From the NCBI RefSeq assembly GCF_002750975.1, contig NZ_PEJS01000001.1:1612001-1676000 (forward strand): DNA of 64,000 nucleotides, written 5' to 3'. Positions 1 to 64,000 of this stretch are shown here, in pieces; position 1 is the first letter of the stretch; every line of letters starts with the position of its first letter. This stretch comes from Stenotrophomonas indicatrix (lineage in GTDB: Bacteria; Pseudomonadota; Gammaproteobacteria; Xanthomonadales; Xanthomonadaceae). Under the pieces are notes generated by a model. It was not told the origin of the DNA, ran no database searches, and saw nothing but the letters and a program-made list of their open reading frames with translations. The position numbers and the translations under genes are program-made.

Positions 1-224
1 TCGGCAATGCGTTCTGGAACCGGGCCAGTCGCCTGCTGCCGCTGACCCTGACCGGGCAGATGATCGTGTTCGAGACCCTGTTCGCGCTGCTGTACGCCTT
101 CGCCTGGCAGCGGCGCTGGCCCAGCCTGCTGGAACTGCTGGCGATCGTGCTGCTGGTGGGCGGGGTGCTGTTGTGCGCGCATGCGCATCGCACGCCGCGC
201 GCAATCACCGAACATGTCGGCTAA
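1..224 (+). CDS. DMT/EamA-family permease, C-terminal fragment
   Basis: The reading frame enters from outside the window and stops with TAA at 222-224, leaving about 73 residues. It holds two strongly hydrophobic stretches (around MIVFETLFALLYAF and LLAIVLLVGGVLLC), joined by a short basic loop with WQRRW, and ends in a hydrophilic tail. The stretch NRASRLLPLTLTGQ just before the first helix is typical of the last pair of helices in drug/metabolite transporter (EamA) permeases of the inner membrane. The substrate cannot be told from this fragment. It is not part of the thr operon: about 100 bases with a separate promoter candidate separate them. Confidence 0.65.
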   Translation, partial: GNAFWNRASRLLPLTLTGQMIVFETLFALLYAFAWQRRWPSLLELLAIVLLVGGVLLCAHAHRTPRAITEHVG

Positions 225-325
225 ATCGACGCACTGAGGCCGACGATCACCCGTTTGTCTCAGTTGCAACCAAATGCCGGCACGTTGGCCGATGATCGCC
301 GCAAAGAAATATTGCGCCGCAACAC

Positions 326-362
326 TTGACAGCAACCATCGCGGCGGTGTTTTCTGTAGGCC
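326..362 (+). promoter_or_regulatory. candidate thr operon promoter
   Basis: A perfect -35 hexamer TTGACA lies at 326-331. The best -10 at 17-18 bp spacing is poor (TTTTCT near 350-355). A start site just after it would fall almost on the leader-peptide ATG at 363, so the leader mRNA could be nearly leaderless. This is inference from position only. Confidence 0.35.
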
Positions 363-500
363 ATGGTCCTTGATGCCGCCAACGCCCGCCTGATCGCCCC
401 CGCTACCGCGGGCCGTTCGACTGCGCCGGTCGCCATCACCACCACCATTACCACCACCACCGTCACCACTGCCCTGGTGCGGCCCGTCGTCTTCGTGTAA
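363..500 (+). CDS. thrL: thr operon leader peptide
   Basis: This 45-codon reading frame upstream of thrA encodes a run of regulatory residues, ITTTITTTTVTT, near residues 25-36. Eight of those twelve codons are Thr and the rest are Ile or Val, the signature of the threonine attenuator peptide known from enterobacteria, whose translation senses charged Thr-tRNA (and Ile-tRNA). ATG at 363 has only a weak Shine-Dalgarno sequence. The frame ends 86 bases before the thrA start, and its last codons lie inside a candidate regulatory hairpin (475-526). It is too short for most gene callers. The identification is strong from composition and position; the attenuation mechanism itself is inferred. Confidence 0.85.
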   Translation: MVLDAANARLIAPATAGRSTAPVAITTTITTTTVTTALVRPVVFV

Positions 501-540
501 CTCCCGAAAACAACGGCCCCGCACCATCCAGGTGACGGGG
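475..540 (+). promoter_or_regulatory. candidate thr attenuator (two mutually exclusive hairpins)
   Basis: TGGTGCGG (475-482, in the end of the leader ORF) can pair with CCGCACCA (519-526). CCCCG (517-521) can instead pair with CGGGG (536-540). The two pairings share bases 519-521 and so exclude each other, as expected of an attenuator. Neither is followed by a U-tract, so a classical intrinsic terminator is not evident; control could be Rho-dependent or translational. Confidence 0.4.
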
Positions 541-585
541 AAACTCGACCACCTGCATGCGACGGGGCCTCCAACCGAGGTCTGC

Positions 586-3090
586 ATGTCTTCCATCGCT
601 CCCGCCCATTCGCCTGCCGCGTCCGCACTGGCCGCGCCGTCCACTGTCGTGCACAAGTTCGGCGGCACCTCGGTGGCCGACGCCGAGCGCTATCGCCATG
701 TCGCCGGCCTGCTGCTGGCCCGCCCCGAGTCGTTGCAGGTCAGCGTGGTCTCGGCCATGAAGGGGGTTACCGATGCGCTGATCGAACTGGCGCACCTGGC
801 AGCCCAGGGCGATGCCGGCTGGCAGGAGGCGTGGCATGCGCTGCGCGCGCGGCATCGGGGTGCCGCGGTAGCGCTGCTGGGTGAGCAGGTGGGCGATACC
901 GTGGACTGGATCGATGCACGCTTCGACCAGTTGGCCGAGGTGCTGGCCGCGCTGGCGGTGATCGGCGAACTGCCACGCGAGGTGCTCGACCGCGTGCAGG
1001 GCCTGGGCGAGGTGTTCTCCGCACAGTTGCTCGGTACCCACCTGCGCGCGCTGGGCGAGGACTGCGCGGTGCTGGATGCACGCGATGTGCTGGTGGTCGG
1101 CCACGGCGAACTGGGCGTGGATGTCGACTGGGATGCCAGTGCCGGCCGCCTTGCCGCGTGGCGGCTGCAGCACCCGCAGTCGCGCGTGGTCGCCACCGGT
1201 TTCGTCGCCCGCGACCGCCAGGACCGCGTCACCACGCTGGGCCGCAACGGCAGTGACTACTCCGGCGCGATCTTCGCCGCACTGTTCGCCGCCGATGAAC
1301 TGCATATCTGGACCGACGTCGACGGCGTGCTGTCGGCCGACCCGCGGCTGGTGCCGGAGGCCGTGCAGCTGCACGCGCTGAGCTACGACGAGGCCTGCGA
1401 GCTGGCCTATTTCGGGGCGAAAGTGGTGCATCCGCAGACGATGTCACCGGCGATCCGGCTGGGCCTGCCGATCTTCATCCGCAATACCTTCCAGCCCAGC
1501 CATCCGGGTACGCGGATCAGCGCCGAGCGCTCGCCACGTGGCCCGGTGAAAGGGCTGACGCTGAGCACGGATCTGGCCCTGCTGAACCTGGAAGGCACCG
1601 GCCTGATCGGCGTGCCGGGTACCGCCGAACGGGTGTTCGCCGCGCTGCGCCAGGCACAGGTCTCGGTAGTGATGATTTCGCAGGGGTCTTCCGAACATTC
1701 CATCTGCTGCGTTGTCCGTGCGGGTGAAGCGGCGCGTGGTCGCGATGCCGTGGTGCAGGCGTTCTCGCACGAACTGGCTGCCGGCCAGGTGCAGCGGGTG
1801 CAGGTCAGCGAGGGCGTCAGCGTGCTGGCCGCCGTGGGCGATGGCATGGCGGGCCAGCCGGGTGTGGCCGCACGGCTGTTCGAATCGCTGGGCCGGGCGC
1901 AGGTGAACATCCTCGCGATCGCGCAGGGGTCTTCCGAACGCAACATCTCGGTGGCGGTGGCAAGCGCCGATGCGACCCGCGCGTTGCGTGCCGCGCATGC
2001 CGGGTTCTGGCTGTCGCCGCAGACGTTCGCGGTGGGGGTGATCGGTCCGGGCAATGTTGGCGCTGCGCTGCTGGACCAGCTGCTGGCGGCGCGCCCGCAG
2101 TTGTTGGCCAAGGCCAATGTCGATCTGCGCCTGCGCGCGCTTGCGTCACGCTCGCGCATGCGCCTGGAGGCCGATGGCCTGCATGAAGACTGGCGCCAGG
2201 CGCTGCAGGACGCCGGCCAGGCCAGCGATCTGGACCACTTCACCGAGCACCTGCTGGCCGCGCATCTGCCGCACGCGGTGGTGATTGACTGCAGTGGCAG
2301 CGCCGAGGTCGCCGAGCGCTATGAAGGCTGGCTGGCCGCCGGCATCCATGTGGTGACCCCGAACAAGCAGGCCGGCGCCGGTCCGCTGGCACGCTACCAG
2401 CGCATCCGCGCGGCGGCGGCGGCCAGTGGTGCGCGCTTCCGCTACGAGGCCACGGTGGGTGCCGGCCTGCCGGTGATCACCACGCTGCGTGACCTGGTGG
2501 ATACCGGAGACGAAGTGCTGGCGATCGAAGGCATCTTCTCCGGCACGCTGGCCTGGCTGTTCAATCGTTTTGACGGCAGCCAGCCGTTCTCGGCACTGGT
2601 CGCGCAGGCGCGCTCGATGGGCTACACCGAGCCGGATCCGCGCGACGACCTGTCCGGTGTGGATGTTGCGCGCAAGCTGGTGATCCTGGCCCGCGAGGCC
2701 GGTCACGCGCTCAGCCTGGAGCAGGTGCAGGTGGAGAGCCTGGTGCCGGCGTTGCTGCGCGAAGGAAGCGTGGACGATTTCATGGCCCGCCTGGGTGCCT
2801 CCGATGAGGCGCTGCTGGCCCGGCTGCACGATGCCCGCCAACGCGGCGCGGTGCTGCGCTATGTTGCGCGGCTGGGGCCGGATGGCGCGTCGGTCGGGCT
2901 GCAGGAGCTGCCGGCCGACCACGCGTTCGCCAACCTGCGGCTGACCGACAACGTGGTGCAGTTCCGTACCCGCCGCTACTGCGACAACCCGCTGGTGGTG
3001 CAGGGCCCGGGCGCGGGCCCGGAAGTCACCGCTGCCGGCGTGTTCGCTGATCTGCTGCGGGTGGCGGCCGGCGAAGGAGCGCGGCTGTGA
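586..3090 (+). CDS. thrA: bifunctional aspartokinase / homoserine dehydrogenase I
   Basis: 834 residues, the usual length of fused ThrA. It carries out the first step (aspartate phosphorylation) and the third step (NADPH-dependent reduction of aspartate semialdehyde to homoserine) of threonine/methionine synthesis in the cytosol. The kinase motif KFGGTS is at residues 24-29, followed by regulatory ACT-type domains (about 310-470, containing [18 protein letters not shown] and [18 protein letters not shown]), then the dehydrogenase Rossmann motif GVIGPGNVG near residue 483. The in-frame ATG at 532 would add 18 residues; ATG 586 is chosen because CGAGG at 576-580 sits five bases upstream and the family begins here. 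It overlaps thrB by four bases (GTGA), indicating translational coupling. Confidence 0.96.
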
Positions 3091-4001
3091 TCGCACGCGC
3101 TTTCGCACCCGCATCGGTGGCCAACGTGGCGGTCGGCTTCGACATCCTCGGCCACGCCATCGCCGGTATCGGCGATACGGTGAGCGTGCGCCGCATCGAC
3201 GAACCGTTGGTGCGCATCGATGCGATCCGTGGCAGTGCGGTCGAACTGCCGCTGGACGCACCAGGCAATACCGCCGGCGCCGCGCTGATCTCGCTGCGCG
3301 CAGCGCTGGGGCTGGGCTTCGGTTTCGCCATCGAGATCGACAAGGGCATTCCGTTCGGCTCCGGCATGGGCGGATCGGCGGCCTCCTGCGTGGCCGCGCT
3401 GGTGGCAGCCAATGCAGTGCTGGACATGCCGCTGCCGCGCGAGGCGCTGTATCCGTTCGCACTGGATGGCGAAGCCGTGGCCAGCGGTGGCCGCCATGGT
3501 GACAACGTCGGCCCGCTGCTGCTGGGCGGCGTGGCGCTGTGCACGGCTGATCGCCTGGTGCCGATTCCGGTGCCGGCCAGCTGGCACAGCCTGCTGGTGC
3601 ATCCGCATGCGGTGCTGGAGACCCGGCGGGCACGACAGGCGCTGCAGGGCAGCTATGCGCTGGGCGAATTCGTCGCGCAGAGTGCCCACCTGGCGCTGGT
3701 GTTGAGCGGTTGCCATCGCAGCGATGCCTCGCTGGTGCGCGCCGGCCTGCGCGATGTGCTGGTGGAACCGCGGCGGGCGGGCCTGATCGTGGGCTTCGAC
3801 GCGGCACGCGATGCTGCACTGGCCGCCGGCGCGATGGGCGCGGGCATTTCCGGCGCCGGGCCCAGCGTCTTTGCCTGGTTTGAAGATGCCGACCAGGCGC
3901 GCGCGGCAGCGCAGCCGGTGCGTGCGGCGTTTGCCGCTGCCGGCTTCGACAGTGATGCCTGGATCTCGCCGCTGGATGCACCCGGAGCCTGCTTGTGCTG
4001 A
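3087..4001 (+). CDS. thrB: homoserine kinase
   Basis: 304-residue GHMP-family kinase that phosphorylates homoserine for ThrC. The ATP-binding loop [12 protein letters not shown] is clear near residues 89-100, and the N-terminal [17 protein letters not shown] block and the C-terminal glycine-rich [14 protein letters not shown] block are typical of ThrB. The start is GTG at 3087, inside the thrA stop (GTGA overlap), with AAGGAG at 3074-3079 seven bases before it. The preceding gene's end therefore supplies its ribosome binding site. Confidence 0.95.
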
Positions 4002-4030
4002 ATCCTTCCTCCCTACCGGATATCGACCCC

Positions 4031-5320
4031 ATGCAATTCGTTTCGACCCGCGGCCAGTCGCCGGCCGTTGGACTCAGTGCGGCCATCGCCGCCGGCCTTG
4101 CCCCTGATGGTGGCCTGTACGTACCGGAGGTGCTGCCGGCGCCGCGCGCGCTGCAGGCCGGTACGAGCCTGGCCGATACCGCCGCTGACCTGCTGGCGCC
4201 GTTCTTCGCGGGCGATGTGCTGGCCGAGGCCTTGCCATCGATCTGCCGTGAGGCCTTCGATTTCCCCGTGCCATTGCGCGCGCTGCGCAACAGCGGTGAC
4301 CATGTGCTGGAGCTGTTCCACGGGCCGACGGCGGCGTTCAAGGATATCGGCGCGCGCTTCCTCGCCGGTGTGCTGTCGCGGCTGCAGACCGGCAAGGGAC
4401 GCGATCTGACCATCGTCGTGGCCACTTCCGGTGACACCGGTGCAGCCGTAGCGGCGGCCTTCCATCGGCAGCCCGGTGTACGCGTGGTGGTGCTGTATCC
4501 CGATGGGCGGGTGTCGCCGCGACAGGCGCACCAGCTCGGCTGCTTTGGCGACAACATCCAGGCGCTGCGGGTGGCCGGTTCGTTCGATGATTGCCAGGCG
4601 ATGGTGAAGCAGGCGCTGGCCGACCGCGATCTGCAGGCACAGGTGCCGCTGAGCTCCGCCAACAGCATCAGCCTGGGCCGGCTGCTGCCGCAGATGAGCT
4701 ATTACGCGCACGCGGCGCTGAGCCATCATGCGCAGCATCAGCGGCGCTTGAACCTGGTGGTGCCGACCGGCAACCTCGGCAATGCGATGGCGGCAGTGCT
4801 GGCGCGCGCGCTCGGCGTGCCGATCGGGCAGATCGTGCTGGCCACCAACGCCAACGCGGTGCTGCCGCGCTATTTCAGTGGCGACCCGTACCAGCCAGCG
4901 GCCAGCATTGCGACCGTGGCCAACGCCATGGATGTCGGCGCGCCCAGCAACTTCGAGCGGCTGCGCTGGCTGTACCAGGGCGACGATGCCGAGCTGCGGG
5001 CGGCGTTCCGCGCCTTCGCAGTGGATGACGTGACCATCCGCGCGACCATCGCCAGCGCCCATGCCAGCGACGGTGAACTGTTCTGCCCGCACACGGCCAC
5101 GGCGGTGAAGGTGCTGCAGGATCTGCGCGCCGGTGGCGCCAAGGGTGACTGGGCGGTGGTTGCTACCGCGCACCCGGCGAAGTTCGAGGCGGTGGTGGAA
5201 CCGTTGATCGGCGAAGCAGTGGCGGTGCCGCCGGCCTTGGATGCATTGCTGCAGCGTCCGGCACATGCCGAGCCATTGGCGGCGGACTACGCGGCATTGC
5301 GTGAGGTGTTGTTGCGTTGA
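4031..5320 (+). CDS. thrC: threonine synthase
   Basis: PLP-dependent enzyme that converts O-phosphohomoserine to threonine, 429 residues from ATG 4031. The N-terminus MQFVSTRGQ and GLAPDGGLYVPE match the family; the PLP lysine is K104 in TAAFKDIGARFL, and the phosphate-binding region ATSGDTGAA follows. Start choice is not settled: ATG 4031 fits family alignments but lacks a Shine-Dalgarno sequence, whereas an in-frame GTG at 3995, overlapping the end of thrB, has GGAG seven bases upstream and would add 12 residues ([12 protein letters not shown]). Last gene of the thrABC operon; three GTAG palindromes follow. Confidence 0.95.
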   Translation: MQFVSTRGQSPAVGLSAAIAAGLAPDGGLYVPEVLPAPRALQAGTSLADTAADLLAPFFAGDVLAEALPSICREAFDFPVPLRALRNSGDHVLELFHGPTAAFKDIGARFLAGVLSRLQTGKGRDLTIVVATSGDTGAAVAAAFHRQPGVRVVVLYPDGRVSPRQAHQLGCFGDNIQALRVAGSFDDCQAMVKQALADRDLQAQVPLSSANSISLGRLLPQMSYYAHAALSHHAQHQRRLNLVVPTGNLGNAMAAVLARALGVPIGQIVLATNANAVLPRYFSGDPYQPAASIATVANAMDVGAPSNFERLRWLYQGDDAELRAAFRAFAVDDVTIRATIASAHASDGELFCPHTATAVKVLQDLRAGGAKGDWAVVATAHPAKFEAVVEPLIGEAVAVPPALDALLQRPAHAEPLAADYAALREVLLR

Positions 5321-5335
5321 TGGAGGCGTCTGCGT

Positions 5336-5454
5336 GGTTGCCGGCCAGCGGCCGGCACTACCAGAACCACGCATCACGGGTAGTGCCGGCCGCTGGCCGG
5401 CAACCGCAGATGTCACCAATCGATCGTGGTAGTGCCGGCCGCTGGCCGGCAAGC
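5336..5454. repeat. cluster of three SMAG (GTAG) palindromes
   Basis: Three near-identical hairpins fill the thrC-fnr gap: 5336-5362 (GTAG on the minus strand), 5380-5405 (plus) and 5429-5454 (plus). Each is headed by GTAG followed by TGCCGGCC-GCT-GGCCGGCA. These are the GTAG-starting short repeats abundant in S. maltophilia. As a mixed-orientation group between convergent genes they may act as transcript ends. Confidence 0.85.
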
Positions 5455-5471
5455 CGATACTGATCGGGCGC

Positions 5472-6224
5472 TCAGCCCTGCACGTCACCGGCCAGCGTGC
5501 GCAGGCCATCCTCGTCGAGGATCTCAACCACGTTCAGATGAGGCAGGGCGATCAACCCCTGCTGGCGCAGCTTGGTGAAGGTGCGGCTGACCGTCTCCAT
5601 CGTCAGGCCCAGATGATCGGCGATGTCGCCGCGGCCCATCGGCAGGGAGACGCGCAGGCCATCTCCGCCCAGCTTGGCCTCGCGCGCGGCCAGGCGAAGC
5701 AGGAAATCAGCAAGTTTTTCCGCCGGCTGCAGGCGTGCCAGCGCCAGCGCGGCATCCTGTGCGGCGTCCAGCTCCTGGCAGGCGCGCTGCAGCAGCTTGC
5801 GCTCCAAGTGCGGATAGCGGGCGCGCAGGCCCTTCATCTGCGGCAGGGCAACGCGGCACACGCGGCTGTCGGCGATGGCCTCGATGTCGTAGCGATGGTG
5901 GTCGCTGCCGCTCAGGCCCAGGTAATCGCCAGGCAGCACGAAGCCATTGATCTGGCGACGGCCATCGGCAAGCGTGCGCACCAGCCGCAGCGCGCCACCG
6001 GTCAATGTATAGACATGCTGGCGCTCTTCGCCGCTGCGGGCGAGAGTGCTGCCCATCGCCAGCTGCTGCGACACGGTCACCTGTTCCAGCGCCTGCACCT
6101 CATCGGGCGACAGCGCAGAGCACACCGCCAGGTGGCGTACCGAGCAGTGCAGGCAGTCCAGCGTGGCGCAGGACGGCGCGGCGGGGTCGTTGGTGGCGGG
6201 CGGAGCGCCGGAAGGCCGGGACAT
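5472..6224 (-). CDS. FNR/ANR-type Crp-family transcriptional regulator
   Basis: 250 residues: N-terminal cysteine cluster, cyclic-nucleotide-binding-like beta barrel (about 40-150) and C-terminal winged helix-turn-helix. Cys24, Cys27 and Cys35 (CLHC...C) plus Cys123 fit the four ligands of an oxygen-labile [4Fe-4S] cluster as in FNR and Pseudomonas Anr; Cys19 is an extra one. The recognition helix lies in GDIADHLGLTMETVSRTFTKL, keeping the Glu and Arg (E..SR) used by FNR to read TTGAT half sites, with Val before the Ser. It probably switches respiratory and fermentative genes with oxygen. It is divergent from hisS across a 139-base gap. The family is certain; oxygen sensing is inferred from the cysteines. 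Confidence 0.85.
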   Translation of the reverse strand: MSRPSGAPPATNDPAAPSCATLDCLHCSVRHLAVCSALSPDEVQALEQVTVSQQLAMGSTLARSGEERQHVYTLTGGALRLVRTLADGRRQINGFVLPGDYLGLSGSDHHRYDIEAIADSRVCRVALPQMKGLRARYPHLERKLLQRACQELDAAQDAALALARLQPAEKLADFLLRLAAREAKLGGDGLRVSLPMGRGDIADHLGLTMETVSRTFTKLRQQGLIALPHLNVVEILDEDGLRTLAGDVQG

Positions 6225-6363
6225 GTTGCGTGGGCGTATCGCGGGCGGGGGAGGGCTTTATGATACTTCAAGCGGCCGTTGGACCCCTTATCTGCGGCTG
6301 AGCGATGCGGGGCGCTAGAATGTCGCCCCCTCCCACGTCCCCGATTCCGCAGGAGCTCCGCCC

Positions 6364-7761
6364 GTGATCAAGCCCCGTACCCCGCCCGGCACCCTTGAAC
6401 TGCTGCCGCGCGAGCAGATTGCGTTCCAGCGCATGCTGGACGTCATCCGCCGCAACTACGAGCGCTTCGGGTTCCTGCCGGTGGAGACGCCGGTGTTCGA
6501 GCTGTCCGATGTGCTGCTGACCAAGTCCGGCGGCGAAACCGAGCGCCAGGTGTATTTCGTGCAGTCCACCGGCGCGCTGGCCAACGCTGCTGAATCCGGT
6601 GATCGTTCGCTGCCGGAGATGGCGCTGCGCTTCGACCTGACCGTGCCGCTGGCGCGTTACGTGGCCGAACACGAACACGAGCTGACCTTCCCGTTCCGCC
6701 GTTACCAGATGCAGCGCGTGTACCGTGGCGAGCGCGCCCAGCGCGGCCGCTTCCGCGAGTTCTACCAGTGCGACATCGACGTGATCGGCAAGGACAGCCT
6801 GAGCGTGCGTTACGACGCCGAAGTGCTGGCGGTCATCCATGCGGTATTTGCCGAACTGCGCATCGGTGACTTCAGCATCCAGTTGAACAACCGCAAGCTG
6901 CTGCGCGGCTTCTTCGAAAGCCTGGGCGTGGCCGAGGGCGAACGACAGCTGGCAGTGCTGCGCGAAGTGGACAAGCTGGACAAGCGTGGCCCCGACTACG
7001 TGCGCGAGACGCTGGTGGGCGAGGGCTTCGGCATTCCGGCCGAACAGGTCGAGAAGATCCTGGCCTTCGTCGCCGTGCGTTCGCAGGGTCATGCCGATGC
7101 GCTGGCACAGCTGGCAGCGCTGGAAGACGGTGCGGGTTCCTCGGAGATCCTGCGTGCCGGCGTGGCCGAGCTGCGCGAAGTACTGCAGCTGGTGCAGGCA
7201 CTGGGCGTGCCGGAAAGCGCGTACTGCCTGAACTTCTCCATTGCACGTGGCCTGGATTACTACACCGGCACGGTGTACGAGACCACGCTGACCGACCACC
7301 CGCAGATCGGGTCGATCTGTTCCGGTGGCCGTTATGAAGACCTGGCCAGCCACTACAGCAAGTCCAAGCTGCCGGGCGTGGGCATTTCCATCGGCCTGTC
7401 GCGCCTGTTCTGGCAGCTGCGCGAAGCTGGCCTGATCGAGGGCATCGAGGCCAGCAGCGTGCAGGCGCTGGTGGCGCTGATGGACGAGCAGGGCATGCCG
7501 CAGTCGCTGGACATCGCCCGCCGCCTGCGCGCCGGTGGCATCAACACCGAAGTGCAGATGGAGCCGAAGAAGATCGGCAAGCAGTTCCAGTACGCGGCCA
7601 AGGCCGGTATCCGTTTCGTGGTGCTGGCTGGCGAGGACGAACTGGCGCGCGGCGTGGTGGCGGTGAAGGACCTGCTGCGCGAGCAGCAGTTCGAAGTCTC
7701 CCGTGATGAACTGGCCAGCACCCTGCAGGTGGAACTGGAGCAGTCGCGGGTCATGCCGTGA
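6364..7761 (+). CDS. hisS: histidyl-tRNA synthetase
   Basis: Class II aminoacyl-tRNA synthetase, 465 residues, charging tRNA-His in the cytosol. Class II motif 2 is visible as [14 protein letters not shown] followed by [14 protein letters not shown]; the histidine-specific signature is [13 protein letters not shown], and motif 3 is [11 protein letters not shown]. The C-terminal anticodon-binding domain begins near residue 370. The start is GTG 6364, with AGGAG at 6351-6355 eight bases upstream. The stop overlaps the next small lipoprotein gene by four bases (GTGA), so the two are probably co-translated. Confidence 0.95.
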
Positions 7762-8054
7762 CGCGTGCCGCTGCAGGAACACTGATGCTGTTCCTGCTGG
7801 CGGCATGCCAGAGCGATCCGGCGTTGCGCAGCACCCGGATCGGCCCTGCGTATTACCAGCTGGTGGCTGATCGCTGCCATGTGATGGATCGAGCGCAGCT
7901 TGAGCAGGATCTGCAGGCCCTTGCCGAGCGGGCGTGCCTGGGCCGGGCAGGAACGCTGCAGAACCTGCAGTCCCGTCCCAGCCGGCAGGGCAGCCTGTTC
8001 GGTGAATGCCTGCGGCGCGGCGCGCTGCAGGCAGAGGTCCGCTGCCTGCCCTGA
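7758..8054 (+). CDS. small predicted lipoprotein
   Basis: 98 residues, unknown function. The N-terminus [20 protein letters not shown] is a short lipoprotein signal with lipobox LAAC, cleavage expected before Cys17. The mature part has three further cysteines (in DRCHVM, ERACLG and GECLRR) and a fourth near the end (VRCLP), which could form disulfides in the periplasm. GTG 7758 overlaps the hisS stop by four bases, and an intrinsic terminator follows at 8083-8112, so it closes the hisS transcript. The coupling to an aminoacyl-tRNA synthetase is positional and gives no clue to role. Confidence 0.6.
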
Positions 8055-8082
8055 TCGAAGCCCTGTCCATTGCCGCATCCGA

Positions 8083-8112
8083 ACGCCCACCGCCCGGTGG
8101 GCGTTTTCGTTT
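8083..8112 (+). terminator. intrinsic terminator after hisS-lipoprotein
   Basis: A nine-base-pair stem ACGCCCACC (8083-8091) / GGTGGGCGT (8096-8104) with a GCCC loop is followed by TTTTCGTTT. It separates hisS transcription from the his regulator promoter. Confidence 0.85.
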
Positions 8113-8151
8113 CCGCTGCCTGAACGGGCCTGGCGGAACCTGGTCGTGCCT

Positions 8152-8200
8152 TTGACGCGGCCTGAAAGAATGCGTTAATGTACTAACACGCTATTACATT
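8152..8200 (+). promoter_or_regulatory. his operon promoter region with TrpR-like operator
   Basis: TTGACG (8152-8157) is a -35 candidate; weak -10 candidates lie at 8175-8181. They overlap a 24-bp palindrome at 8177-8200 with half sites AATGTAcTA and TAtTACATT (16 of 24 positions symmetric). The GTACTA half resembles the enteric TrpR operator half site. The operator would block the -10/start region, and the gene downstream encodes a TrpR-like repressor, so autoregulation of the whole his operon is likely. Confidence 0.6.
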
Positions 8201-8218
8201 GATGCAAGAGCCCCGCCC

Positions 8219-8527
8219 GTGAAAGCCCGCCCCGACATCGCCGCCAAAGACCCGCACGCCGATCTTGAAGCCTTGGCCCAGGCCTTTGCCGCGCTGCGCG
8301 AGCCGGAGCAGGTGGTCGCCTTCCTGCGTGACCTGTGCACGCCAGCCGAGCTGGAAGCCATGGCCGACCGCTGGAAGGTGGTGCCGCTGCTGCAGCAGGG
8401 CGTGCCCTACCGCGAGATCCACGAGCGCACCGGCGTCAGCGTGACCACCACCGGACGGGTGGCACGCACGCTCGAGCATGGCCATCGAGGCTATGCCGCC
8501 GCTGTCGACCGCCTTGCTTCGCGCTGA
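8219..8527 (+). CDS. TrpR-like (YerC/YecD-type) repressor, probable his operon regulator
   Basis: 102 residues, all-helical TrpR superfamily. The helix-turn-helix lies in [29 protein letters not shown] (about residues 60-88), after the [15 protein letters not shown] block typical of TrpR relatives. The GTG start at 8219 is preceded by an AAGAG-like site, and the stop is 34 bases before hisG. It is the first gene of the his transcript, and a palindrome with a TrpR-like half site overlaps the probable promoter. Established: TrpR binds DNA with a small amino-acid ligand. Inference: this protein represses the his operon in response to histidine or a related ligand. The effector cannot be read from sequence. 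Confidence 0.75.
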
Positions 8528-8561
8528 TCCGCGCCCCGTTCCAGACTTCGAGACCTCCCCC

Positions 8562-9473
8562 ATGAGTGCAACCCAGGCAGCGCCGGCGCGAGACCGGCTG
8601 CGTATCGCCATCCAGAAGAGTGGCCGGCTGGCCGAGCCCGCCCGCAACCTGCTCAGTGCCTGTGGCCTGAGCTGGCGCGAGAGCCGCGACAAGTTGTTCT
8701 GCTACGGCGAATCGCTGCCGGTGGACCTGTTGCTGGTGCGCGACGACGACATTCCCGGCCTGATCGCCGATGGCGTCTGCGACCTGGGCATCGTCGGCCG
8801 CAACGAACTGGACGAACAGGCGGCCGCGCGTCGCCAGATCGGCCTGGCCGATGCCTACCAGGCATTGCGGGGGCTGGGCTTTGGCCAGTGCCGCTTGATG
8901 CTGGCGGTGCCGGAAGACTGGCAATGGCAGGGGCCGGCACAACTGGCCGGTACCCGCATCGCCACCAGCTACCCGGCCATCCTCAAGCAGTGGCTGGCCG
9001 CGCAGGGCGTGGATGCACAGGTGGTGGAACTGTCCGGCTCGGTGGAGATCGCGCCGCGCCTGGGCACCGCCGACCTGATCTGCGACCTGGTCTCCAGCGG
9101 CGCCACGCTGCGTGCCAACCAGCTCACCCCGGTACACAACCTGCTCGACAGCGAAGCCGTGCTGGCCGGTGCGGTACGCGTTCCCGATGATGCGCGCGGC
9201 GCGCTGCGCAGCATGCTGCTGCGCCGCCTGGACGGCGTGGTGCAGCGGCAGGACCGCAAGCTGCTGATGTTCCGCGCCAGCGAGGACCGCGTCGACGCGT
9301 TGTCGCAGCTGCTGGCCGATGCCGAACCGTTGGTGCGTTTGCCTGCCGATGGCGGTGCATTGCGCCTGCAGACCATGTGCCCCGGTCCATTGACCTGGCA
9401 GCGCATGGAAGAGCTGGAGCGCGCCGGCGCCCAGGGCCTGATGGTACTGAGCGTGGAGCGGTCGCTGGCATGA
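8562..9473 (+). CDS. hisG: ATP phosphoribosyltransferase (long form)
   Basis: 303 residues; catalyses the first step of histidine synthesis (ATP + PRPP). The length indicates the HisG-long form with a C-terminal regulatory domain (about 225-303), which is feedback inhibited by histidine and needs no HisZ. The N-terminal block [12 protein letters not shown] and [18 protein letters not shown], part of the PRPP site, are clear. ATG 8562 is taken as the start because the family begins at MSATQ...RLRIA; an upstream in-frame ATG at 8478 would overlap the regulator gene. It overlaps hisD by four bases (ATGA). Confidence 0.95.
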
Positions 9474-10765
9474 ATCGTCTGATCTGGTCGCAACTTGATG
9501 AGGCCGCACGCAGCGCGGCGCTGACCCGCCCGGTGCAGACCGTGGCGCAGCAGACCCGTGATGCGGTGGCCGCGCTGATCGCGCAGGTGCGCACGCAGGG
9601 CGACGCCGCGCTGCGCGCGATCACCGCGCGCTTCGATGGCGTGGATCTGCAGGATTTCGAAGTTTCCGCAGCCGAGTTCGCAGCTGCCGATGCCGCGGTG
9701 CCGGCCGAGCTGCGCCAGGCCATGGTGGAAGCGGCCGAACGCATCACCCGCTTCCACGCGGCCGGCATGGGCCAGGGCTATACGGTGGAAACCGCGCCGG
9801 GCGTGGTCTGCGAGCGCATGCTGCGGCCGATCGGCCGGGTTGGGCTGTACGTGCCGGCCGGTAGTGCGCCACTGCCGTCCACCGCGCTGATGCTGGGCGT
9901 GCCGGCGCAGTTGGCCGCTTGCCCACAGGTGGTGCTGTGCACCCCGCCGCGTGCCGACGGTACGGCCGATCCTGCGGTGCTGGTGGCCGCGCGCCTGACC
10001 GGTGTGCAACGCGTGTTCAAGCTGGGTGGTGCGCAGGCGATCGCGGCGATGGCCTATGGCACCGAAAGCATCCCGGCCAGCGACAAGCTGTTCGGGCCGG
10101 GCAACAGTTTCGTCACCGAAGCCAAGCAGCAGGTGGCACAGGACGGTGCCGCCGCCATCGACATGCCGGCCGGTCCCTCGGAAGTGCTGGTGATCGCCGA
10201 TGCCGGTGCCAACCCTGCATTCGTTGCCGCCGACCTGCTGTCGCAGGCCGAGCACGGCCCGGATTCCCAGGTGCTGCTGCTGACCGATGACGCGGCGATG
10301 CTGGCCGCCGTCGAGGCCGAAGTTGAGCGCCAGGTGGCCCTGCTGCCGCGGCAGGACATCGCCCGCCAGGCCCTGTCGGCATCGCAGTTGATCCAGGTGG
10401 AGTCGCTGGCCGATGCGTTTGCGATCAGCAACCGCTACGCCCCCGAACACCTGATCCTGGCCCTGCGCGAACCGCGCGCGTGGCTGGACCAGGTGCAGGC
10501 GGCCGGTTCGGTGTTCCTCGGCGACTACACGCCGGAAGCACTGGGTGACTACTGCAGCGGCACCAACCACGTGCTGCCCACCGCCGGTGCCGCACGCGCC
10601 TACAGTGGCGTCAGCGTGGCCAGCTTCCAGAACCTGATCAGCGTACAGAGCGCGACCGCTGCTGGCCTGGCCGCGATCGGTGGCTGCGCGCGCATCATCG
10701 CCAGCGCCGAAGGACTGGATGCACACGAACGTGCGGTGGCACTGCGCATGGAGGTGGCCGCATGA
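9470..10765 (+). CDS. hisD: histidinol dehydrogenase
   Basis: 431 residues; performs the last two oxidations, L-histidinol to L-histidine, with NAD and zinc. Conserved blocks include [31 protein letters not shown] and the metal/active-site region [11 protein letters not shown] and YAPEHLIL, which supply His and Glu ligands and catalytic bases. ATG 9470 overlaps the hisG stop (ATGA); a longer in-frame form from 9377 would lie inside hisG and is not supported. Confidence 0.96.
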
Positions 10766-11856
10766 GCGCGGACATCGACGGCGTGCTGGCGCTGGTACGG
10801 CCGGACCTGCAGGCCTTTGCCGGCTACAGTTCGGCGCGCAGCAGCGCTGTGCAGGGCGAGGTGTGGCTGAACGCGAACGAATCAGCGTGGGCCAATCCGG
10901 CAGACGCCACCGGGGGCAGCCGCCGCTACCCGGAGCCGCAGCCGGCTGCGCTGCGTGATGAGCTGGCGTCGCTGTACGGCGTGCAGCCGCAACAGCTGCT
11001 GGTAGGCCGTGGCAGCGACGAGGCGATCGATCTGCTGGTGCGCGCCCTGTGCGTGCCGGGCCGCGATGGCGTGCTGGTGACGCCGCCGGTATTCGGCATG
11101 TACGCAGTCTGTGCGCGGTTGCAGGGTGCGCCGTTGATCGAGGTGCCGCTGATTGACGATGGTGAGGGCCTGCGCACAGACCTGGATGCGGTTATTTCCG
11201 CTGCGAAGGGGAAGGGCGCCAAGCTCGTTTTCCTGTGCGCGCCGTCCAATCCTGCCGGCAGCGATATCCCGCTGGCGGAGATCGAGCGCGTGGCCCTTGC
11301 CCTGCGCGGGCAGGCGCTGGTGGTGGTGGACGAGGCCTATGTCGAGTACGCGCAGCGCGCTTCGGCGACCACGCTGCTTGCCGCGCACGCCAACCTGGCG
11401 GTGCTGCGCACGTTGTCCAAGGCGCACGCACTGGCCGCCGCGCGTATCGGCACCTTGATCGCCGCGCCGGAGCTGATTGCCGTGCTGCGCCGCTGCCAGG
11501 CGCCGTACCCGGTGCCGACGCCGTGCGCCGAGCTGGCCGTGCAGGCGCTGCAGCCGGCCGCGCTTGCGCGCACCGCTGAGCGGGTAGCCACGGTCATCAC
11601 CGAGCGCGAGCGCCTGCACCACGGCCTGCAGGGCCTGCCTGGCATCGGCCGGGTATATGCATCGGCCGGCAACTACCTGCTGGTCCGCTTTGCCGATGCG
11701 CAGGTGGCGTTCGACGCGCTGCTCGCTGCCGGCGTGGTGGTGCGCGACCAGCGCGCCGCACCGCAGCTGGGCGATGCACTGCGTATCAGCATCGGCAGCC
11801 CCGAAGAGAACGACCGCGTGCTTGCGGCCCTGTCGGCACGGAGGGCCGCGGCATGA
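10762..11856 (+). CDS. hisC: histidinol-phosphate aminotransferase
   Basis: 364-residue fold-type I PLP aminotransferase that converts imidazole acetol phosphate to histidinol phosphate. [17 protein letters not shown] near the N-terminus, [23 protein letters not shown] and [14 protein letters not shown] (PLP lysine in SKA) are all present in the family order. It overlaps hisD by four bases and hisB by four bases. Confidence 0.95.
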
Positions 11857-12926
11857 CGCCGATCCTGTTCATCGACCGCGACGGCACCCTCATCGAGGAG
11901 CCGGCGGATTTCCAGATCGACGCCTACGAGAAGCTGCGCTTCGTGCCGCAGGTGATCCCGGCGCTGCTGAAGCTGCGCGATGCCGGCTACCAGTTCGTGA
12001 TCGTCACCAACCAGGATGGCCTCGGCAGCGAGAGCTACCCGCGCGCCAGCTTCGATGGCCCGAATGACCTGATGCTGCAGATCTTCGAAAGCCAGGGCAT
12101 CGTTTTCCGTGACGTGCTGGTCGACTGCAGCTGGCCGCACGACAACGCGCCGACGCGCAAGCCGGGCATCGGCCTGATGACGGCCTACCTGCAGGACCGC
12201 AGCATCGACTGGGCGCGCTCGGGCATGGTGGGCGACCGCATCACCGACCTGCAGTTCGCCGACAACCTCAACATCCGTGGCTTCCAGCTGCGCACCGAAC
12301 AGTTCGGCGGCGAGTGGGACTGGCCGGGCATCGCCCACGCACTGGCCGATGCACCACGCACGGCGGTGGTCCAGCGCAATACCAAGGAGACGAAGATCCG
12401 CGTCGAACTGGATCTGGACCGTGCCGGCGATGCGCACATCCACACCGGCCTGCCGTTCTTCGACCACATGCTGGAGCAGATCGGCAAGCACGGCGGTTTC
12501 GCCCTGGACATCCGCGCCGAGGGCGACCTGCACATCGACGAACACCACACCATCGAAGACACCGGCCTTGCGCTGGGCCAGGCCCTGCGCGAGGCGCTGG
12601 GCGACAAGCGCGGCATCGGCCGATACGGCTTCACCCTGCCGATGGATGAAACCCTGGCCAGTGCTGCGCTGGATTTCAGCGGCCGCCCGTATTTCGTGTT
12701 CGAAGGCGAGTTCAAGCGCGAGCGCGTGGGCGACATGCCGACCGAGCTGGTCCCGCACTTCTTCCGTTCGCTGTGCGACGCCAGCGGGCTGAACCTCAAC
12801 CTGCAGGTGCGTGGCGACAACGACCACCACAAGGTTGAAGCCTGCTTCAAGGCCCTGGCACGTGCACTGCGGCCGGCACTGGCGCGGCAGGGCACCGCCT
12901 TGCCGACCACCAAGGGGGCGCTGTGA
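11853..12926 (+). CDS. hisB: bifunctional histidinol-phosphatase / imidazoleglycerol-phosphate dehydratase
   Basis: 357 residues, the fused gammaproteobacterial form. Residues 1-165 are a HAD-type phosphatase with the nucleophile motif [12 protein letters not shown]. Residues 168-357 are the dehydratase with repeated His-rich manganese motifs EHHTIEDTG and [18 protein letters not shown]. The protein therefore does steps six and eight of histidine synthesis. Flanked by four-base overlaps with hisC and hisH. Confidence 0.96.
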
Positions 12927-13525
12927 GCGAGGTCGTGCTGATCGATGCCGGCGGTGCCAACCTGGGTTCGGTGCGCTACGCATTGGAACGGCTTGGTGCG
13001 ACGGTGAAGCTGGTCCGCGATGCTGAAGGCCTGGCCGGCGCGCAACGGGTGATCCTGCCCGGCGTCGGCGCGGCCGGCCCCGGCATGCAGCGCCTGCATG
13101 CGCAGGGCCTGGTCGAGCCGCTGCGCCAGCTGCAGGTGCCCTTGATGGGCATCTGCCTGGGCATGCAGCTGTTGTTTGACCGCTCCGAAGAGGCCGGCGT
13201 GGATACGCTGGGATTGATCCCCGGCGTGGTGCGCAAGCTGGTGCCGGCCTGTGGCATCCGCGTGCCGCACATGGGTTGGAACCGGCTGCTGCCGCTGCGC
13301 CCGTCGCTGCTGCTGCAGGGGGTTCCCGAGCGCGCCAGTGCGTATTTCGTGCACAGCTATGCCGCGCCGCTGAACAGCCATACCGTCGCCGCCTGTGATC
13401 ACGGCGGCCTGTTCACCGCCGTGGTCGAGCAGGGCCGCTACTTCGGCGCCCAGTTCCATCCCGAGCGGTCCGGCGATACCGGTTCGCTGATGCTGCGCAA
13501 TTTCCTCGAGGGCACCGCTGCATGA
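12923..13525 (+). CDS. hisH: imidazole glycerol phosphate synthase, glutaminase subunit
   Basis: 200-residue class I glutamine amidotransferase subunit that feeds ammonia to HisF. The nucleophilic Cys lies in [11 protein letters not shown]; the catalytic His and Glu are in [10 protein letters not shown] near the C-terminus. The GTG start at 12923 overlaps the hisB stop (GTGA), and the stop overlaps hisA. Confidence 0.95.
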
Positions 13526-14256
13526 GCTTCATCGTCTACCCCGCACTGGATATCCGCGACGGCCGCGTCGTGCGGCTGCGCCAGGGCGACTACGCGCAGG
13601 AAACCCACTATGGCGACGACCCGCTGCCGCGTGCGCACGCATTCGCCACGCAGGGCGCACAGTGGATGCACCTGGTCGATCTGGATGCCGCACGTGCCGG
13701 TGGCTACACGTTGGCGCCGCTGTTGGCCGCGATCCGTGCGCAGACCCCGCTGCAGGTACAGACCGGTGGCGGCGTGCGTGGCCGTGACGACGTGGCACGC
13801 ATCCTCGATGCGGGTGCCAGCCGCGTGGTGATCGGCTCACTGGCGGTGCGCGAGCCGGCGCAGGTGATCGGCTGGCTGGGCGAGTTCGGCCCGGAGCGGC
13901 TGACCATCGCCCTCGATGCACGGCAGGACGCGCAGGGGCAATGGCAGCTGCCGGTGCATGGCTGGACCGAGAACGCGGGGGTGACCCTGGATGCGCTGGC
14001 CGAGCGCTATGCACAGGCCGGCATGCGTCACCTGTTGTGCACCGACATCGCCCGCGATGGCATGCTGGCCGGGCCCAACATCAGCCTGTACCGGCACCTC
14101 GCAGCGTTGCTGCCGGGCGTGGCGATACAGGCGTCAGGCGGTATCCGCGATGTGGCCGACGTGGCTGCGGCACAGGCCGCCGGTTGTGGCGGCGCGATCC
14201 TCGGCAAGGCATTGCTGGAACAGCGCATGGACCTGGCGGAGGCGCTGGCATGCTGA
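13522..14256 (+). CDS. hisA: ProFAR isomerase
   Basis: 244-residue TIM-barrel enzyme (1-(5-phosphoribosyl)-5-[(5-phosphoribosylamino)methylideneamino]imidazole-4-carboxamide isomerase). [19 protein letters not shown] supplies the first catalytic Asp; [12 protein letters not shown] and [15 protein letters not shown] give the phosphate site and second catalytic Asp; [10 protein letters not shown] is the second phosphate loop. It overlaps hisF by seven bases. Confidence 0.96.
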
Positions 14257-15026
14257 GCCGCCGCATCATTCCGTGCCTGGACGTGCGCGATGGCCGCGTG
14301 GTCAAGGGCGTGCGTTTCCGCGATCACGTCGACATGGGGGACATCGCCGAACTGGCGCAGCGCTATCGCGACCAGGGCGCCGACGAGCTGGTGTTCTATG
14401 ACATCGGCGCCAGCCCGGAGGCACGGTCGGTGGACGTGGCCTGGATCGAGCGCATCGCGCGCCTGATCGATATCCCGTTCTGCGTGGCCGGCGGCATCGA
14501 CAGCGTGGAGACCGCGCGTCGCGTGCTGTTCGCCGGTGCGGACAAGATTTCGATCAACTCACCCGCGCTGGGCCGCCCGGAACTGATCACCGAACTGGCC
14601 GAAGAGTTCGGCGTGCAGTGCGTGGTGGTCGGTGTCGACTCGGTACGCGAGGACGACGGCCAGTGGCGCGTGCGCCGTTTCAGCGGCGACCCGGACAAAA
14701 CCCAGGCAGTGCCGCTGCGCACGCTGGACTGGATCGTCGAGGCGCAGCGCCGGGGTGCCGGCGAGATCGTGCTGAACTGCATGGACAGCGATGGCGTGCG
14801 CCGTGGCTATGACGTCGAGCAGCTGCGCCAGGCACGTGCGCTGTGCCAGGTGCCCCTCATCGCATCGGGCGGTGCGGGTACGATGGAGCACTTCGCCCAG
14901 GCCTTTGACCAGGCCGACGTTGACGGTGCGCTGGCGGCCAGCGTATTCCACAGTGGCGCCATCGCCATTGCCGACTTGAAGCGCTACCTGCGCGAGCAGC
15001 AGATCGAGGTGCGGGATGTCTATTGA
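14250..15026 (+). CDS. hisF: imidazole glycerol phosphate synthase, cyclase subunit
   Basis: 258-residue TIM barrel that uses ammonia from HisH to make imidazole glycerol phosphate and [23 protein letters not shown] carries the first catalytic Asp; [14 protein letters not shown] carries the second; [14 protein letters not shown] is the phosphate loop. ATG 14250 lies inside the end of hisA; a longer in-frame form from 13941 would lie entirely within hisA and is a shadow. It overlaps hisIE by 11 bases. Confidence 0.96.
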
Positions 15027-15636
15027 TGTGCGGCCGTCGCCGCAGGCGCTGGAAACGCTGTACTGGGACAAGGGCGATGGGTTGCTGCCGGCCGTTGTGC
15101 AGGACGCCGACACCCTGCAGGTGCTGATGCTGGGCTACGTCAGCGCCGAGTCGCTGGCAGCGACGCTGGCCATCGGCCACATGACCTTCTTCAGCCGCAG
15201 CAAGCAGCGTCTTTGGACCAAGGGCGAGCAGTCCGGCAATGTGCTGGCGGTGCAGTCGATCAGCGTCGATTGCGATGCCGATACGCTGCTGGTGCTGGCG
15301 CGCCCGGCAGGCCCGACCTGCCACACCGGCGCGGAAAGCTGCTTCGACGGCGCACCGAAGGACTTCCTCGGTGGCCTGGACCAGCTGGTCGCCGTGCGTG
15401 AGGCGCTGCGCCCCTCCGGCAGCTATACGACGTCCCTGTTCGAAGGCGGCATCCGCCGCATCGCGCAGAAGGTGGGCGAGGAAGGCGTGGAGACGGCGCT
15501 GGCCGGGGTGGCGCAGGACGATGAGGCCTTGCTGGGCGAGGCGTCGGACCTGCTGTACCACCTGCTGGTGCTGCTGCGCGCGCGCGGGCTGTCGCTGGAA
15601 GATGCCCGCGACGTGCTGGAAAAGCGCCATCGTTAG
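15016..15636 (+). CDS. hisI: bifunctional phosphoribosyl-AMP cyclohydrolase / phosphoribosyl-ATP pyrophosphatase
   Basis: 206-residue HisIE fusion carrying out steps two and three. The cyclohydrolase half (1-about 110) has [18 protein letters not shown] and the zinc residues in DCDADTLL and GPTCHTG. The pyrophosphatase half has [13 protein letters not shown], the MazG-like metal site. Last gene of the his operon; GTAG-like palindromes follow. Confidence 0.96.
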
Positions 15637-15642
15637 AGGCGC

Positions 15643-15717
15643 GATAGCGCCGGCCGCTGGCCGGCAACCCGATGATCAAGGGACGCCTGGTGGAATGCCG
15701 GCCAGCGGCCGGCACGA
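15643..15717. repeat. two degenerate SMAG palindromes after the his operon
   Basis: 15643-15669 (plus, headed GATAG) and 15693-15717 (minus, headed GTCG) share the GCCGGCC-GCT-GGCCGGC stem of the thrC-side copies but have lost the exact GTAG head. They probably form the 3' end of the his transcript. Confidence 0.7.
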
Positions 15718-15795
15718 CAGGAAAAGCGGCAATCGCGTGCGCGATGTCATCGCCGGAATCTACAATAGGCGGTCTCTTTTTCCCGGACCGCCCCC

Positions 15796-17385
15796 ATGAA
15801 ACTGCCTGCCGCCTGGCTGTGCTGCCTGTTGCTGACCTCGCCGGCCTGGGCCGCCGATACCGTGGTCAGCGGCAAGGTCTATCTGGAGCGTGACGGCAAG
15901 CCGGGCCGCGGTGCGACCGACCCGGGCCTGGCCGGCGTGCAGGTGTCCAATGGCGAAACCATCGTCAAGACCGCCGCCGACGGCAGCTACAGCCTGCCGG
16001 TGCGTGACGGGCAGACGGTCTTCGTGATCAAGCCCGATGCCTATTCCTTCCCGAAGGCTGCCGACGGCCTGCCGTCGTTCTGGCGGCACTACCGGCCGAA
16101 TGGTTCGCCGGCGCTGAAGTACGGTGGCATCGCCGCGACCAGTGACGTTGCCCGCAACTGGGACTTCGCCCTGCAGAACGACCGGCATGACAGCCGCCGT
16201 GGGTTCCAGATGCTGGTGTTCACCGACTCGCAGACCGCCAGCCTGCAGGACATCGGCTACTACCGGCAGTCCATCGTGGCGCCGCTGGTGGGCCAGACCA
16301 AGGCCCGCCTGGGCACCACGCTGGGTGACATCGTCAACGACGACCTGACCCTGTACCCGGCGATCAACAAGGTCACCACCGAACTCGGCGTGCCGTGGTT
16401 CCACGTACCCGGCAACCACGACCTGGATGTCGACGCGGCCAATGATGCGCATTCGCTGGACAGCTGGCGCAACATCTACGGCCCCGATACCTATGCAGTG
16501 GAAGAGGGGGGCGCCAGTTTCGTGTTCCTCGACGACGTGGTGTACGACCCCAACGCCAAGCCCAGGTATGTGGGTGGCCTGCGCGAGGATCAGTTCGCTT
16601 TCCTCGCTGCCTACCTGAAGGGCCTGCACAAGGACCGTCTGCTGGTGCTGGGCATGCACATCCCGCTGTTCGATGCGGCACCGGGGCGCGAGACCTTCCG
16701 CCATGCCGACCGCCAGCGCCTGTTCGACCTGCTGAAGGACTTCCGCAACGTGCTGGTGCTCAGTGGCCACAGCCACACCCAGCAGCACGTCTACCACGGC
16801 AAGGCTGACGGCTGGCAGGGCGCCAGGCCGCTGCACGAGTACAACGTCGGTGCCAACTGCGGTGCGTTCTGGTCGGGCGTGAAGAATGCCGCCGGCGTAC
16901 CGGACAGCACCATGAGCGACGGCACGCCGAAGGGCTATGCGCTGCTGGACGTGGCCGGCAACGGCAGCTATCGCCTGCAGTACCGGGTGGCCGGTGCGGC
17001 CGCCAGCGAGCAGATCGGTCTGCATGCACCGAAGGTGCTGCGCAAGGGCGCGTACCCGGCGTGGGGCATCTATGCCAACGTGTACATGGGCGAGGACGCC
17101 AGCGTGGTCGAGTACCGCGTCGATGGCGGCGCCTGGCAGCCGATGAAGCAGGTCAGCCAGCCTGATCCGCGCCTGCTGATGGAGAACGTGGCCGACGACC
17201 TGGCTTCCACGCTGCGCGGCTACGACCGTTCGCCGGAAGCCACCGCCTCGCCGCACCTGTGGCGTGGCGCGTTGCCGACCGACCTGGCCGTGGGCAGCCA
17301 CAAGGTCGAGGTGCGCTCCACCCAGCCCGATGGTGTGGTGTTCACCGCCAGCACCAGCTACAGCCTGCAGACCGCGCAGCCCTGA
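15796..17385 (+). CDS. secreted calcineurin-like metallophosphoesterase
   Basis: 529 residues with an N-terminal signal peptide (MKLPAAWLCCLLLTSPAWAAD). Residues 25-110 look like the Ig-like/carboxypeptidase-regulatory domain that precedes some periplasmic phosphoesterases (GLAGVQVSNG, TAADGSYSLP). The catalytic domain (about 130-370) shows the two-metal signature: LGDIVNDD, PGNHD and SGHSHTQQH. A C-terminal beta domain follows (about 390-529), as in proteins with MetallophosN and MetallophosC domains. The substrate is unknown; phosphodiesters or phosphomonoesters in the periplasm are plausible. It follows the his operon but has its own TACAAT -10 candidate (15761-15766). Confidence 0.85.
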   Translation: MKLPAAWLCCLLLTSPAWAADTVVSGKVYLERDGKPGRGATDPGLAGVQVSNGETIVKTAADGSYSLPVRDGQTVFVIKPDAYSFPKAADGLPSFWRHYRPNGSPALKYGGIAATSDVARNWDFALQNDRHDSRRGFQMLVFTDSQTASLQDIGYYRQSIVAPLVGQTKARLGTTLGDIVNDDLTLYPAINKVTTELGVPWFHVPGNHDLDVDAANDAHSLDSWRNIYGPDTYAVEEGGASFVFLDDVVYDPNAKPRYVGGLREDQFAFLAAYLKGLHKDRLLVLGMHIPLFDAAPGRETFRHADRQRLFDLLKDFRNVLVLSGHSHTQQHVYHGKADGWQGARPLHEYNVGANCGAFWSGVKNAAGVPDSTMSDGTPKGYALLDVAGNGSYRLQYRVAGAAASEQIGLHAPKVLRKGAYPAWGIYANVYMGEDASVVEYRVDGGAWQPMKQVSQPDPRLLMENVADDLASTLRGYDRSPEATASPHLWRGALPTDLAVGSHKVEVRSTQPDGVVFTASTSYSLQTAQP

Positions 17386-17439
17386 GCGCGGGCGCGGGCC
17401 GGGCTTCGATCACCAGCTTCCATCACGAAAGGACGCAGC

Positions 17440-17724
17440 ATGGATATCCGCTTCATGGCCGGCACCACGCCGGTCACCCTCAGCCGCCACTGGTTCACCG
17501 GCGCGATGATGCTGCAGAGCGCCAGCGAGAAGGTCTGGGTGCAGCATCCGCTGCATCCGGGCACGCACTTCTCGTTCTCGCTGGTACAGTCTTGGCAGCG
17601 CCATATCGCCGGCCATGAAGTGCTGGTGGAGCGGACCCGGCCGCTGCTGTTCGCCGGGTTCCGCCCGCAGCGCCTGCGGGTGCTGGTGGATGGCGTGCAG
17701 GTGGCCGAGCAGGAAGGCATGTGA
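17440..17724 (+). CDS. conserved small protein of unknown function
   Basis: 94 residues, no signal peptide, no recognised domain. It has a beta-rich look (VTLSRHWFTG, FSFSLVQSWQRHIAG, RLRVLVDGVQVAEQ) and is rich in aromatic and basic residues. It starts 54 bases after the phosphoesterase and ends 84 bases before glucokinase, with a LacI-type palindrome in the latter gap, so it more likely belongs with the phosphoesterase. No function can be given. Confidence 0.6.
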   Translation: MDIRFMAGTTPVTLSRHWFTGAMMLQSASEKVWVQHPLHPGTHFSFSLVQSWQRHIAGHEVLVERTRPLLFAGFRPQRLRVLVDGVQVAEQEGM

Positions 17725-17784
17725 CCCGGGCGGCGCTGTCGCCGCGCTAGGCAAAGGCCGTCCGATGCCTGAGAATCGGCACGA

Positions 17785-17798
17785 TTCAATCGATCCAA
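17785..17798 (+). promoter_or_regulatory. LacI-type operator upstream of glucokinase
   Basis: TTCAATCGATCCAA, a palindrome centred on ATCGAT, 11 bases before the glk start. It is one of seven related 14-mers in the glycan locus, consensus TTGRATCGATCTAA. Confidence 0.65.
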
Positions 17799-17808
17799 GC
17801 AGGCCAGC

Positions 17809-18831
17809 GTGAACGTTGCAGCAGTGTCCCCGGCGCCATCCGAGTCCGCCCGCAGCGGCGTCCCCCACAGCCTGGTCGTCGCCGATGTCGGCGGTACCTT
17901 CGCCCGTCTTGCGTTGGCTGAGACCCTGCCGGGGCAGGCGCCGCGGCTGGGCAGCTACCGCACCTACGCCTGCGCCGACCACCCCAGCCTGGCGGCGATC
18001 CTGGCCGATTTCACCGCCAGTCTCGGCCAGCCGATGGCCAGTGCGGTGGTCGCCATCGCCGGCCTGCTCGACGGCGATACCCTGATCAATGCCAATCTGC
18101 CGTGGACGGTGTCGCTGTCGGCGACGCGCCGCGAGTCGGGCCTGCCCGACCTGCAGCTGATCAATGATTTCGAAGCAGTGGCGCTGGCCATTCCCTACCT
18201 GCAGGCCGACACGCTGGTGCCGCTGAATGGCGATGCCGATCCGGCCAAGACCTTCCCGGCACTGGTGCTGGGGCCGGGCACCGGCCTGGGCGCCGCGTTG
18301 CGCTTCGCCGATGGCGAGCGCCCGGTGCTGGCCAGCGAGATCGGCCACGCTGCGTTGGGCGCCGGCAATGCGCTGGAACTGCATGTGCTGGGCCAGCTGC
18401 TGCAGCGCTGGCCGCATGTGGACAACGAACGCGTGCTGTCCGGCAGCGGCCTGATGAACCTGTATCCCTGCCTGTGCGAACTGCGCGGCGTGGCTCCGCA
18501 ATGGACCAGCACCGAAGCGCTGATCGCGGCTGCGCGGCAAGGCGACGACGCGCTGGCAGTGGAAACCCTGCAGGTGTTCTGCGCCTGGCTGGGCAGCCTG
18601 GCCGGCGACGCGGCGATCGCCGTGGGCGCGCGCTCGGTGTACCTGGCCGGCGGCATTTCCACCCATGTGCAGGACTTCCTGGCCGACGGCCGTTTCCGTG
18701 AGCGCTTCCTCAACAAGGGGGTGCTGACCGACGTGCTGCGCCAGGTGCCGGTGTGGCGGGTCGAACATGGCCAGCTGGGTGTGCTCGGTGCCGCAGCCTG
18801 GCACGCAGCGCGGACCCCCGCGCACGATTGA
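17809..18831 (+). CDS. glk: glucokinase
   Basis: 340 residues, bacterial Glk family (ROK-like fold). It has the phosphate motif VADVGGTFARLAL, the sugar-contact region LINDFEAVA, the adenosine/phosphate loop GPGTGLGAALR and SEIGHAAL. It phosphorylates glucose in the cytosol, feeding glycolytic or Entner-Doudoroff flux. The start is GTG 17809. It heads a tight group with glycosylasparaginase and cutC and has a LacI-type operator immediately upstream, so it appears to belong to the glycan regulon, perhaps to use glucose from glucosylated glycans. Confidence 0.88.
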   Translation: MNVAAVSPAPSESARSGVPHSLVVADVGGTFARLALAETLPGQAPRLGSYRTYACADHPSLAAILADFTASLGQPMASAVVAIAGLLDGDTLINANLPWTVSLSATRRESGLPDLQLINDFEAVALAIPYLQADTLVPLNGDADPAKTFPALVLGPGTGLGAALRFADGERPVLASEIGHAALGAGNALELHVLGQLLQRWPHVDNERVLSGSGLMNLYPCLCELRGVAPQWTSTEALIAAARQGDDALAVETLQVFCAWLGSLAGDAAIAVGARSVYLAGGISTHVQDFLADGRFRERFLNKGVLTDVLRQVPVWRVEHGQLGVLGAAAWHAARTPAHD

Positions 18832-18883
18832 TCGGCGCTGCCGGCATCGGGCCGGCGGGCGCAGCATGCAGACGGAGGCGAAG

Positions 18884-19882
18884 ATGGTGGATCGCAGGCA
18901 GTTTTTGCAGGTCGGTGCACTGGCCGCAGGCGTGGCAGCGTTGCCGGCGGTGAAGGCGCGTACGCACGGTGGCGCCAAGGTGGTCTCGACCTGGGACTTC
19001 GGCGTGCCGGCCAACCAGGCCGCGTGGAAGGTACTGGCGCAGAGCGGCAGTGCGCTGGATGCGGTGGAAGCCGGTGCACGCTGGGCCGAAAGCGAGCTGT
19101 GCAATCCCACCGTCGGCCATTGTGGCAACCCGGACCGCGACGGCGTGCTGAGCCTGGACGCCAGCATCATGGATGGAGACGGCCGCTGTGGCGCGGTTGC
19201 TGCGCTGGTCGACATCCTGCACCCGGTGTCGGTGGCCCGCAGGGTGATGGAGAACAGCCCGCATGTGCTGCTGGTGGGCGAGGGCGCCCAGCAGTTCGCC
19301 GTGCAGCAGGGCTTCCAGCGCCAGCACCTGCTGACGCCGAAGGCCGAAGCGGCCTGGCGTGAGTGGCTGAAGACCGAAAAGTACGCGCCGCAGATCAATG
19401 CCGAGCGCCGCGGTCTTCCCGGCAACAGCGATAACCACGACACCATCGGCATGCTGGCACTGGACGCCAAGGGCAACCTGGCCGGTGCCTGCACCACCAG
19501 CGGCATGGCCTGGAAACTGCACGGCCGGGTCGGCGACAGCCCGATCATCGGCGCCGGCCTTTACGTGGACAACGACGTGGGCGCGGCCACCGCCTCGGGT
19601 GTGGGCGAAGAAATGATCCGCAACGCGGCCTCGTTCCTGGTGGTCGAGCTGATGCGCCAGGGCCGTTCGCCGGCACAGGCCTGCCGCGAAGCGATCGACC
19701 GGGTGGTACGCAAGCGCCCCGAGGCCAGCCGCACACTGCAGGTCTGCTTCCTTGCCATGAACAAGCAGGGCGAGGTGGGTGCCTATGCGTTGCATCGCGG
19801 CTTCGTCTACGCGGTGTGCGATGCGCAGCGCCAGGACGACCTGCGCGACTCACCGTCGATCTATACGAGCACGCAGGCGTGA
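18884..19882 (+). CDS. glycosylasparaginase (N4-(beta-N-acetylglucosaminyl)-L-asparaginase), Tat-exported
   Basis: 332-residue Ntn hydrolase that splits the GlcNAc-Asn bond of glycoproteins after the glycan is trimmed. The nucleophile is Thr187 in NHDTIGMLAL, exposed by autocleavage after Asp186; STWDFG and NPTVGHCGNPDRDG match the alpha subunit of the family. ATG 18884 is chosen because GGAGG (18874-18878) sits five bases before it. The N-terminus DRRQFLQVGALAAGVAALP is a twin-arginine signal, so it is exported folded to the periplasm. It overlaps cutC by four bases. Confidence 0.9.
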   Translation: MVDRRQFLQVGALAAGVAALPAVKARTHGGAKVVSTWDFGVPANQAAWKVLAQSGSALDAVEAGARWAESELCNPTVGHCGNPDRDGVLSLDASIMDGDGRCGAVAALVDILHPVSVARRVMENSPHVLLVGEGAQQFAVQQGFQRQHLLTPKAEAAWREWLKTEKYAPQINAERRGLPGNSDNHDTIGMLALDAKGNLAGACTTSGMAWKLHGRVGDSPIIGAGLYVDNDVGAATASGVGEEMIRNAASFLVVELMRQGRSPAQACREAIDRVVRKRPEASRTLQVCFLAMNKQGEVGAYALHRGFVYAVCDAQRQDDLRDSPSIYTSTQA

Positions 19883-20610
19883 GCGCGCGCCTGACGCTGG
19901 AGATCGCCAGCAATTCGGTGGCTTCGGCGTTGGCCGCGCAGGCCGGTGGCGCAGATCGCATCGAACTGTTCGACAACCTTGCCGAAGGCGGTACCACGCC
20001 GTCGTTTGCCAGCATCGCCATCGCCCGCGAGCGCCTGGCAATTCCGTTGTTCGTGCTGGTGCGGCCGCGTCCAGGTGATTTCCACTACGACGCGCTGGAA
20101 ACCGAGCTGATGCTGCGCGACATCGCCCAGTGCCGCGCGCTGGGCTGCGAGGGCGTGGTGATCGGTGCGCTGGATGCGCAGGGCGATATCGACCTGCCGC
20201 TGTGCCGCGAACTGCTGCGCGCGGCCGGCCCGTTGCAGGTGACCTTCCACCGTGCCTTCGATGCCGCGCGCGATCTGCCGGCGGCGCTGGAGCAGGTGAT
20301 CGGGCTGGGCTGCCAGCGGGTGCTGACGTCCGGCGGCCAGGCCAGCGCCGACGCCGGTGCCGATGTACTGGCCGCGCTGGTCGCGCAGGCGGCCGGCAGG
20401 ATCAGCGTCATGGCCGGCGCAGGGCTGGGCCCGGGCAACATCGCCGCCGTCGCGCGGAAGACCGGCTGTCTCGAACTGCATGCCTCGGCCAAGGGGCAAC
20501 GACGTTCGTCCATGCAGTTCCAGAACCCGGCCCTGCGCGGGCTGGACCCGGACTGGAGCCAGACAGACACCGCCACGGTGAATGCGCTGCGGAAGGCGCT
20601 CGACGGCTGA
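19879..20610 (+). CDS. cutC: CutC-family TIM-barrel protein
   Basis: 243 residues, CutC family, cytosolic TIM barrel. LEIASNSVASALAAQAGGADRIELFDNL, VLVRPRPGDF, VTFHRAFD and VLTSGG are conserved. The name comes from a copper-sensitivity phenotype in E. coli that was later assigned to the small RNA MicL made from the cutC 3' region, so a copper role is doubtful. The GTG start at 19879 overlaps the glycosylasparaginase stop by four bases, a link that points to a role in glycan use. However, a true copper module begins only 3.5 kb downstream. The actual reaction is unknown. Confidence 0.85.
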   Translation: MSARLTLEIASNSVASALAAQAGGADRIELFDNLAEGGTTPSFASIAIARERLAIPLFVLVRPRPGDFHYDALETELMLRDIAQCRALGCEGVVIGALDAQGDIDLPLCRELLRAAGPLQVTFHRAFDAARDLPAALEQVIGLGCQRVLTSGGQASADAGADVLAALVAQAAGRISVMAGAGLGPGNIAAVARKTGCLELHASAKGQRRSSMQFQNPALRGLDPDWSQTDTATVNALRKALDG

Positions 20611-20618
20611 GCGAATCC

Positions 20619-20698
20619 GCCGGGCATGGCCCGGCACTACCGGGGCGGGTCCGCACCGCGATGGGTGCATGCGCGGTAGCGCCGGGCCATGCCCGGCG
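20619..20698. repeat. two SMAG palindromes after cutC
   Basis: 20619-20640 (minus) and 20676-20698 (plus) are headed by GTAG with stems CGCCGGG-CCATG-CCCGGCG type. They form an inverted pair 35 bases apart, probably the 3' end of the glk-cutC transcript. Confidence 0.8.
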
Positions 20699-20890
20699 AA
20701 CGCGCAAACCCGATCACGGACAAAACCGTTCTGCGCGCGACTGTCGCGATCGCGTCATCGACATCTGTGCTGCTTCCATAACGATGTCGTGCAACCCATT
20801 GATTCATCTGCAGCCCAACAGGCAACAATGACGCGTGTCGCGTGGATGCTGCGCCGCCGCATGCTGGGCGTGGTTCAGCTGTGCTTTAGT
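20699..20890. other. non-coding upstream region of TonB receptor
   Basis: About 190 bases between the GTAG palindromes and the operator pair. No convincing gene or strong hairpin was seen. Short ORFs here have no family resemblance. It probably carries the promoter and upstream control sites of the receptor gene. Confidence 0.4.
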
Positions 20891-20940
20891 TTGGATCGAT
20901 CCACAGGGGAGGGCGGTCGAATCGAGATGGATCGATTCAA
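20891..20940 (+). promoter_or_regulatory. paired LacI-type operators upstream of TonB receptor
   Basis: TTGGATCGATCCAC (20891-20904) and ATGGATCGATTCAA (20927-20940) are two copies of the ATCGAT-centred 14-mer with centres 36 bp apart. The second ends 51 bases before the receptor start. Two sites at this distance could be bridged or bound cooperatively by one LacI-family regulator. Confidence 0.65.
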
Positions 20941-20991
20941 CGCCCGGGATCGCCATCCGACCGCGCGTCCACCATCCAAGAGCAACCGCCC

Positions 20992-23949
20992 ATGGCTCAG
21001 TCCGTCCGCAACCGCCGTCATCTGCTGTCCCACGCCCTCGCCCTGGCCCTGCTGCCGTTTGCCGCTGGCGCACAGGAAGCGGCCCCGTCGCCCACCAAGG
21101 ATCTTGATGCGGTCACCGTCACCGGTTCGCGCATCAAGCGTGCCAGCGTCGAGGGCCCGGCCCCGGTCAACGTGATCAGCGCCGCACAGATCCAGAAGGA
21201 AGGCTTCGTCACCGTCTACGACGCACTGAAGACCCTGACCGAGGCGACCGGCACGGTCGAGGCGGCGTCGCAGTGGGGCTCGCACACCCCCAACGCGAGC
21301 GGCCTGAACCTGCGAGGCATGGGCCCCAACCGCAGCCTGCTGCTGGTCAATGGCCGTCGCGTGGCCGACTATCCGCTGCCCTATGGCGGCGAGACCAATT
21401 TCTCCAACTACAGCAACATTCCGGCGGCGGCGGTCGAACGCATCGAAGTGCTGACTGGCGGCGCTTCGGCGATCTACGGTTCAGACGCCATCGCCGGCGT
21501 GGTCAACGTCATCCTCAAGACCAACTACGACGGCGACGAAGTGCGCGTGCGCGGCGGCACCTCCACCGAAGGCGGGCGTGATACCTGGGATCTGTCCTGG
21601 GCGGGCGGCAAGACCGGCGACAACTGGAGCGTGACCTACGCCCTGCAGTACACCAAGCGCGATCCGCTGTTCGGCCGTGACCGGCCGCAGATGGACGACG
21701 CCGACGATGCGCTGTACCCGTCCTGGAACATGGAGCAGCGCAAGGTCGGCTTCCGTCCCACCGCTGGCCTGGCGTTGATCGACCCCAGCAACGGCCAGCG
21801 CCTGGCGCCGCCGGACGGCACCTGCGAGAAATTCGCTGGCGAGTACTACACCGCCGACCGCCTGGTCTACAACTACAACGCCAATACGGTGAGCAACACC
21901 GGCCGCCTCTGCGGCATGAGCGCCGACTACGCCAACTGGCTGTTGACGGGCGGCTCGGAGAACCTGTCGGGCAACCTGTATGCCACCTTCGATTTCGGCA
22001 ACGATCTGCAGGCCTGGAGCAACCTGGCGGTATACCGTTCCGAAGCGATCTGGGGCACCAATCCGCCGAGCGTGTCGCTGATCGACGATGCCAACGGTTA
22101 CTACTGGGATGCCAACCGCAATCGCCCGGTGCTCGGCGTGCGCCAGTTCACCCCGAACGAAGTCGGTGGCCTGGACACGCTGCGCAATACCAACCGCGAG
22201 TTGTCGTGGGATATCAGCGCAGGCCTGCGCGGGCGCCTGGCCGATCGCTTCGACTGGAGCGCCACGGTCGGCCGTTCCTACTACCGCGTCGAGGAGCGGC
22301 AGAACGTGGTCGACGAGCAGAAGTCGTACGACTTCTTCCTCGGCCCACGGCTGGGCACCACCGGCGATGGCGAGGCGATCTACGCCTTGAACGAGTCGCG
22401 CTGGTGGAACCCGATCACCCCGGACCAGTACTGGCAGATGGGCACGGTAGCGAAGAACCGGGCGTCGTCCTACGTCAACCAGGCCTCGGCCGACATCACC
22501 GGTGAACTGTTCCAGGGCTGGGCCGGGCCGATCTCGTTCGCCGCGGTGGCCGAAGTGGCCAAGCAGGGCTATCACCTCAGCCCGGACCCGCGCGCGGGCA
22601 TCGATTTCGATCTGCAGAACGTCGATCGCGGCGGTGGCGAGCGTACCCGCTACTCGGCCGGTGTCGAATTCAAGATCCCGTTGGCCGACAGCCTGATCGC
22701 CACCGCGGCGGCACGCTACGACCGATACGGCAGCTACAAGGCCGACGGCGGCGGCGAAGCGCTGGATATCGGCAGCCAGAAGGAAACCACCTGGAACGCC
22801 GGCCTGGAATGGCGGCCGTTCGAGTCGCTGCTGGTGCGCGGTTCCTACGCGACCAGCTTCCACGCGCCGGACATGCACTACCTGCTGGGCCAGGCCAGCA
22901 GTTCCGAAGTGCTGACCTACGACCGCCTGCGCTGCATCGAGAGCGGCGCTTATCTGGTCAACAACTGCGGCGTGGGCAATACCGATGTCTGGTACGCGTT
23001 CGATGTGAACCGCCGGGGTACGCCGCTGCTGCGCTCGGAAACCGGCGATTCGTGGACGGTCGGTTTCGTGTGGGACGTGCTGCCGAACCTGTCGATGAGC
23101 GCTGACTACTGGGCGATCAAGCTGGAAGACATGATCGTCGACGTCGGTGCCGACGAAGTGCTGGCCAGCGAAGCTGGCTGCCTGACCGGCAAGAACATGG
23201 ACGGCACGCCGTGGGCGAACCCGGCGGGTGAGGCTTACTGCGCTGGCATCCTGGCCCGGGTGAACCGTGACAGCAGCGGCCGGCTGGTGTCGATCGAGCG
23301 CGGGCCGTTCAACCTGGCCAGCCGCGAAGTGCGCGGCATCGACCTGAGCGCGCGCTACCGGCTGGAGACGGCCGCATGGGGCAGCTTCCAGCTGGGGGTG
23401 AACTACACCAACCAGATTTCGACGAAAGAACAGCGTTACGCCAACGATCCGAACCCTGAGCGTCGCGACCGTGACCTGCGCAGCAAGCTGCGCGCCAGCC
23501 TGGCGTGGCAGGGTGGCAACTGGAATGCGAACGTGTATGCCGACCGCATCGGCTCGGTGCCGGGCGTGCGCTACCACTGGGGCACCGACCGCCTGGACAA
23601 CCCCGGTGGCTGCCTGCCGTTCGCCGATGGCTACGTGCCCAGCGACAGCCCGTCGCTGAACTGCCTGGAGCCTGCCACGCGCCCGGATGGATCGGCCAAT
23701 CCGAACCCGAATGCGGGGCAGCAGACGGCGCGCTACTACGGGCGGGTGGGGCCGTTCATTACCTGGAACTTCAACGTCGGCTACCAGGTGACCGAGTTCA
23801 TGAAGGTCAATCTGTACGTGAACAACGCTTTCAATGCGACCAGCTGGAACCACAAGGACCCGTACAAGGTCGACTACGATTTCGCCCCGACCCGCCTGCT
23901 GGGTGCGGTGGGACGCGAGTTCGCGCTGGAGTATGTGTTCACGTTCTGA
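20992..23949 (+). CDS. TonB-dependent outer-membrane receptor (first of two)
   Basis: 985 residues. Signal peptide to about residue 28 (AGAQE), then a plug domain (about 40-190: VTVTGSRIKRASVEGPAPVN, RGMGPNRSLLLVNGRRV, AVERIEVLTGGASAIYGSDA), then a 22-strand barrel ending in a C-terminal aromatic residue (EYVFTF), as needed for outer-membrane insertion. It takes up large substrates using TonB energy. Two LacI-type operators lie upstream, and the glycan genes on both sides suggest oligosaccharides as cargo; this is inference. It follows the glk-cutC group with a separate promoter. Confidence 0.92.
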   Translation: MAQSVRNRRHLLSHALALALLPFAAGAQEAAPSPTKDLDAVTVTGSRIKRASVEGPAPVNVISAAQIQKEGFVTVYDALKTLTEATGTVEAASQWGSHTPNASGLNLRGMGPNRSLLLVNGRRVADYPLPYGGETNFSNYSNIPAAAVERIEVLTGGASAIYGSDAIAGVVNVILKTNYDGDEVRVRGGTSTEGGRDTWDLSWAGGKTGDNWSVTYALQYTKRDPLFGRDRPQMDDADDALYPSWNMEQRKVGFRPTAGLALIDPSNGQRLAPPDGTCEKFAGEYYTADRLVYNYNANTVSNTGRLCGMSADYANWLLTGGSENLSGNLYATFDFGNDLQAWSNLAVYRSEAIWGTNPPSVSLIDDANGYYWDANRNRPVLGVRQFTPNEVGGLDTLRNTNRELSWDISAGLRGRLADRFDWSATVGRSYYRVEERQNVVDEQKSYDFFLGPRLGTTGDGEAIYALNESRWWNPITPDQYWQMGTVAKNRASSYVNQASADITGELFQGWAGPISFAAVAEVAKQGYHLSPDPRAGIDFDLQNVDRGGGERTRYSAGVEFKIPLADSLIATAAARYDRYGSYKADGGGEALDIGSQKETTWNAGLEWRPFESLLVRGSYATSFHAPDMHYLLGQASSSEVLTYDRLRCIESGAYLVNNCGVGNTDVWYAFDVNRRGTPLLRSETGDSWTVGFVWDVLPNLSMSADYWAIKLEDMIVDVGADEVLASEAGCLTGKNMDGTPWANPAGEAYCAGILARVNRDSSGRLVSIERGPFNLASREVRGIDLSARYRLETAAWGSFQLGVNYTNQISTKEQRYANDPNPERRDRDLRSKLRASLAWQGGNWNANVYADRIGSVPGVRYHWGTDRLDNPGGCLPFADGYVPSDSPSLNCLEPATRPDGSANPNPNAGQQTARYYGRVGPFITWNFNVGYQVTEFMKVNLYVNNAFNATSWNHKDPYKVDYDFAPTRLLGAVGREFALEYVFTF

Positions 23950-23956
23950 GGGAGGT

Positions 23957-24002
23957 GGCGCCGGGCATGGCCCGGCGCCTGCCACGCATGGCGTGGCTCT
24001 AC
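23957..24002. repeat. hairpin and SMAG palindrome after TonB receptor
   Basis: A perfect GC hairpin at 23957-23979 (GGCGCCGGG/CCCGGCGCC arms) is followed at once by a minus-oriented GTAG element at 23981-24002 (GTAGAGCCACGCC...). Together they probably end the receptor transcript ahead of the copper promoter. Confidence 0.7.
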
Positions 24003-24039
24003 TGTGGCTTTGATGGAACATTGGCGGGGTGGAGTGGAT

Positions 24040-24070
24040 TTGACCTTCCCACGATGGCAAGGTCTAGGCT
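24040..24070 (+). promoter_or_regulatory. CueR-type promoter of copA
   Basis: -35 TTGACC (24040-24045) and -10 TAGGCT (24065-24070) are separated by 19 bp, the over-long spacer typical of MerR-family promoters. The spacer holds the dyad ACCTTCCC (24043-24050) / GGCAAGGT (24056-24063). CueR with copper or silver would activate it. Confidence 0.88.
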
Positions 24071-24108
24071 GGTCACCATCCTCCAGATGGAACCAGGGAA
24101 ACCAGGCC

Positions 24109-26610
24109 ATGAGCACCTCCAGCCCCACAGCCGTCCACGAGACGGCTTCCACCATCAGCCTGCCGATCGAAGGCATGACCTGCGCCAGCTGTGTTGGCCG
24201 CGTTGAAGCGGCCCTGGCCAAGGTCGAGGGGGTCGCCAGCGTGTCGGTCAACCTGGCCACCGAGCGCGCAGACATCCGTTCCTCTGGTCCGGTCGACCGC
24301 GATGCGCTGATCCAGGCAGTAGAGAAGGTGGGCTACGAAGTACCCGCCGCGACCACCGAACTGGCCGTGGAAGGGATGACCTGCGCGTCCTGCGTCGGCC
24401 GCGTGGAGCGCGCGCTGTTGGCGGTGCCGGGCGTCAGCCACGCCAGCGTCAATCTGGCCACCGAGCGTGCGACCGTGCGCGGCGTTGCCGGCATCGATGC
24501 ACTGGTGGCGGCGATCGACAAGGTTGGATATGCGGCACGCGCGATCGATGGCGGTACCCAGGTCGACGAGGAAGCGGCGGAAAAGAAGGATGCCGAGCGG
24601 GTGGCGCTGAAGCGCGACCTGATCCTGGCCAGCGTGCTGGCGGCCCCGGTGTTCGTATTGGAAATGGGCTCGCACCTGATCCCCGGCATGCACCATTGGG
24701 TGATGTCCACGATCGGCATGCAGGCCAGCTGGTACCTGCAGTTCGTGCTGACCACGCTGGTCCTGGCCATTCCCGGCCGGCGTTTCTACCAGAAGGGCTT
24801 CCCGGCGCTGCTGCGCCTGGCGCCCGACATGAACTCGCTGGTGGCGGTGGGTACCGCGGCGGCGTTCGGTTATTCGGTGGTGGCCACCTTCATCCCGCGC
24901 CTGCTGCCGGCGGGCACGGTGAATGTCTACTACGAAGCGGCGGCGGTGATCGTCGCGCTGATCCTGCTCGGCCGGTTCCTGGAGGTGCGCGCGAAAGGCC
25001 GCACCTCGGAGGCGATCAAGCGCCTGGTCAACCTGCAGGCCAAGGTGGCGCACGTCAGCCGCGAAGGGCGCATCGTCGATATCCCGATCAACGAGGTGCT
25101 GCTGGGCGACCTGCTGGAAGTGCGTCCGGGCGAGCGCGTGCCGGTGGATGGTGAGGTGGCCGAAGGTCGCAGCTACGTCGACGAATCGATGATCACCGGC
25201 GAGCCGATCCCGGTGGAGAAGTCGGCCGGCAGCAGCGTGGTCGGCGGCACCGTCAACCAGAAGGGTGCGCTGACCCTGCGTGCGACGGCGGTAGGTGGGC
25301 AGACCATGCTGGCGCAGATCATCCGTCTGGTTGAACAGGCACAGGGTTCCAAGCTGCCCATCCAGGCCGTGGTCGACAAGGTGACGCTGTGGTTCGTGCC
25401 GGCGGTGATGCTGGCGGCGTTGGCCACCTTCCTGGTGTGGCTGATCTTCGGGCCGTCGCCGGCGCTGACCTTCGCGTTGGTCAACGCGGTGGCCGTGCTG
25501 ATCATCGCCTGCCCATGCGCGATGGGGCTGGCGACGCCGACCTCGATCATGGTCGGCACCGGCCGTGGTGCCGAGATGGGCGTGCTGTTCCGCAAGGGCG
25601 AGGCGCTGCAGCTGTTGAAGGACGCCAAGGTGGTGGCGGTGGACAAGACCGGTACCTTGACCGAAGGTCGCCCGCTGCTGACCGACCTGGAGATCGCCGA
25701 CGACTTCGATCGTGCGCAGGTACTGGCGCGGGTGGCCGCGGTGGAGTCGCGCTCGGAGCATCCGATCGCCCGCGCCATTGTCGAGGCGGCGACGGAGGAG
25801 GGCATCGCGTTGCCGGCGATGATTGATTTCGAGTCGGTGACCGGCATGGGCGTGCGTGCCAGCGTCGACGGTGCGCGGGTGGAAGTGGGTGCTGATCGCT
25901 TCATGCGTTCGCTGGGCGTGGACATCGGCATGTTCGCTGCGCTGGCCGACCGCCTCGGCAACGAAGGAAAGTCGCCGCTGTATGCCGCCATCGATGGCCG
26001 CCTGGCGGCGATCATCGCCGTCTCCGATCCGATCAAGCCGAGTACGCCGGCCGCCATTGCCGCCCTGCACCAGCTGGGTCTGAAGGTGGCCATGATTACC
26101 GGTGACAACGCCGCCACCGCGCAGGCCATCGCCCGCCAGCTCGGCATCGATGAAGTGGTGGCCGAGGTGTTGCCCGAAGGCAAGGTGGAGGCGGTGCGCC
26201 GGTTGAAGGCGGCCTACGGGCAGATTGCGTTCGTCGGTGATGGCATCAACGATGCGCCTGCGCTGGCCGAAGCTGATGTGGGCCTGGCCATCGGCACCGG
26301 CACCGACGTCGCGGTGGAGTCGGCCGACGTGGTGCTGATGTCCGGCAACCTGCAGGGCGTGCCCAATGCCATCGCGCTGTCGAAGGCGACCATCGGCAAC
26401 ATCCGCCAGAACCTGTTCTGGGCCTTCGCCTACAACACCGCGTTGATTCCGGTCGCGGCGGGTGCGCTGTACCCGGTATGGGGCGTGCTGCTGTCGCCGG
26501 TGTTCGCCGCCGGTGCCATGGCCCTGTCCAGCGTGTTCGTGCTCGGCAATGCGCTGCGCCTGCGGCGCTTCCAGGCGCCGATGGTCGAGGCGTCCCATGC
26601 GGCCCAGTAA
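24109..26610 (+). CDS. copA: copper-exporting P1B-type ATPase
   Basis: 833 residues from ATG 24109. Two N-terminal heavy-metal domains each carry [10 protein letters not shown] (about residues 20 and 88). Eight membrane helices follow, with the transport motif ACPCAMG, the phosphorylation site DKTGTLTEG, the actuator motif TGEP and the hinge [10 protein letters not shown]. It pumps Cu(I) or Ag(I) out of the cytosol. The start is fixed by the CueR promoter just upstream: the longer in-frame form from 24004 would span the promoter. cueR follows 12 bases later in the same direction. Confidence 0.95.
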
Positions 26611-26622
26611 AGGAGTGATGGC

Positions 26623-27075
26623 ATGAACATCGGTGAAGCATCGAAGGCATCCAGCGTGTCGGCCAAGATGATCCGCTACTACGAGCAGATCGGCCTGATT
26701 CCGCCAGCTGACCGTACCGGCGCGGGTTATCGCGCCTATTCGCAGGCCGACGTGCACCGGCTGCGTTTCATCCGTCGCGCGCGTGATCTCGGCTTTTCGG
26801 TGGCCGAGATCACCGACCTGCTGGGCCTGTGGAACGACACCTCGCGGCACAGCGCCGACGTCAAGCGCCTGGCCGAGCAGCACATCGATGATCTGGAACA
26901 GCGCATCGAGAACATGCGGCAGATGGCCGATACGCTGAAATCACTGATCAGCTGCTGCGCCGGCGATGATCGTCCCGAGTGCCCGATCCTGCAGCGGCTG
27001 GGCGAAGGCGAGGAGGGCGCTGCGCCGGTTGCGGCGCCCACCGGGGCGGTACGCAGGCGCGCGCGCAGGACCTGA
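26623..27075 (+). CDS. cueR: MerR-family copper regulator CueR
   Basis: 150 residues. N-terminal winged helix IGEASKASSVSAKMIRYYEQIGLI, long dimerisation helix, and metal-binding loop SCCAGDDRPECPIL with Cys112 and Cys120, the same spacing as the Cu(I) ligands of E. coli CueR. Cys111 is an extra neighbour. AGGAG (26611-26615) lies seven bases before ATG 26623. It is co-directional with copA, and CueR-type promoters lie before copA and before the divergent copZ, so it probably activates both. Confidence 0.93.
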   Translation: MNIGEASKASSVSAKMIRYYEQIGLIPPADRTGAGYRAYSQADVHRLRFIRRARDLGFSVAEITDLLGLWNDTSRHSADVKRLAEQHIDDLEQRIENMRQMADTLKSLISCCAGDDRPECPILQRLGEGEEGAAPVAAPTGAVRRRARRT

Positions 27076-27086
27076 AGACGACATAC

Positions 27087-27129
27087 GGAAAAGAAAATGC
27101 CCGCCCCGGCAGTTGCACGGGGCGGGCAT
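27087..27129 (-). terminator. terminator of copZ (hairpin shared with cueR end)
   Basis: An 11-bp stem ATGCCCGCCCC (27097-27107) / GGGGCGGGCAT (27119-27129). Read on the minus strand it is followed by TTTTCTTTTCC, a good U-tract, so it ends the copZ transcript. On the plus strand it lacks a U-tract but may still slow cueR transcription. Confidence 0.8.
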
Positions 27130-27152
27130 CGTTCATGCAGTGGCTCAGGCGA

Positions 27153-27347
27153 TCAGGCCGGGCGCGGCGGGAAACCCGCTTCGGTCAGCGCTGCAATGAT
27201 CTGCGCTTCGCTGGCCGAGGTCTGCACCTGCACGCGGCGGCTGGGCGGGTCGGCCGACACCGTCGCCGCCGGGTCGACCAGCTCGATCGCCTTGGTCACG
27301 CTGCGCGCGCAGCCGCCGCAGGTCATGCCTTCCACATGGAATTCCAT
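27153..27347 (-). CDS. copZ: copper chaperone, HMA domain protein
   Basis: 64 residues, a single heavy-metal-associated domain with GMTCGGCARSV, a Cu(I) Cys-x2-Cys site, and the usual fold order ending in LTEAGFPP. It would shuttle copper to CopA in the cytosol. ATG at 27347 is preceded on the minus strand by GGAGCTACAG; an upstream in-frame extension runs through the promoter and is rejected. Convergent with cueR and driven by its own CueR-type promoter. Confidence 0.9.
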   Translation of the reverse strand: MEFHVEGMTCGGCARSVTKAIELVDPAATVSADPPSRRVQVQTSASEAQIIAALTEAGFPPRPA

Positions 27348-27381
27348 CTGTAGCTCCTTCGATGCACTTGGGGGTGGAGGC

Positions 27382-27412
27382 AGTGTGCACCTTGCAACGA
27401 TGGCAGGGTCAA
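27382..27412 (-). promoter_or_regulatory. CueR-type promoter of copZ
   Basis: On the minus strand, TTGACC (27412-27407), a 19-bp spacer, then CACACT (27387-27382). The spacer carries a dyad like that of copA (ACCCTGCC...TGCAAGGT). This mirrors the copA promoter and supports joint control by CueR. Confidence 0.8.
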
Positions 27413-27437
27413 GCGCTCCCGCGGCGCAGGGCCCACG

Positions 27438-27473
27438 AAAAACGGCAGCCACCTGTACCAGCGCGGCTGCCGT
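27438..27473 (-). terminator. intrinsic terminator of the minus-strand TonB receptor
   Basis: A nine-base stem ACGGCAGCC (27442-27450) / GGCTGCCGT (27465-27473). On the minus strand it is followed by a run of five T. It lies 37 bases past the receptor stop and just upstream of the copZ promoter. Confidence 0.8.
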
Positions 27474-27509
27474 GGAGGATCGTCCCCGCCCGCAGGCGGG
27501 GGTAATGCC

Positions 27510-30500
27510 TTAGAACTTCCAGTTCACGCCGAAGTACAGCTGGCGCCCGGCATACAGATTGGACAGCAGGCGGGCCTGGCTGTCATTGCCGATGTAGCTG
27601 CGCAGCTCGGACTTGGTGGCGTTCAGCACTGCCGCGGTCACGGTCCAGTCCGGCGTGAGGTTGTAGGCCACGTTCAGATCCAGCTGGCTGTACGGCTTGG
27701 TGTAGGTGGTCAGGCCGTTGTTGAGCCCGCCCACCACTTCGCCACGACGGTTGTACGAGGCACGGGCCAGGAACTTCTCGTTCTCGTAGAACACGGTGAC
27801 GTTGGCCTGGTTCTTGGCGCTGCCGACCAGCGGCGACGAACCGATCTCTTCGCCATCAAGCACGATCGAGGCCAGGTTGGTGTCGTTGTAGGTGTAGTTG
27901 GCCTGGACACCAAAGCCCATGTCGAAGGTGTACTGGCCATACAGCTCCACGCCCTGCGACACGCCGTCGCGGCCGTTGGCTTCGGTGCTGTACTTCTGCA
28001 CCACCACCGTTTCACCACCGACGGTCATCTGCTGGTCGCGCACGACCGGCACGGTGAAGTTGTCCACGTTCTTGCGGAACAACGCCACGCCTGCAACCGA
28101 ACCCGGCTTGAAATACCACTCCAGGCCAAGGTCGAACTGCACCGCCTTGAACGGCTCCAGTGCCTTGTTGCTGCCCGAGCCGTACCAGCCGGGGGTGTCG
28201 GTGCCGCCAGCGACCCGACGATCATTGCTGTATTCCTGGCTGATGTACTGCAGGCCGCCCGGATAGGCGATGCTGGTGTAGCCCGGGCGCGCGATTACCT
28301 TCGACGCGGCACCGCGCAGCACCAGGTTGTCGGTGATGTCCCAGGCGATGTTGAAGCTCGGCAGGAAGTCCGTATAGGTCTTTTCCAGCGAGCTGAGGGT
28401 ATAGACCTTGTCGCGCACCTGGTTGTCCGGCAGACGCACGAAGCCGCCCTGGCAACGCAGGTTCGGATCGGCAGCCGGGTCATCGCAGCTCATCGGCGCA
28501 CCAGCGGCGTTGTCCACGAAGTAGTCGTTGAAGCGCTCGACCGAATCGCTGGACTGGGCGAACTGCTTGGTGCGCACCACGCGCACGCCGACGTTGCCGC
28601 GCACGCGGTCGGTACGGAAGTTGGCCTGGAAGTAACCCGAGTAGATCTTCTCGTTGACGTCGTAGACGAAGTCTTCCTCGGTACGGTTGTGCGAGCCACC
28701 GTAGGTCTGGTTGAGGTAGTCGATGTAGGCCGGGTAGTTGATGCCGGGGAACACGTTGGCATTGAAGCCACCGGCGATGTTGCTGATCGGGTTGGACAGG
28801 AAGAAGCCCGGCTGCGCATTGCCTGCGGTCGGATCGCAACCGGCCTGGTAACGATTGTTGTCATAGTCGGCCGGGTCCAGGCCCTGGCAGACCCAGTAGG
28901 TGTTGCCGGTATTGCGGTGCACCTGGCCGTCGCGGTACTTGGCGCCGAACTGGATCGAGTCCAGCCAGCCGGCTTCGAACATCTTGGTGACGTCGGCCTG
29001 GAAGTAGTTCTGCTTGACCTCGGTCTGCATCCACGACGAATCGGTGGAGCCGGTATCGACCTCGGCGATGCCGGCCATCAGCTGCTGCTGGATGTCCGGC
29101 GAGACGGTCAGCGACGGCGTGCCGGTCAGGTCCCACGCGGTGTACTGGTTGCCCGCCTGCCACTGGTCACCCACCTTGCGGCGAGGCTTGGCCGACATGC
29201 GGAAATTCATCGACGGGCCACCCTTGGACCAGGTGCGGCCGCCGGTGAAGCTGGCCTTCCACAGCGGGCTGATGTCCCAGTCGACGGTCAGATCGGCCGT
29301 CTGCGAAAGCGCCTTTTCCTTGCTGTAGCCACCGGTCAGCTGCGGAGTGGGGATGGTGCAGTCATCCGGACCCCAGCCACCCGGGGGCAGGCCAGCTGCG
29401 GCGGCCTGGTCTTCGCTGCAGTAATAGGTCTTGCCGGCAAGCTTTTCGTACTGCGCGCCGGTGACGATGCTGCCACTGGGATCGAAGCTCAGCCCGTTGA
29501 GCAGGCGCCCACCGGCCCAGTTGCCATCGCCGTTGTAGCGGGCCAGGTTCCACTCCGGCACCTTCAGCATGTTCTGGGTGTAGTCACCCTGCAGTTCGAA
29601 GCGGAAGTAGTTCGCGGTCAGGGTCAGGTTGTCGATCGGCTTGAACTGGAAAGTCAGCTGGCCGCCCTTGCGCTCGCGCTTCTCTTCCTTCACCGCGAAG
29701 TTCACCGAGGTCGGCATGAAGAATTCGCTGTAGTTCGTGCCGGTCTGGTTGTTGAAACCGGATTGGCCCCACCAGTAGTGGATGCCATCCTGTTCCAGCA
29801 GGTTGCCGTTGGCATCGCGCGCGGTGGTGTTGTTGCCGTACCACTGGTAGTCCTCGGTGCTGGTCTCCATGGTGCGGCTGGTGCGCTTCTGCTGGGTCAC
29901 GCCGACCAGCACGCCGAAGCGCTCGTCCTTGCTGTGCCAGGAATACAGCGCTGACACCTGCGGATCGACGTCGTGGCTGGTATCGGACGAAGTGCCTTCC
30001 AGGTTGACGTAGCCGGAATTGGCCTCCATCTCCAGCGGGCGGCGGGTGTGCAGGATGACCGTGCCGCCGATGCCGCCTTCGTCGATGCGCGCCTCCGGCG
30101 ACTTGAACAGCTCGGCGCTGGACAGCATGTTCGACGGCAGCAGGGTGTAGTTGAACGAACGGGTTGCTTCGTTGTTGGTTTCCGACGAGGCGACGTAGTT
30201 GCCGTTCAACTGGGTCAGGGTCAGGTCGGGCGCGAGGCCGCGCACGCTGACCGACTTGCCTTCGCCACCGCTGCGGGTGATGACCACGCCGGGCACGCGC
30301 TGCAGCGCGTCGGCCACGTTCTTGTCGGGGAACTTGCCAACGTCCTCGGCGGTGATCACTTCGACCACGGCGTTGGCGTCGCGCTTCTGCTGCAGGCTCT
30401 TTTCGATCGCGTAGCGATAGCCGGTGACCTGGACGCTGTCCAGGGTGGTGGCGTCCTGCGTGCCGGTCGTAGCTGACGCCTGCTGGGCGGAAGCGCCAAG

Positions 30501-30587
30501 CGGGGCGACGGCGGCGGCCAGGGCCAGCGCGATGGCCAGCGACAACGCGTCGTGGCCCTGCGTACGTGTTGAATGCTTCATTGCCAT
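27510..30587 (-). CDS. TonB-dependent outer-membrane receptor (second of two)
   Basis: 1025 residues of the large Xanthomonas/Caulobacter carbohydrate-receptor subtype. Signal peptide to about residue 35 (ASAQQ), a box resembling a TonB-interacting segment (TTLDSVQVTGYR), the plug (about 55-180, with NVADALQRVPGVVITRSGG, SVRGLAPDLTLTQLNG and GGIGGTVILHTRRPL), then a long barrel ending GVNWKF with a terminal aromatic. A second ATG six bases inside (30581) is better spaced from AGGGAG and may be the true start. Two ATCGAT-type operators lie upstream, and the divergent GH92 gene has the same operator, suggesting mannose-rich glycans as cargo. Confidence 0.92.
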   Translation of the reverse strand: MAMKHSTRTQGHDALSLAIALALAAAVAPLGASAQQASATTGTQDATTLDSVQVTGYRYAIEKSLQQKRDANAVVEVITAEDVGKFPDKNVADALQRVPGVVITRSGGEGKSVSVRGLAPDLTLTQLNGNYVASSETNNEATRSFNYTLLPSNMLSSAELFKSPEARIDEGGIGGTVILHTRRPLEMEANSGYVNLEGTSSDTSHDVDPQVSALYSWHSKDERFGVLVGVTQQKRTSRTMETSTEDYQWYGNNTTARDANGNLLEQDGIHYWWGQSGFNNQTGTNYSEFFMPTSVNFAVKEEKRERKGGQLTFQFKPIDNLTLTANYFRFELQGDYTQNMLKVPEWNLARYNGDGNWAGGRLLNGLSFDPSGSIVTGAQYEKLAGKTYYCSEDQAAAAGLPPGGWGPDDCTIPTPQLTGGYSKEKALSQTADLTVDWDISPLWKASFTGGRTWSKGGPSMNFRMSAKPRRKVGDQWQAGNQYTAWDLTGTPSLTVSPDIQQQLMAGIAEVDTGSTDSSWMQTEVKQNYFQADVTKMFEAGWLDSIQFGAKYRDGQVHRNTGNTYWVCQGLDPADYDNNRYQAGCDPTAGNAQPGFFLSNPISNIAGGFNANVFPGINYPAYIDYLNQTYGGSHNRTEEDFVYDVNEKIYSGYFQANFRTDRVRGNVGVRVVRTKQFAQSSDSVERFNDYFVDNAAGAPMSCDDPAADPNLRCQGGFVRLPDNQVRDKVYTLSSLEKTYTDFLPSFNIAWDITDNLVLRGAASKVIARPGYTSIAYPGGLQYISQEYSNDRRVAGGTDTPGWYGSGSNKALEPFKAVQFDLGLEWYFKPGSVAGVALFRKNVDNFTVPVVRDQQMTVGGETVVVQKYSTEANGRDGVSQGVELYGQYTFDMGFGVQANYTYNDTNLASIVLDGEEIGSSPLVGSAKNQANVTVFYENEKFLARASYNRRGEVVGGLNNGLTTYTKPYSQLDLNVAYNLTPDWTVTAAVLNATKSELRSYIGNDSQARLLSNLYAGRQLYFGVNWKF

Positions 30588-30634
30588 CTCTCCCTCTCTC
30601 CTGGATTGATCCGGTGACTGACTGACGCGGAAAC

Positions 30635-30648
30635 TTGAATCGATCTAA
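30635..30648 (-). promoter_or_regulatory. LacI-type operator, proximal, TonB receptor 2
   Basis: TTGAATCGATCTAA, identical to the operator before GH92 at 31499. It lies 48 bases upstream of the receptor start. Confidence 0.75.
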
Positions 30649-30755
30649 TTCGTGATGCCGATCTTGCCTTCGCCCTGCAGATGCGACGAGCGCCTGGCAG
30701 ATGCCCTGACTCGTCCTGTCCTGCTCCCCAACTCCCGGGCCATCGCGATGTCGTC

Positions 30756-30769
30756 TTGGATCGATCTAA
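30756..30769 (-). promoter_or_regulatory. LacI-type operator, distal, TonB receptor 2
   Basis: TTGGATCGATCTAA, one base different from the proximal copy, centre 121 bp away. The spacing would suit looping by a tetramer or two dimers. Confidence 0.75.
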
Positions 30770-30871
30770 GCGATGGGCGGGGCGATTTTTAGCACGGCCA
30801 ACGCGCCGACGCATGTTGCTGCGCAATATGGCAGTGACGTGTCGTGCAAATGACCCTTCGCGGAAGAATGC

Positions 30872-30885
30872 TGTAAGCGTTTACA
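30872..30885. promoter_or_regulatory. second LacI/CRE-like palindrome
   Basis: TGTAAGCGTTTACA, a palindrome with the central CG typical of LacI/GalR-family operators and matching the general cre consensus. It differs clearly from the ATCGAT series, so a different regulator may bind here. Confidence 0.45.
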
Positions 30886-30905
30886 TGCGCAGACGGGGTG
30901 GGCCG

Positions 30906-31091
30906 GCCGGGCTGCGCCCGGCACCGCAGAGGCCTTCAGGCCAGGGCAACAGCAACAGCAACGGCTGGTTTCCTGCGGGATGGCGGGGTGGGTCCGGTTG
31001 CGGGGGACGCTGCAAGTACGTCCATGTAAGCTCGGTCGCGCTATCCATGGCGCTCACGCCCCCGCAACCGGACCCACCCCGCCTTCGACAG
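30906..31091 (-). repeat. composite palindromic element, unit A with flank
   Basis: The 102-base unit at 30982-31083 has perfect 25-base complementary arms (30982-31006, 31059-31083) around a 52-base core (31007-31058). The core holds an inner hairpin GCGCTAT/ATGGCGC. GACAG follows three bases after the right arm. On the other side lie a CAACAGCAACAGCAAC tract (30947-30962) and hairpins GGCCTTCAGGCC (30931-30942) and GCCGGGCTGCGCCCGGC (30906-30922). The strand given is the one on which arm mismatches in the sister copies become G-U pairs. Confidence 0.8.
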
Positions 31092-31129
31092 ATTTCCGCG
31101 ATTTGTCGGAATGGCATGGCGTGGTCCTG

Positions 31130-31238
31130 GTAGGTGTCGACCTTGGTCGACACGTGGATCCATGCCATGCATGGATGAAATCCAATCGATGATTTCGAAA
31201 TCGGTAGGAACATCCATCCGCGCACGGCGTGGATCTAC
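31130..31238. repeat. SMAG elements between units A and B
   Basis: 31130-31153 is a plus GTAG element with stem GTGTCGAC-CTTG-GTCGACAC. 31158-31176 is a GTAG-less hairpin (ATCCATGCC/GCATGGAT type). 31216-31238 is a minus GTAG element (GTAGATCCACGCC...). The stems differ in sequence, but the head and length are kept. Confidence 0.75.
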
Positions 31239-31252
31239 CAGATCTCGGGAAA

Positions 31253-31439
31253 CTGTCAGGGGTGGGGCGGTATGGGCAGGCAGGACCGTTGGCGCCATGG
31301 ATGGCGCCATCGAGCCCCCATGGATGGGTCTACGGCGTGTCCTGCCTGCACATACCGTCCCGCCCAGCTCGGTAGCCCGCCGTTGCTGTTGCTGTTTTCT
31401 TGGCCTGAAGGCCTCTGCGGGTGCCGGGCGCAGCCCGGC
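31253..31439 (+). repeat. composite palindromic element, unit B with flank
   Basis: The 104-base unit at 31261-31364 has 26-base arms (31261-31286, 31339-31364; 23 Watson-Crick pairs, two G-U on the plus strand, one mismatch) around a 52-base core (31287-31338). The core is the reverse complement of the unit A type. CTGTC sits three bases before the left arm. GTTGCTGTTGCTGTT (31382-31396) and hairpins at 31402-31413 and 31423-31439 follow, mirroring unit A. Confidence 0.8.
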
Positions 31440-31498
31440 CGAAGCCCCCCGCTCATGCTGCGCCGCAGAATGCATTGGGCGAAATTCCCATGCTCTAC

Positions 31499-31512
31499 TT
31501 GAATCGATCTAA
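31499..31512 (+). promoter_or_regulatory. LacI-type operator upstream of GH92
   Basis: TTGAATCGATCTAA, a 14-mer identical to the one before the divergent TonB receptor, 94 bases before the GH92 start. Confidence 0.75.
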
Positions 31513-31606
31513 ATCCGCCGGGGTGCGGATTTGTACTGATGGAAACGAGGGCTCGGCCTGTGCGGCCGGTTCTTCGCTGCCGCCCTGCCGCCAAGGAGTC
31601 CTGCCC

Positions 31607-34081
31607 GTGACCAGGTTGTCCCGCCGTCGTCCCGCCCGCCGCCTGTCGGCATTGTCCCATCGGCCCCTGGCCCGCATCGCCTGCCTGCTGGCACTGGCGG
31701 TGACGCCCTGGCTGCAGGCCGCACCGGCCGCGCTGGAACGCGAGGTCAATACCTTCATCGGCAGCAAGGATGACGGCAACACCTTCCCCGGTGCTTCGGC
31801 ACCGTTCGGCTTGATCCAGGTCAGCCCGATCGGCAGCCACTATTCGGGCTGGCGCTACGACGACGACAAGATCCGCGGCTTCGGCCACTCCTTCCTGTCC
31901 GGCGCCGGTTGCTGGGAGCAGGGTGGGCAGGTCTCGGTGCTGCCGGTGACCGGTTCGATCGGCCCCGGCGGCGACTTCGATACCGCCGATGCGAAAGCCT
32001 TCAATCACAAGACCTATGCGTCGGCCTACAGCCACGACGGTGAGATCGGCCAGGCCGGCTACTACAAGGTGCGCCTGACCAGCTACGGCGGCATCGACGC
32101 CGAAGCGACCGCGCGCACCCGCGCAGCTGCCGAGCGTTACACCTTCAGCCAGCGCCAGGGCGATGGCCACGTGCTGGTGAATGTCGGTCAGGCCAACGAG
32201 CGCCACTCGGTGATCGGCAGCGTGGTCGATGTGGTGGGTGACCGCGTGGTGGAAGGCAAGCTGGTCACCAAGAGTTTCTGCGGTGGGCACCAGTACACCA
32301 CCTGGTTCCGCATTGAGTTCGACCGCCCGTTCAAGGCGCATGGCACCTGGGGTGAGGGCGGCGGCCTGCCGGGCGCGCGCCACAGCATGGAAGGCGAGCA
32401 GAAGCCGAATGGCGCGTGGCTCAGCTTCGACCTGGCCAAGGGCCAGTCGGTCACCGCCGTCAGCGCGATTTCGCATGTGGATGCCGAAGGTGCGCGCACC
32501 AACCTGCGCGCCGAGGGCATGCAGGGCGGGGCGCTGCTGGGCTTCGAGCGCATGCGCGCGCTGTCGCAGCAATCGTGGCGTGAGCAGTTGGCACGCGTGC
32601 GTGTGCAGGGCGGCAATGGCGATGACCGCACCGTGTTCTACAGCGCGCTGTACCACGCGCTGCTGCAGCCGCTCACCGGCAGCGATGCCGACGGCCGTTA
32701 CCGCGGCTACGACGATGGCATCCATCGCGCCGATGGCTGGACCTACTACGAGTACTTCTCGCTGTGGGATACCTACCGTGCACAGAACCAGTGGCTGGCA
32801 CTGACGCGCCCGGACGTGGCGCGCGATATCGGCCGCAGCCTGCTGGCGATCGATGAGCAGGGCGGCTGGCTGCCGCGCTGGGGCTATGCCAACTTCGAGA
32901 CCAACATCATGACCGGCGACCCGGTCACCCCCTTCATGGTCGACCTGTGGCGCTTCGGTGCGCTCAAGGGCCGCGAAGGGCAGGCATGGGATGCGCTGCG
33001 CCGCAATGCGTTCGGTACACCGCCGCTGAACTCGCGTGCTGCCGGTCGCTCCGGCAACCCGACCTATCTGGACAAGGGCTACGTGGTCTACGACCGCGCG
33101 TTCCCGTCCAAGGGCATGGACGTCGATCCGCACCACGGCGGTTCGGCCACCTTGGAGTACGCGCTGGCCGACTGTGCGCTTTCGCAGATGGCCGATGGCC
33201 TCGGCCATGCGCAGGACGCGGCGACGCTGCGTGAGCGCGGCCGCAACTGGCGCAAGGTGTGGGACCCGCAGGTGCGCGACGCCGAGACCGGCTTCACCGG
33301 CTTCCCGCGCCCGCGTACCGAAGATGGCCAGTGGTACACACCGGCCGATGGCCATTACAGCCCACGCTCGCATCACGGTTTCCATGAAGGCACGGCGTGG
33401 CAGTACCAGTGGCTGGCGCAGCAGGACGTGCCGGGCCTGGTCGAAGCGATGGACGGCCGCGAACAGGCCGGCCGCCGCCTGGATGCTTTCTTCGCCATGG
33501 ACGCTTTGCAGGCCGACCCCCTCAATGCCGCCCGCAAGGAGTGGGTGGTCGGGCCGTACAGCTATTACAACCAGTTCCGCTACAACCCGAACAACGAACC
33601 GGACCTGCACTCGCCGTGGCTGTACACGCTGATCGGCCAGCCGTGGAAGACCGCAGCGGTGGTGCGTGCAGCGCAGCAGCTGTTCACCAATGCACCCAAC
33701 GGCGTGACCGGCAACGATGACCTCGGCACGATGTCGGCCTGGTACCTGTTCAGTGCGATCGGCGTGTACCCGGCGGTGCCGGGCAGCGGCGAGTTCCTGC
33801 TGCATACGCCGCGCTTTGCCAAGGTCGAGGTCGAGCTGGGCAATGGCCGCACCCTGCGCATCGAGGCACCTGGCGCCGATGGCCGCCGCCTGCAGTACGT
33901 GCAGGGCGTGCAGGTCGACGGCCAGGCACATGCCCCGGTATGGCTGGGCTGGAGCCAGCTGCAGCAGGGCCCGAAGCTGCGCTTCGCGCTGGACGGGCGG
34001 GCGCCGACCGAGGGCTGGGGCACGGCGGTCAAGGACCTGCCGGTGTCCTGGTGCGCGGCACCGGGCAGCCAGCTGCACTGA
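31607..34081 (+). CDS. GH92 family alpha-mannosidase, exported
   Basis: 824 residues. GH92 enzymes are calcium-dependent exo-alpha-mannosidases that trim high-mannose N-glycans. The N-terminal VNTFIGSKDDGNTFPGAS, SPIGSHYSGW and FGHSFLSGAGC blocks and the C-terminal GNDDLGTMSAWYLFSAIGVY block, which carries the conserved Asp pair of the active site, are diagnostic. GTG 31607 is chosen because AAGGAG (31593-31598) lies eight bases upstream; it gives a basic n-region (RLSRRRPARR) and a hydrophobic stretch ending LQAAP, a signal peptide. The longer in-frame form from 31421 would read through the operator. The enzyme should act in the periplasm on material brought in by the TonB receptors. Confidence 0.92.
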   Translation: MTRLSRRRPARRLSALSHRPLARIACLLALAVTPWLQAAPAALEREVNTFIGSKDDGNTFPGASAPFGLIQVSPIGSHYSGWRYDDDKIRGFGHSFLSGAGCWEQGGQVSVLPVTGSIGPGGDFDTADAKAFNHKTYASAYSHDGEIGQAGYYKVRLTSYGGIDAEATARTRAAAERYTFSQRQGDGHVLVNVGQANERHSVIGSVVDVVGDRVVEGKLVTKSFCGGHQYTTWFRIEFDRPFKAHGTWGEGGGLPGARHSMEGEQKPNGAWLSFDLAKGQSVTAVSAISHVDAEGARTNLRAEGMQGGALLGFERMRALSQQSWREQLARVRVQGGNGDDRTVFYSALYHALLQPLTGSDADGRYRGYDDGIHRADGWTYYEYFSLWDTYRAQNQWLALTRPDVARDIGRSLLAIDEQGGWLPRWGYANFETNIMTGDPVTPFMVDLWRFGALKGREGQAWDALRRNAFGTPPLNSRAAGRSGNPTYLDKGYVVYDRAFPSKGMDVDPHHGGSATLEYALADCALSQMADGLGHAQDAATLRERGRNWRKVWDPQVRDAETGFTGFPRPRTEDGQWYTPADGHYSPRSHHGFHEGTAWQYQWLAQQDVPGLVEAMDGREQAGRRLDAFFAMDALQADPLNAARKEWVVGPYSYYNQFRYNPNNEPDLHSPWLYTLIGQPWKTAAVVRAAQQLFTNAPNGVTGNDDLGTMSAWYLFSAIGVYPAVPGSGEFLLHTPRFAKVEVELGNGRTLRIEAPGADGRRLQYVQGVQVDGQAHAPVWLGWSQLQQGPKLRFALDGRAPTEGWGTAVKDLPVSWCAAPGSQLH

Positions 34082-34177
34082 GCCGGGCTGTGCCGTTCGA
34101 GGCAACCCAGCGAACGGCACGGCACGACAGGGCCGCGATCCATTAGGCTTGAGCATCCATCGGAGTGCGGGAAGACG

Positions 34178-35227
34178 ATGAACGACAACAGCGACAGTTC
34201 CAGCAAGCGTTCCGGCAAGGCGGTGACGGTGACCGACATCGCCCGTGCCATCGGCGTTTCGCGCGCGACCGTGTCGCTGGTGCTGCGCGGCAGTCCGCTG
34301 GTCAACGTCGATACCCGCGCCCGGGTCGAGGCTGAGCTTCGCCGCCAGCGTTACGTCTACAACCGCGCTGCAGCGAACCTGCGGCGGCGCACGTCTTCCA
34401 GCATCGCCCTGGTCATCAACGATCTGTCCAACCCGTTCTTCGCCGAATTCGCCTCCGGTGTGGACGAGGCACTGGGCGGACGCGGCTACGTGACCCTGCT
34501 CGGCAGTACCGGCGAGTCGCCCGAGCGGCAGCAGGCGGTGCTGTCGACATTGATGGAACACACGCCTGCGGGCCTGATCCTGTCGCCGGCCGAAGGCAGC
34601 GATGCCACGCTGCTGCGGCAGGTGCTGGGCGCCAACGCCAACGTACTGCTGTTCAACCGCGAGCTGGAAGGCGCCGACTGGGACTTCCTGACCCTGGACA
34701 ACCAGCATGGTGCCTACCTGGCCACCCGTCACCTGATCGAGCGCGGCCATCGCCAGATCGCATTCTTCGGTGGCCACGCGGCATCGAGTTCCTGCCACCA
34801 GCGTCGTGCCGGTTTCCAGCAGGCCCTGGCCGAGGCCGGGCTGGCATTGCCGCCGGGCTGGATGATCGAATCTGCACCCAACCGCCTGGAAGCGGCCGCG
34901 CGCACCGATGAACTGTTCGTCGACGGCCATCGGCCGAGCGCAGCAGTCTGCTACAACGACACCGTCGCGCTGGGCCTGATGCTGGGCCTGAACTCGCGCG
35001 GCATCCGTCCCGGCGGTGACTTCGCGGTGACCGGCTTCGACGATATTTCCGAAGCGTCGGTTGCCGTGCCGCCGTTGACCACACTGACGGCCGACCCGCG
35101 CGAACGCGGGCGGCAGGCGGCATCCCTGCTGCTGCAGCGGCTGGAGGAACCGGATGCGCCACCACGGCGCACGGTCGCCCCGGTACAGTTGCGCATCCGC
35201 GAAAGCAGCGCCGCACGTCCGAATTGA
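34178..35227 (+). CDS. LacI-family transcriptional regulator of the glycan locus
   Basis: 349 residues: helix-turn-helix at about 12-32 (VTDIARAIGVSRATVSLVL), hinge helix, then a periplasmic-binding-protein-like effector domain (VINDLSNPFFAEFASGVDEAL ... FDDISEASVAVPPLTTL). It is the only LacI-type gene in the window and sits between the mannosidase and the importer, so it is the natural candidate to bind the ATCGAT-centred palindromes. The ligand may be mannose, a mannoside or fructose. Binding to these sites is inference; a second palindrome type at 30872 is an alternative target. Confidence 0.9.
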   Translation: MNDNSDSSSKRSGKAVTVTDIARAIGVSRATVSLVLRGSPLVNVDTRARVEAELRRQRYVYNRAAANLRRRTSSSIALVINDLSNPFFAEFASGVDEALGGRGYVTLLGSTGESPERQQAVLSTLMEHTPAGLILSPAEGSDATLLRQVLGANANVLLFNRELEGADWDFLTLDNQHGAYLATRHLIERGHRQIAFFGGHAASSSCHQRRAGFQQALAEAGLALPPGWMIESAPNRLEAAARTDELFVDGHRPSAAVCYNDTVALGLMLGLNSRGIRPGGDFAVTGFDDISEASVAVPPLTTLTADPRERGRQAASLLLQRLEEPDAPPRRTVAPVQLRIRESSAARPN

Positions 35228-35302
35228 ATTGATGCTTCGCTCCTGAACTGATTGCACCCTTCCACGCACCAACGACCTTTCGCGCATCGAGGCGCGTACC
35301 GC

Positions 35303-36616
35303 ATGCCGATCTCCGCAACGCCCCGCCCATCAGGTTCCCCGGGCAACCAGCCTGCCGTCACCAACGGCAAGGCGCTGGCCGTGGTCACCACCATCTTCTT
35401 CATGTGGGGCTTCCTGACCTGCCTCAACGACATCCTGATTCCGCATCTGAAGGCGGTGTTCGAGCTGAACTACGCCAAGGCAATGCTGGTGCAGTTCACT
35501 TTCTTCGGCACCTACTTCCTGATGTCGCTGCCGGCAGGGCGGCTGGTTGCAGCGCTGGGTTACAAGAAGGGCATCGTGGCCGGCCTGGTGATCGCCGGCA
35601 TCGGTGCACTGGGCTTCTGGCCGGCCGCTGAGCTGCGCGTCTATGGCGCCTTCCTCGGTGCATTGTTCGTGCTGGCCACCGGCATCACCGTGCTGCAGGT
35701 GGCGGCCAACCCGTATGTCGCCCTGCTTGGTCCGGAGCAGACCAGTTCCAGCCGCCTGACCCTGGCGCAGGCGCTGAACTCGCTGGGTACGGCCATCGCG
35801 CCGATCTTCGGCGGCATGCTGATCCTGTCCAACACGGCCATGAGCGGCGAGCAGATCGCCGCGCTGCCGGCCGCCGAGCAGCTCGCCTACCGTACCGCCG
35901 AGGCACACGCAGTGCAGGGCCCTTACGTCGGCCTGGCCGTGGCGCTGGTGCTGCTGGCCCTGTTCGTATTCCTGTTCCGCCTGCCGGCGCTGAACGACAC
36001 CACCGAGCAGGCTGACCAGGGGCATCAGCACAGCTATCTGGATGCGCTGCGCAAGCGCCACCTGCTGCTGGGCGTGCTCGGCATCTTCTTCTACGTTGGC
36101 GCCGAAGTGTCGATCGGCAGCTTCCTGGTCAATTACCTGTCGATGCCCACCATTGGCGGTTTCAGCGAGCAGGAAGCCACCCACTATGTGTCGGCCTACT
36201 GGACGATGGCGATGATCGGTCGCTTCGCCGGTTCGGCGCTGCTGGCGCGCTTCTCGCCGAGCCGCCTGCTGGCGATCTTCGCGCTGGTCAACGTGGGCCT
36301 GCTGGCGCTGACCATGATGACTTCCGGCAATGTCGCGCTGTACTCGGTGGTGGCGATCGGCCTGTTCAATTCGATCATGTTCCCGACCATCTTCGCGCTC
36401 AGCATCGAGCGCCTGGGCCCGTTGACCAGCAAGGGTTCGAGCCTGCTGATCATGGCCATCGTCGGTGGCGCGGTGGTGCCTTACCTGCAGGGCGTCCTGG
36501 CTGACCACATCGGCGTGCAGGCCAGCTTCATCCTGCCGCTGCTGTGCTACGGCTACATCATTTTCTACGGACTGGTCGGCGCCCGCGCGCCGGCTGCCGG
36601 CACGCAGGGAGGCTGA
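35303..36616 (+). CDS. FucP-type sugar:proton symporter (MFS)
   Basis: 437 residues with about 12 membrane helices, of the FucP/GluP group of the major facilitator superfamily. MWGFLTCLNDILIPHLK in helix 1 and the inner PAGRLVAALGYKKGIVAGL loop are family hallmarks. It imports a monosaccharide across the inner membrane with protons; the neighbours (kinase, mannose isomerase, mannosidases) suggest mannose, with fructose, glucose or fucose as alternatives. ATG 35303 is chosen; an in-frame ATG at 35252 would add a hydrophilic 17-residue tail. The kinase starts seven bases after the stop. Confidence 0.88.
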   Translation: MPISATPRPSGSPGNQPAVTNGKALAVVTTIFFMWGFLTCLNDILIPHLKAVFELNYAKAMLVQFTFFGTYFLMSLPAGRLVAALGYKKGIVAGLVIAGIGALGFWPAAELRVYGAFLGALFVLATGITVLQVAANPYVALLGPEQTSSSRLTLAQALNSLGTAIAPIFGGMLILSNTAMSGEQIAALPAAEQLAYRTAEAHAVQGPYVGLAVALVLLALFVFLFRLPALNDTTEQADQGHQHSYLDALRKRHLLLGVLGIFFYVGAEVSIGSFLVNYLSMPTIGGFSEQEATHYVSAYWTMAMIGRFAGSALLARFSPSRLLAIFALVNVGLLALTMMTSGNVALYSVVAIGLFNSIMFPTIFALSIERLGPLTSKGSSLLIMAIVGGAVVPYLQGVLADHIGVQASFILPLLCYGYIIFYGLVGARAPAAGTQGG

Positions 36617-36623
36617 GTCGAAA

Positions 36624-37619
36624 ATGGGTTCCATCGTCTGCTTCGGCGAAATTTTGATCGATCTACTAGCGCAGCCGCCGGCCTCGGCCGATACCCCGCG
36701 CGCGTTCCTGCAGTACGCCGGAGGTGCACCGGCCAACGTCGCGGTGGCCGCCGCGCGGCTGGGTGCGAAGACCCAGTTCGTCGGCATGCTCGGCCGCGAC
36801 ATGTTCGGCGACTTCCTGGCGGAGAGCCTGAGCGAACACGGCGTCGGCACCGACTACATCGTGCGTACCGACGCGGCCAAAACCGCGCTGGCCTTCGTTG
36901 CACTGGACGCGGGCGGCGAACGCAGCTTCAGCTTCTACCGTCCGCCTGCCGCCGACCTGCTGTTCCGTGACAGCGATTTCCAGGCCGGCTGCTTCGATGG
37001 TGCGCAGTGTTTCCACGTCTGTTCCAACAGCCTGACCGAAGCGGACATTGCCGAAGCGACGTTCGCCGGCATGGACCGTGCGCGTGCGGCCGGCGCGGTG
37101 GTCAGCCTGGATCTCAACCTGCGTCCGGCGCTGTGGCCGGCCGATGTCGACCCGACACCGCGCCTGTGGCAGGCGCTGGAGCGCGCCGACCTGGTCAAGC
37201 TGTCGCGCGAGGAACTGGACTACCTGGCCGCCCCGCTGGGCGATGACGGCGAGGCGCTGGTGCTGCGTCGCCTGCTGGCCGCGCAGGCACGCTGGGTGAT
37301 CATCACCGACGGCGCCGCCACGCTGCATTGGTATACCCGTGAAACGCAGGGCAAGGTCAGCAGTTTCCGCGTCGCCACCGTGGACACCACCGCTGCCGGT
37401 GATGCCTTCGTCGGCGGCGTGCTGGTTGGCCTGCTGGAGCGGGGTGGGGCAGGTGCGGGCTTTGCCGCGTTCTGCCAGGACCCGCAGGCGATCGCCGCCA
37501 CGCTGCGCTTCGGCGCCGCCGTTGGCGCACTGGCGGTGACCCGCAAGGGCGCGTTCGCTGCAATGCCCTCGTTCGATGAAGTGCAGCAGCTGCTGCAGCT
37601 ACAGGATCTCCCCGCATGA
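36624..37619 (+). CDS. PfkB-family sugar kinase, probable fructokinase
   Basis: 331 residues, ribokinase/PfkB fold. FGEILIDLLAQ, YAGGAPANVAVAAARLGA (sugar site) and VDTTAAGDAFVGGVLVGLL (second signature with the catalytic Asp) are present. It most likely phosphorylates fructose made by the adjacent mannose isomerase to fructose-6-phosphate. The ATG start is at 36624, and the gene overlaps the isomerase gene by four bases. Codons 10-15 (ATT TTG ATC GAT CTA CTA) use rare leucine codons for this genome and spell a near-match to the LacI-type operator at 36653-36666. Confidence 0.88.
   Translation: MGSIVCFGEILIDLLAQPPASADTPRAFLQYAGGAPANVAVAAARLGAKTQFVGMLGRDMFGDFLAESLSEHGVGTDYIVRTDAAKTALAFVALDAGGERSFSFYRPPAADLLFRDSDFQAGCFDGAQCFHVCSNSLTEADIAEATFAGMDRARAAGAVVSLDLNLRPALWPADVDPTPRLWQALERADLVKLSREELDYLAAPLGDDGEALVLRRLLAAQARWVIITDGAATLHWYTRETQGKVSSFRVATVDTTAAGDAFVGGVLVGLLERGGAGAGFAAFCQDPQAIAATLRFGAAVGALAVTRKGAFAAMPSFDEVQQLLQLQDLPA
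36653..36666 (+). promoter_or_regulatory. possible intragenic LacI-type operator in the kinase gene
   Basis: TTTGATCGATCTAC matches the locus consensus at 12 of 14 positions and lies 29 bases inside the kinase reading frame. The unusual CTA and TTG codons that create it hint that it is kept for binding. It could act as a roadblock or auxiliary operator. Confidence 0.4.
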
Positions 37620-38842
37620 GCACCTCACCCGATTTCCGTTCCCCCGCGTTCCTGCGCGCCCACATCGCCGATACGATGGCGTTCTACCATCCGCGCTGCA
37701 TCGACCCGAAGGGCGGCTTCTTCCATTACTTCCGTGACGACGGCAGCATCTACGATGCCAGCCATCGTCATCTGGTGAGCAGCACCCGCTTCGTCTTCAA
37801 CTACGCCATGGCCTACCGCGAATTCGGCAACGCCGAGTATCGCGACGCGGTCGAGCACGGGGTGCGCTACCTGCGCGAGGTTCACCGCAACCCGGCCACC
37901 GGCGGCTACGCCTGGACTCTGCGCGATGGTGTGGTAGAGGACGACATGAACCACTGCTACGGCGTGGCCTTCGTGCTGCTCGCCTACAGCTGTGCGTTGA
38001 AGGCAGGCATCGAAGAAGCCCGCACGTGGATGGACGAAACCTGGCAGCTGCTGCAGGCGCGCTTCTGGGAAGCCGAGCACGGCCTGTACAGGGACGAGGC
38101 CGACGGCCAGTGGAACTTCACCGGCTACCGCGGCCAGAACGCCAACATGCACATGTGCGAGGCGATGCTGGCCGCGTTCGAGGCCAGTGGTGAGCAGCGC
38201 TATGTCGAGCGTGCGCTGCAGCTGGCCGACAACATGACCCGCCGCCAGGCCGCAAAGGCCGGCGGTCTGGTCTGGGAACACTACGACGTCAACTGGAACA
38301 TCGACTGGGACTACAACCTGGATGATCCCAAGCACCTGTTCCGGCCGTGGGGCTTCCAGCCCGGGCACCAGACCGAGTGGGCCAAGCTGCTGCTGATCCT
38401 GGACCGTCACGTGCAGGCCGACTGGCTGGTGCCGACCGCGCAGCATCTGTTCGATGTGGCCGTAGAGCGCAGCTGGGACGAGGTGCGCGGCGGCCTGTAC
38501 TACGGCTTCGCCCCGGAGTCGCGCCGGCAGCCGGGCATGGACGGCGCGCCGATCGGCGGTGACAGCTTCGTCTGTGATGACGACAAGTATTTCTGGGTGC
38601 AGGCCGAGACCTTGGCTACCGCCGCGCTGATGGCCGCGCGCACCGGCGATGACCGCTATTGGCAGTGGTACGACCGTATCTGGGCGTACTCGTGGGAGCA
38701 CTTCGTCGACCATCGATACGGCGCATGGTTCCGCATCCTCGACGCCGACAACCGCAAGTACAGCGATGAGAAGAGCCCGGCCGGCAAGGTGGATTACCAC
38801 ACCATGGGTGCCTGCTACGAAGTGCTGAACGTCGTGCGTTGA
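37616..38842 (+). CDS. AGE-family D-mannose isomerase
   Basis: 408 residues, N-acylglucosamine 2-epimerase superfamily, (alpha/alpha)6 barrel. Conserved His and Glu/Arg blocks include SSTRFVFNYAMAYREFG, MNHCYGVAFVLLAYS, NANMHMCEAMLAAFEA, FQPGHQTEWAKLLLIL and KVDYHTMGACYE. Members of about this length in this context interconvert D-mannose and D-fructose (mannose isomerase type) without phosphorylation. Translational coupling to the PfkB kinase (ATGA overlap) fits a route mannose to fructose to fructose-6-phosphate. N-acylglucosamine epimerase activity is a less likely alternative. Confidence 0.85.
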   Translation: MSTSPDFRSPAFLRAHIADTMAFYHPRCIDPKGGFFHYFRDDGSIYDASHRHLVSSTRFVFNYAMAYREFGNAEYRDAVEHGVRYLREVHRNPATGGYAWTLRDGVVEDDMNHCYGVAFVLLAYSCALKAGIEEARTWMDETWQLLQARFWEAEHGLYRDEADGQWNFTGYRGQNANMHMCEAMLAAFEASGEQRYVERALQLADNMTRRQAAKAGGLVWEHYDVNWNIDWDYNLDDPKHLFRPWGFQPGHQTEWAKLLLILDRHVQADWLVPTAQHLFDVAVERSWDEVRGGLYYGFAPESRRQPGMDGAPIGGDSFVCDDDKYFWVQAETLATAALMAARTGDDRYWQWYDRIWAYSWEHFVDHRYGAWFRILDADNRKYSDEKSPAGKVDYHTMGACYEVLNVVR

Positions 38843-38902
38843 GGTCTGCCGCGCTGCGCGCTCGCCGGACGTGGTCCGGCGCTGCCGTGGCGTGTGGCAT
38901 TG

Positions 38903-38925
38903 GTAGCGCCGGGTCATACCCGGCG
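38903..38925 (+). repeat. SMAG palindrome before beta-mannosidase
   Basis: GTAG head with stem CGCCGGGT-CAT-ACCCGGCG. It ends 18 bases before the GH2 start, so it lies in the leader of that message; it may uncouple or stabilise the mRNA between the isomerase and GH2 genes. Confidence 0.8.
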
Positions 38926-38943
38926 GAAAAACAGGAGTATCAC

Positions 38944-41562
38944 GTGCATCGCATTTCCAACGCTGTCCGTCTGCTGCTGTTGTTGATCGCCCTTGGCGCC
39001 TTCCCGGCAGGCGCCGCACCGCTGCAGGCGCAATGGGAGTTCCGGCTGCTGCCCGGTGACGCGCAGGGCGCGGCCCATCCTGGCCTGCAGCAGTGGCGCG
39101 CGGCCACGGTGCCAGGCAGCGTGCACACCGATCTGCTGGCGCATGAGCTGATCCGCGATCCCTACGTCGGTGCGCCCGAAGCCGAGCTGCAGTGGATCGG
39201 TCTGGCCGACTGGGAGTACCGCGCCCGTTTCGATGTGGACGCTGCCAGCTTGGCAAAGGCCCATGCCGAGCTGCGCTTCGACGGCCTGGACACCTATGCC
39301 GAGGTGACGCTCAACGGCAAGCCGCTGCTGCGCGCCGACAATGCCCACCGCACCTGGCATGCCCGCGTCGAAGATCGCCTGCGTGCGAAGGGCAATGAGC
39401 TGCAGATCGTGTTCCGTTCGCCGATCCGCACGCTGCTGCCCGGCGTGCAGGCAATGCCGCACAGGATTGCCGGCAACTATCCTTCGCCCTACGGTGATGA
39501 ACCCAAGGACGCGATGGTTGGCAACTTCGCGCGCAAGCCGGCGTACCACTTCGGGTGGGACTGGGGCCCGCGCTACGTTACTGCCGGCGTCTGGCGGGGC
39601 GTTGACCTGCAGGCATGGGATGCGCATCGGTTGACCGACCTGGCCGTACGCACTGATGCGCTTGATGCAGAAAACGCAAAGCTGGCGGTAGTGCTGCAGG
39701 TGGAGCAGGACGCGGTCGCCGGCCCGGTGGCGGTGGACGTTGAAGTGCGGGATCCCGACGGCCGCAGCGTCGCACGGGTGCAGCGCACGGTCGACCTGAA
39801 GCCCGGCCGGAACAGCGTGGACGTGCCGGTTGAACTGGCCAAGCCGCGGCGCTGGTGGCCGGTCGGCCATGGTGCGCAGGACCGCTACACCGTGCAGGCG
39901 CGCCTGGACGGCAGTGCCGATCCGGTGCTGGCGCGCGAACAGCGCATCGGCCTGCGCACCGTCGAACTGCGCCGCGAGCAGGACGACAAGGGAGGGCAGG
40001 GCTTCGCCTTCGTCATCAACGGGGCGCCGATCTTCGCCAAGGGCGCGAACGTGATCCCCTTCGACGCCTTCCCCGCGCGCGTTGATGCTGCGCGCCTGCG
40101 CCAGGTACTGGTCGCCGCGCGCGATGCCAACATGAACATGCTGCGCAACTGGGGCGGCGGCTACTACGAGGACGATGCGTTCTTCGACATCGCCGACGAA
40201 CTGGGCCTGCTGGTCTGGCAGGACTTCATGTTCGGCGGTGGCATGCAGCCGGGTTACGACCCGGCATTCCGCGCCAGCGTGGTCGCCGAGGCACGCGACA
40301 ACGTGCGCCGGCTGCGCCACCATCCCAGCATCGTGCTGTGGTGTGGCAACAACGAAGAAGAAACGGCGTGGAAGGACTGGGGCCACGGCCGTGACCTGAA
40401 GTCCGCCGATCCGGCGTTCGCAGCGAAGGTCTGGCAGGGCTACGTCGACCTGTTCGGCAACGACCTGCGCCAGGTGGTGAGCGAAGATGGGTTGGGCGTG
40501 CCGTACTGGTCCAGTTCGCCCAGCAACGACCTGGACGAGAAGGCCAACGACTCCACCCGTGGCGACAAGCATTACTGGCAGGTGTGGGGCAATCCTGCAT
40601 TGCCGGTGCAGGCCTATCTGCGCGAGACCCCGCGCTTCATGTCCGAGTACGGCCTGCAGGCCTGGCCAGCGGTGGCGACGGTGGACCAGATCGCCACCCG
40701 TGCCGAACAGCGAATCGACAGCCCGGTGATCCGTGCGCACCAGAAGTTCATGGCCGGCGAGGGCAATACACGCCTGCTGCACTACATCGAACTGGGCTAC
40801 GGCACGCCGAAGGACTTCGAGGACTTCGTCTACCTGAGCCAGGTGATGCAGGCCGATGGCATCGCCCTGGCGGCGCTGCACCATCGCGCTTCGCGACCTT
40901 ACACGATGGGCTCGCTGTACTGGCAGCTCAACGATGTCTGGCCGGGAGCATCGTGGTCGAGCGTGGACTACTTCGGTCGCTGGAAGGCGCTGCACTATGC
41001 CGCGCGGCGCTTCTTCGCGCCGGTTACGGTGGCCGCACTGCGCGATGAAGGCAGCACGCGCGTGCGCCTGATCAACGATGGTGCCGCGCTGGATGCACGT
41101 TGGCGCTTGCGGGTGATGGACGTTGAGGGCAAGGTGCTGCGCCGACGCGAGCAGGCGGTGACCTTGGCTGCCGCCGGGGTGACCGATATCGGCACCTACG
41201 CGGATGCCGAGCTGCTGGCCGGCGCCGAGCCGGCGCGGACGGTGGCGGTATTCGAGCTGCTGCAGGATGGCAAGGTGACGGCGCGGCAGGTGGTCGGCTT
41301 CGTTGAAGCCAAGGACCAGGTGCTGCCACGCCAGCAGTTGACGTCAACGCTGGCAATCGACGGTGACCACTATCGCCTGCGGCTGCACAGCGCTGCGCTG
41401 GTGCGCGCAGCCTGGATCGATTTCGGCGCGCTCGACGTGCAGGTGGAAGACAACCTGCTGGACCTGCTGCCGGGCGAAACCCGCGACATCGCCGTGCGTG
41501 GCCCAGTGGATCTGGCCGCGCTGCGCGAGGCGTTGAAGGTGAAGACCCTCAACGATCGTTGA
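38944..41562 (+). CDS. GH2 family beta-mannosidase, exported
   Basis: 872 residues. After a signal peptide (NAVRLLLLLIALGAFPAGAAP), it has a jelly-roll sugar-binding domain (about 25-190), Ig-like domains and a TIM-barrel catalytic domain. The acid/base is Glu471 in WCGNNEE, the nucleophile Glu568 in FMSEYGLQAWP; FGWDWGPRYVTAGVWRG is typical of beta-mannosidases. It should hydrolyse the beta-mannose linked to chitobiose in the N-glycan core, or beta-mannosides, in the periplasm. GTG 38944 is chosen for AGGAG at 38933-38937; the longer frame from 38839 would include the SMAG hairpin. Last gene of the locus. Confidence 0.92.
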   Translation: MHRISNAVRLLLLLIALGAFPAGAAPLQAQWEFRLLPGDAQGAAHPGLQQWRAATVPGSVHTDLLAHELIRDPYVGAPEAELQWIGLADWEYRARFDVDAASLAKAHAELRFDGLDTYAEVTLNGKPLLRADNAHRTWHARVEDRLRAKGNELQIVFRSPIRTLLPGVQAMPHRIAGNYPSPYGDEPKDAMVGNFARKPAYHFGWDWGPRYVTAGVWRGVDLQAWDAHRLTDLAVRTDALDAENAKLAVVLQVEQDAVAGPVAVDVEVRDPDGRSVARVQRTVDLKPGRNSVDVPVELAKPRRWWPVGHGAQDRYTVQARLDGSADPVLAREQRIGLRTVELRREQDDKGGQGFAFVINGAPIFAKGANVIPFDAFPARVDAARLRQVLVAARDANMNMLRNWGGGYYEDDAFFDIADELGLLVWQDFMFGGGMQPGYDPAFRASVVAEARDNVRRLRHHPSIVLWCGNNEEETAWKDWGHGRDLKSADPAFAAKVWQGYVDLFGNDLRQVVSEDGLGVPYWSSSPSNDLDEKANDSTRGDKHYWQVWGNPALPVQAYLRETPRFMSEYGLQAWPAVATVDQIATRAEQRIDSPVIRAHQKFMAGEGNTRLLHYIELGYGTPKDFEDFVYLSQVMQADGIALAALHHRASRPYTMGSLYWQLNDVWPGASWSSVDYFGRWKALHYAARRFFAPVTVAALRDEGSTRVRLINDGAALDARWRLRVMDVEGKVLRRREQAVTLAAAGVTDIGTYADAELLAGAEPARTVAVFELLQDGKVTARQVVGFVEAKDQVLPRQQLTSTLAIDGDHYRLRLHSAALVRAAWIDFGALDVQVEDNLLDLLPGETRDIAVRGPVDLAALREALKVKTLNDR

Positions 41563-41575
41563 GAGAGGCGCCCTG

Positions 41576-41694
41576 GTAGGTGCCAACCTTGGTTGGCACG
41601 CTTTGGGCGGGCATTACGAATGCCAACCGAGGTTGGCATCTACCGAAGGCGGTTTCCCGCAGCGTACCCCGGTAGCGCCGGGCCATGCCCGGCG
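41576..41694. repeat. three SMAG palindromes after beta-mannosidase
   Basis: 41576-41599 (plus, stem GTGCCAACC/GGTTGGCAC), 41620-41643 (minus, stem ATGCCAACC/GGTTGGCAT) and 41672-41694 (plus, stem CGCCGGG/CCCGGCG). Two stem subfamilies lie side by side between convergent genes. Confidence 0.85.
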
Positions 41695-41711
41695 AGCGCA
41701 GAGGATAGCTG

Positions 41712-42407
41712 TTAGAACTGGATCTGCTGGAAGTTCTCGACGCGATCATGGCCGTTGGCGGCGTCGCCGATGCGCGGCATCGGGTAGTCGTCCAGGCGAT
41801 CGATCAGGCGTGTCTGCAGGCCGGCTTCGCGGGCGGCGTCCAGTTCCTCGACCACGTCGGACAGGAACAGGATCTCGCCAGCGGGAACGCCGATGGCCTG
41901 CACGATGTGGCGGTAGCTGTCAGCCTCGCGCTTGCCACCGACTTCGGTATCGAACCAGCCCGACACCAGCGGACTCAGGTCACCGGCGTCGCTGAAGCCG
42001 AAGAACAGCTTCTGCGCCGGCACCGATCCGGAGGAGTACACATACAGCGGCAGGCCCGAGGCGTGCCACCCCTTCAATACCGGCGCTACCTCCGGGTAGA
42101 AGTGCGCGGTGTAGTCGCCACGACGGTAGCCTGCGTCCCAGATCAGCCCCTGCAGGGCCTTCAGTGCGGTGTGCTTGCGGTCCTGGTCGATCCAGCCCTG
42201 CAGCGTCTCGGCCACCAGGCTGTCCTGGCAGGCGCCGCCGATCTCGGTGGCGACTGCATCCAGCCAGCGACGCACCTCCGGTTGCTGGCCATGGTCGGCG
42301 ACGAAGCCGGGCAGCGCCTGGCGTGCGTACGGGAACAGCACGTTCTTGACGAACGAGATGCTGCTGGTGGTGCCTTCGATGTCGGTCAGGATGACGCGGG
42401 GCTGCAT
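41712..42407 (-). CDS. mtnC: acireductone synthase (enolase-phosphatase E1)
   Basis: 231-residue HAD-superfamily enzyme that enolises and dephosphorylates 2,3-diketo-5-methylthiopentyl-1-phosphate. The nucleophile motif [21 protein letters not shown], the [16 protein letters not shown] segment [12 protein letters not shown] and the metal motif [12 protein letters not shown] are diagnostic. It is the third gene of mtnB-mtnD-mtnC, three bases after mtnD, in methionine salvage from methylthioadenosine. Confidence 0.95.
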
Positions 42408-42410
42408 TGA

Positions 42411-42968
42411 TCAGGACGCCTGGGTCGGAATGTAACGGGGGAATTTCTGCGCGATGTCAGTGCCAGTGAAGTGACCGACCCAGCCATCCGGTTCGGTGAA
42501 GAAGCGGATCGCCACGAAGCTGGGCTCATCACCCATGTCGAACCAGTGGGTGGTGCCGTCGGGCACGGCGATCAGGTCATCCTTCACGCACTCGATCTCA
42601 TAGACCTTGTCGCCCACGTGCAGGGTGAACAGGCCCGAGCCGGCGACGAAGAAGCGTACTTCGTCTTCCTTGTGGAAGTGTTCGTCGAGGAATTTCTTCC
42701 TCAGCTCGGCGCGGTTCGGGTTGTCCGGGGCGATCGAGGCCACGTCCACGCTCTTGAAGCCGCGTTCGGCAACCAGGCGGTCGATGTCGGCGCGGTAGGC
42801 GGCGAACACTTCGTCCTGGCTTGCGCCCGGGGCGACCGGCGCGGTGGCCTGCCAGCGCTCAAAGGTGACGCCGATCTTCTGCAGTTCGGCAGCGATGATC
42901 GCGCCGTCCTGGGTGTCCAGCAGCGGCGATTCGGGATGGGTATCGTCGTAGATGCGCAGTCGGCTCAT
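42411..42968 (-). CDS. mtnD: acireductone dioxygenase
   Basis: 185-residue cupin. Metal ligands are [11 protein letters not shown] (His, His, Glu) and THWFDMG (His). With iron it makes the methionine precursor 2-keto-4-methylthiobutyrate; with nickel it makes an off-pathway product. ATG 42968 (MSRLRIYDD) is the family start; the longer frame to 43157 overlaps mtnB. Between mtnB and mtnC. Confidence 0.94.
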
Positions 42969-43059
42969 GGCGGCAGCTTGAACGTCTCGGGGAAGGACAG
43001 GGTAGCAGGGTGGCATTGACGGCCTGATTCCAGAACGGCATCTGGCCGTGCCGGAAACT

Positions 43060-43701
43060 TCAGCGGCGCAGCTTGCGCAGCTCCAGCTCGCAGTGCAGCA
43101 GGAATTCGAACGCTTCCATGTGCCGCCGTGCTTCGGCCATGTCGCGGCCCCAGGCATACAGGCCGTGGCCGTCGATCAGGTAGCCCCATAGGGTCTGCGT
43201 GTCGAGCAGGGCGTCGACCTGGGCCGACAGCACGTCCATGTCCTGGGTGTTGGCAAACACCGGGATGTCGATGGCCATCTCGTGGGTGCTGTTGCCCGCG
43301 AAGGCTTTCAGCAGTTCGTAGCCTTCCACCCGGATATGGCCCTGCGGTGCATACAGGCGCGAGGCGATGGTCTGCACCGGCGAATGCGTATGCAGCACGC
43401 AGCCGATCTCCGGGAAGCGGCGATACAGCTGGGTATGCAGCAGGGTTTCGGCGGACGGGCGCAGCGGGCGGCCGACGGCCTTGCCATCGAAGTCCACGAC
43501 CATGATGTCGTCTTCGATCAGGCGGCCCTTGTCCTTGCCGGAGACGGTGATCGCGGCGTGGCGGTCGTCCAGGCGGTGGGAAAAGTTGCTGCTGGTGGCC
43601 GGGGTCCAGCCGGCCTGGGCCAGTTCGCGGACGTTGTCGATCAGCAGCTGGGCCAGTTCGCTCAGGCGCGCGGTGTCGTAGGGGAAGGTGGGGGTGTTCA
43701 T
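43060..43701 (-). CDS. mtnB: methylthioribulose-1-phosphate dehydratase
   Basis: 213-residue class II aldolase/adducin fold. [23 protein letters not shown], zinc ligands in [11 protein letters not shown] and the late His in [11 protein letters not shown] define MtnB. ATG 43701 is chosen; an in-frame TTG at 43728 would add nine residues, and neither has a clear Shine-Dalgarno sequence. First gene of the salvage group; MtnA and a nucleosidase or phosphorylase must be encoded elsewhere. Palindromic unit C lies 73 bases upstream. Confidence 0.94.
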
Positions 43702-43774
43702 GGGGGCGATTTTACTGGATTCGGCCAACGGCTGAGCCCCTCGTGGCTGGCGTCAGAAGCAGATTCCGTGGGTT

Positions 43775-43886
43775 GGCCGGTCGGGTAGGCTGCGCAGGGG
43801 ACGCCGTAAACCCGTCCATGGGGGCTTGGCCGCGGCATCCATGCCGCGGACACCCCTGCGCAGCCCACCCGACCGGCCACGGACAG
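43775..43886 (-). repeat. palindromic unit C
   Basis: 104 bases: arms 43775-43800 and 43853-43878 (25 of 26 pairs, the odd one G-U on the minus strand) around a 52-base core (43801-43852) with inner hairpin CCGCGGCAT/ATGCCGCGG. GACAG follows at 43882-43886. The outer flank lacks the CAACAG tract of units A, B and D and runs into the mtnB start. Confidence 0.8.
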
Positions 43887-43953
43887 GTTCCGCGCGGCCA
43901 GCCACGGATTGAAGAAAGAAAGGCAGAAGCGGGTCGCTTCGCTGCGCGTGCTC

Positions 43954-44041
43954 GGAGCGGAGCATGGCTCCGCTCTACAGTAGATTCGTCCCCGAACATT
44001 CATTTCCCGGAACGCTTCATCCACGCATGGCGTGGATCTGC
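43954..44041. repeat. SMAG elements between units C and D
   Basis: 43954-43978 is a minus GTAG element with stem GAGCGGAGCC/GGCTCCGCTC type. 44019-44041 is a degenerate copy (ATCCACGCATGGCGTGGAT stem) whose head reads GCAG instead of GTAG on the minus strand. Confidence 0.7.
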
Positions 44042-44057
44042 CGGACGGGGCAGGAGG

Positions 44058-44235
44058 CTGTCGGAGGTGGGGCGGGTTGGGTTCGCGGGGGTGTCCGCGG
44101 CATGGATGCCGCGGCCAAGCCTCCAGGGACGGATTCACGGCGTCCCCCGCGAACCCAACCTGCCCCGCCAAACCCTCAGCCCTGCTGTTGCCGTTGCTTC
44201 GGCTTCAACGGCGGGTGCAGGGCCGCAGGCCCTGC
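44058..44235 (+). repeat. palindromic unit D with flank
   Basis: Unit 44066-44169: arms 44066-44091 and 44144-44169 (24 Watson-Crick pairs, two G-U on the plus strand) around a 52-base core (44092-44143) in the opposite orientation to unit C. CTGTC lies three bases before the left arm. GCTGTTGCCGTTGC (44184-44197) and hairpins GCCGTTG/CAACGGC (44190-44212) and GCAGGGCC/GGCCCTGC (44217-44235) follow, ending close to the permease stop. Confidence 0.8.
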
Positions 44236-44248
44236 AATGCAGAAAACC

Positions 44249-45676
44249 TTACTTCCCGCGCAGGCGGCTGTGCCTGAAGCCGTAGAAGAAGTAGATCACG
44301 AAGCCGACAAACGTCCACACGCCCATCAGCATCCAGTTGTGCAGCGTCATCGCCGACAGCAGCGCCAGGCAGCTGATCACGCCCAGGCTGCAGACCAGCC
44401 ATGCACCCGGAATGCGGAACGGGCGCGGCAGGTCCGGCTGTGTGCGGCGCAGGATCAGCACGCCGGCGCACACGGCCGCGAAGGCGATCAAGGTACCCAT
44501 CGAGGTCAGTTCACCAAGGATGTCCAGCGGGAACAGCGCCGCCAGCAGGGCGATGCCGATGCCGGTGATGACGGTGTTGATATGTGGCGTGCGGTACTTC
44601 GGGTGGATCTTGGTGAACACCGGCGGCAACAGGCCGTCGCGCCCCATGATCATGAAGATGCGCGGCTGGCCGATGATCATTACCAGCACCACCGACGACA
44701 GGCCGATCAACGCACCGACTTCCACCACCACGCGCAACCAGCCCAGCTGCGGATGCGCGGCCACGGCGGTCACCACCGGCTCATCGGTGCCCAGCAGCTG
44801 GTAGGGCACCAGGCCGGTCATGACCGCGGCCATCGCGATGTACAGCACCGTGCAGATCACCAGCGACAGCATCATGCCGATCGGCATGTCGCGCTGCGGT
44901 TTGTGTGATTCCTGCGCGGCCACCGATACCGCTTCGAAGCCGATGTAGGCGAAGAACACCATCGCCGCGCCGCGCAGCACGCCTTCCATGCCGTACTTGC
45001 CGGGGCCTTCGTTGGCCGGGATGAACGGGGTCCAGTTGCTGGTGTCCACGTACTTCCAGCCGACCACGATCACCAGCACGATCAGCCCGGTCTTGAGGAT
45101 GACCATGGCCATGTTCATCGCCGAGGATTTGCTGATGCCGACGTAGCACAGCCAGGTCAACAGCAGCACCAGGATCGCGGCGGGAATGTTGGCGATGGCG
45201 CCGGTGGGCCGCAGCTGCGCGTCCAAGGGGGCGCTGACCAGCGCCGCCGGTAGATGGATGTCGAAATGGCTGAGCAGGCTGAGGAAATACCCGGTCCAGC
45301 TGACCGCCACGGCCGAGGCGGAGACGCCGTACTCGAGCACCAGCATCCAGCCGATGAACCAGGCCGAGAGCTCGCCGAAGGTGGCGTAGGTATAGGTGTA
45401 GGCGCTGCCGGAAACCGGCACCATCGCCGCGAACTCGGCATAGGCCAGGGCGCAGAAGGCGCAGCAGATCGCGGCCAGCACGAACGAGAGCATGATGGCC
45501 GGGCCGGCGTGGTTGGCGGCGGCCTGGCCGGTGATGACGAAGATGCCGCCGCCGATCACGGCGCCGATGCCGAGCGCGGTCAGGCCCCAGGGGCCGAGGT
45601 GGCGACGCAGGCTCAGGCCGTTGGCGTCTTCATGGGCGGCATGCGGATGCTTGGTGGCCCACAGTTGCTTGAACAT
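44249..45676 (-). CDS. APC-family amino-acid permease
   Basis: 475 residues, about 12 membrane helices, cationic amino-acid transporter (YfnA/CAT-like) group. Helix 1 GIGAVIGGGIFVITGQAAANHAGPA and helix 6 FFAYIGFEAVSVAAQES are the substrate-site segments. It is a likely proton-coupled importer of neutral or basic amino acids in the inner membrane; the substrate cannot be read. It lies 97 bases downstream of a close paralogue in the same direction. Confidence 0.88.
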   Translation of the reverse strand: MFKQLWATKHPHAAHEDANGLSLRRHLGPWGLTALGIGAVIGGGIFVITGQAAANHAGPAIMLSFVLAAICCAFCALAYAEFAAMVPVSGSAYTYTYATFGELSAWFIGWMLVLEYGVSASAVAVSWTGYFLSLLSHFDIHLPAALVSAPLDAQLRPTGAIANIPAAILVLLLTWLCYVGISKSSAMNMAMVILKTGLIVLVIVVGWKYVDTSNWTPFIPANEGPGKYGMEGVLRGAAMVFFAYIGFEAVSVAAQESHKPQRDMPIGMMLSLVICTVLYIAMAAVMTGLVPYQLLGTDEPVVTAVAAHPQLGWLRVVVEVGALIGLSSVVLVMIIGQPRIFMIMGRDGLLPPVFTKIHPKYRTPHINTVITGIGIALLAALFPLDILGELTSMGTLIAFAAVCAGVLILRRTQPDLPRPFRIPGAWLVCSLGVISCLALLSAMTLHNWMLMGVWTFVGFVIYFFYGFRHSRLRGK

Positions 45677-45737
45677 GTGTGGTGGTCTTGTGCGATGCGC
45701 CCGGTGACCGGGCGCGGGCGGAAATGCTTGCGGATAT

Positions 45738-45767
45738 CGACGGGCCGGCGCAGGGGCCGGCCCGTCG
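45738..45767. terminator. hairpin between the two permease genes
   Basis: An 11-bp stem CGACGGGCCGG (45738-45748) / CCGGCCCGTCG (45757-45767). No T-rich tract follows on the minus strand, so it may attenuate or stabilise rather than fully terminate. Confidence 0.45.
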
Positions 45768-45773
45768 GGAGGA

Positions 45774-47249
45774 TCAGGGCGACTTGGCCAGCTTGCTGTG
45801 GCGCATGCCGTAGCCGAAGTAGATCAGCAGGCCCAGCACGGTCCAGCCTACGAACAGGTGCCAATGCACCACGAACGCCTGCCAGAACAGGAACAGGCAC
45901 GACAGCGCGCCCAGCGGGCAGATCACCCACACCAGCGGCACGCGGAACGGACGGTGCAGCTCCGGGCGGGTGTAGCGCAGGATCAGCACGCCGATGCAGA
46001 CCGTGGCGAAGGCCAGCAGGGTGCCCATGGAAACCAGTTCGCCCAGCACGTTCAGCGGCACCAGGCCGGCCAGCGACGCGGCGATGACGCCGACCACGAT
46101 CGTGGCCCAGTACGGCGTGCGGAAGCGCTTGTGGACCTTGCCGAACACTTTCGGCAGCAGGCCATCGCGCGAGATGGTGTAGGCGATGCGGGTCTGGCCC
46201 ATCATCATCACCAGCACCACCGAGGACAGGCCGGCGATCGCGCCGATTTCCACCGCGGTCTTCAGCCAGGACAGGCTCGGGTAGGCTTCCAGCGCGGTGG
46301 CCACCGGCTTGTCGGTGCCCAGCAGGTGGTAGGGCAGCATGCCGGTCAGCACCGCGCAGACGATGATGTAGACGATGGTGCACACCGCCAGCGAGCCGAG
46401 CAGGCCGATCGGCATGTTGCGCTGCGGGTCCTTGGTTTCACCGGCGGCGGTGGAGACCGCATCGAAGCCGATGTAGGCGAAGAACACGATGGTGGCCGCC
46501 CGGAACACGCCGCTCCAGCCGAACTCGCCGGACACGCCGGTGTTTTCCGGGATGAACGGGTGCCAGTTGGCCGGGTCCACGTGGGCCGCGCCGATGCCCA
46601 CGAACAGGCAGATCACGAAGACCTTGATGGCCACGATGATCGCGTTGACGAACGCGGACTGGGTCACGCCCACGTACAGCAGGCCGGTCACCGCCGCCAC
46701 GATCAGCACCGCCGGCAGGTTGAACAGCTTGCCGGAGGCGGCGAACTCGTGCCCGTTCCAGGCGATCGGCGCCGCGCTCAGCGCGTCCGGGAACGGCATG
46801 TGCAGCGTGGTGGTGATGAAGCTGATCAGGTACGCCGACCAGCCCACCGCGACCGAGGCCGAGGCGAACAGGTACTCCAGCACCAGGCACCAGCCGATGA
46901 ACCAGGCCATGCCCTCGCCGAGCGTGGCGTAGGAGTAGGAGTAGGCGCTGCCGGAGACCGGCATCATCGCTGCGAACTCGGCGTAGCACAGGCCGGCCAG
47001 CGCGCAGGCGATGCCGGCGAACACGAACGACAGCATGACCGCCGGGCCGGCGTGGTTGGCCGCGGCCTGGCCGGTAAGCACGAAAATGCCTGCGCCGATC
47101 ACCGCACCAATGCCAAGCATGATGAGGTGTTTCGCCGTGAGGGTCCGTTTCAACGTGGCTTCGCCATCCAGGCTGCCTTCGATGGGTTCGCCGGCATCGA
47201 CGTGCCCGGCCGGTTCGACCGGCTTGACCCTCAACAGAGCTTTCAGCAT
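45774..47249 (-). CDS. APC-family amino-acid permease (paralogue)
   Basis: 491 residues from ATG 47249 (MLKALLRVKPVEP), with an N-terminal soluble extension and about 12 helices. Helix 1 GIGAVIGAGIFVLTGQAAANHAGPA and helix 6 FFAYIGFDAVSTAAGETKDP are nearly the same as in the downstream gene, showing a tandem duplication. The long upstream extension of the frame into the Nudix gene region is a shadow. Probably transcribed with the second permease. Confidence 0.88.
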   Translation of the reverse strand: MLKALLRVKPVEPAGHVDAGEPIEGSLDGEATLKRTLTAKHLIMLGIGAVIGAGIFVLTGQAAANHAGPAVMLSFVFAGIACALAGLCYAEFAAMMPVSGSAYSYSYATLGEGMAWFIGWCLVLEYLFASASVAVGWSAYLISFITTTLHMPFPDALSAAPIAWNGHEFAASGKLFNLPAVLIVAAVTGLLYVGVTQSAFVNAIIVAIKVFVICLFVGIGAAHVDPANWHPFIPENTGVSGEFGWSGVFRAATIVFFAYIGFDAVSTAAGETKDPQRNMPIGLLGSLAVCTIVYIIVCAVLTGMLPYHLLGTDKPVATALEAYPSLSWLKTAVEIGAIAGLSSVVLVMMMGQTRIAYTISRDGLLPKVFGKVHKRFRTPYWATIVVGVIAASLAGLVPLNVLGELVSMGTLLAFATVCIGVLILRYTRPELHRPFRVPLVWVICPLGALSCLFLFWQAFVVHWHLFVGWTVLGLLIYFGYGMRHSKLAKSP

Positions 47250-47426
47250 GCAGTACTTCCTGATGATCGGATTGGGAGGGCCGCCAGTACATTGCCGGCG
47301 GCCTGGAATCGTGAAAGCCGTGCGAACGGCCCGCTGTACCTTAGCCAATGCTGAAGGCACCGCACAAGCGCAAACGCAACAATGAACGGCGATAATGGCA
47401 GGTATTTTTCCAGGCACCCCGCATTC

Positions 47427-47996
47427 ATGAGCGAAACCACCGAATCCCTTGCCGCACTTGACGATCGCTTGCGCGGCCTGCTGCATGACTATGCGCGCAA
47501 AGAACCCGCCCACGACGCCCTTGCTGCCGAATTCAGCACATTGATCGACGATGCGGAAGATGCATTCCGCCGCGAACGCCTGGCCGGCCACTTCACCGCC
47601 AGCTGCTGGCTGGTCAGCGCCGATGGCCAGCGGTTGCTGCTGACCCACCACCGCAAGCTGCAGCGCTGGCTGCAGCTGGGTGGCCACGCCGACGGCGACC
47701 GCGATCTGGCCCGGGTAGCGTTGAAGGAAGCCGAGGAGGAATCGGGCCTGACCGGCCTGGTGCTGGATGATCCGGCCATCTTCGATATCGACAAGCACTG
47801 GATTCCCGAGCGCAAGGATGTTCCGGGGCACTGGCACTACGACGTGCGTTTCGTGATCCGTGCGCTGGGGGGAGAGGATTTCGTGCTCAGCGAGGAGTCG
47901 CTGGAGCTGGCCTGGCGCCCGGTGGCCGAGGTCGCCAGCGATCCCCAGTCGGACGAATCGATGCAGCGCATGGCGCGCCGTTGGCTGGCGCGCTGA
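47427..47996 (+). CDS. Nudix hydrolase-like protein
   Basis: 189 residues. The Nudix box reads GGHADGDRDLARVALKEAEEESG: the first Glu position of GX5E is Arg and the REUXEE Arg is Lys, while the central EAEEE acidic residues that bind metal are kept. Activity is therefore possible but not assured. A helical N-terminal domain (about 1-45) precedes it. ATG 47427 is chosen (MSETTESL); ATG 47382 would add 15 residues. Divergent from the permease genes across 177 bases. Confidence 0.75.
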   Translation: MSETTESLAALDDRLRGLLHDYARKEPAHDALAAEFSTLIDDAEDAFRRERLAGHFTASCWLVSADGQRLLLTHHRKLQRWLQLGGHADGDRDLARVALKEAEEESGLTGLVLDDPAIFDIDKHWIPERKDVPGHWHYDVRFVIRALGGEDFVLSEESLELAWRPVAEVASDPQSDESMQRMARRWLAR

Positions 47997-48002
47997 AAGA
48001 CG

Positions 48003-48105
48003 CATCCACGCACGGCGTGGATCTACTCCGGGATCGCCCTGGTAGATCCACGCCACGCGTGGATGACGCAATGCCGGACGCATTCCGCCGGGCCACGCCC
48101 GGCGA
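48003..48105. repeat. SMAG pair and a degenerate copy after the Nudix gene
   Basis: 48003-48026 (minus, GTAGATCCACGCC head), 48042-48064 (plus, GTAGATCCACGCC head), and a GTAG-less hairpin at 48087-48105 (GCCGGG/CCCGGC). They sit between the convergent Nudix and serA genes. Confidence 0.8.
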
Positions 48106-48113
48106 CGTACATC

Positions 48114-49355
48114 TCAATACAGGATGCGGGTGCGCAAGGTGCCCGGAATCGCCGCCAGCTCGTCACGCACCGCGCTGGCCTGCTCCTCGCTGGCGGTGAT
48201 GTCGATCACCACGTAACCCACCTTCGGGTCGGTGCGCAGGAACTGGCCGTCGATGTTGACGTTGTGCCGCGAGAAGATCTCGTTGACCTTGGACAACACG
48301 CCCGGCACGTTCTGGTGGATGTGCAGCAGGCGCAGGCTGTCGGCGTGCTCGGGCAGGGTCACTTCCGGGAAGTTGACCGCCGACAGGGTGCTTCCGTTGT
48401 CGCTGTAGCGCACCAGCTTGGCCGCCACTTCGATGCCGATGTTGTCCTGCGCTTCCAGCGTGCTGCCGCCCACGTGCGGGGTCAGGATCACGTTGTCGTG
48501 GCGGGTCAGCGGCGATTCGAAGATATCGCCGTTGCCCTTCGGCTCGACCGGGAACACATCCAGTGCAGCGCCACCGATGTGGCCGCTGGCCAGTGCTGCA
48601 TCCAGCGCATCGATGTCGACCACGGTGCCGCGCGCGGCGTTGATCAGGTGCGCGCCGCGGCGCATCTTCGCCAGCTCGGTGCTGCCGATCATCCACTGCG
48701 TGGACGGTGTCTCCGGCACGTGCAGGGTCACGATGTCAGCACGCGCCAGCAGGTCGTCCAGGCTGGCCGCCGCACGGGTATTGCCCAGCGACAGCTTGGT
48801 TTCCACATCGTGGAAGATCACCTGCATGCCCAGCGATTCGGCCAGTACGCCGACCTGGGTGCCGATGTGCCCGTAGCCGATGATGCCCAGGACCTTGCCG
48901 CGCACCTCATGGCTGCCGCTGGCCGATTTCGACCAGCCGCCGCGATGGCATTCGGCGTTCTTCTGCGGGATGCCGCGGGTCAGCATGATCGCTTCGGCGA
49001 TCACCAGTTCGGCCACGCTGCGGGTATTGGAGTAGGGCGCGTTGAATACCGGAATGCCGGCCAGCTCGGCCGCATCCAGGTCGACCTGGTTGGTGCCGAT
49101 GCAGAAACAGCCGACCGCGATCAGGCGCTTGGCCTCGGCCAGCACCTCGGCACTGAGCTGGGTGCGCGAGCGGATGCCGACGATGTGGGCTTCGGCGATG
49201 CGCGCCTTCAGTTCGTCCTCGGGAAGCGCCTTGGTGTGCGCCTCGATCTGGCTGTAGCCGGCGGCGCTGAACACCTCCACGGCGGTCTGGCTGACCCCCT
49301 CCAGCAACAGCACGCGGATATCCTGCTTCGGGAACGAGGTCTTCTTCGGCGACAT
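48114..49355 (-). CDS. serA: D-3-phosphoglycerate dehydrogenase
   Basis: 413 residues, close to the E. coli SerA length: substrate-binding and NAD-binding Rossmann domains (GKVLGIIGYGHIGTQVG; catalytic Arg and Glu blocks LINAARGTVVD and ALDVFPVEP; catalytic His in LTPHVGGSTLEAQ) and a C-terminal ACT domain for serine feedback (NVPGVLSKVNEIFSRHNVNI). First step of serine synthesis. ATG 49355 is the family start. Divergent from a D-2-hydroxyglutarate dehydrogenase gene across 169 bases. Confidence 0.95.
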   Translation of the reverse strand: MSPKKTSFPKQDIRVLLLEGVSQTAVEVFSAAGYSQIEAHTKALPEDELKARIAEAHIVGIRSRTQLSAEVLAEAKRLIAVGCFCIGTNQVDLDAAELAGIPVFNAPYSNTRSVAELVIAEAIMLTRGIPQKNAECHRGGWSKSASGSHEVRGKVLGIIGYGHIGTQVGVLAESLGMQVIFHDVETKLSLGNTRAAASLDDLLARADIVTLHVPETPSTQWMIGSTELAKMRRGAHLINAARGTVVDIDALDAALASGHIGGAALDVFPVEPKGNGDIFESPLTRHDNVILTPHVGGSTLEAQDNIGIEVAAKLVRYSDNGSTLSAVNFPEVTLPEHADSLRLLHIHQNVPGVLSKVNEIFSRHNVNIDGQFLRTDPKVGYVVIDITASEEQASAVRDELAAIPGTLRTRILY

Positions 49356-49524
49356 GGGGTGGCACGGCCAGTGGGACAGGGGCTGACCACTATGCCAGAT
49401 CGCAACGCCCATGGTGCAGTGCGCAATTGGTTGCAACTGCAGCTATTGAAGGCTCTGCAGGGCTGGACGCTGGGCCCGGCCACTGGCACGCTTGCCCGTT
49501 CTTCACGCCCCGCGCTGGACCGTC

Positions 49525-50913
49525 ATGACCGATTCCCGCATCGCCTCGTTGCAGCAGGCCTGTCCCGGCCTGAAGCTGAAGACCGACCCTGCCGACCTGG
49601 AGCATTACGGCCGCGACTGGACCCGGCGCTGGACACCGGCGCCGCTGGCGATCGCGTTGCCGGCCACGGTTGAAGAAGTGCAGGCGGTGATGCGCTGGAC
49701 CGCGGCCGAGGGCGTGGCGGTGGTTCCCTCCGGCGGTCGCACCGGCCTTTCCGGCGGTGCGGTAGCGGCCAATGGCGAGCTGGTGCTGAGCCTGGAGCGG
49801 ATGAACAAGGCGCTGGACTACGATGCGGTCGACCGCACCCTGGTGGTGCAGGCCGGCATGCCGCTGGAGGCGCTGCACAACGCGGCCCTTGAACATGGCC
49901 TCATCTATCCGGTGGACTTCGCGGCGCGCGGGTCGTGCTCGATCGGCGGCAACATCGCCACCAATGCCGGTGGCATCCGGGTGATCCGCTACGGCAATAC
50001 CCGTGAATGGATCGCCGGACTGAAAGTGGTTACCGCCACGGGCGAACTGCTCGAACTCAACAAGGGCCTGATCAAGAACTCCAGCGGCTACGATTTCCGC
50101 CAGCTGCTGATCGGATCGGAGGGCACGCTGGGCGTGATCGTCGAGGCCACGGTGAAACTCACCGACCCGCCGCCGGCCAGCAACGTGATGCTGCTGGCGC
50201 TGCCCAGCTTCGATGTGCTGATGCAGGTGTTCGCCGCCTTCCGTGCGCGGCTGCAGCTGCAGGCCTTTGAATTCTTCACCGACCGGGCGCTGGAACATGT
50301 TCTGGCCCATGGTGCGCAGGCACCGTTCGATGAGGTGCATCCGTATTACGTGGTGACCGAGTTTGCTGCCGGTGACGAGGCGCAGGAAGCGGCGGCGATG
50401 GCGGCTTTCGAGGACTGCATGGGCAACGGCTGGGTCAGCGACGGCGTGATCAGTGCCAGCGATGCCCAGGCGGCGCAGCTGTGGCGCCTGCGCGAGGGCA
50501 TCACCGAGGCGCTGGCGCGCTACAAGCCCTACAAGAACGATGTCTCGGTGCGGATCTCGTCGATGCCGGCGTTCCTGGCCGAGACCCAGGCGCTGATCGG
50601 CGAGGCCTACCCGCACTTCGACGTGGTCTGGTTCGGCCACATCGGCGACGGCAACCTGCACATCAACGTGCTCAAGCCGGACGGCACCAGCGACGCGGAC
50701 TTCGTAAGCCAGTGCGAGCATGTCACCAAGCTGCTGGCGCAGGTGCTGGCGCGCTTCAATGGCAGCATTTCGGCCGAGCACGGCATCGGTCTGGTCAAGA
50801 AGGGCTACCTGGACAGCACCCGTGGACCGGCCGAGATCGCGCTGATGAAGGCGGTCAAGCGCGCATTCGATCCCGAAGGGCGGCTGAATCCCGGCAAATT
50901 GTTCGACCTTTGA
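49525..50913 (+). CDS. FAD-linked oxidase, probable D-2-hydroxyglutarate dehydrogenase
   Basis: 462 residues, FAD-binding type 4 (VAO/PCMH) fold. PSGGRTGLSGGAVA and GNIATNAGGIRVIRYGNTREW bind FAD; the C-terminal FGHIGDGNLHINV and EHGIGLVKKGYL are the FAD-oxidase C-domain metal and substrate motifs. SerA-type enzymes can reduce 2-oxoglutarate to D-2-hydroxyglutarate, and in Pseudomonas stutzeri a neighbouring dehydrogenase of this kind re-oxidises it to pull serine synthesis. The divergent serA here supports that role. D-lactate or glycolate oxidase is the alternative. Confidence 0.82.
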   Translation: MTDSRIASLQQACPGLKLKTDPADLEHYGRDWTRRWTPAPLAIALPATVEEVQAVMRWTAAEGVAVVPSGGRTGLSGGAVAANGELVLSLERMNKALDYDAVDRTLVVQAGMPLEALHNAALEHGLIYPVDFAARGSCSIGGNIATNAGGIRVIRYGNTREWIAGLKVVTATGELLELNKGLIKNSSGYDFRQLLIGSEGTLGVIVEATVKLTDPPPASNVMLLALPSFDVLMQVFAAFRARLQLQAFEFFTDRALEHVLAHGAQAPFDEVHPYYVVTEFAAGDEAQEAAAMAAFEDCMGNGWVSDGVISASDAQAAQLWRLREGITEALARYKPYKNDVSVRISSMPAFLAETQALIGEAYPHFDVVWFGHIGDGNLHINVLKPDGTSDADFVSQCEHVTKLLAQVLARFNGSISAEHGIGLVKKGYLDSTRGPAEIALMKAVKRAFDPEGRLNPGKLFDL

Positions 50914-50960
50914 CACGGGCAAAGTCTTCACCCAGCCGTTACGCTCCACCCACCCAATCG

Positions 50961-51275
50961 ATGAACTCCCTGACCATGATCCGTCCGTTCCTGCTGCTTG
51001 CCCTGTTGTCCCTGCCGCTGGCCGGCGTCGCTTCGAGTTTTGCCGGCACCTCGGCCGGTTCGGCGACGGGCGCCTCTTCGGGTTCCTCGGGCAGCAGTTC
51101 GGGCGATGACAAGGTGGTGCTGGCTGCCCGCGATGATGCGGCTGCGTTTGTCGCCAGCGATGGCCAGATCCGTGGCGCGCGCCTGCAGGCGGCACTGGTG
51201 CACCTGCGTGAGCAGGATGCAGCTGCGCAGCAGCAGAGCGACCTGCAGCTGGCACGCGCCCTGCTGGCGCGTTGA
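50961..51275 (+). CDS. small exported DUF2388-like protein
   Basis: 104 residues with a signal peptide (MIRPFLLLALLSLPLAGVAS), a Ser/Gly-rich linker (GASSGSSGSSSGDD) and a conserved domain KVVLAARDDAAAFVASDGQIRGARLQAAL seen in DUF2388 proteins of Pseudomonas. Start may be ATG 50961 or 50976. Periplasmic; function unknown. Database names linking the family to Holliday junction resolution have no visible support here. Confidence 0.7.
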   Translation: MNSLTMIRPFLLLALLSLPLAGVASSFAGTSAGSATGASSGSSGSSSGDDKVVLAARDDAAAFVASDGQIRGARLQAALVHLREQDAAAQQQSDLQLARALLAR

Positions 51276-51287
51276 TCCAGCGCCCGG

Positions 51288-51313
51288 GTAGTGCCGGCCG
51301 CTGGCCGGCAACC
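51288..51313 (+). repeat. SMAG palindrome
   Basis: GTAG head with stem TGCCGGCC-GCT-GGCCGGCA, same subtype as the thrC-side copies. It ends two bases before the first possible start of the next gene. Confidence 0.85.
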
Positions 51314-51315
51314 TC

Positions 51316-53148
51316 ATGACACCTGCGTGGAACGCTGCCGGGCATGGCCCAACGCGACGGAAGCGGATGGGCTGGCTCGCTGCGTTGGCGTGGCTGGTCA
51401 TTCCAACGGCCCATGCCGCCGACCGCCTGCAGCTGGACCCGGCCGGGCTGAGCTCGGCGCAGCAGCAGGTCGCAATGCAGACACTGGCTGATGTGCAGTC
51501 GTTGCTGCCCGACGGCCTGCTGCGTGCCTTGCCCACGCAGGTGCAGGTCGGCTGGCGTGACGACCTGCCCGCCAATGTGCATGGCCGTGCCTTCGCCGGG
51601 GGCATCGCGCTGCGCCGCGATCTGCTGGACGACGATGTAGCCGGTGCCCGACGCGCACGGCGCAGTGCGCTGGTGCACGAGCTGACCCATGTTGCCGACC
51701 GCACGGGGGCGCACTGGTCACGCAGCGCCCGTTGGCGTGACCTTGCAGGTTGGCAGCGCAAGCCCTGGCATCTGGGTCGCGGTGACAACGCCTTCCGCGA
51801 CCGCAGTCCCGATGCCTACGAACTGACCGACCCGGCCGAGTACCTGGCGGTGAACGCCGAACACTTCGTGCTCGATGCAGAGTTCGCCTGCCGCCGTCCG
51901 GCCTTGGCGCAGTGGTACCAGGCGCATTTCGGTACGCCGCCCTCGCTGCCCGCGCCGCACTGTGTGGGCACCGTTCCGCTGCTGCAGGCCGATGCGGAAG
52001 AGGGCGCTGCATCGCTGCTCGCACTGGACCCGGCGCGGGTGTATGCCGTGGACTACCTGTTCGCCGAAGGCAGTGCGCAGCCGATGAGCCGCTGGGGCCA
52101 CAGCATGCTGCGGCTGGTGATCTGCCGTCCTGGGCGCGCACCGGGCCCGGACTGCAGGCTGGACCTGGAGCATCATCGGGTGCTGTCCTTCCGCGCCTTC
52201 GTCGGCGATGTGCAGATCTCCAACTGGCGCGGGCTGACCGGTGGTTATCCTTCGCGCCTGTTCGTGCTGCCGCTGCAGCAGGTGGTGGACGAATACACCA
52301 AGGTCGAACTGCGCGGACTGGCCTCGCTGCCGCTGCAGCTGGTCCGCAGCGAGATCGCCAGCCTGCTCGAGCGCACCGCCCAGGTGCACTGGAGCTATGA
52401 CGGTCGCTATTACTTCGTCAGCAACAACTGCGCGGTGGAGACGGCGAAGCTGCTGCAGGCCGGTGTTCCGCGCCTGGGCTCAGCCGGGCTGGCACAGCTG
52501 AGCCCGCGCGGGCTGCGGCGACGGTTGGCGCGCCTGCATGCGCTGGATGAGCAGGTGCTGGCCGATCCCGCGCAGGCCCAGGCGCAGGGCTACTACTTTG
52601 CTTCTGCGCGCGACCACTACCAGCAGTTGTTCGCGGTTGCCGCCGCGCAGATGGCGCTGCCGGCGCGCGATGTGCGCGCATGGCTGGCGCTACCGGCGCA
52701 ACAGCGCGCACCGTGGTTGCTGCGTGGTGATGTACGTGCCAGTGCCGGCCTGTTGCTGCTGGAACAGGCGGCGCAGCGGCGCGCGGAGTTGCGTGCGCGC
52801 GATGCACTGAAGCGACGGTTGCTGGCCAACCCGGACAGCAGCGCTACCCGCTCGCTGCGCGCGTTGCTGGAACAGAGCGGGCAGTGGTTGCGGCCGGGCC
52901 AGTTGCTGGCCGACGCTGGCTACGGCCTGCCGCAGGCGGACGAACAGGCGGAGGTGGCACGGGCAGCGGCCGCTGCCAGCGTACAGGCGGTACCCGCCTG
53001 GCAGGCACTGCGCGTGCAGCTGCGCGCGCAGTTGCCGTCATCACAGCAGCGCGAGCTGGATGACATCGACCGCAATCTCGCTGTGTTGGGTGCGCACGTG
53101 CGCGAGCAGGCGGCCGCAGTGCCGCCTACTGGCGCGGCAGCTCGATGA
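51316..53148 (+). CDS. exported HExxH metalloprotease-like / DUF4105 (Lnb_N) protein
   Basis: 610 residues. An N-terminal signal (RRKRMGWLAALAWLVIPTAHA) is followed by a domain with HELTHVAD, a zinc-metallopeptidase HExxH motif at His121-His125, and a candidate third ligand in EYLAVNAEHF. The second half is a DUF4105-type domain, related to papain-like hydrolases: WGHSMLRL (His262) and NNCAVETAKLL (Cys372) are candidate catalytic residues. The C-terminal 150 residues are helical. ATG 51367 is an alternative start, but the basic residues before it suit the signal n-region. The stop overlaps the convergent kinase gene by 23 bases. Role unknown, perhaps envelope remodelling. Confidence 0.75.
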   Translation: MTPAWNAAGHGPTRRKRMGWLAALAWLVIPTAHAADRLQLDPAGLSSAQQQVAMQTLADVQSLLPDGLLRALPTQVQVGWRDDLPANVHGRAFAGGIALRRDLLDDDVAGARRARRSALVHELTHVADRTGAHWSRSARWRDLAGWQRKPWHLGRGDNAFRDRSPDAYELTDPAEYLAVNAEHFVLDAEFACRRPALAQWYQAHFGTPPSLPAPHCVGTVPLLQADAEEGAASLLALDPARVYAVDYLFAEGSAQPMSRWGHSMLRLVICRPGRAPGPDCRLDLEHHRVLSFRAFVGDVQISNWRGLTGGYPSRLFVLPLQQVVDEYTKVELRGLASLPLQLVRSEIASLLERTAQVHWSYDGRYYFVSNNCAVETAKLLQAGVPRLGSAGLAQLSPRGLRRRLARLHALDEQVLADPAQAQAQGYYFASARDHYQQLFAVAAAQMALPARDVRAWLALPAQQRAPWLLRGDVRASAGLLLLEQAAQRRAELRARDALKRRLLANPDSSATRSLRALLEQSGQWLRPGQLLADAGYGLPQADEQAEVARAAAAASVQAVPAWQALRVQLRAQLPSSQQRELDDIDRNLAVLGAHVREQAAAVPPTGAAAR

Positions 53149-54193
53149 TGAAACGACTGCCGCCGCTGGTGCCCGGGGTGCAGTAGACCTGGCCGCCGTG
53201 CGCATCGGCGATGGCCTTGACCACCGCCAGGCCGAGGCCACTGCCACCGCCCAGGCGCGATCGTGAGCCGTCGCCGCGCATGAATGGATTGAAGATGTCC
53301 GCATGCAGGGCCGGGTCGATGCCCGGGCCTTCGTCTTCAATCGCCACCTGCACATGGGCCACGGTGTCATGCACGGCGATGCGTACCTTGCCCGGGTTGG
53401 CATAGCGGCGCGCGTTTTCCAGCAAGGCCAGCAGCGCCTGCCGCAACCGCGTCGGGTCGCAATGGGCGGGGTGCTCCTCGCGGCTGGTTTCCAGCTCCAG
53501 CACGAAGCCGGCGCTGCGGAACGCGGGATCCACCAGGGTCATCACCGAATGCACCTCGGCCACCACATCGGTACGGGCGCGGCGCACGTCGAGGCGGGCG
53601 TTGTCGGCCAGGCTCAACACCCGCAGGTCCTCGATCAGCCGTGACAGGCCCTCGACCTGCGCGAGCAGGCTGCGAAACTGCGACTCATCGGGCTGGAACA
53701 CGCCTTCGGCCAGGCCCTGCAGGCGGCCGCGCAGGATCGTCACCGGCGTGCGCAGTTCGTGGGCGATGGCCGCGTGCCACATCACCCGTTCGCTTTCCAT
53801 ATGCTGCAGGCGGCGTGCCATTGCGTTGAAATCGTCCACCAGCGCTGCGACCTCGCCGGGCGAGTTGGCCTCGGCCGTGGCGCGCGCCCCGAGATCGCCG
53901 CCAGCCAGCGCACGCACGCTGTCCACCAGTGAATTGAGCGGCGACAGGATTCGGTGGGCCAGTCGGAACGAGGCAGCGATCGCCAGCGCCAGACCGGTCA
54001 GGATCACCCCGACCATCCAGGCCAGCTCCGGTCCGCTTGGCAGCCAACCTTCCGGCTCTTCGGCGCTGGCCGGGAAGAACTCGATCAGTACGGCGTACAG
54101 CAGCCACGACGAGAGGATCACCATCACGATGACGCCGACGACCATCAGCGACATCGACACGATGATGTGCCGGCTGAGCCCGGAGCGACGCAT
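53126..54193 (-). CDS. sensor histidine kinase (SmeSy-like)
   Basis: 355 residues: two membrane helices (about 10-35 and 55-80) with a short periplasmic loop, a HAMP domain, H-box HAAIAHELRTPVTIL, N-box LLENARRYA, G-boxes DEGPGI and GSGLGLAVV. Partner of the response regulator, whose stop overlaps its start by one base (TGATG). The divergent RND pump genes and this layout match SmeSyRy-SmeYZ of S. maltophilia, where the system promotes pump expression. ATG 54193 is chosen; the longer frame lies inside the regulator gene. Confidence 0.85.
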   Translation of the reverse strand: MRRSGLSRHIIVSMSLMVVGVIVMVILSSWLLYAVLIEFFPASAEEPEGWLPSGPELAWMVGVILTGLALAIAASFRLAHRILSPLNSLVDSVRALAGGDLGARATAEANSPGEVAALVDDFNAMARRLQHMESERVMWHAAIAHELRTPVTILRGRLQGLAEGVFQPDESQFRSLLAQVEGLSRLIEDLRVLSLADNARLDVRRARTDVVAEVHSVMTLVDPAFRSAGFVLELETSREEHPAHCDPTRLRQALLALLENARRYANPGKVRIAVHDTVAHVQVAIEDEGPGIDPALHADIFNPFMRGDGSRSRLGGGSGLGLAVVKAIADAHGGQVYCTPGTSGGSRFIIELPRQ

Positions 54194-54909
54194 CAGCGGT
54201 CGGCCATCAATCGGTAGCCGACACCGCGCACGCTGGCCGGAATCTGGGTGAGACCCACTTCGTCCAGCTTGCGCCGCAGCTTGCTGACATGGCTGTCCAC
54301 GGTGCGCTCCAGTGCTTCGCTTTCCGGCAGGCATTCGTGCATCAGTTCGCTGCGGCTGAAGATCCGTGACGGGGCCAATGCCATGCAATGCAGCAGCTTG
54401 AACTCGGTCAGGGTCAGCAGCAGTTCGTGGCTGTAGCCGTCGCCTTCCACATGCACGGCGTGGGTGGCGGTGTCGATCAGCAGCGGGCCCACGCGCAGGG
54501 CGCTGGGGGCATCCGCCCGCGGACTGCGCAGCGTACGCCGCAGTACTGCACGCACGCGCGCCGCCACTTCTGCCGGGTTGAACGGCTTGACCACATAGTC
54601 ATCGGCACCCATCCGCAATGCGGTCAGCTTGTCCAGATCCTGGTCCAGCGCGGTCAGCATGATCACCGGCGTTTCACCGCGCTGGCGCAGCTGGGTCAGC
54701 ACGCTCCAGCCATCCAGTCGCGGCAGCTGCACGTCCAGCAGCACAAGGTCCGGGCGCATGCTGCGATGCAGGTCCAGGGCGATCTGGCCATCGGCCGCAC
54801 GCAGGGTGCGCAGGCCCTCGCGTTCAAGGTAGGCAGCAAGGATGTCGGCGATCTCGGCTTCGTCCTCGACGATCAGGACCAGCGCCGCGAGGGCAGGGGA
54901 GGCATGCAT
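54193..54909 (-). CDS. OmpR-family response regulator (SmeRy-like)
   Basis: 238 residues: receiver domain with acidic pocket VEDE, phospho-acceptor Asp in VLLDVQLPRLDGW and Lys in DYVVKPF, then a winged-helix DNA-binding domain (ERTVDSHVSKLRRKLDE). ATG 54909 gives the family start (MHASPALAALVLIVEDE); an in-frame ATG at 54954 would cover the direct repeats that probably bind it. Divergent from the pump genes across 130 bases. Confidence 0.87.
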   Translation of the reverse strand: MHASPALAALVLIVEDEAEIADILAAYLEREGLRTLRAADGQIALDLHRSMRPDLVLLDVQLPRLDGWSVLTQLRQRGETPVIMLTALDQDLDKLTALRMGADDYVVKPFNPAEVAARVRAVLRRTLRSPRADAPSALRVGPLLIDTATHAVHVEGDGYSHELLLTLTEFKLLHCMALAPSRIFSRSELMHECLPESEALERTVDSHVSKLRRKLDEVGLTQIPASVRGVGYRLMADR

Positions 54910-54935
54910 GGCAAGGCGAGGCCGGAAGGTGCTTG

Positions 54936-54975
54936 TCCTCCATCGTATCTCCACAGTTCCTCCATCGAAACCCCA
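54936..54975 (+). promoter_or_regulatory. 22-bp-spaced direct repeats, candidate response-regulator site
   Basis: TCCTCCATCG occurs at 54936-54945 and 54958-54967, a 22-bp period (two helical turns). Similarity extends to about 15 of 18 bases. This is the usual layout of OmpR-family dimer sites. It sits between the divergent regulator and smeY starts. Confidence 0.55.
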
Positions 54976-55039
54976 TCATCGCCACGCACACTGCGCGCTT
55001 CATGATTCCTCAGCCGCGTCTGCGGCACTGTGCACAGCA

Positions 55040-56188
55040 ATGAGAACCTTCAGGACTCCGGTCGCGCTGGTCGCGGCCTTCGCCTTGGCCATGACGGCCT
55101 GCTCCCGCCCCGAACCCACCGTCGAAGCCGTGCCGCGTGTCAGCGTGGTCACCGTTGGCCCGCAGGTGGTGCAGCGCGATGATGAACTACCCGGTCGGGT
55201 GGCGGCGGTGCGCACCGCGCAGATCCGTGCGCAGGTCGGCGGCATCGTGCAGCGCCGGATGTTCGAGCAGGGCGCGGAGGTGCATGCCGGAGAGCCTCTG
55301 TTCCAGATCGACCCGGCGGCGTTCCGCGCCGACGTCGATTCGGCGCTGGCTGCCCTGCAGCGCAGCGAGGCGGCACTGGGTCGCAGCCGGGTGCAGTCAC
55401 AGCGGCTGCAGGCATTGGCGGCCGCACAGGCGGTCAGCCAGCAGCACCGCGACGATGCCAGTGCCGAGCATGAGCAGGCCCGGGCAGCGGTCAACGAGGC
55501 GCGCGCGATCCTTGCGCGACGCCAGCTCGACCTGCGCTACGCCACGGTCAGTGCACCGATCGATGGCCGCATCGATCAGGCACTGGTGACCGAAGGCGCG
55601 CTGGTCGGCGTCGCCGATGCCGATCCGATGGCGGTGGTGCAGCAGATCGACCAGGTCTACGTGGACGTGCGCCAGCCTGCTTCGCAGCTGCAGTCCCTGC
55701 AGCGCAGCGCGGTGGACGGCGAGTTGCCGGTGACGATCATCGGCGCGGCGGGTACGCCGCTGCCCGAGCGCGGCCGGCTGCTGTTCTCCGGTGTCAATGT
55801 CGATGCTCGCACCGGCGATGTGATCCTGCGCATCCTGGTCGACAACCCGGAGCGGCAGTTGTTGCCGGGCATGTACGTGCGTGCGCGGGTGCCGCGTGGT
55901 GCGCCGGCCAGCGCGTTGCTGCTGCCGCAGCAGGCAGTGCTGCGCAGCGCCGGTGGCCAGGCCTATGCCTGGGTCATCGCCGCCGATGGCAAGGCGGTGA
56001 TCCGCACGCTGGAGGTGGACGGCAGCGTCAACCGGCAATGGCTGGTGCGGCACGGCCTGAAGGCCGGCGAGAAGGTGGTGGTGGAAGGCCAGGAGCGCCT
56101 GCAGGAAGGCGTGCTGGTCGATCCGCGCAACTGGCAGGTGCCGGTCGCCAGTGCCAGCGCACCGCCGACATCCGAACGCCAGGGCTGA
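55040..56188 (+). CDS. smeY: RND efflux periplasmic adaptor (SmeY-like)
   Basis: 382 residues, membrane-fusion lipoprotein with lipobox LAMTACS. Biotinyl-lipoyl halves (RTAQIRAQVGGIVQRRMFEQG and YATVSAPIDGRIDQALVTEG) flank an alpha-helical hairpin (about 90-170), followed by a beta barrel. ATG 55040 is taken from the signal peptide; the longer frame overlaps the regulator. It links the RND pump SmeZ to an outer-membrane channel that is not encoded here. The S. maltophilia SmeYZ pump is linked to aminoglycoside and other drug efflux; identity as SmeY rests on the gene layout. Confidence 0.8.
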   Translation: MRTFRTPVALVAAFALAMTACSRPEPTVEAVPRVSVVTVGPQVVQRDDELPGRVAAVRTAQIRAQVGGIVQRRMFEQGAEVHAGEPLFQIDPAAFRADVDSALAALQRSEAALGRSRVQSQRLQALAAAQAVSQQHRDDASAEHEQARAAVNEARAILARRQLDLRYATVSAPIDGRIDQALVTEGALVGVADADPMAVVQQIDQVYVDVRQPASQLQSLQRSAVDGELPVTIIGAAGTPLPERGRLLFSGVNVDARTGDVILRILVDNPERQLLPGMYVRARVPRGAPASALLLPQQAVLRSAGGQAYAWVIAADGKAVIRTLEVDGSVNRQWLVRHGLKAGEKVVVEGQERLQEGVLVDPRNWQVPVASASAPPTSERQG

Positions 56189-56209
56189 GCCCTTCCAGGA
56201 ACCCACGAC

Positions 56210-59200
56210 ATGGCCCGTTTCTTCATCGATCGCCCGGTATTTGCCTGGGTGCTGGCGATCTTCGTCATCCTGGCCGGCGTGCTGGCCATTCCGCGGCTGG
56301 CGGTCGAGCGCTACCCGGCGGTCGCACCGCCCAGCGTCAGCATCTATGCCAGCTATCCCGGCGCCAGCCCGCAGACATTGAATGATGCGGTGGTCGGCCT
56401 GATCGAGCGCGAGCTGTCCAGCGTCAAACACCTGCTGTACTTCGAATCGTCGGTGGACACCTCCGGTGAAGCGTCGATCACCGCCACCTTCAAGCCCGGC
56501 ACCGACCCTGAGCTGGCGCAGGTGGACGTGCAGAACCGGATCAAGGCGATCGAGCCGCGCCTGCCGCGCAGCGTGCGCCAGAACGGCCTGTTCGTGGAGG
56601 CGGCCGACTCGGGGTTCCTGATGCTGGTGGGCCTGCGCTCACCCGATGGCAGTGTCAGCGAAGCGGCGCTGGGCGATTTCATGGCGCGCAACATCATCGA
56701 GGAGCTGCGGCGCATTGACGGCGTCGGCCGCGTGCAGCTGTTCGGTGCCGAACAGGCGATGCGGATCTGGCTGGACCCGACCCGCCTGACCGGCTACGGC
56801 CTGACCATGGGCGATGTCGCCAGCGCGATCGAGCAGCAGAACCTTGAAATCTCGCCGGGCCGCATCGGCGATTCGCCCGGCGTTCCTGGCCAGCGCATCA
56901 CCGTGCCCTTGAGTGCCGAAGGCCAGCTGTCCACGCCCGAACAGTTCGCGGCGATCGTGCTGCGCGCCGGTGCCGATGGTTCGCGCGTGCTGCTTGGCGA
57001 CGTTGCCCGGGTCGAACTGGGCGCGCAGAGCTATGCCTGGGGTACGCGCGAAGATGGCTATCCGGCGACGGCCGCCGGCGTGCAGCTGCGCCCCGGTGCG
57101 AATGCGGTGCGTACCGCCACGGCGGTGCGCGAACGCATGGCCGACCTGCAGCCGCTGCTGCCGCAGGGTGTCGAATCCAGCATTCCGTTCGATACCGCGC
57201 CCTTCGTGAAAGTATCGATCCAGAAGGTGCTGCAGACCCTGATCGAGGCGATGCTGCTGGTGTTTGCAGTGATGTACCTGTTCCTGCAGAACTGGCGCTA
57301 TACGCTGATCCCCGCCCTGGTCGCGCCGATCGCGCTGCTGGGCACCTTCGCGGTGATGCTGGCGCTGGGGTTCTCGATCAACGTATTGACCATGTTCGGC
57401 ATGGTGCTGGCGATCGGCATCATTGTTGACGACGCGATCGTGGTGGTCGAGGGCGTGGAGCGGATCATGGCCGAAGAGGGGCTGCCGCCGCGCGAGGCCA
57501 CGATCATGGCGATGCGTGAGCTGACCGGTGCGGTGATCGGCATCACCCTGGTGCTGACGGCGGTGTTCATCCCGATGGCGCTGGCCAGTGGTTCGGTTGG
57601 TGCGATCTACCGCCAGTTCAGCGTGGCGATGTCGGTGTCCATCCTATTCTCGGCACTGCTGGCGCTGAGCCTGACCCCGGCGCTCTGCGCGACGCTGCTG
57701 CGGCAGGGCACACGTGGTCACCATGGCCGCGGCGGCGTCTTCGGTGCGTTCAACCGCGGCTTCGAGCGGATGACCGGGCGTTACCAGCAGGGCGTGGCGG
57801 CCGTACTGCGGCGCAGTGGCCGGGTGATGGGCCTGTTCGCTGCCTTGCTGGTGGCACTGCTGATCGGCCTGCATTGGTTGCCGGGTGCGTTCCTGCCGGA
57901 AGAGGACCAGGGCTATTTCATGACTTCCATCCAGCTGCCGGCCGAAGCAACCGCCGAGCGTACGCTGGCGGTGGTCGAAGCCTACGAACAGCATGTCGCC
58001 TCGCGGCCGGCGATCGCGTCCAACCAGGCCATCCTCGGCTACAGCTTTTCCGGTTCCGGCCCAAGTGCGGCGCTGACCTACACCATGTTGAAGGACTGGG
58101 GTGAACGCGGCGGCAGCACCGCATCGGACGAGGTGAAGGCGGCGCAGCAGGCCATGGCAACGGTCCCGGAAGGCGAGGTGATGAGCGTGATGCCGCCGGC
58201 CATCGACAGCCTTGGCCGTTCCTCCGGCTTCTCGCTGGCGCTGCAGGCGCGTACCGGACAGGGCCAGGCGGAGCTGCGCGCTGCCCTGCAGCAGCTGTTG
58301 AAGCTGGCAGAGGCAAGTCCGTTGCTGGCCGATGTGAATGCCGATGGCCTGCCGGCGGGCAGCAATGTACGGCTGGACATCGATCGCGCCAAGGCCGAAG
58401 CGATGGGCGTTGCGTTCACCGACATCAGTGCCACGTTGTCGGCGGCAATGGGCTCGCAGTACGTCAACGATTTTCCCAATCGCGGGCGCATGCAGCAGGT
58501 GATCATGCAGGCCGATGCGCCGTACCGGATGGAGCTGGAGGACGTGCTGAAGCTGTATGTCCGCAACAGCGAAAGCGGCATGGTGGCGCTGTCCGAACTG
58601 GTCACCCCACACTGGACCGAGGCGCCGCTGCAGCTGCAACGTTACCTGGGGTTCCCGGCATTGAATCTGTCCGGTGCACCTGCCGGCGGGGTGTCCACCG
58701 GCCAGGCGATGGTCGAGATGGAGCGCCTTGCCGAGCAGCTGCCAGCGGGTTTTGCCCTGCAGTGGACCAGCCAGTCGCTGCAGGAGCGTGAGTCGGGTGC
58801 CCAGGCGCCGTGGTTGCTGCTGCTGTCGATGCTGGTGGTGTTCCTGGTGCTGGCGGCACTGTACGAGAGCTGGTCGATCCCGCTGGCGGTGATGCTGGTG
58901 GTGCCGTTGGGCCTGCTCGGCGCTGTTGCTGCGGTGTTGCTGCGCGGGATGCCCAATGACGTGTTCTTCAAGGTCGGCATGATCACGGTGATCGGACTTT
59001 CGGCGAAGAACGCGATCCTGATCGTCGAGTTCGCCCGCCAACTGCAGCAGCAGGGACGCGGTCTGGTCGAGGCGACCATCGAAGCAGCACGCCTGCGGTT
59101 GCGACCGATCGTGATGACCTCGCTGGCGTTCGCGCTGGGCGTGGTGCCGCTGATGCTGGCCCAGGGGGCCTCAAAGGAAACGCAACAGGCCATCGGTACC

Positions 59201-59374
59201 GGCGTGTTCGGCGGCATGGTCAGTGCGACCGTGTTGGCCGTGTTCTTCGTGCCGGTGTTCTATGTGGTGGTGCAGGGGGCGCAGCAGTGGCTTGCGCAGC
59301 GCCTGCGCCGACGCCGGCCGACGCCGGGAGGGAGCGTGGATGGAAAACAGGTGGATGGAAAGCAGGAACCCTGA
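56210..59374 (+). CDS. smeZ: RND multidrug efflux transporter (SmeZ-like)
   Basis: 1054 residues, AcrB/MexB-type HAE1 pump with 12 membrane helices and two large periplasmic loops. N-terminus MARFFIDRPVFAWVLAI; helix 4 GMVLAIGIIVDDAIVVVE with the proton-relay Asp pair; helix 10 GLSAKNAILIVEFA with the relay Lys. It is 21 bases after smeY. No outer-membrane channel gene follows, unlike smeABC or smeDEF, which favours smeYZ. Proton-driven export of drugs, aminoglycosides among them, is known for S. maltophilia SmeYZ. Confidence 0.85.
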   Translation: MARFFIDRPVFAWVLAIFVILAGVLAIPRLAVERYPAVAPPSVSIYASYPGASPQTLNDAVVGLIERELSSVKHLLYFESSVDTSGEASITATFKPGTDPELAQVDVQNRIKAIEPRLPRSVRQNGLFVEAADSGFLMLVGLRSPDGSVSEAALGDFMARNIIEELRRIDGVGRVQLFGAEQAMRIWLDPTRLTGYGLTMGDVASAIEQQNLEISPGRIGDSPGVPGQRITVPLSAEGQLSTPEQFAAIVLRAGADGSRVLLGDVARVELGAQSYAWGTREDGYPATAAGVQLRPGANAVRTATAVRERMADLQPLLPQGVESSIPFDTAPFVKVSIQKVLQTLIEAMLLVFAVMYLFLQNWRYTLIPALVAPIALLGTFAVMLALGFSINVLTMFGMVLAIGIIVDDAIVVVEGVERIMAEEGLPPREATIMAMRELTGAVIGITLVLTAVFIPMALASGSVGAIYRQFSVAMSVSILFSALLALSLTPALCATLLRQGTRGHHGRGGVFGAFNRGFERMTGRYQQGVAAVLRRSGRVMGLFAALLVALLIGLHWLPGAFLPEEDQGYFMTSIQLPAEATAERTLAVVEAYEQHVASRPAIASNQAILGYSFSGSGPSAALTYTMLKDWGERGGSTASDEVKAAQQAMATVPEGEVMSVMPPAIDSLGRSSGFSLALQARTGQGQAELRAALQQLLKLAEASPLLADVNADGLPAGSNVRLDIDRAKAEAMGVAFTDISATLSAAMGSQYVNDFPNRGRMQQVIMQADAPYRMELEDVLKLYVRNSESGMVALSELVTPHWTEAPLQLQRYLGFPALNLSGAPAGGVSTGQAMVEMERLAEQLPAGFALQWTSQSLQERESGAQAPWLLLLSMLVVFLVLAALYESWSIPLAVMLVVPLGLLGAVAAVLLRGMPNDVFFKVGMITVIGLSAKNAILIVEFARQLQQQGRGLVEATIEAARLRLRPIVMTSLAFALGVVPLMLAQGASKETQQAIGTGVFGGMVSATVLAVFFVPVFYVVVQGAQQWLAQRLRRRRPTPGGSVDGKQVDGKQEP

Positions 59375-59747
59375 GGGCCTGTACGAGGCGCAGCTGCGCG
59401 TGTTGGAGCAGCAGCTGCGCGATGCGCTGCTGGACGGCGACCATGGCGCAGCCACTGCGCTGCTGTCACCGGTGTTGTTCATGATGGACGGGCAGGGCGG
59501 GCGGATGCTCGACCTGCCCTGGCTGAGGGACTGGCAGCAAGGGCATCTACAGATTCATGCGCTGCAGGCGCATGCGGTCGAGACGTTGCTGTGTGGTCGG
59601 CTGGCGTTGTTGTCCGGCGATGTTCAGCTGCATGTGCATTGGCGGGGACGCGAACACGTGCAGCGCTTGCGCCTGTTGCGCGTCTGGACAAGCGCTTCCA
59701 GTGCCAGCGGCGCGCAGCTGCTGTCGATGGCGGTGCTGGCAGGCTGA
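59340..59747 (+). CDS. small NTF2-like (SnoaL/DUF4440-type) protein
   Basis: 135 residues. AQLRVLEQQLRDALLDGDHGAATALLSPV is the typical first helix of NTF2-like proteins, followed by a beta-rich half (GRLALLSGDVQLHVHWRGREHVQRLRLLRVW). The start at 59340 lies within the last 35 bases of smeZ, with GGAG five bases before it, so translation is coupled to the pump. Whether it is an enzyme or a binding protein cannot be told. Confidence 0.65.
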   Translation: MENRWMESRNPEGLYEAQLRVLEQQLRDALLDGDHGAATALLSPVLFMMDGQGGRMLDLPWLRDWQQGHLQIHALQAHAVETLLCGRLALLSGDVQLHVHWRGREHVQRLRLLRVWTSASSASGAQLLSMAVLAG

Positions 59748-59831
59748 ACAGGGTCATGCAGCTTTCAGGCCCCCTTCTGCATGCAGGTGGTACGTTTCCC
59801 GGTTCCTGAAGTGTCGACAAGGAGTCGAGCC

Positions 59832-60536
59832 ATGCGTGTACTTCCCAGCCTGATGGCGGCTTCCCTGGGCCTGGTGTTGAGTGCCTGTCAACCGGCACAG
59901 ACGCCGGCCGCCAGCAATGCAGGCGATGCGGCCGCAACGCCTGCGCCGGTGGCCGCCGCTGCTGATGGCGGCGGCGATGGCGCCGGCAACCAAACCCTCT
60001 ATCGCTGCGGTGACCTTGATGCGCGCGCGACCTTCAACGGAGAGGACGCAGCGACGGTTGTGATTGGCGGGCGCAGTTTCGCGATGTCCTCCGAACGTGC
60101 GGCCTCCGGTGCGAAGTATGGCGACGGCAAGGGCAACAGCTTCTGGACCCGCGGCAGTGACGACGCGCTGCTCAGCCTGAAGGGCGAGGCGGACCGTGAA
60201 TGCAGCGCGGTGGAAGCGACCGAGGGCGATGGCAGTGCCGGCAACGCGGCGTTCCGTGCCACCGGCAACGAGCCGGGCTGGCTTGCCGTCGTCGACGGCG
60301 ATACGCCGGGCCTGCAGGTGGATGTGGATTACGGCGAGCGCCGCTTCACCGTCGCCAAACCGACCGAGGGTGCCGATGGCTGGGTTGGCAAGGCGGCGGA
60401 TGGCACCGACATCAAGCTGAGCTTCCAGCGCACCACCTGCCAGGACGGCATGAGTGGCGAGACATTCGAGGCCAAGGCGATGCTGGCCGTGGGCACGCGC
60501 CAGTACCACGGTTGTGGCAACTTCGGCGGCAAATAA
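59832..60536 (+). CDS. lipoprotein with MliC-like lysozyme-inhibitor domain
   Basis: 234 residues. Lipobox LSAC (cleavage before about Cys18), Ala/Pro-rich linker (20-50), then an MliC-like domain (LYRCGDLDARATFNGEDAATVVIGG ... AKYGDGKGNSFWTRG ... LSLKGE) that in relatives inhibits c-type lysozyme. The C-terminal half (FRATGNEPGWLAVV ... CQDGMSGETFEAKAML ... YHGCGNF) resembles a separate envelope-protein domain (COG3650 type). AAGGAG lies seven bases before ATG 59832. A terminator hairpin follows directly. Confidence 0.78.
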   Translation: MRVLPSLMAASLGLVLSACQPAQTPAASNAGDAAATPAPVAAAADGGGDGAGNQTLYRCGDLDARATFNGEDAATVVIGGRSFAMSSERAASGAKYGDGKGNSFWTRGSDDALLSLKGEADRECSAVEATEGDGSAGNAAFRATGNEPGWLAVVDGDTPGLQVDVDYGERRFTVAKPTEGADGWVGKAADGTDIKLSFQRTTCQDGMSGETFEAKAMLAVGTRQYHGCGNFGGK

Positions 60537-60537
60537 G

Positions 60538-60607
60538 AAAAAGGGGCGGAGCGGATTACGTTGTTTGTGCCATGAACGATGTAATCCCCTCCGTCCCCTT
60601 TTTTTTT
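60538..60607. terminator. bidirectional terminator hairpin
   Basis: A long stem with AAAAAGGGG and GGATTAC on the left pairing with GTAATCC and CCCCTTTTT on the right, with a few bulges and an about 20-base loop. A-rich on one side and T-rich on the other, it can end both the plus-strand lipoprotein and the minus-strand lipoprotein transcripts. Confidence 0.85.
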
Positions 60608-60610
60608 CCG

Positions 60611-61144
60611 TCAGCCCTCGCAGGGCTTCAGATCCAGATCGGGGGACAGGTCGTAGCGCAGGTTCACGCCGATCAACGCCTGCCGGATCGCGCAGTCGTC
60701 GCGATGGCGGGCCACCAGGTCGGCAAAGATCTTCTCTCGATCGTCGCAGAACCTGGCGATGGCGGCCTCCAGCTCGCGACGACGGGCGTCGTCGTAGGGT
60801 TCTTCGCCGGCAAAATGCTGGCAGCTGTTCTCCCGTTCGATGAAGGCCTGCACATCGGCGGGCATGTCGCAGTAGATGCGGGTGTCCTGCACGAAAGCGA
60901 CGTCGTTGGGGACGCTGCAACCGGCCGCAGCCCGCGCCTGTTGCTCCTCCTCGGGGCTACCTGCCAGCGTCGCCGCAGCATCTGCTTCATCTGCAGCCGG
61001 TGCAACCGCAGCGGCAGCGGTGTCCGCTGCGGGGGGCTGCGTCACCGCGTCCGCCGCGACGTCACCGGTGCTGTCCGCTGCCCGCGGCGAGCACGCCACG
61101 AGCAGGGACAGGAAGGCGGTCAGCGCAGCGCGATTAATCGGCAC
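60611..61144 (-). CDS. predicted lipoprotein of unknown function
   Basis: 177 residues from GTG 61144; TTG 61153 would add three residues. Lipobox LLVACS (Cys near residue 18), then an Ala-rich low-complexity linker (about 25-70) and a conserved-looking helical domain with six cysteines ([38 protein letters not shown]), which suggests disulfides. It begins inside the end of the efpL-like gene (11-base overlap), so the two are probably co-translated. No function assigned. Confidence 0.6.
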
Positions 61145-61700
61145 GGCCGGCAAATTCGCCGGTGGCGGTGTTCACCAGCACACGCTCGCCGTTGACGATG
61201 TACTCCGGCACCATGATCTCGATGCCGGTGTTGAGCTTGGCCGGCTTCGGGCGCTTGGTGGCGGTACCGCCCTTCAGTTCCGGCGGCGTCTCGATCACTT
61301 CCAGCACCACCGAGGCCGGCAGCTGGATGGCCACCGGCTGCTCGTCGATCACCTGCACGTAGATGCCGGTCAGGCCGTCGGTGATGTAGCCGGCGTCATC
61401 GCCGATCACGTCCGCGTCCAGGGTGTAGGGGGTGTAGTCCTCGTCGTCCAGGAACACGAACGCATCGCCGTCCTTGTACGAGTAGGTGGACTGGCGGCGC
61501 AGCAGTTCGACTTCGACCAGGTTGTCGTCGGCATCGAAGCTGGCGTCGAGCTTGTTGCCGCCCGGCACGCTGTACATGATGAAGCGGAAGCGGACGTTGC
61601 CGCCGCGACCCTGCGGCGAGCTGCGCTCGATGTCGCGGATCTGGTAGACGCCGTTGTTGAACTCGACGACGTTGCCCTTCTTGATGTCGTTGGCTTTCAT
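61134..61700 (-). CDS. yeiP: elongation factor P-like protein EfpL (YeiP)
   Basis: 188 residues, three-domain EF-P fold. The sequence follows YeiP/EfpL rather than [40 protein letters not shown] and [13 protein letters not shown]. The tip loop reads SSPQGRGGN with Arg32 where EF-P has a modified Lys. It relieves ribosome stalling at proline and related stretches. ATG 61700 is the family start; the longer frame to 61919 overlaps the dehydrogenase gene. Confidence 0.92.
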
Positions 61701-61749
61701 GATGATGTTGGTCGTTGGGGGAGGGCGCCGTCCCGGCGCCCGGGGGGAA

Positions 61750-62520
61750 TCACTTCGGAGCGAGCCGGGTGGCGCCGTCCAGGCGGATGGTCTCGCCGTT
61801 GATGTAGGTGTTGCCGAGGATGTGGCCGACCAGGCTGGCGAAGTCTTCCGGCTTGCCCAGGCGCGACGGGAACGGGATCGAGGCGGCCAGCGATTCCTGC
61901 ACGGCTTCGGGCATGCCATCGACCATCGGCGTCCAGAACACGCCCGGCGCGATGGTGTTGACGCGGATGCCGAAGCGCGACAGCTCGCGGGCCATCGGCA
62001 GGGTCATCGCCACCACGCCGCCCTTGGAGGCGGAGTAGGCGGCCTGGCCGATCTGGCCTTCGTAGGCGGCAACGCTGGCGGTGTTGATGATGACGCCGCG
62101 CTCGCCGTCCACGCCGGCCTCGTTGTGCTGCATGCGGTTGGCTGCGGCCTTGGCGACATTGAAGCTGCCGACCAGGTTGACCATCACCGTGCCCTGGAAC
62201 CCGGCCAGCGGCATCGGGCCTTCCTTGCCCAGCACGCGGCCAGCGCCGAGGATGCCGGCGCAATTCATGGCGACATTCAGGCCGCCGAGGAAATCGCAGG
62301 CCTGGTCGATGGCCGCCGACACGGACGCTTCATCACTGACGTTGACGTTGAAATAGCGGGCGTTGTCCTGCCCCAGCTCGGCAACAGCGGCCGCGCCCTT
62401 GGCGTCGTTGAGGTCGAACAGGGCGACCTTGCCGCCCTCGGCAACCAGGTGCTGGGCCACGGCCAGGCCGAGGCCGGAGACGCCGCCAGTGATCACGGCA
62501 CGTACGGAAGACAGCTGCAT
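61750..62520 (-). CDS. short-chain dehydrogenase (3-hydroxyacyl-CoA dehydrogenase type II-like)
   Basis: 256 residues, NAD(P)-binding Rossmann fold. Cofactor motif [12 protein letters not shown], catalytic Ser in [11 protein letters not shown] and YSASK (Tyr and Lys). It resembles the type II 3-hydroxyacyl-CoA dehydrogenases that act in branched or fatty acyl-CoA oxidation; the substrate is inferred from family only. Start ATG 62520. Same strand as efpL, 49 bases upstream of it. Confidence 0.82.
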
Positions 62521-62599
62521 TGCACGGTCCTGCAGGTTCAAGAACCGCCGATTCTAACGGAAGCGACGGCAGCCGCCGTTGTGCACTGCGCCGCCGGCC

Positions 62600-64000
62600 T
62601 CAGCCCAGTTCGCGGGCGCGGCGCAGGCGACGCTCGAAGTCGGCGGCGGGCAGGCCATGGGCGAACAGGAAACCCTGGCCAACGGTCACCCCCAGGTCGA
62701 GCAGGCACTGCCGTTGTGGCTCGGTCTCCACGCCCTCGGCGACTACGCCCAGGCCCAGGCTGCGCGCGATCGCGCAGACTGCCTCGCACACCGCCACATC
62801 CGAGCGGTTGCGGGGAATGCCTTCGACGAACAACTGGCTCAGCTTCAGCCCATGGATGGGCAGGCGCCGCAGGTAGTTCAGGGCGCTGTAGCCTTCGCCG
62901 AAGTCATCGATGGTCAGCATCACCCCCATTTCGCGCAGGCGGGCGAAGGTGCGCAGGGTGTCCGGCGCATCCTCGATCAGCACCCGCTCGGTGAACTCCA
63001 GTTCCAGCACGCTGCCGGGCAGGCCGAACTCATCCAGCACCTGCCGCACCCAGCGGGCGAGATCCTCACCGACGAACTGGCGCCAGGACACGTTGACCGC
63101 CACCCGCACCAGGCCGAGCCCGTCATCCTGCCATTGCCGTACCTGCCGGCAGGCTTCGCGCAGCGCCCATTGGCCGATGCGCACGATGTCGCCGGTGTGC
63201 TCGGCGTGGCGGATGAACAGGTCCGGGCGCATTGGCCCCAGCTGTATGTTGTGCCAGCGCATCAGCGCCTCGCAGGCGATGGTGGCGCCGCTGCGCAGGT
63301 TGACCTGTGGCTGGTACACCAGATGGAACTCGTCGCCATCGAGGGCCTTGTGCAGCCGGCTCTCGATCTGCAGGCGGTCATGCTGGCGCTGTGCCAGTTC
63401 CGGGGAGAACACCTGCCAACCGTTGCGGGTGCGGCGCTTGCACTCGTACATCGCCGTGTCGGCGTTCTGGATCAGCTGCTGCGGCCGGTTGCCATCGCGC
63501 GGTGCGCGGGCGATGCCGATGCTGGCGGTCACCGGGAACTCGTCGCTGCCCAGCTGGAACGGTGCCGAGAACGCCGCAGTGATGCGTTCGGCCAGCTGTT
63601 CGGCCTGGTCCGGCTGGTCGCGCAGATCGCAGATCACCAGGAACTCGTCGCCGCCAAAGCGTGCAAGCAGGCCTTCGGTGCCGATCGCAGTGGCGATGCG
63701 CCGGGTCGCTTCGATCAACAGTTCATCACCGGCGTTGTGGCCAAGCAGGTCGTTGACCACCTTGAAACGGTCCAGGTCGATGTACAGCACCGCCACGCGG
63801 TCGTGGCTGGGGCTGTCCATGCGCACGCCGAGGTCGCTCAGCACCGCATCGCGGTTCATGATTCCGGTCAGCGGGTCGGTGCGGGCCTGCACGCGCAGGG
63901 TTTCCTCGGCCTGCTTGCGCTCGGTGATGTCCTGCACGGTGCCGGTGATGCGGGCGGCATCGACATCGCCGGCCGAGACCTCGCCGATCATCCGTATCCA
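62600..64000 (-). CDS. GGDEF-EAL cyclic-di-GMP protein, 3' part
   Basis: The frame is open at the window edge (codons before 63991 read W-I-R-M) and at least 467 residues are present. A PAC-type segment (ITGTVQDITERKQAEETL) shows a PAS domain upstream. The GGDEF motif is intact (RFGGDEFLV), and the EAL domain has CEALMRW, VNVSW, ELEFTE, DDFGEGYSALN, LKLSQLFV and EGVET, so both synthase and phosphodiesterase sites look complete. Membrane or sensory parts would lie beyond the window. Confidence 0.9.
   Translation of the reverse strand, partial: WIRMIGEVSAGDVDAARITGTVQDITERKQAEETLRVQARTDPLTGIMNRDAVLSDLGVRMDSPSHDRVAVLYIDLDRFKVVNDLLGHNAGDELLIEATRRIATAIGTEGLLARFGGDEFLVICDLRDQPDQAEQLAERITAAFSAPFQLGSDEFPVTASIGIARAPRDGNRPQQLIQNADTAMYECKRRTRNGWQVFSPELAQRQHDRLQIESRLHKALDGDEFHLVYQPQVNLRSGATIACEALMRWHNIQLGPMRPDLFIRHAEHTGDIVRIGQWALREACRQVRQWQDDGLGLVRVAVNVSWRQFVGEDLARWVRQVLDEFGLPGSVLELEFTERVLIEDAPDTLRTFARLREMGVMLTIDDFGEGYSALNYLRRLPIHGLKLSQLFVEGIPRNRSDVAVCEAVCAIARSLGLGVVAEGVETEPQRQCLLDLGVTVGQGFLFAHGLPAADFERRLRRARELG

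Follow-up and report, generated by a model that had tools for sequence, protein, structure and literature searches.

The closest described relative of the element reported here is the motif TwoAYGGAY (Rfam RF01731). It was listed in 2010 as probably an RNA and not cis-regulatory (PMC2864571, available in part). The accessible excerpts of PMC4333381 describe a tandem GA in one of its stems and predict CsrA binding from motif matches. The two hairpins are reported, in the literature as far as available, to differ in stability. The same portions of the TwoAYGGAY literature contain no report of a tested function and no mention of high copy number, inverted pairing or an association with REPs. The CsrA consensus from SELEX is RUACARGGAUGU, mainly in six-base loops (PMC7652899, in excerpt), and RsmN and RsmA recognise ANGGAN (PMC3791407, in excerpt). 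GGA in hairpin loops is also described, in sources available in part, for CsrB, RsmX, RsmY and RsmZ and for RsmU, an RsmA-binding sRNA of Xanthomonas encoded 3' of a comEA-like gene. In these RNAs several GGA motifs lie in one RNA gene or 3'UTR, whereas the unit described here has two hairpins on a long stem and about 145 copies.

Dispersed repeats are the second group for comparison. SMAG/REP elements and REPINs with their RAYT (SM1–SM13) resemble the units in being dispersed and intergenic, in forming inverted pairs with compensated stems and in occupying the same loci. The TIR families of the TIRYT genes 1152 and 4509 of S. maltophilia are moderately abundant, and one of them is self-complementary and often found in close pairs, like the unit (PMC3733652, in excerpt).

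The window, i.e. the whole stretch of DNA analysed, comprises 64,000 nt of Stenotrophomonas indicatrix. An earlier note on this DNA had described four palindromic units with 25–26-nt arms and a 52-nt core. Re-reading of the window bears out their places and dimensions. The features are as follows.

30982..31083, minus strand: Unit A, 102 nt; its arm type is common to 32 units of the genome
31019..31026, minus strand: P3 loop of Unit A, CATGGACG
31042..31049, minus strand: P2 loop of Unit A, CATGGATA; without an intact closing pair, and with tandem GA in the stem of P2
31130..31153, plus strand: REP GTAGGTGTCGACCTTGGTCGACAC between Units A and B
31216..31238, minus strand: SM4-like REP (GTAGATCCACG...) between Units A and B
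31261..31364, plus strand: Unit B, 104 nt
31296..31303, plus strand: P2 loop of Unit B, CATGGATG, with GGA in the hexaloop AUGGAU
31319..31326, plus strand: P3 loop of Unit B, CATGGATG
43775..43878, minus strand: Unit C, 104 nt
43813..43820, minus strand: P3 loop of Unit C, CATGGACG
43836..43843, minus strand: P2 loop of Unit C, CATGGATG
44019..44041, minus strand: SM4-like REP with the head GCAG between Units C and D
44066..44169, plus strand: Unit D, 104 nt
44101..44108, plus strand: P2 loop of Unit D, CATGGATG
44124..44131, plus strand: P3 loop of Unit D, CAGGGACG

The SM4 reference sequence was taken from PMC3686654. When the units are aligned so that the CTGTC box is 5', a 25–26-bp stem (P1) encloses the 52-nt core, which consists of the P2 hairpin and a bulged P3 hairpin. 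As the minus strand carries Units A and C and the plus strand Units B and D, the two sites are inverted pairs whose boxes point inward. The A/B pair is flanked by genes for a TonB-dependent receptor and a GH92 glycosidase, the C/D pair by genes for an amino-acid permease and a class II aldolase-type protein. The GACAG/CTGTC box that had been noticed three bases off the arm is present at this distance in all four units; genome-wide, a box lies within 10 nt of the arm in 100 of 142 units. The arms of Units A–D contain six mismatches in all and five of these are G.T on the core strand, as had also been noted.

Two further observations concern the surroundings of the units. Three ACTTGAATCGATCTAA-like motifs (window positions 30633–30651, 30754–30772 and 31497–31515) are located between the TonB receptor and GH92 genes and are possibly a regulator site. 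By eye, the flanks of class II units form an extra outer stem CCGTGGCTGG/CCAGCCACGAGG, as around Unit C (43720–43910), and a tail GAGGGGCTCAGCCGTTGGC recurs in such flanks, again for example around Unit C.

There are at least 145 copies of the unit in this genome, and no description of the family as a high-copy repeat was found in the literature search. BLAST with Unit B gave at least 47 matches (best 40 of 110 candidates scored). A covariance-model search, which the earlier note had proposed, was performed with a model (R1) built from 21 units. It yielded at least 150 matches in the own genome (best 150 of 5266 candidates scored), 144 of them at E ≤ 1e-5; a second model adds one unit (G000:C1:3334583). 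The 150 R1 matches fall into 104 sites, 58 single and 46 double. All but one of the double sites (45 of 46) are inverted pairs with the same minus-plus order, and the inner gap measures 140–205 bp in 36 of the 45. Genome-wide analyses refer to the 142 matches of 100–105 nt. Eight matches of other lengths were dropped, five of which represent an extended variant.

These five units (G000:C1 1038600–1038870, 1501320–1501560, 2736150–2736415, 2867600–2867820 and 3391290–3391500) carry a multi-hairpin insert in P2. It comprises a GCATGC-tipped hairpin, the stem of which varies among copies, and two AGGA-loop hairpins. In the predicted folds both AGGA loops are present in all five inserts, and the P3 GGA loop in four of the five units. 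In one other unit (G000:C1:3036878, L121) the 3' part passes into a long C homopolymer, perhaps due to slippage or an assembly fault.

The family extends beyond the species. R1 matched at least 24 of 31 genomes of the genus and at least 35 of 119 genomes of the family (at least 17 of 54 genera). For the class, a model of the core plus 10 bp (R2) found the core in at least 36 of 185 sampled genomes; for the phylum it did so in at least 18 of 200, all 18 belonging to the same class (the share of the 200 outside this class is not listed). The family, class and phylum searches used stricter filters than the genus search and scored the best 24–33 candidates per genome, compared with 128 in the genus search, and these counts are lower bounds. 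A pattern scan of named genomes returned at least 119 stretches. Judging by their titles, the 80 stretches listed are presumably from Gammaproteobacteria, with the exception of one entry named only 'Proteobacteria bacterium'.

Pairing is maintained throughout the structure. In 21 aligned units 98.2% of 901 stem cells pair. Double-sided changes occur in 25 of 43 pairs (shuffled mean 8.8; reached in 0 of 500 shuffles), a count to be read with the relation by descent of copies inside one genome, which also bears on the loop counts below. The arms, P2 and P3 vary by compensated substitutions while both loops stay fixed; covariation had been noted for the inner hairpin and is found in both P2 and P3. 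Of the 1053 cells in 39 cores taken from a wide range of genera, 92.7% are paired; double-change cells number 280 versus 83.6 after shuffling, and the covariation score is 0.697 versus 0.182. The number of pairs with a double-sided change in this set (20) is not above that of the shuffles, 142 of 500 of which reach 20, because most stem columns are highly variable.

The units are mosaics. The arms had been called private, which applies to many of them and not to all: 98 distinct 5' arms are present in 142 units. Typing of 138 of the 142 units gives many combinations of arm, P2 and P3, some of them linked; in one arm class all 17 units have a single common P2-P3 pair. In relatives, the orthologous C/D site can have a different arm, P2 and P3 without loss of pairing (four copies, by eye). 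In 30 loci of this site, including the own one (of 41 genomes), eight contain an inverted pair and ten one match somewhere in the locus. There is no match at E ≤ 1e-4 in the other 12, two of which end at a contig end. Units are accordingly subject to turnover at this site.

Mismatches in the arms are strongly strand-biased. On the box strand, 109 distinct arm pairs contain 71 G.T, nine A.C and 41 mismatches of other kinds (two of the 142 units with more than five mismatches are left out). In named records the ratio of G.T to A.C is 25:2 for Stenotrophomonas, 63:3 for Xanthomonas and 55:11 for others (12 of 93 rows with weak arms omitted). RNA tolerates a G.U pair, not an A.C pair. Strand-asymmetric mutation was rejected as the source of the bias. 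In the conserved flanks C>T is not correspondingly more frequent than G>A: there are 11 versus 26 deviations upstream and 10 versus 8 downstream (not polarised by ancestry). RNA with the sequence of the box strand is therefore the simplest and likely product, with single-stranded DNA as the rival. Selection on an RNA from one strand, as suggested by the earlier note, is strongly supported by covariation, the G.T bias and the fixed loops.

The P2 loop is CATGGATG in 138 and the P3 loop CANGGANG in 135 of the 142 units found by R1. By column, the P2 loop reads C142 A142 T142 G142 G141 A142 T141 G140. The P3 loop reads C141 A142, a free N (T70 G41 A25 C6), G141 G142 A141, Y and G141, so that N is a purine in 66 units and a pyrimidine, the strict AYGGAY form, in 76. 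ACANGGAYGU is found in 53 of 142 P3 loops. R1, R2 and the genome pattern were derived from motif-bearing copies and the constancy of the loops is therefore partly built in. By motif, the fixed P2 and P3 loops are an RsmA/CsrA-binding signature. Conservation and predicted fold place GGA in two hairpin loops per unit, and in more in the extended variant. The two GGA loops of Unit B are 23 nt apart, which, as a motif match, would suit binding by an RsmA/CsrA dimer.

Some features count against this reading or find no explanation in it. P2 is longer and stronger than most CsrA SELEX ligands. Furthermore, the conserved bases RAGC and TTYACGGCG outside the loops are not explained by RsmA. In favour of the reading, a csrA gene is present in all ten genomes tested. 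These include two genus members with no unit matches. Hence csrA does not need the units and these, if they act on the system, would modulate rather than enable it.

The earlier note had left open whether the family is already named. The name found is TwoAYGGAY, and from the alignments RF01731 is the family in which the units are most suitably placed, as divergent members. Over its full length and with both loops matched, the RF01731 model aligns to a unit from another genus (L215) at 45.6 bits (gathering cut-off 43 bits). In the own genome it gives at least nine matches, all nine of which are units on the right strand, with one over the cut-off (43.2 bits). A search of 12 genomes (best candidates, up to 109 per genome) gave at least 61 matches at E ≤ 0.01 in seven genomes, at least three of them over the cut-off; L215 is not among the matches listed. 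None was found in 14 control genomes. At gathering cut-offs Rfam has no match anywhere in the window. RF01731 is not listed for the window units (A/B at E ≤ 5, B alone and C/D at E ≤ 10) or for 20 loci searched at E ≤ 1 (17 from the own genome), and it exceeds the cut-off in none of 18 records of other genera. Thus, Rfam detects only the edge of this group.

The units share with TwoAYGGAY the outer stem, the two hairpins with ANGGAY loops, the AAG/GAG linker, the CGG..GUC 3' side and the unequal stability of the hairpins. The median over 138 units is -14.8 kcal/mol for P2 and -5.4 kcal/mol for P3, by a different measure from that of the TwoAYGGAY paper. In this genome 35 of 142 units, A but not B, C or D, have the tandem GA in P2; it also occurs in five of 49 named Stenotrophomonas/Xanthomonas matches and in 16 of 46 others. 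In contrast to TwoAYGGAY, the P3 loop of the units is ANGGAY, including the 66 purine forms, and not strictly AYGGAY, and most copies tested score under the Rfam cut-off.

Other Rfam and sRNA candidates fit less well. Ysr224 (RF02770), a Yersinia sRNA, weakly matches the reverse strand of many units (about 22–36 bits). These scores are far under the Ysr224 cut-off of 70, and the strand is the opposite one; perhaps Ysr224 is a relative in Yersinia whose annotation is on the other strand. The remaining low-threshold Rfam matches are largely microRNA models fitting long hairpins. An identity with RsmU was rejected, since the comEA-like 3' region has other GGA motifs and not the 104-nt unit. This region (L354, G000:C1:732330 region, about 1767–2062 of the locus), which follows the comEA-like gene (Pfam HHH_3) on its 3' side, spans 296 nt and contains 12 GGA motifs. 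Four of the 12 are unpaired in one predicted fold, and a terminator-like hairpin with a T-run follows. From its RsmU-like position, the stretch is possibly a CsrB-like RNA of this genome.

The family is thus probably a high-copy, mosaic, REP-associated variant of TwoAYGGAY which putatively binds RsmA/CsrA as RNA. The proposal of CsrA binding is prior (PMC4333381, in excerpt). Copy number, strand bias, mosaicism and the REP link are added here.

REPs (called with up to four mismatches to any of 14 sequences) are found in the inner gap of 37 of 45 inverted pairs and in none of 104 control stretches, which are locus ends and probably mostly coding. For unpaired units, a REP lies within 180 nt on the 5' side in 50 of 59 cases versus 10 of 59 on the 3' side. 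The units are not REPs themselves. Length and head sequence rule out a REP/SMAG identity: REPs are about 25 nt long with a GT(A/G)G head, whereas the units, with 102–104 nt, have no such head in their flank profiles and flank the REPs.

This association, together with the REPIN-like inverted pairing at 45 of 46 two-unit sites and the differences between relatives at the C/D site, would also fit an element acting as DNA. A REP-type (HUH/Y1) transposase would recognise its single-stranded fold, in the manner of REP/RAYT and IS200/IS605, and strand-biased wobble and fixed loops would then reflect DNA recognition. Such an element is unlikely. A linked transposase had been suggested as a check. Y1 transposases gave 86 matches in 31 genomes; 33 of these loci were read with as much as 1.5 kb of flank (less in four), and none has a unit next to it, the one match in these flanks being at chance level (E 0.25). 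The repeats at these loci are REPs or two other kinds. Furthermore, the CANGGANG loop with its free N is an RNA-binding consensus. From their association with REPs, the units probably travel or settle with these; no transposase of their own was found at the loci read. Of the earlier suggestion of a structured mobile or regulatory RNA family, the structured RNA stands. Copy number, site turnover and REPs support a connection with mobile repeats, with transposition itself putative.

Two kinds of long repeat flank the Y1 transposases of the genus (L157, L160, L161 and L164; L163, L172, L178 and L180). One is self-complementary, GGGGTCAGATCCCTTT...AAAGGG.TCTGACCCC, the other is AAAAGGGGACGGAGGGGATTAAGTCG. 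The lead to the TIRs of genes 1152 and 4509 (PMC3733652, in excerpt) was followed and their identity with the units rejected: units occur at 0 of 33 transposase loci, and the transposases of the genus are flanked by different repeats (GGGGTCAGATCCCTTT... and AAAAGGGGACGGAGGGG...). From their GGGGWSAS motif we infer that the GGGGTCAGATCCCTTT/AAAAGGGGACGGAGGGG repeats are the published TIRs. The units are neither REPs nor either of the two repeat types beside transposases here.

The neighbouring genes (orientation from a home-made gene caller) are convergent at 41 of the 104 sites, tandem at 52, divergent at eight and unresolved at three. The gaps of at least 60 bp in the window are convergent in three, tandem in 16 and divergent in four cases. 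With convergent neighbours at 41 of 104 sites, the GGA strand is frequently antisense to a neighbour, which counts against the RsmA/CsrA reading. Avoidance of divergent promoters, preference for convergent genes and the very stable 25–26-bp stem would suit a general RNA hairpin of 3' ends that protects mRNA or acts as an RNase III site or attenuator, its loops being conserved only through recent copying. This is quite improbable, since the loops are fixed while the stems vary, also in distant genera (the latter set being selected by pattern). A TTTT within 15 nt on the 3' side is found in only four of 142 units (opposite strand, 12 of 142), and most units are therefore not classical terminators. 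Template switching, copying arm onto arm and making palindromes perfect without selection, is very improbable: it would agree with the perfect arms of 63 of 142 units and with whole modules changing together at orthologous sites, but neither a strand bias of the G.T mismatches nor fixed GGA loops nor conservation in many genera would be expected from it.

For the preferred reading, a TwoAYGGAY variant binding RsmA/CsrA as RNA, the following course may be proposed. The DNA of a unit would serve as template of a small structured RNA, read 5'-CTGTC-unit-3', and read-through transcription that starts inside the pair or passes across it would yield RNA of the unit strand. In this RNA the P1 stem of about 26 bp, free in sequence and kept in pairing, would present the strong P2 and the weak P3 hairpin with GGA in six-base ANGGAN loops. 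An RsmA dimer would bind the folded RNA at P2 and P3. The long stem would suit cutting by RNase III, which would release the unit RNA. Units on read-through transcripts may bind RsmA locally or jointly serve as a sponge. Their dispersal across the genome would take place together with REP/REPIN repeats or beside them, and copies would go on swapping their arm, P2 and P3 modules.

More tentatively, the family may be a REP-linked mobile repeat with an RsmA/CsrA-hairpin cargo. Its more than 100 copies would form a distributed, tunable RsmA sponge, and read-through transcripts would receive RsmA sites from them; module exchange would diversify the stems, with the loops remaining fixed. A single genome offers about 145 natural variants of TwoAYGGAY, which show a strand bias, positions that are free or fixed, and a longer form with additional GGA loops. 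The CsrA/RsmA hypothesis is therefore directly testable. If it is true, a repeat family would titrate a global regulator, which would link REP-type repeats to post-transcriptional control.
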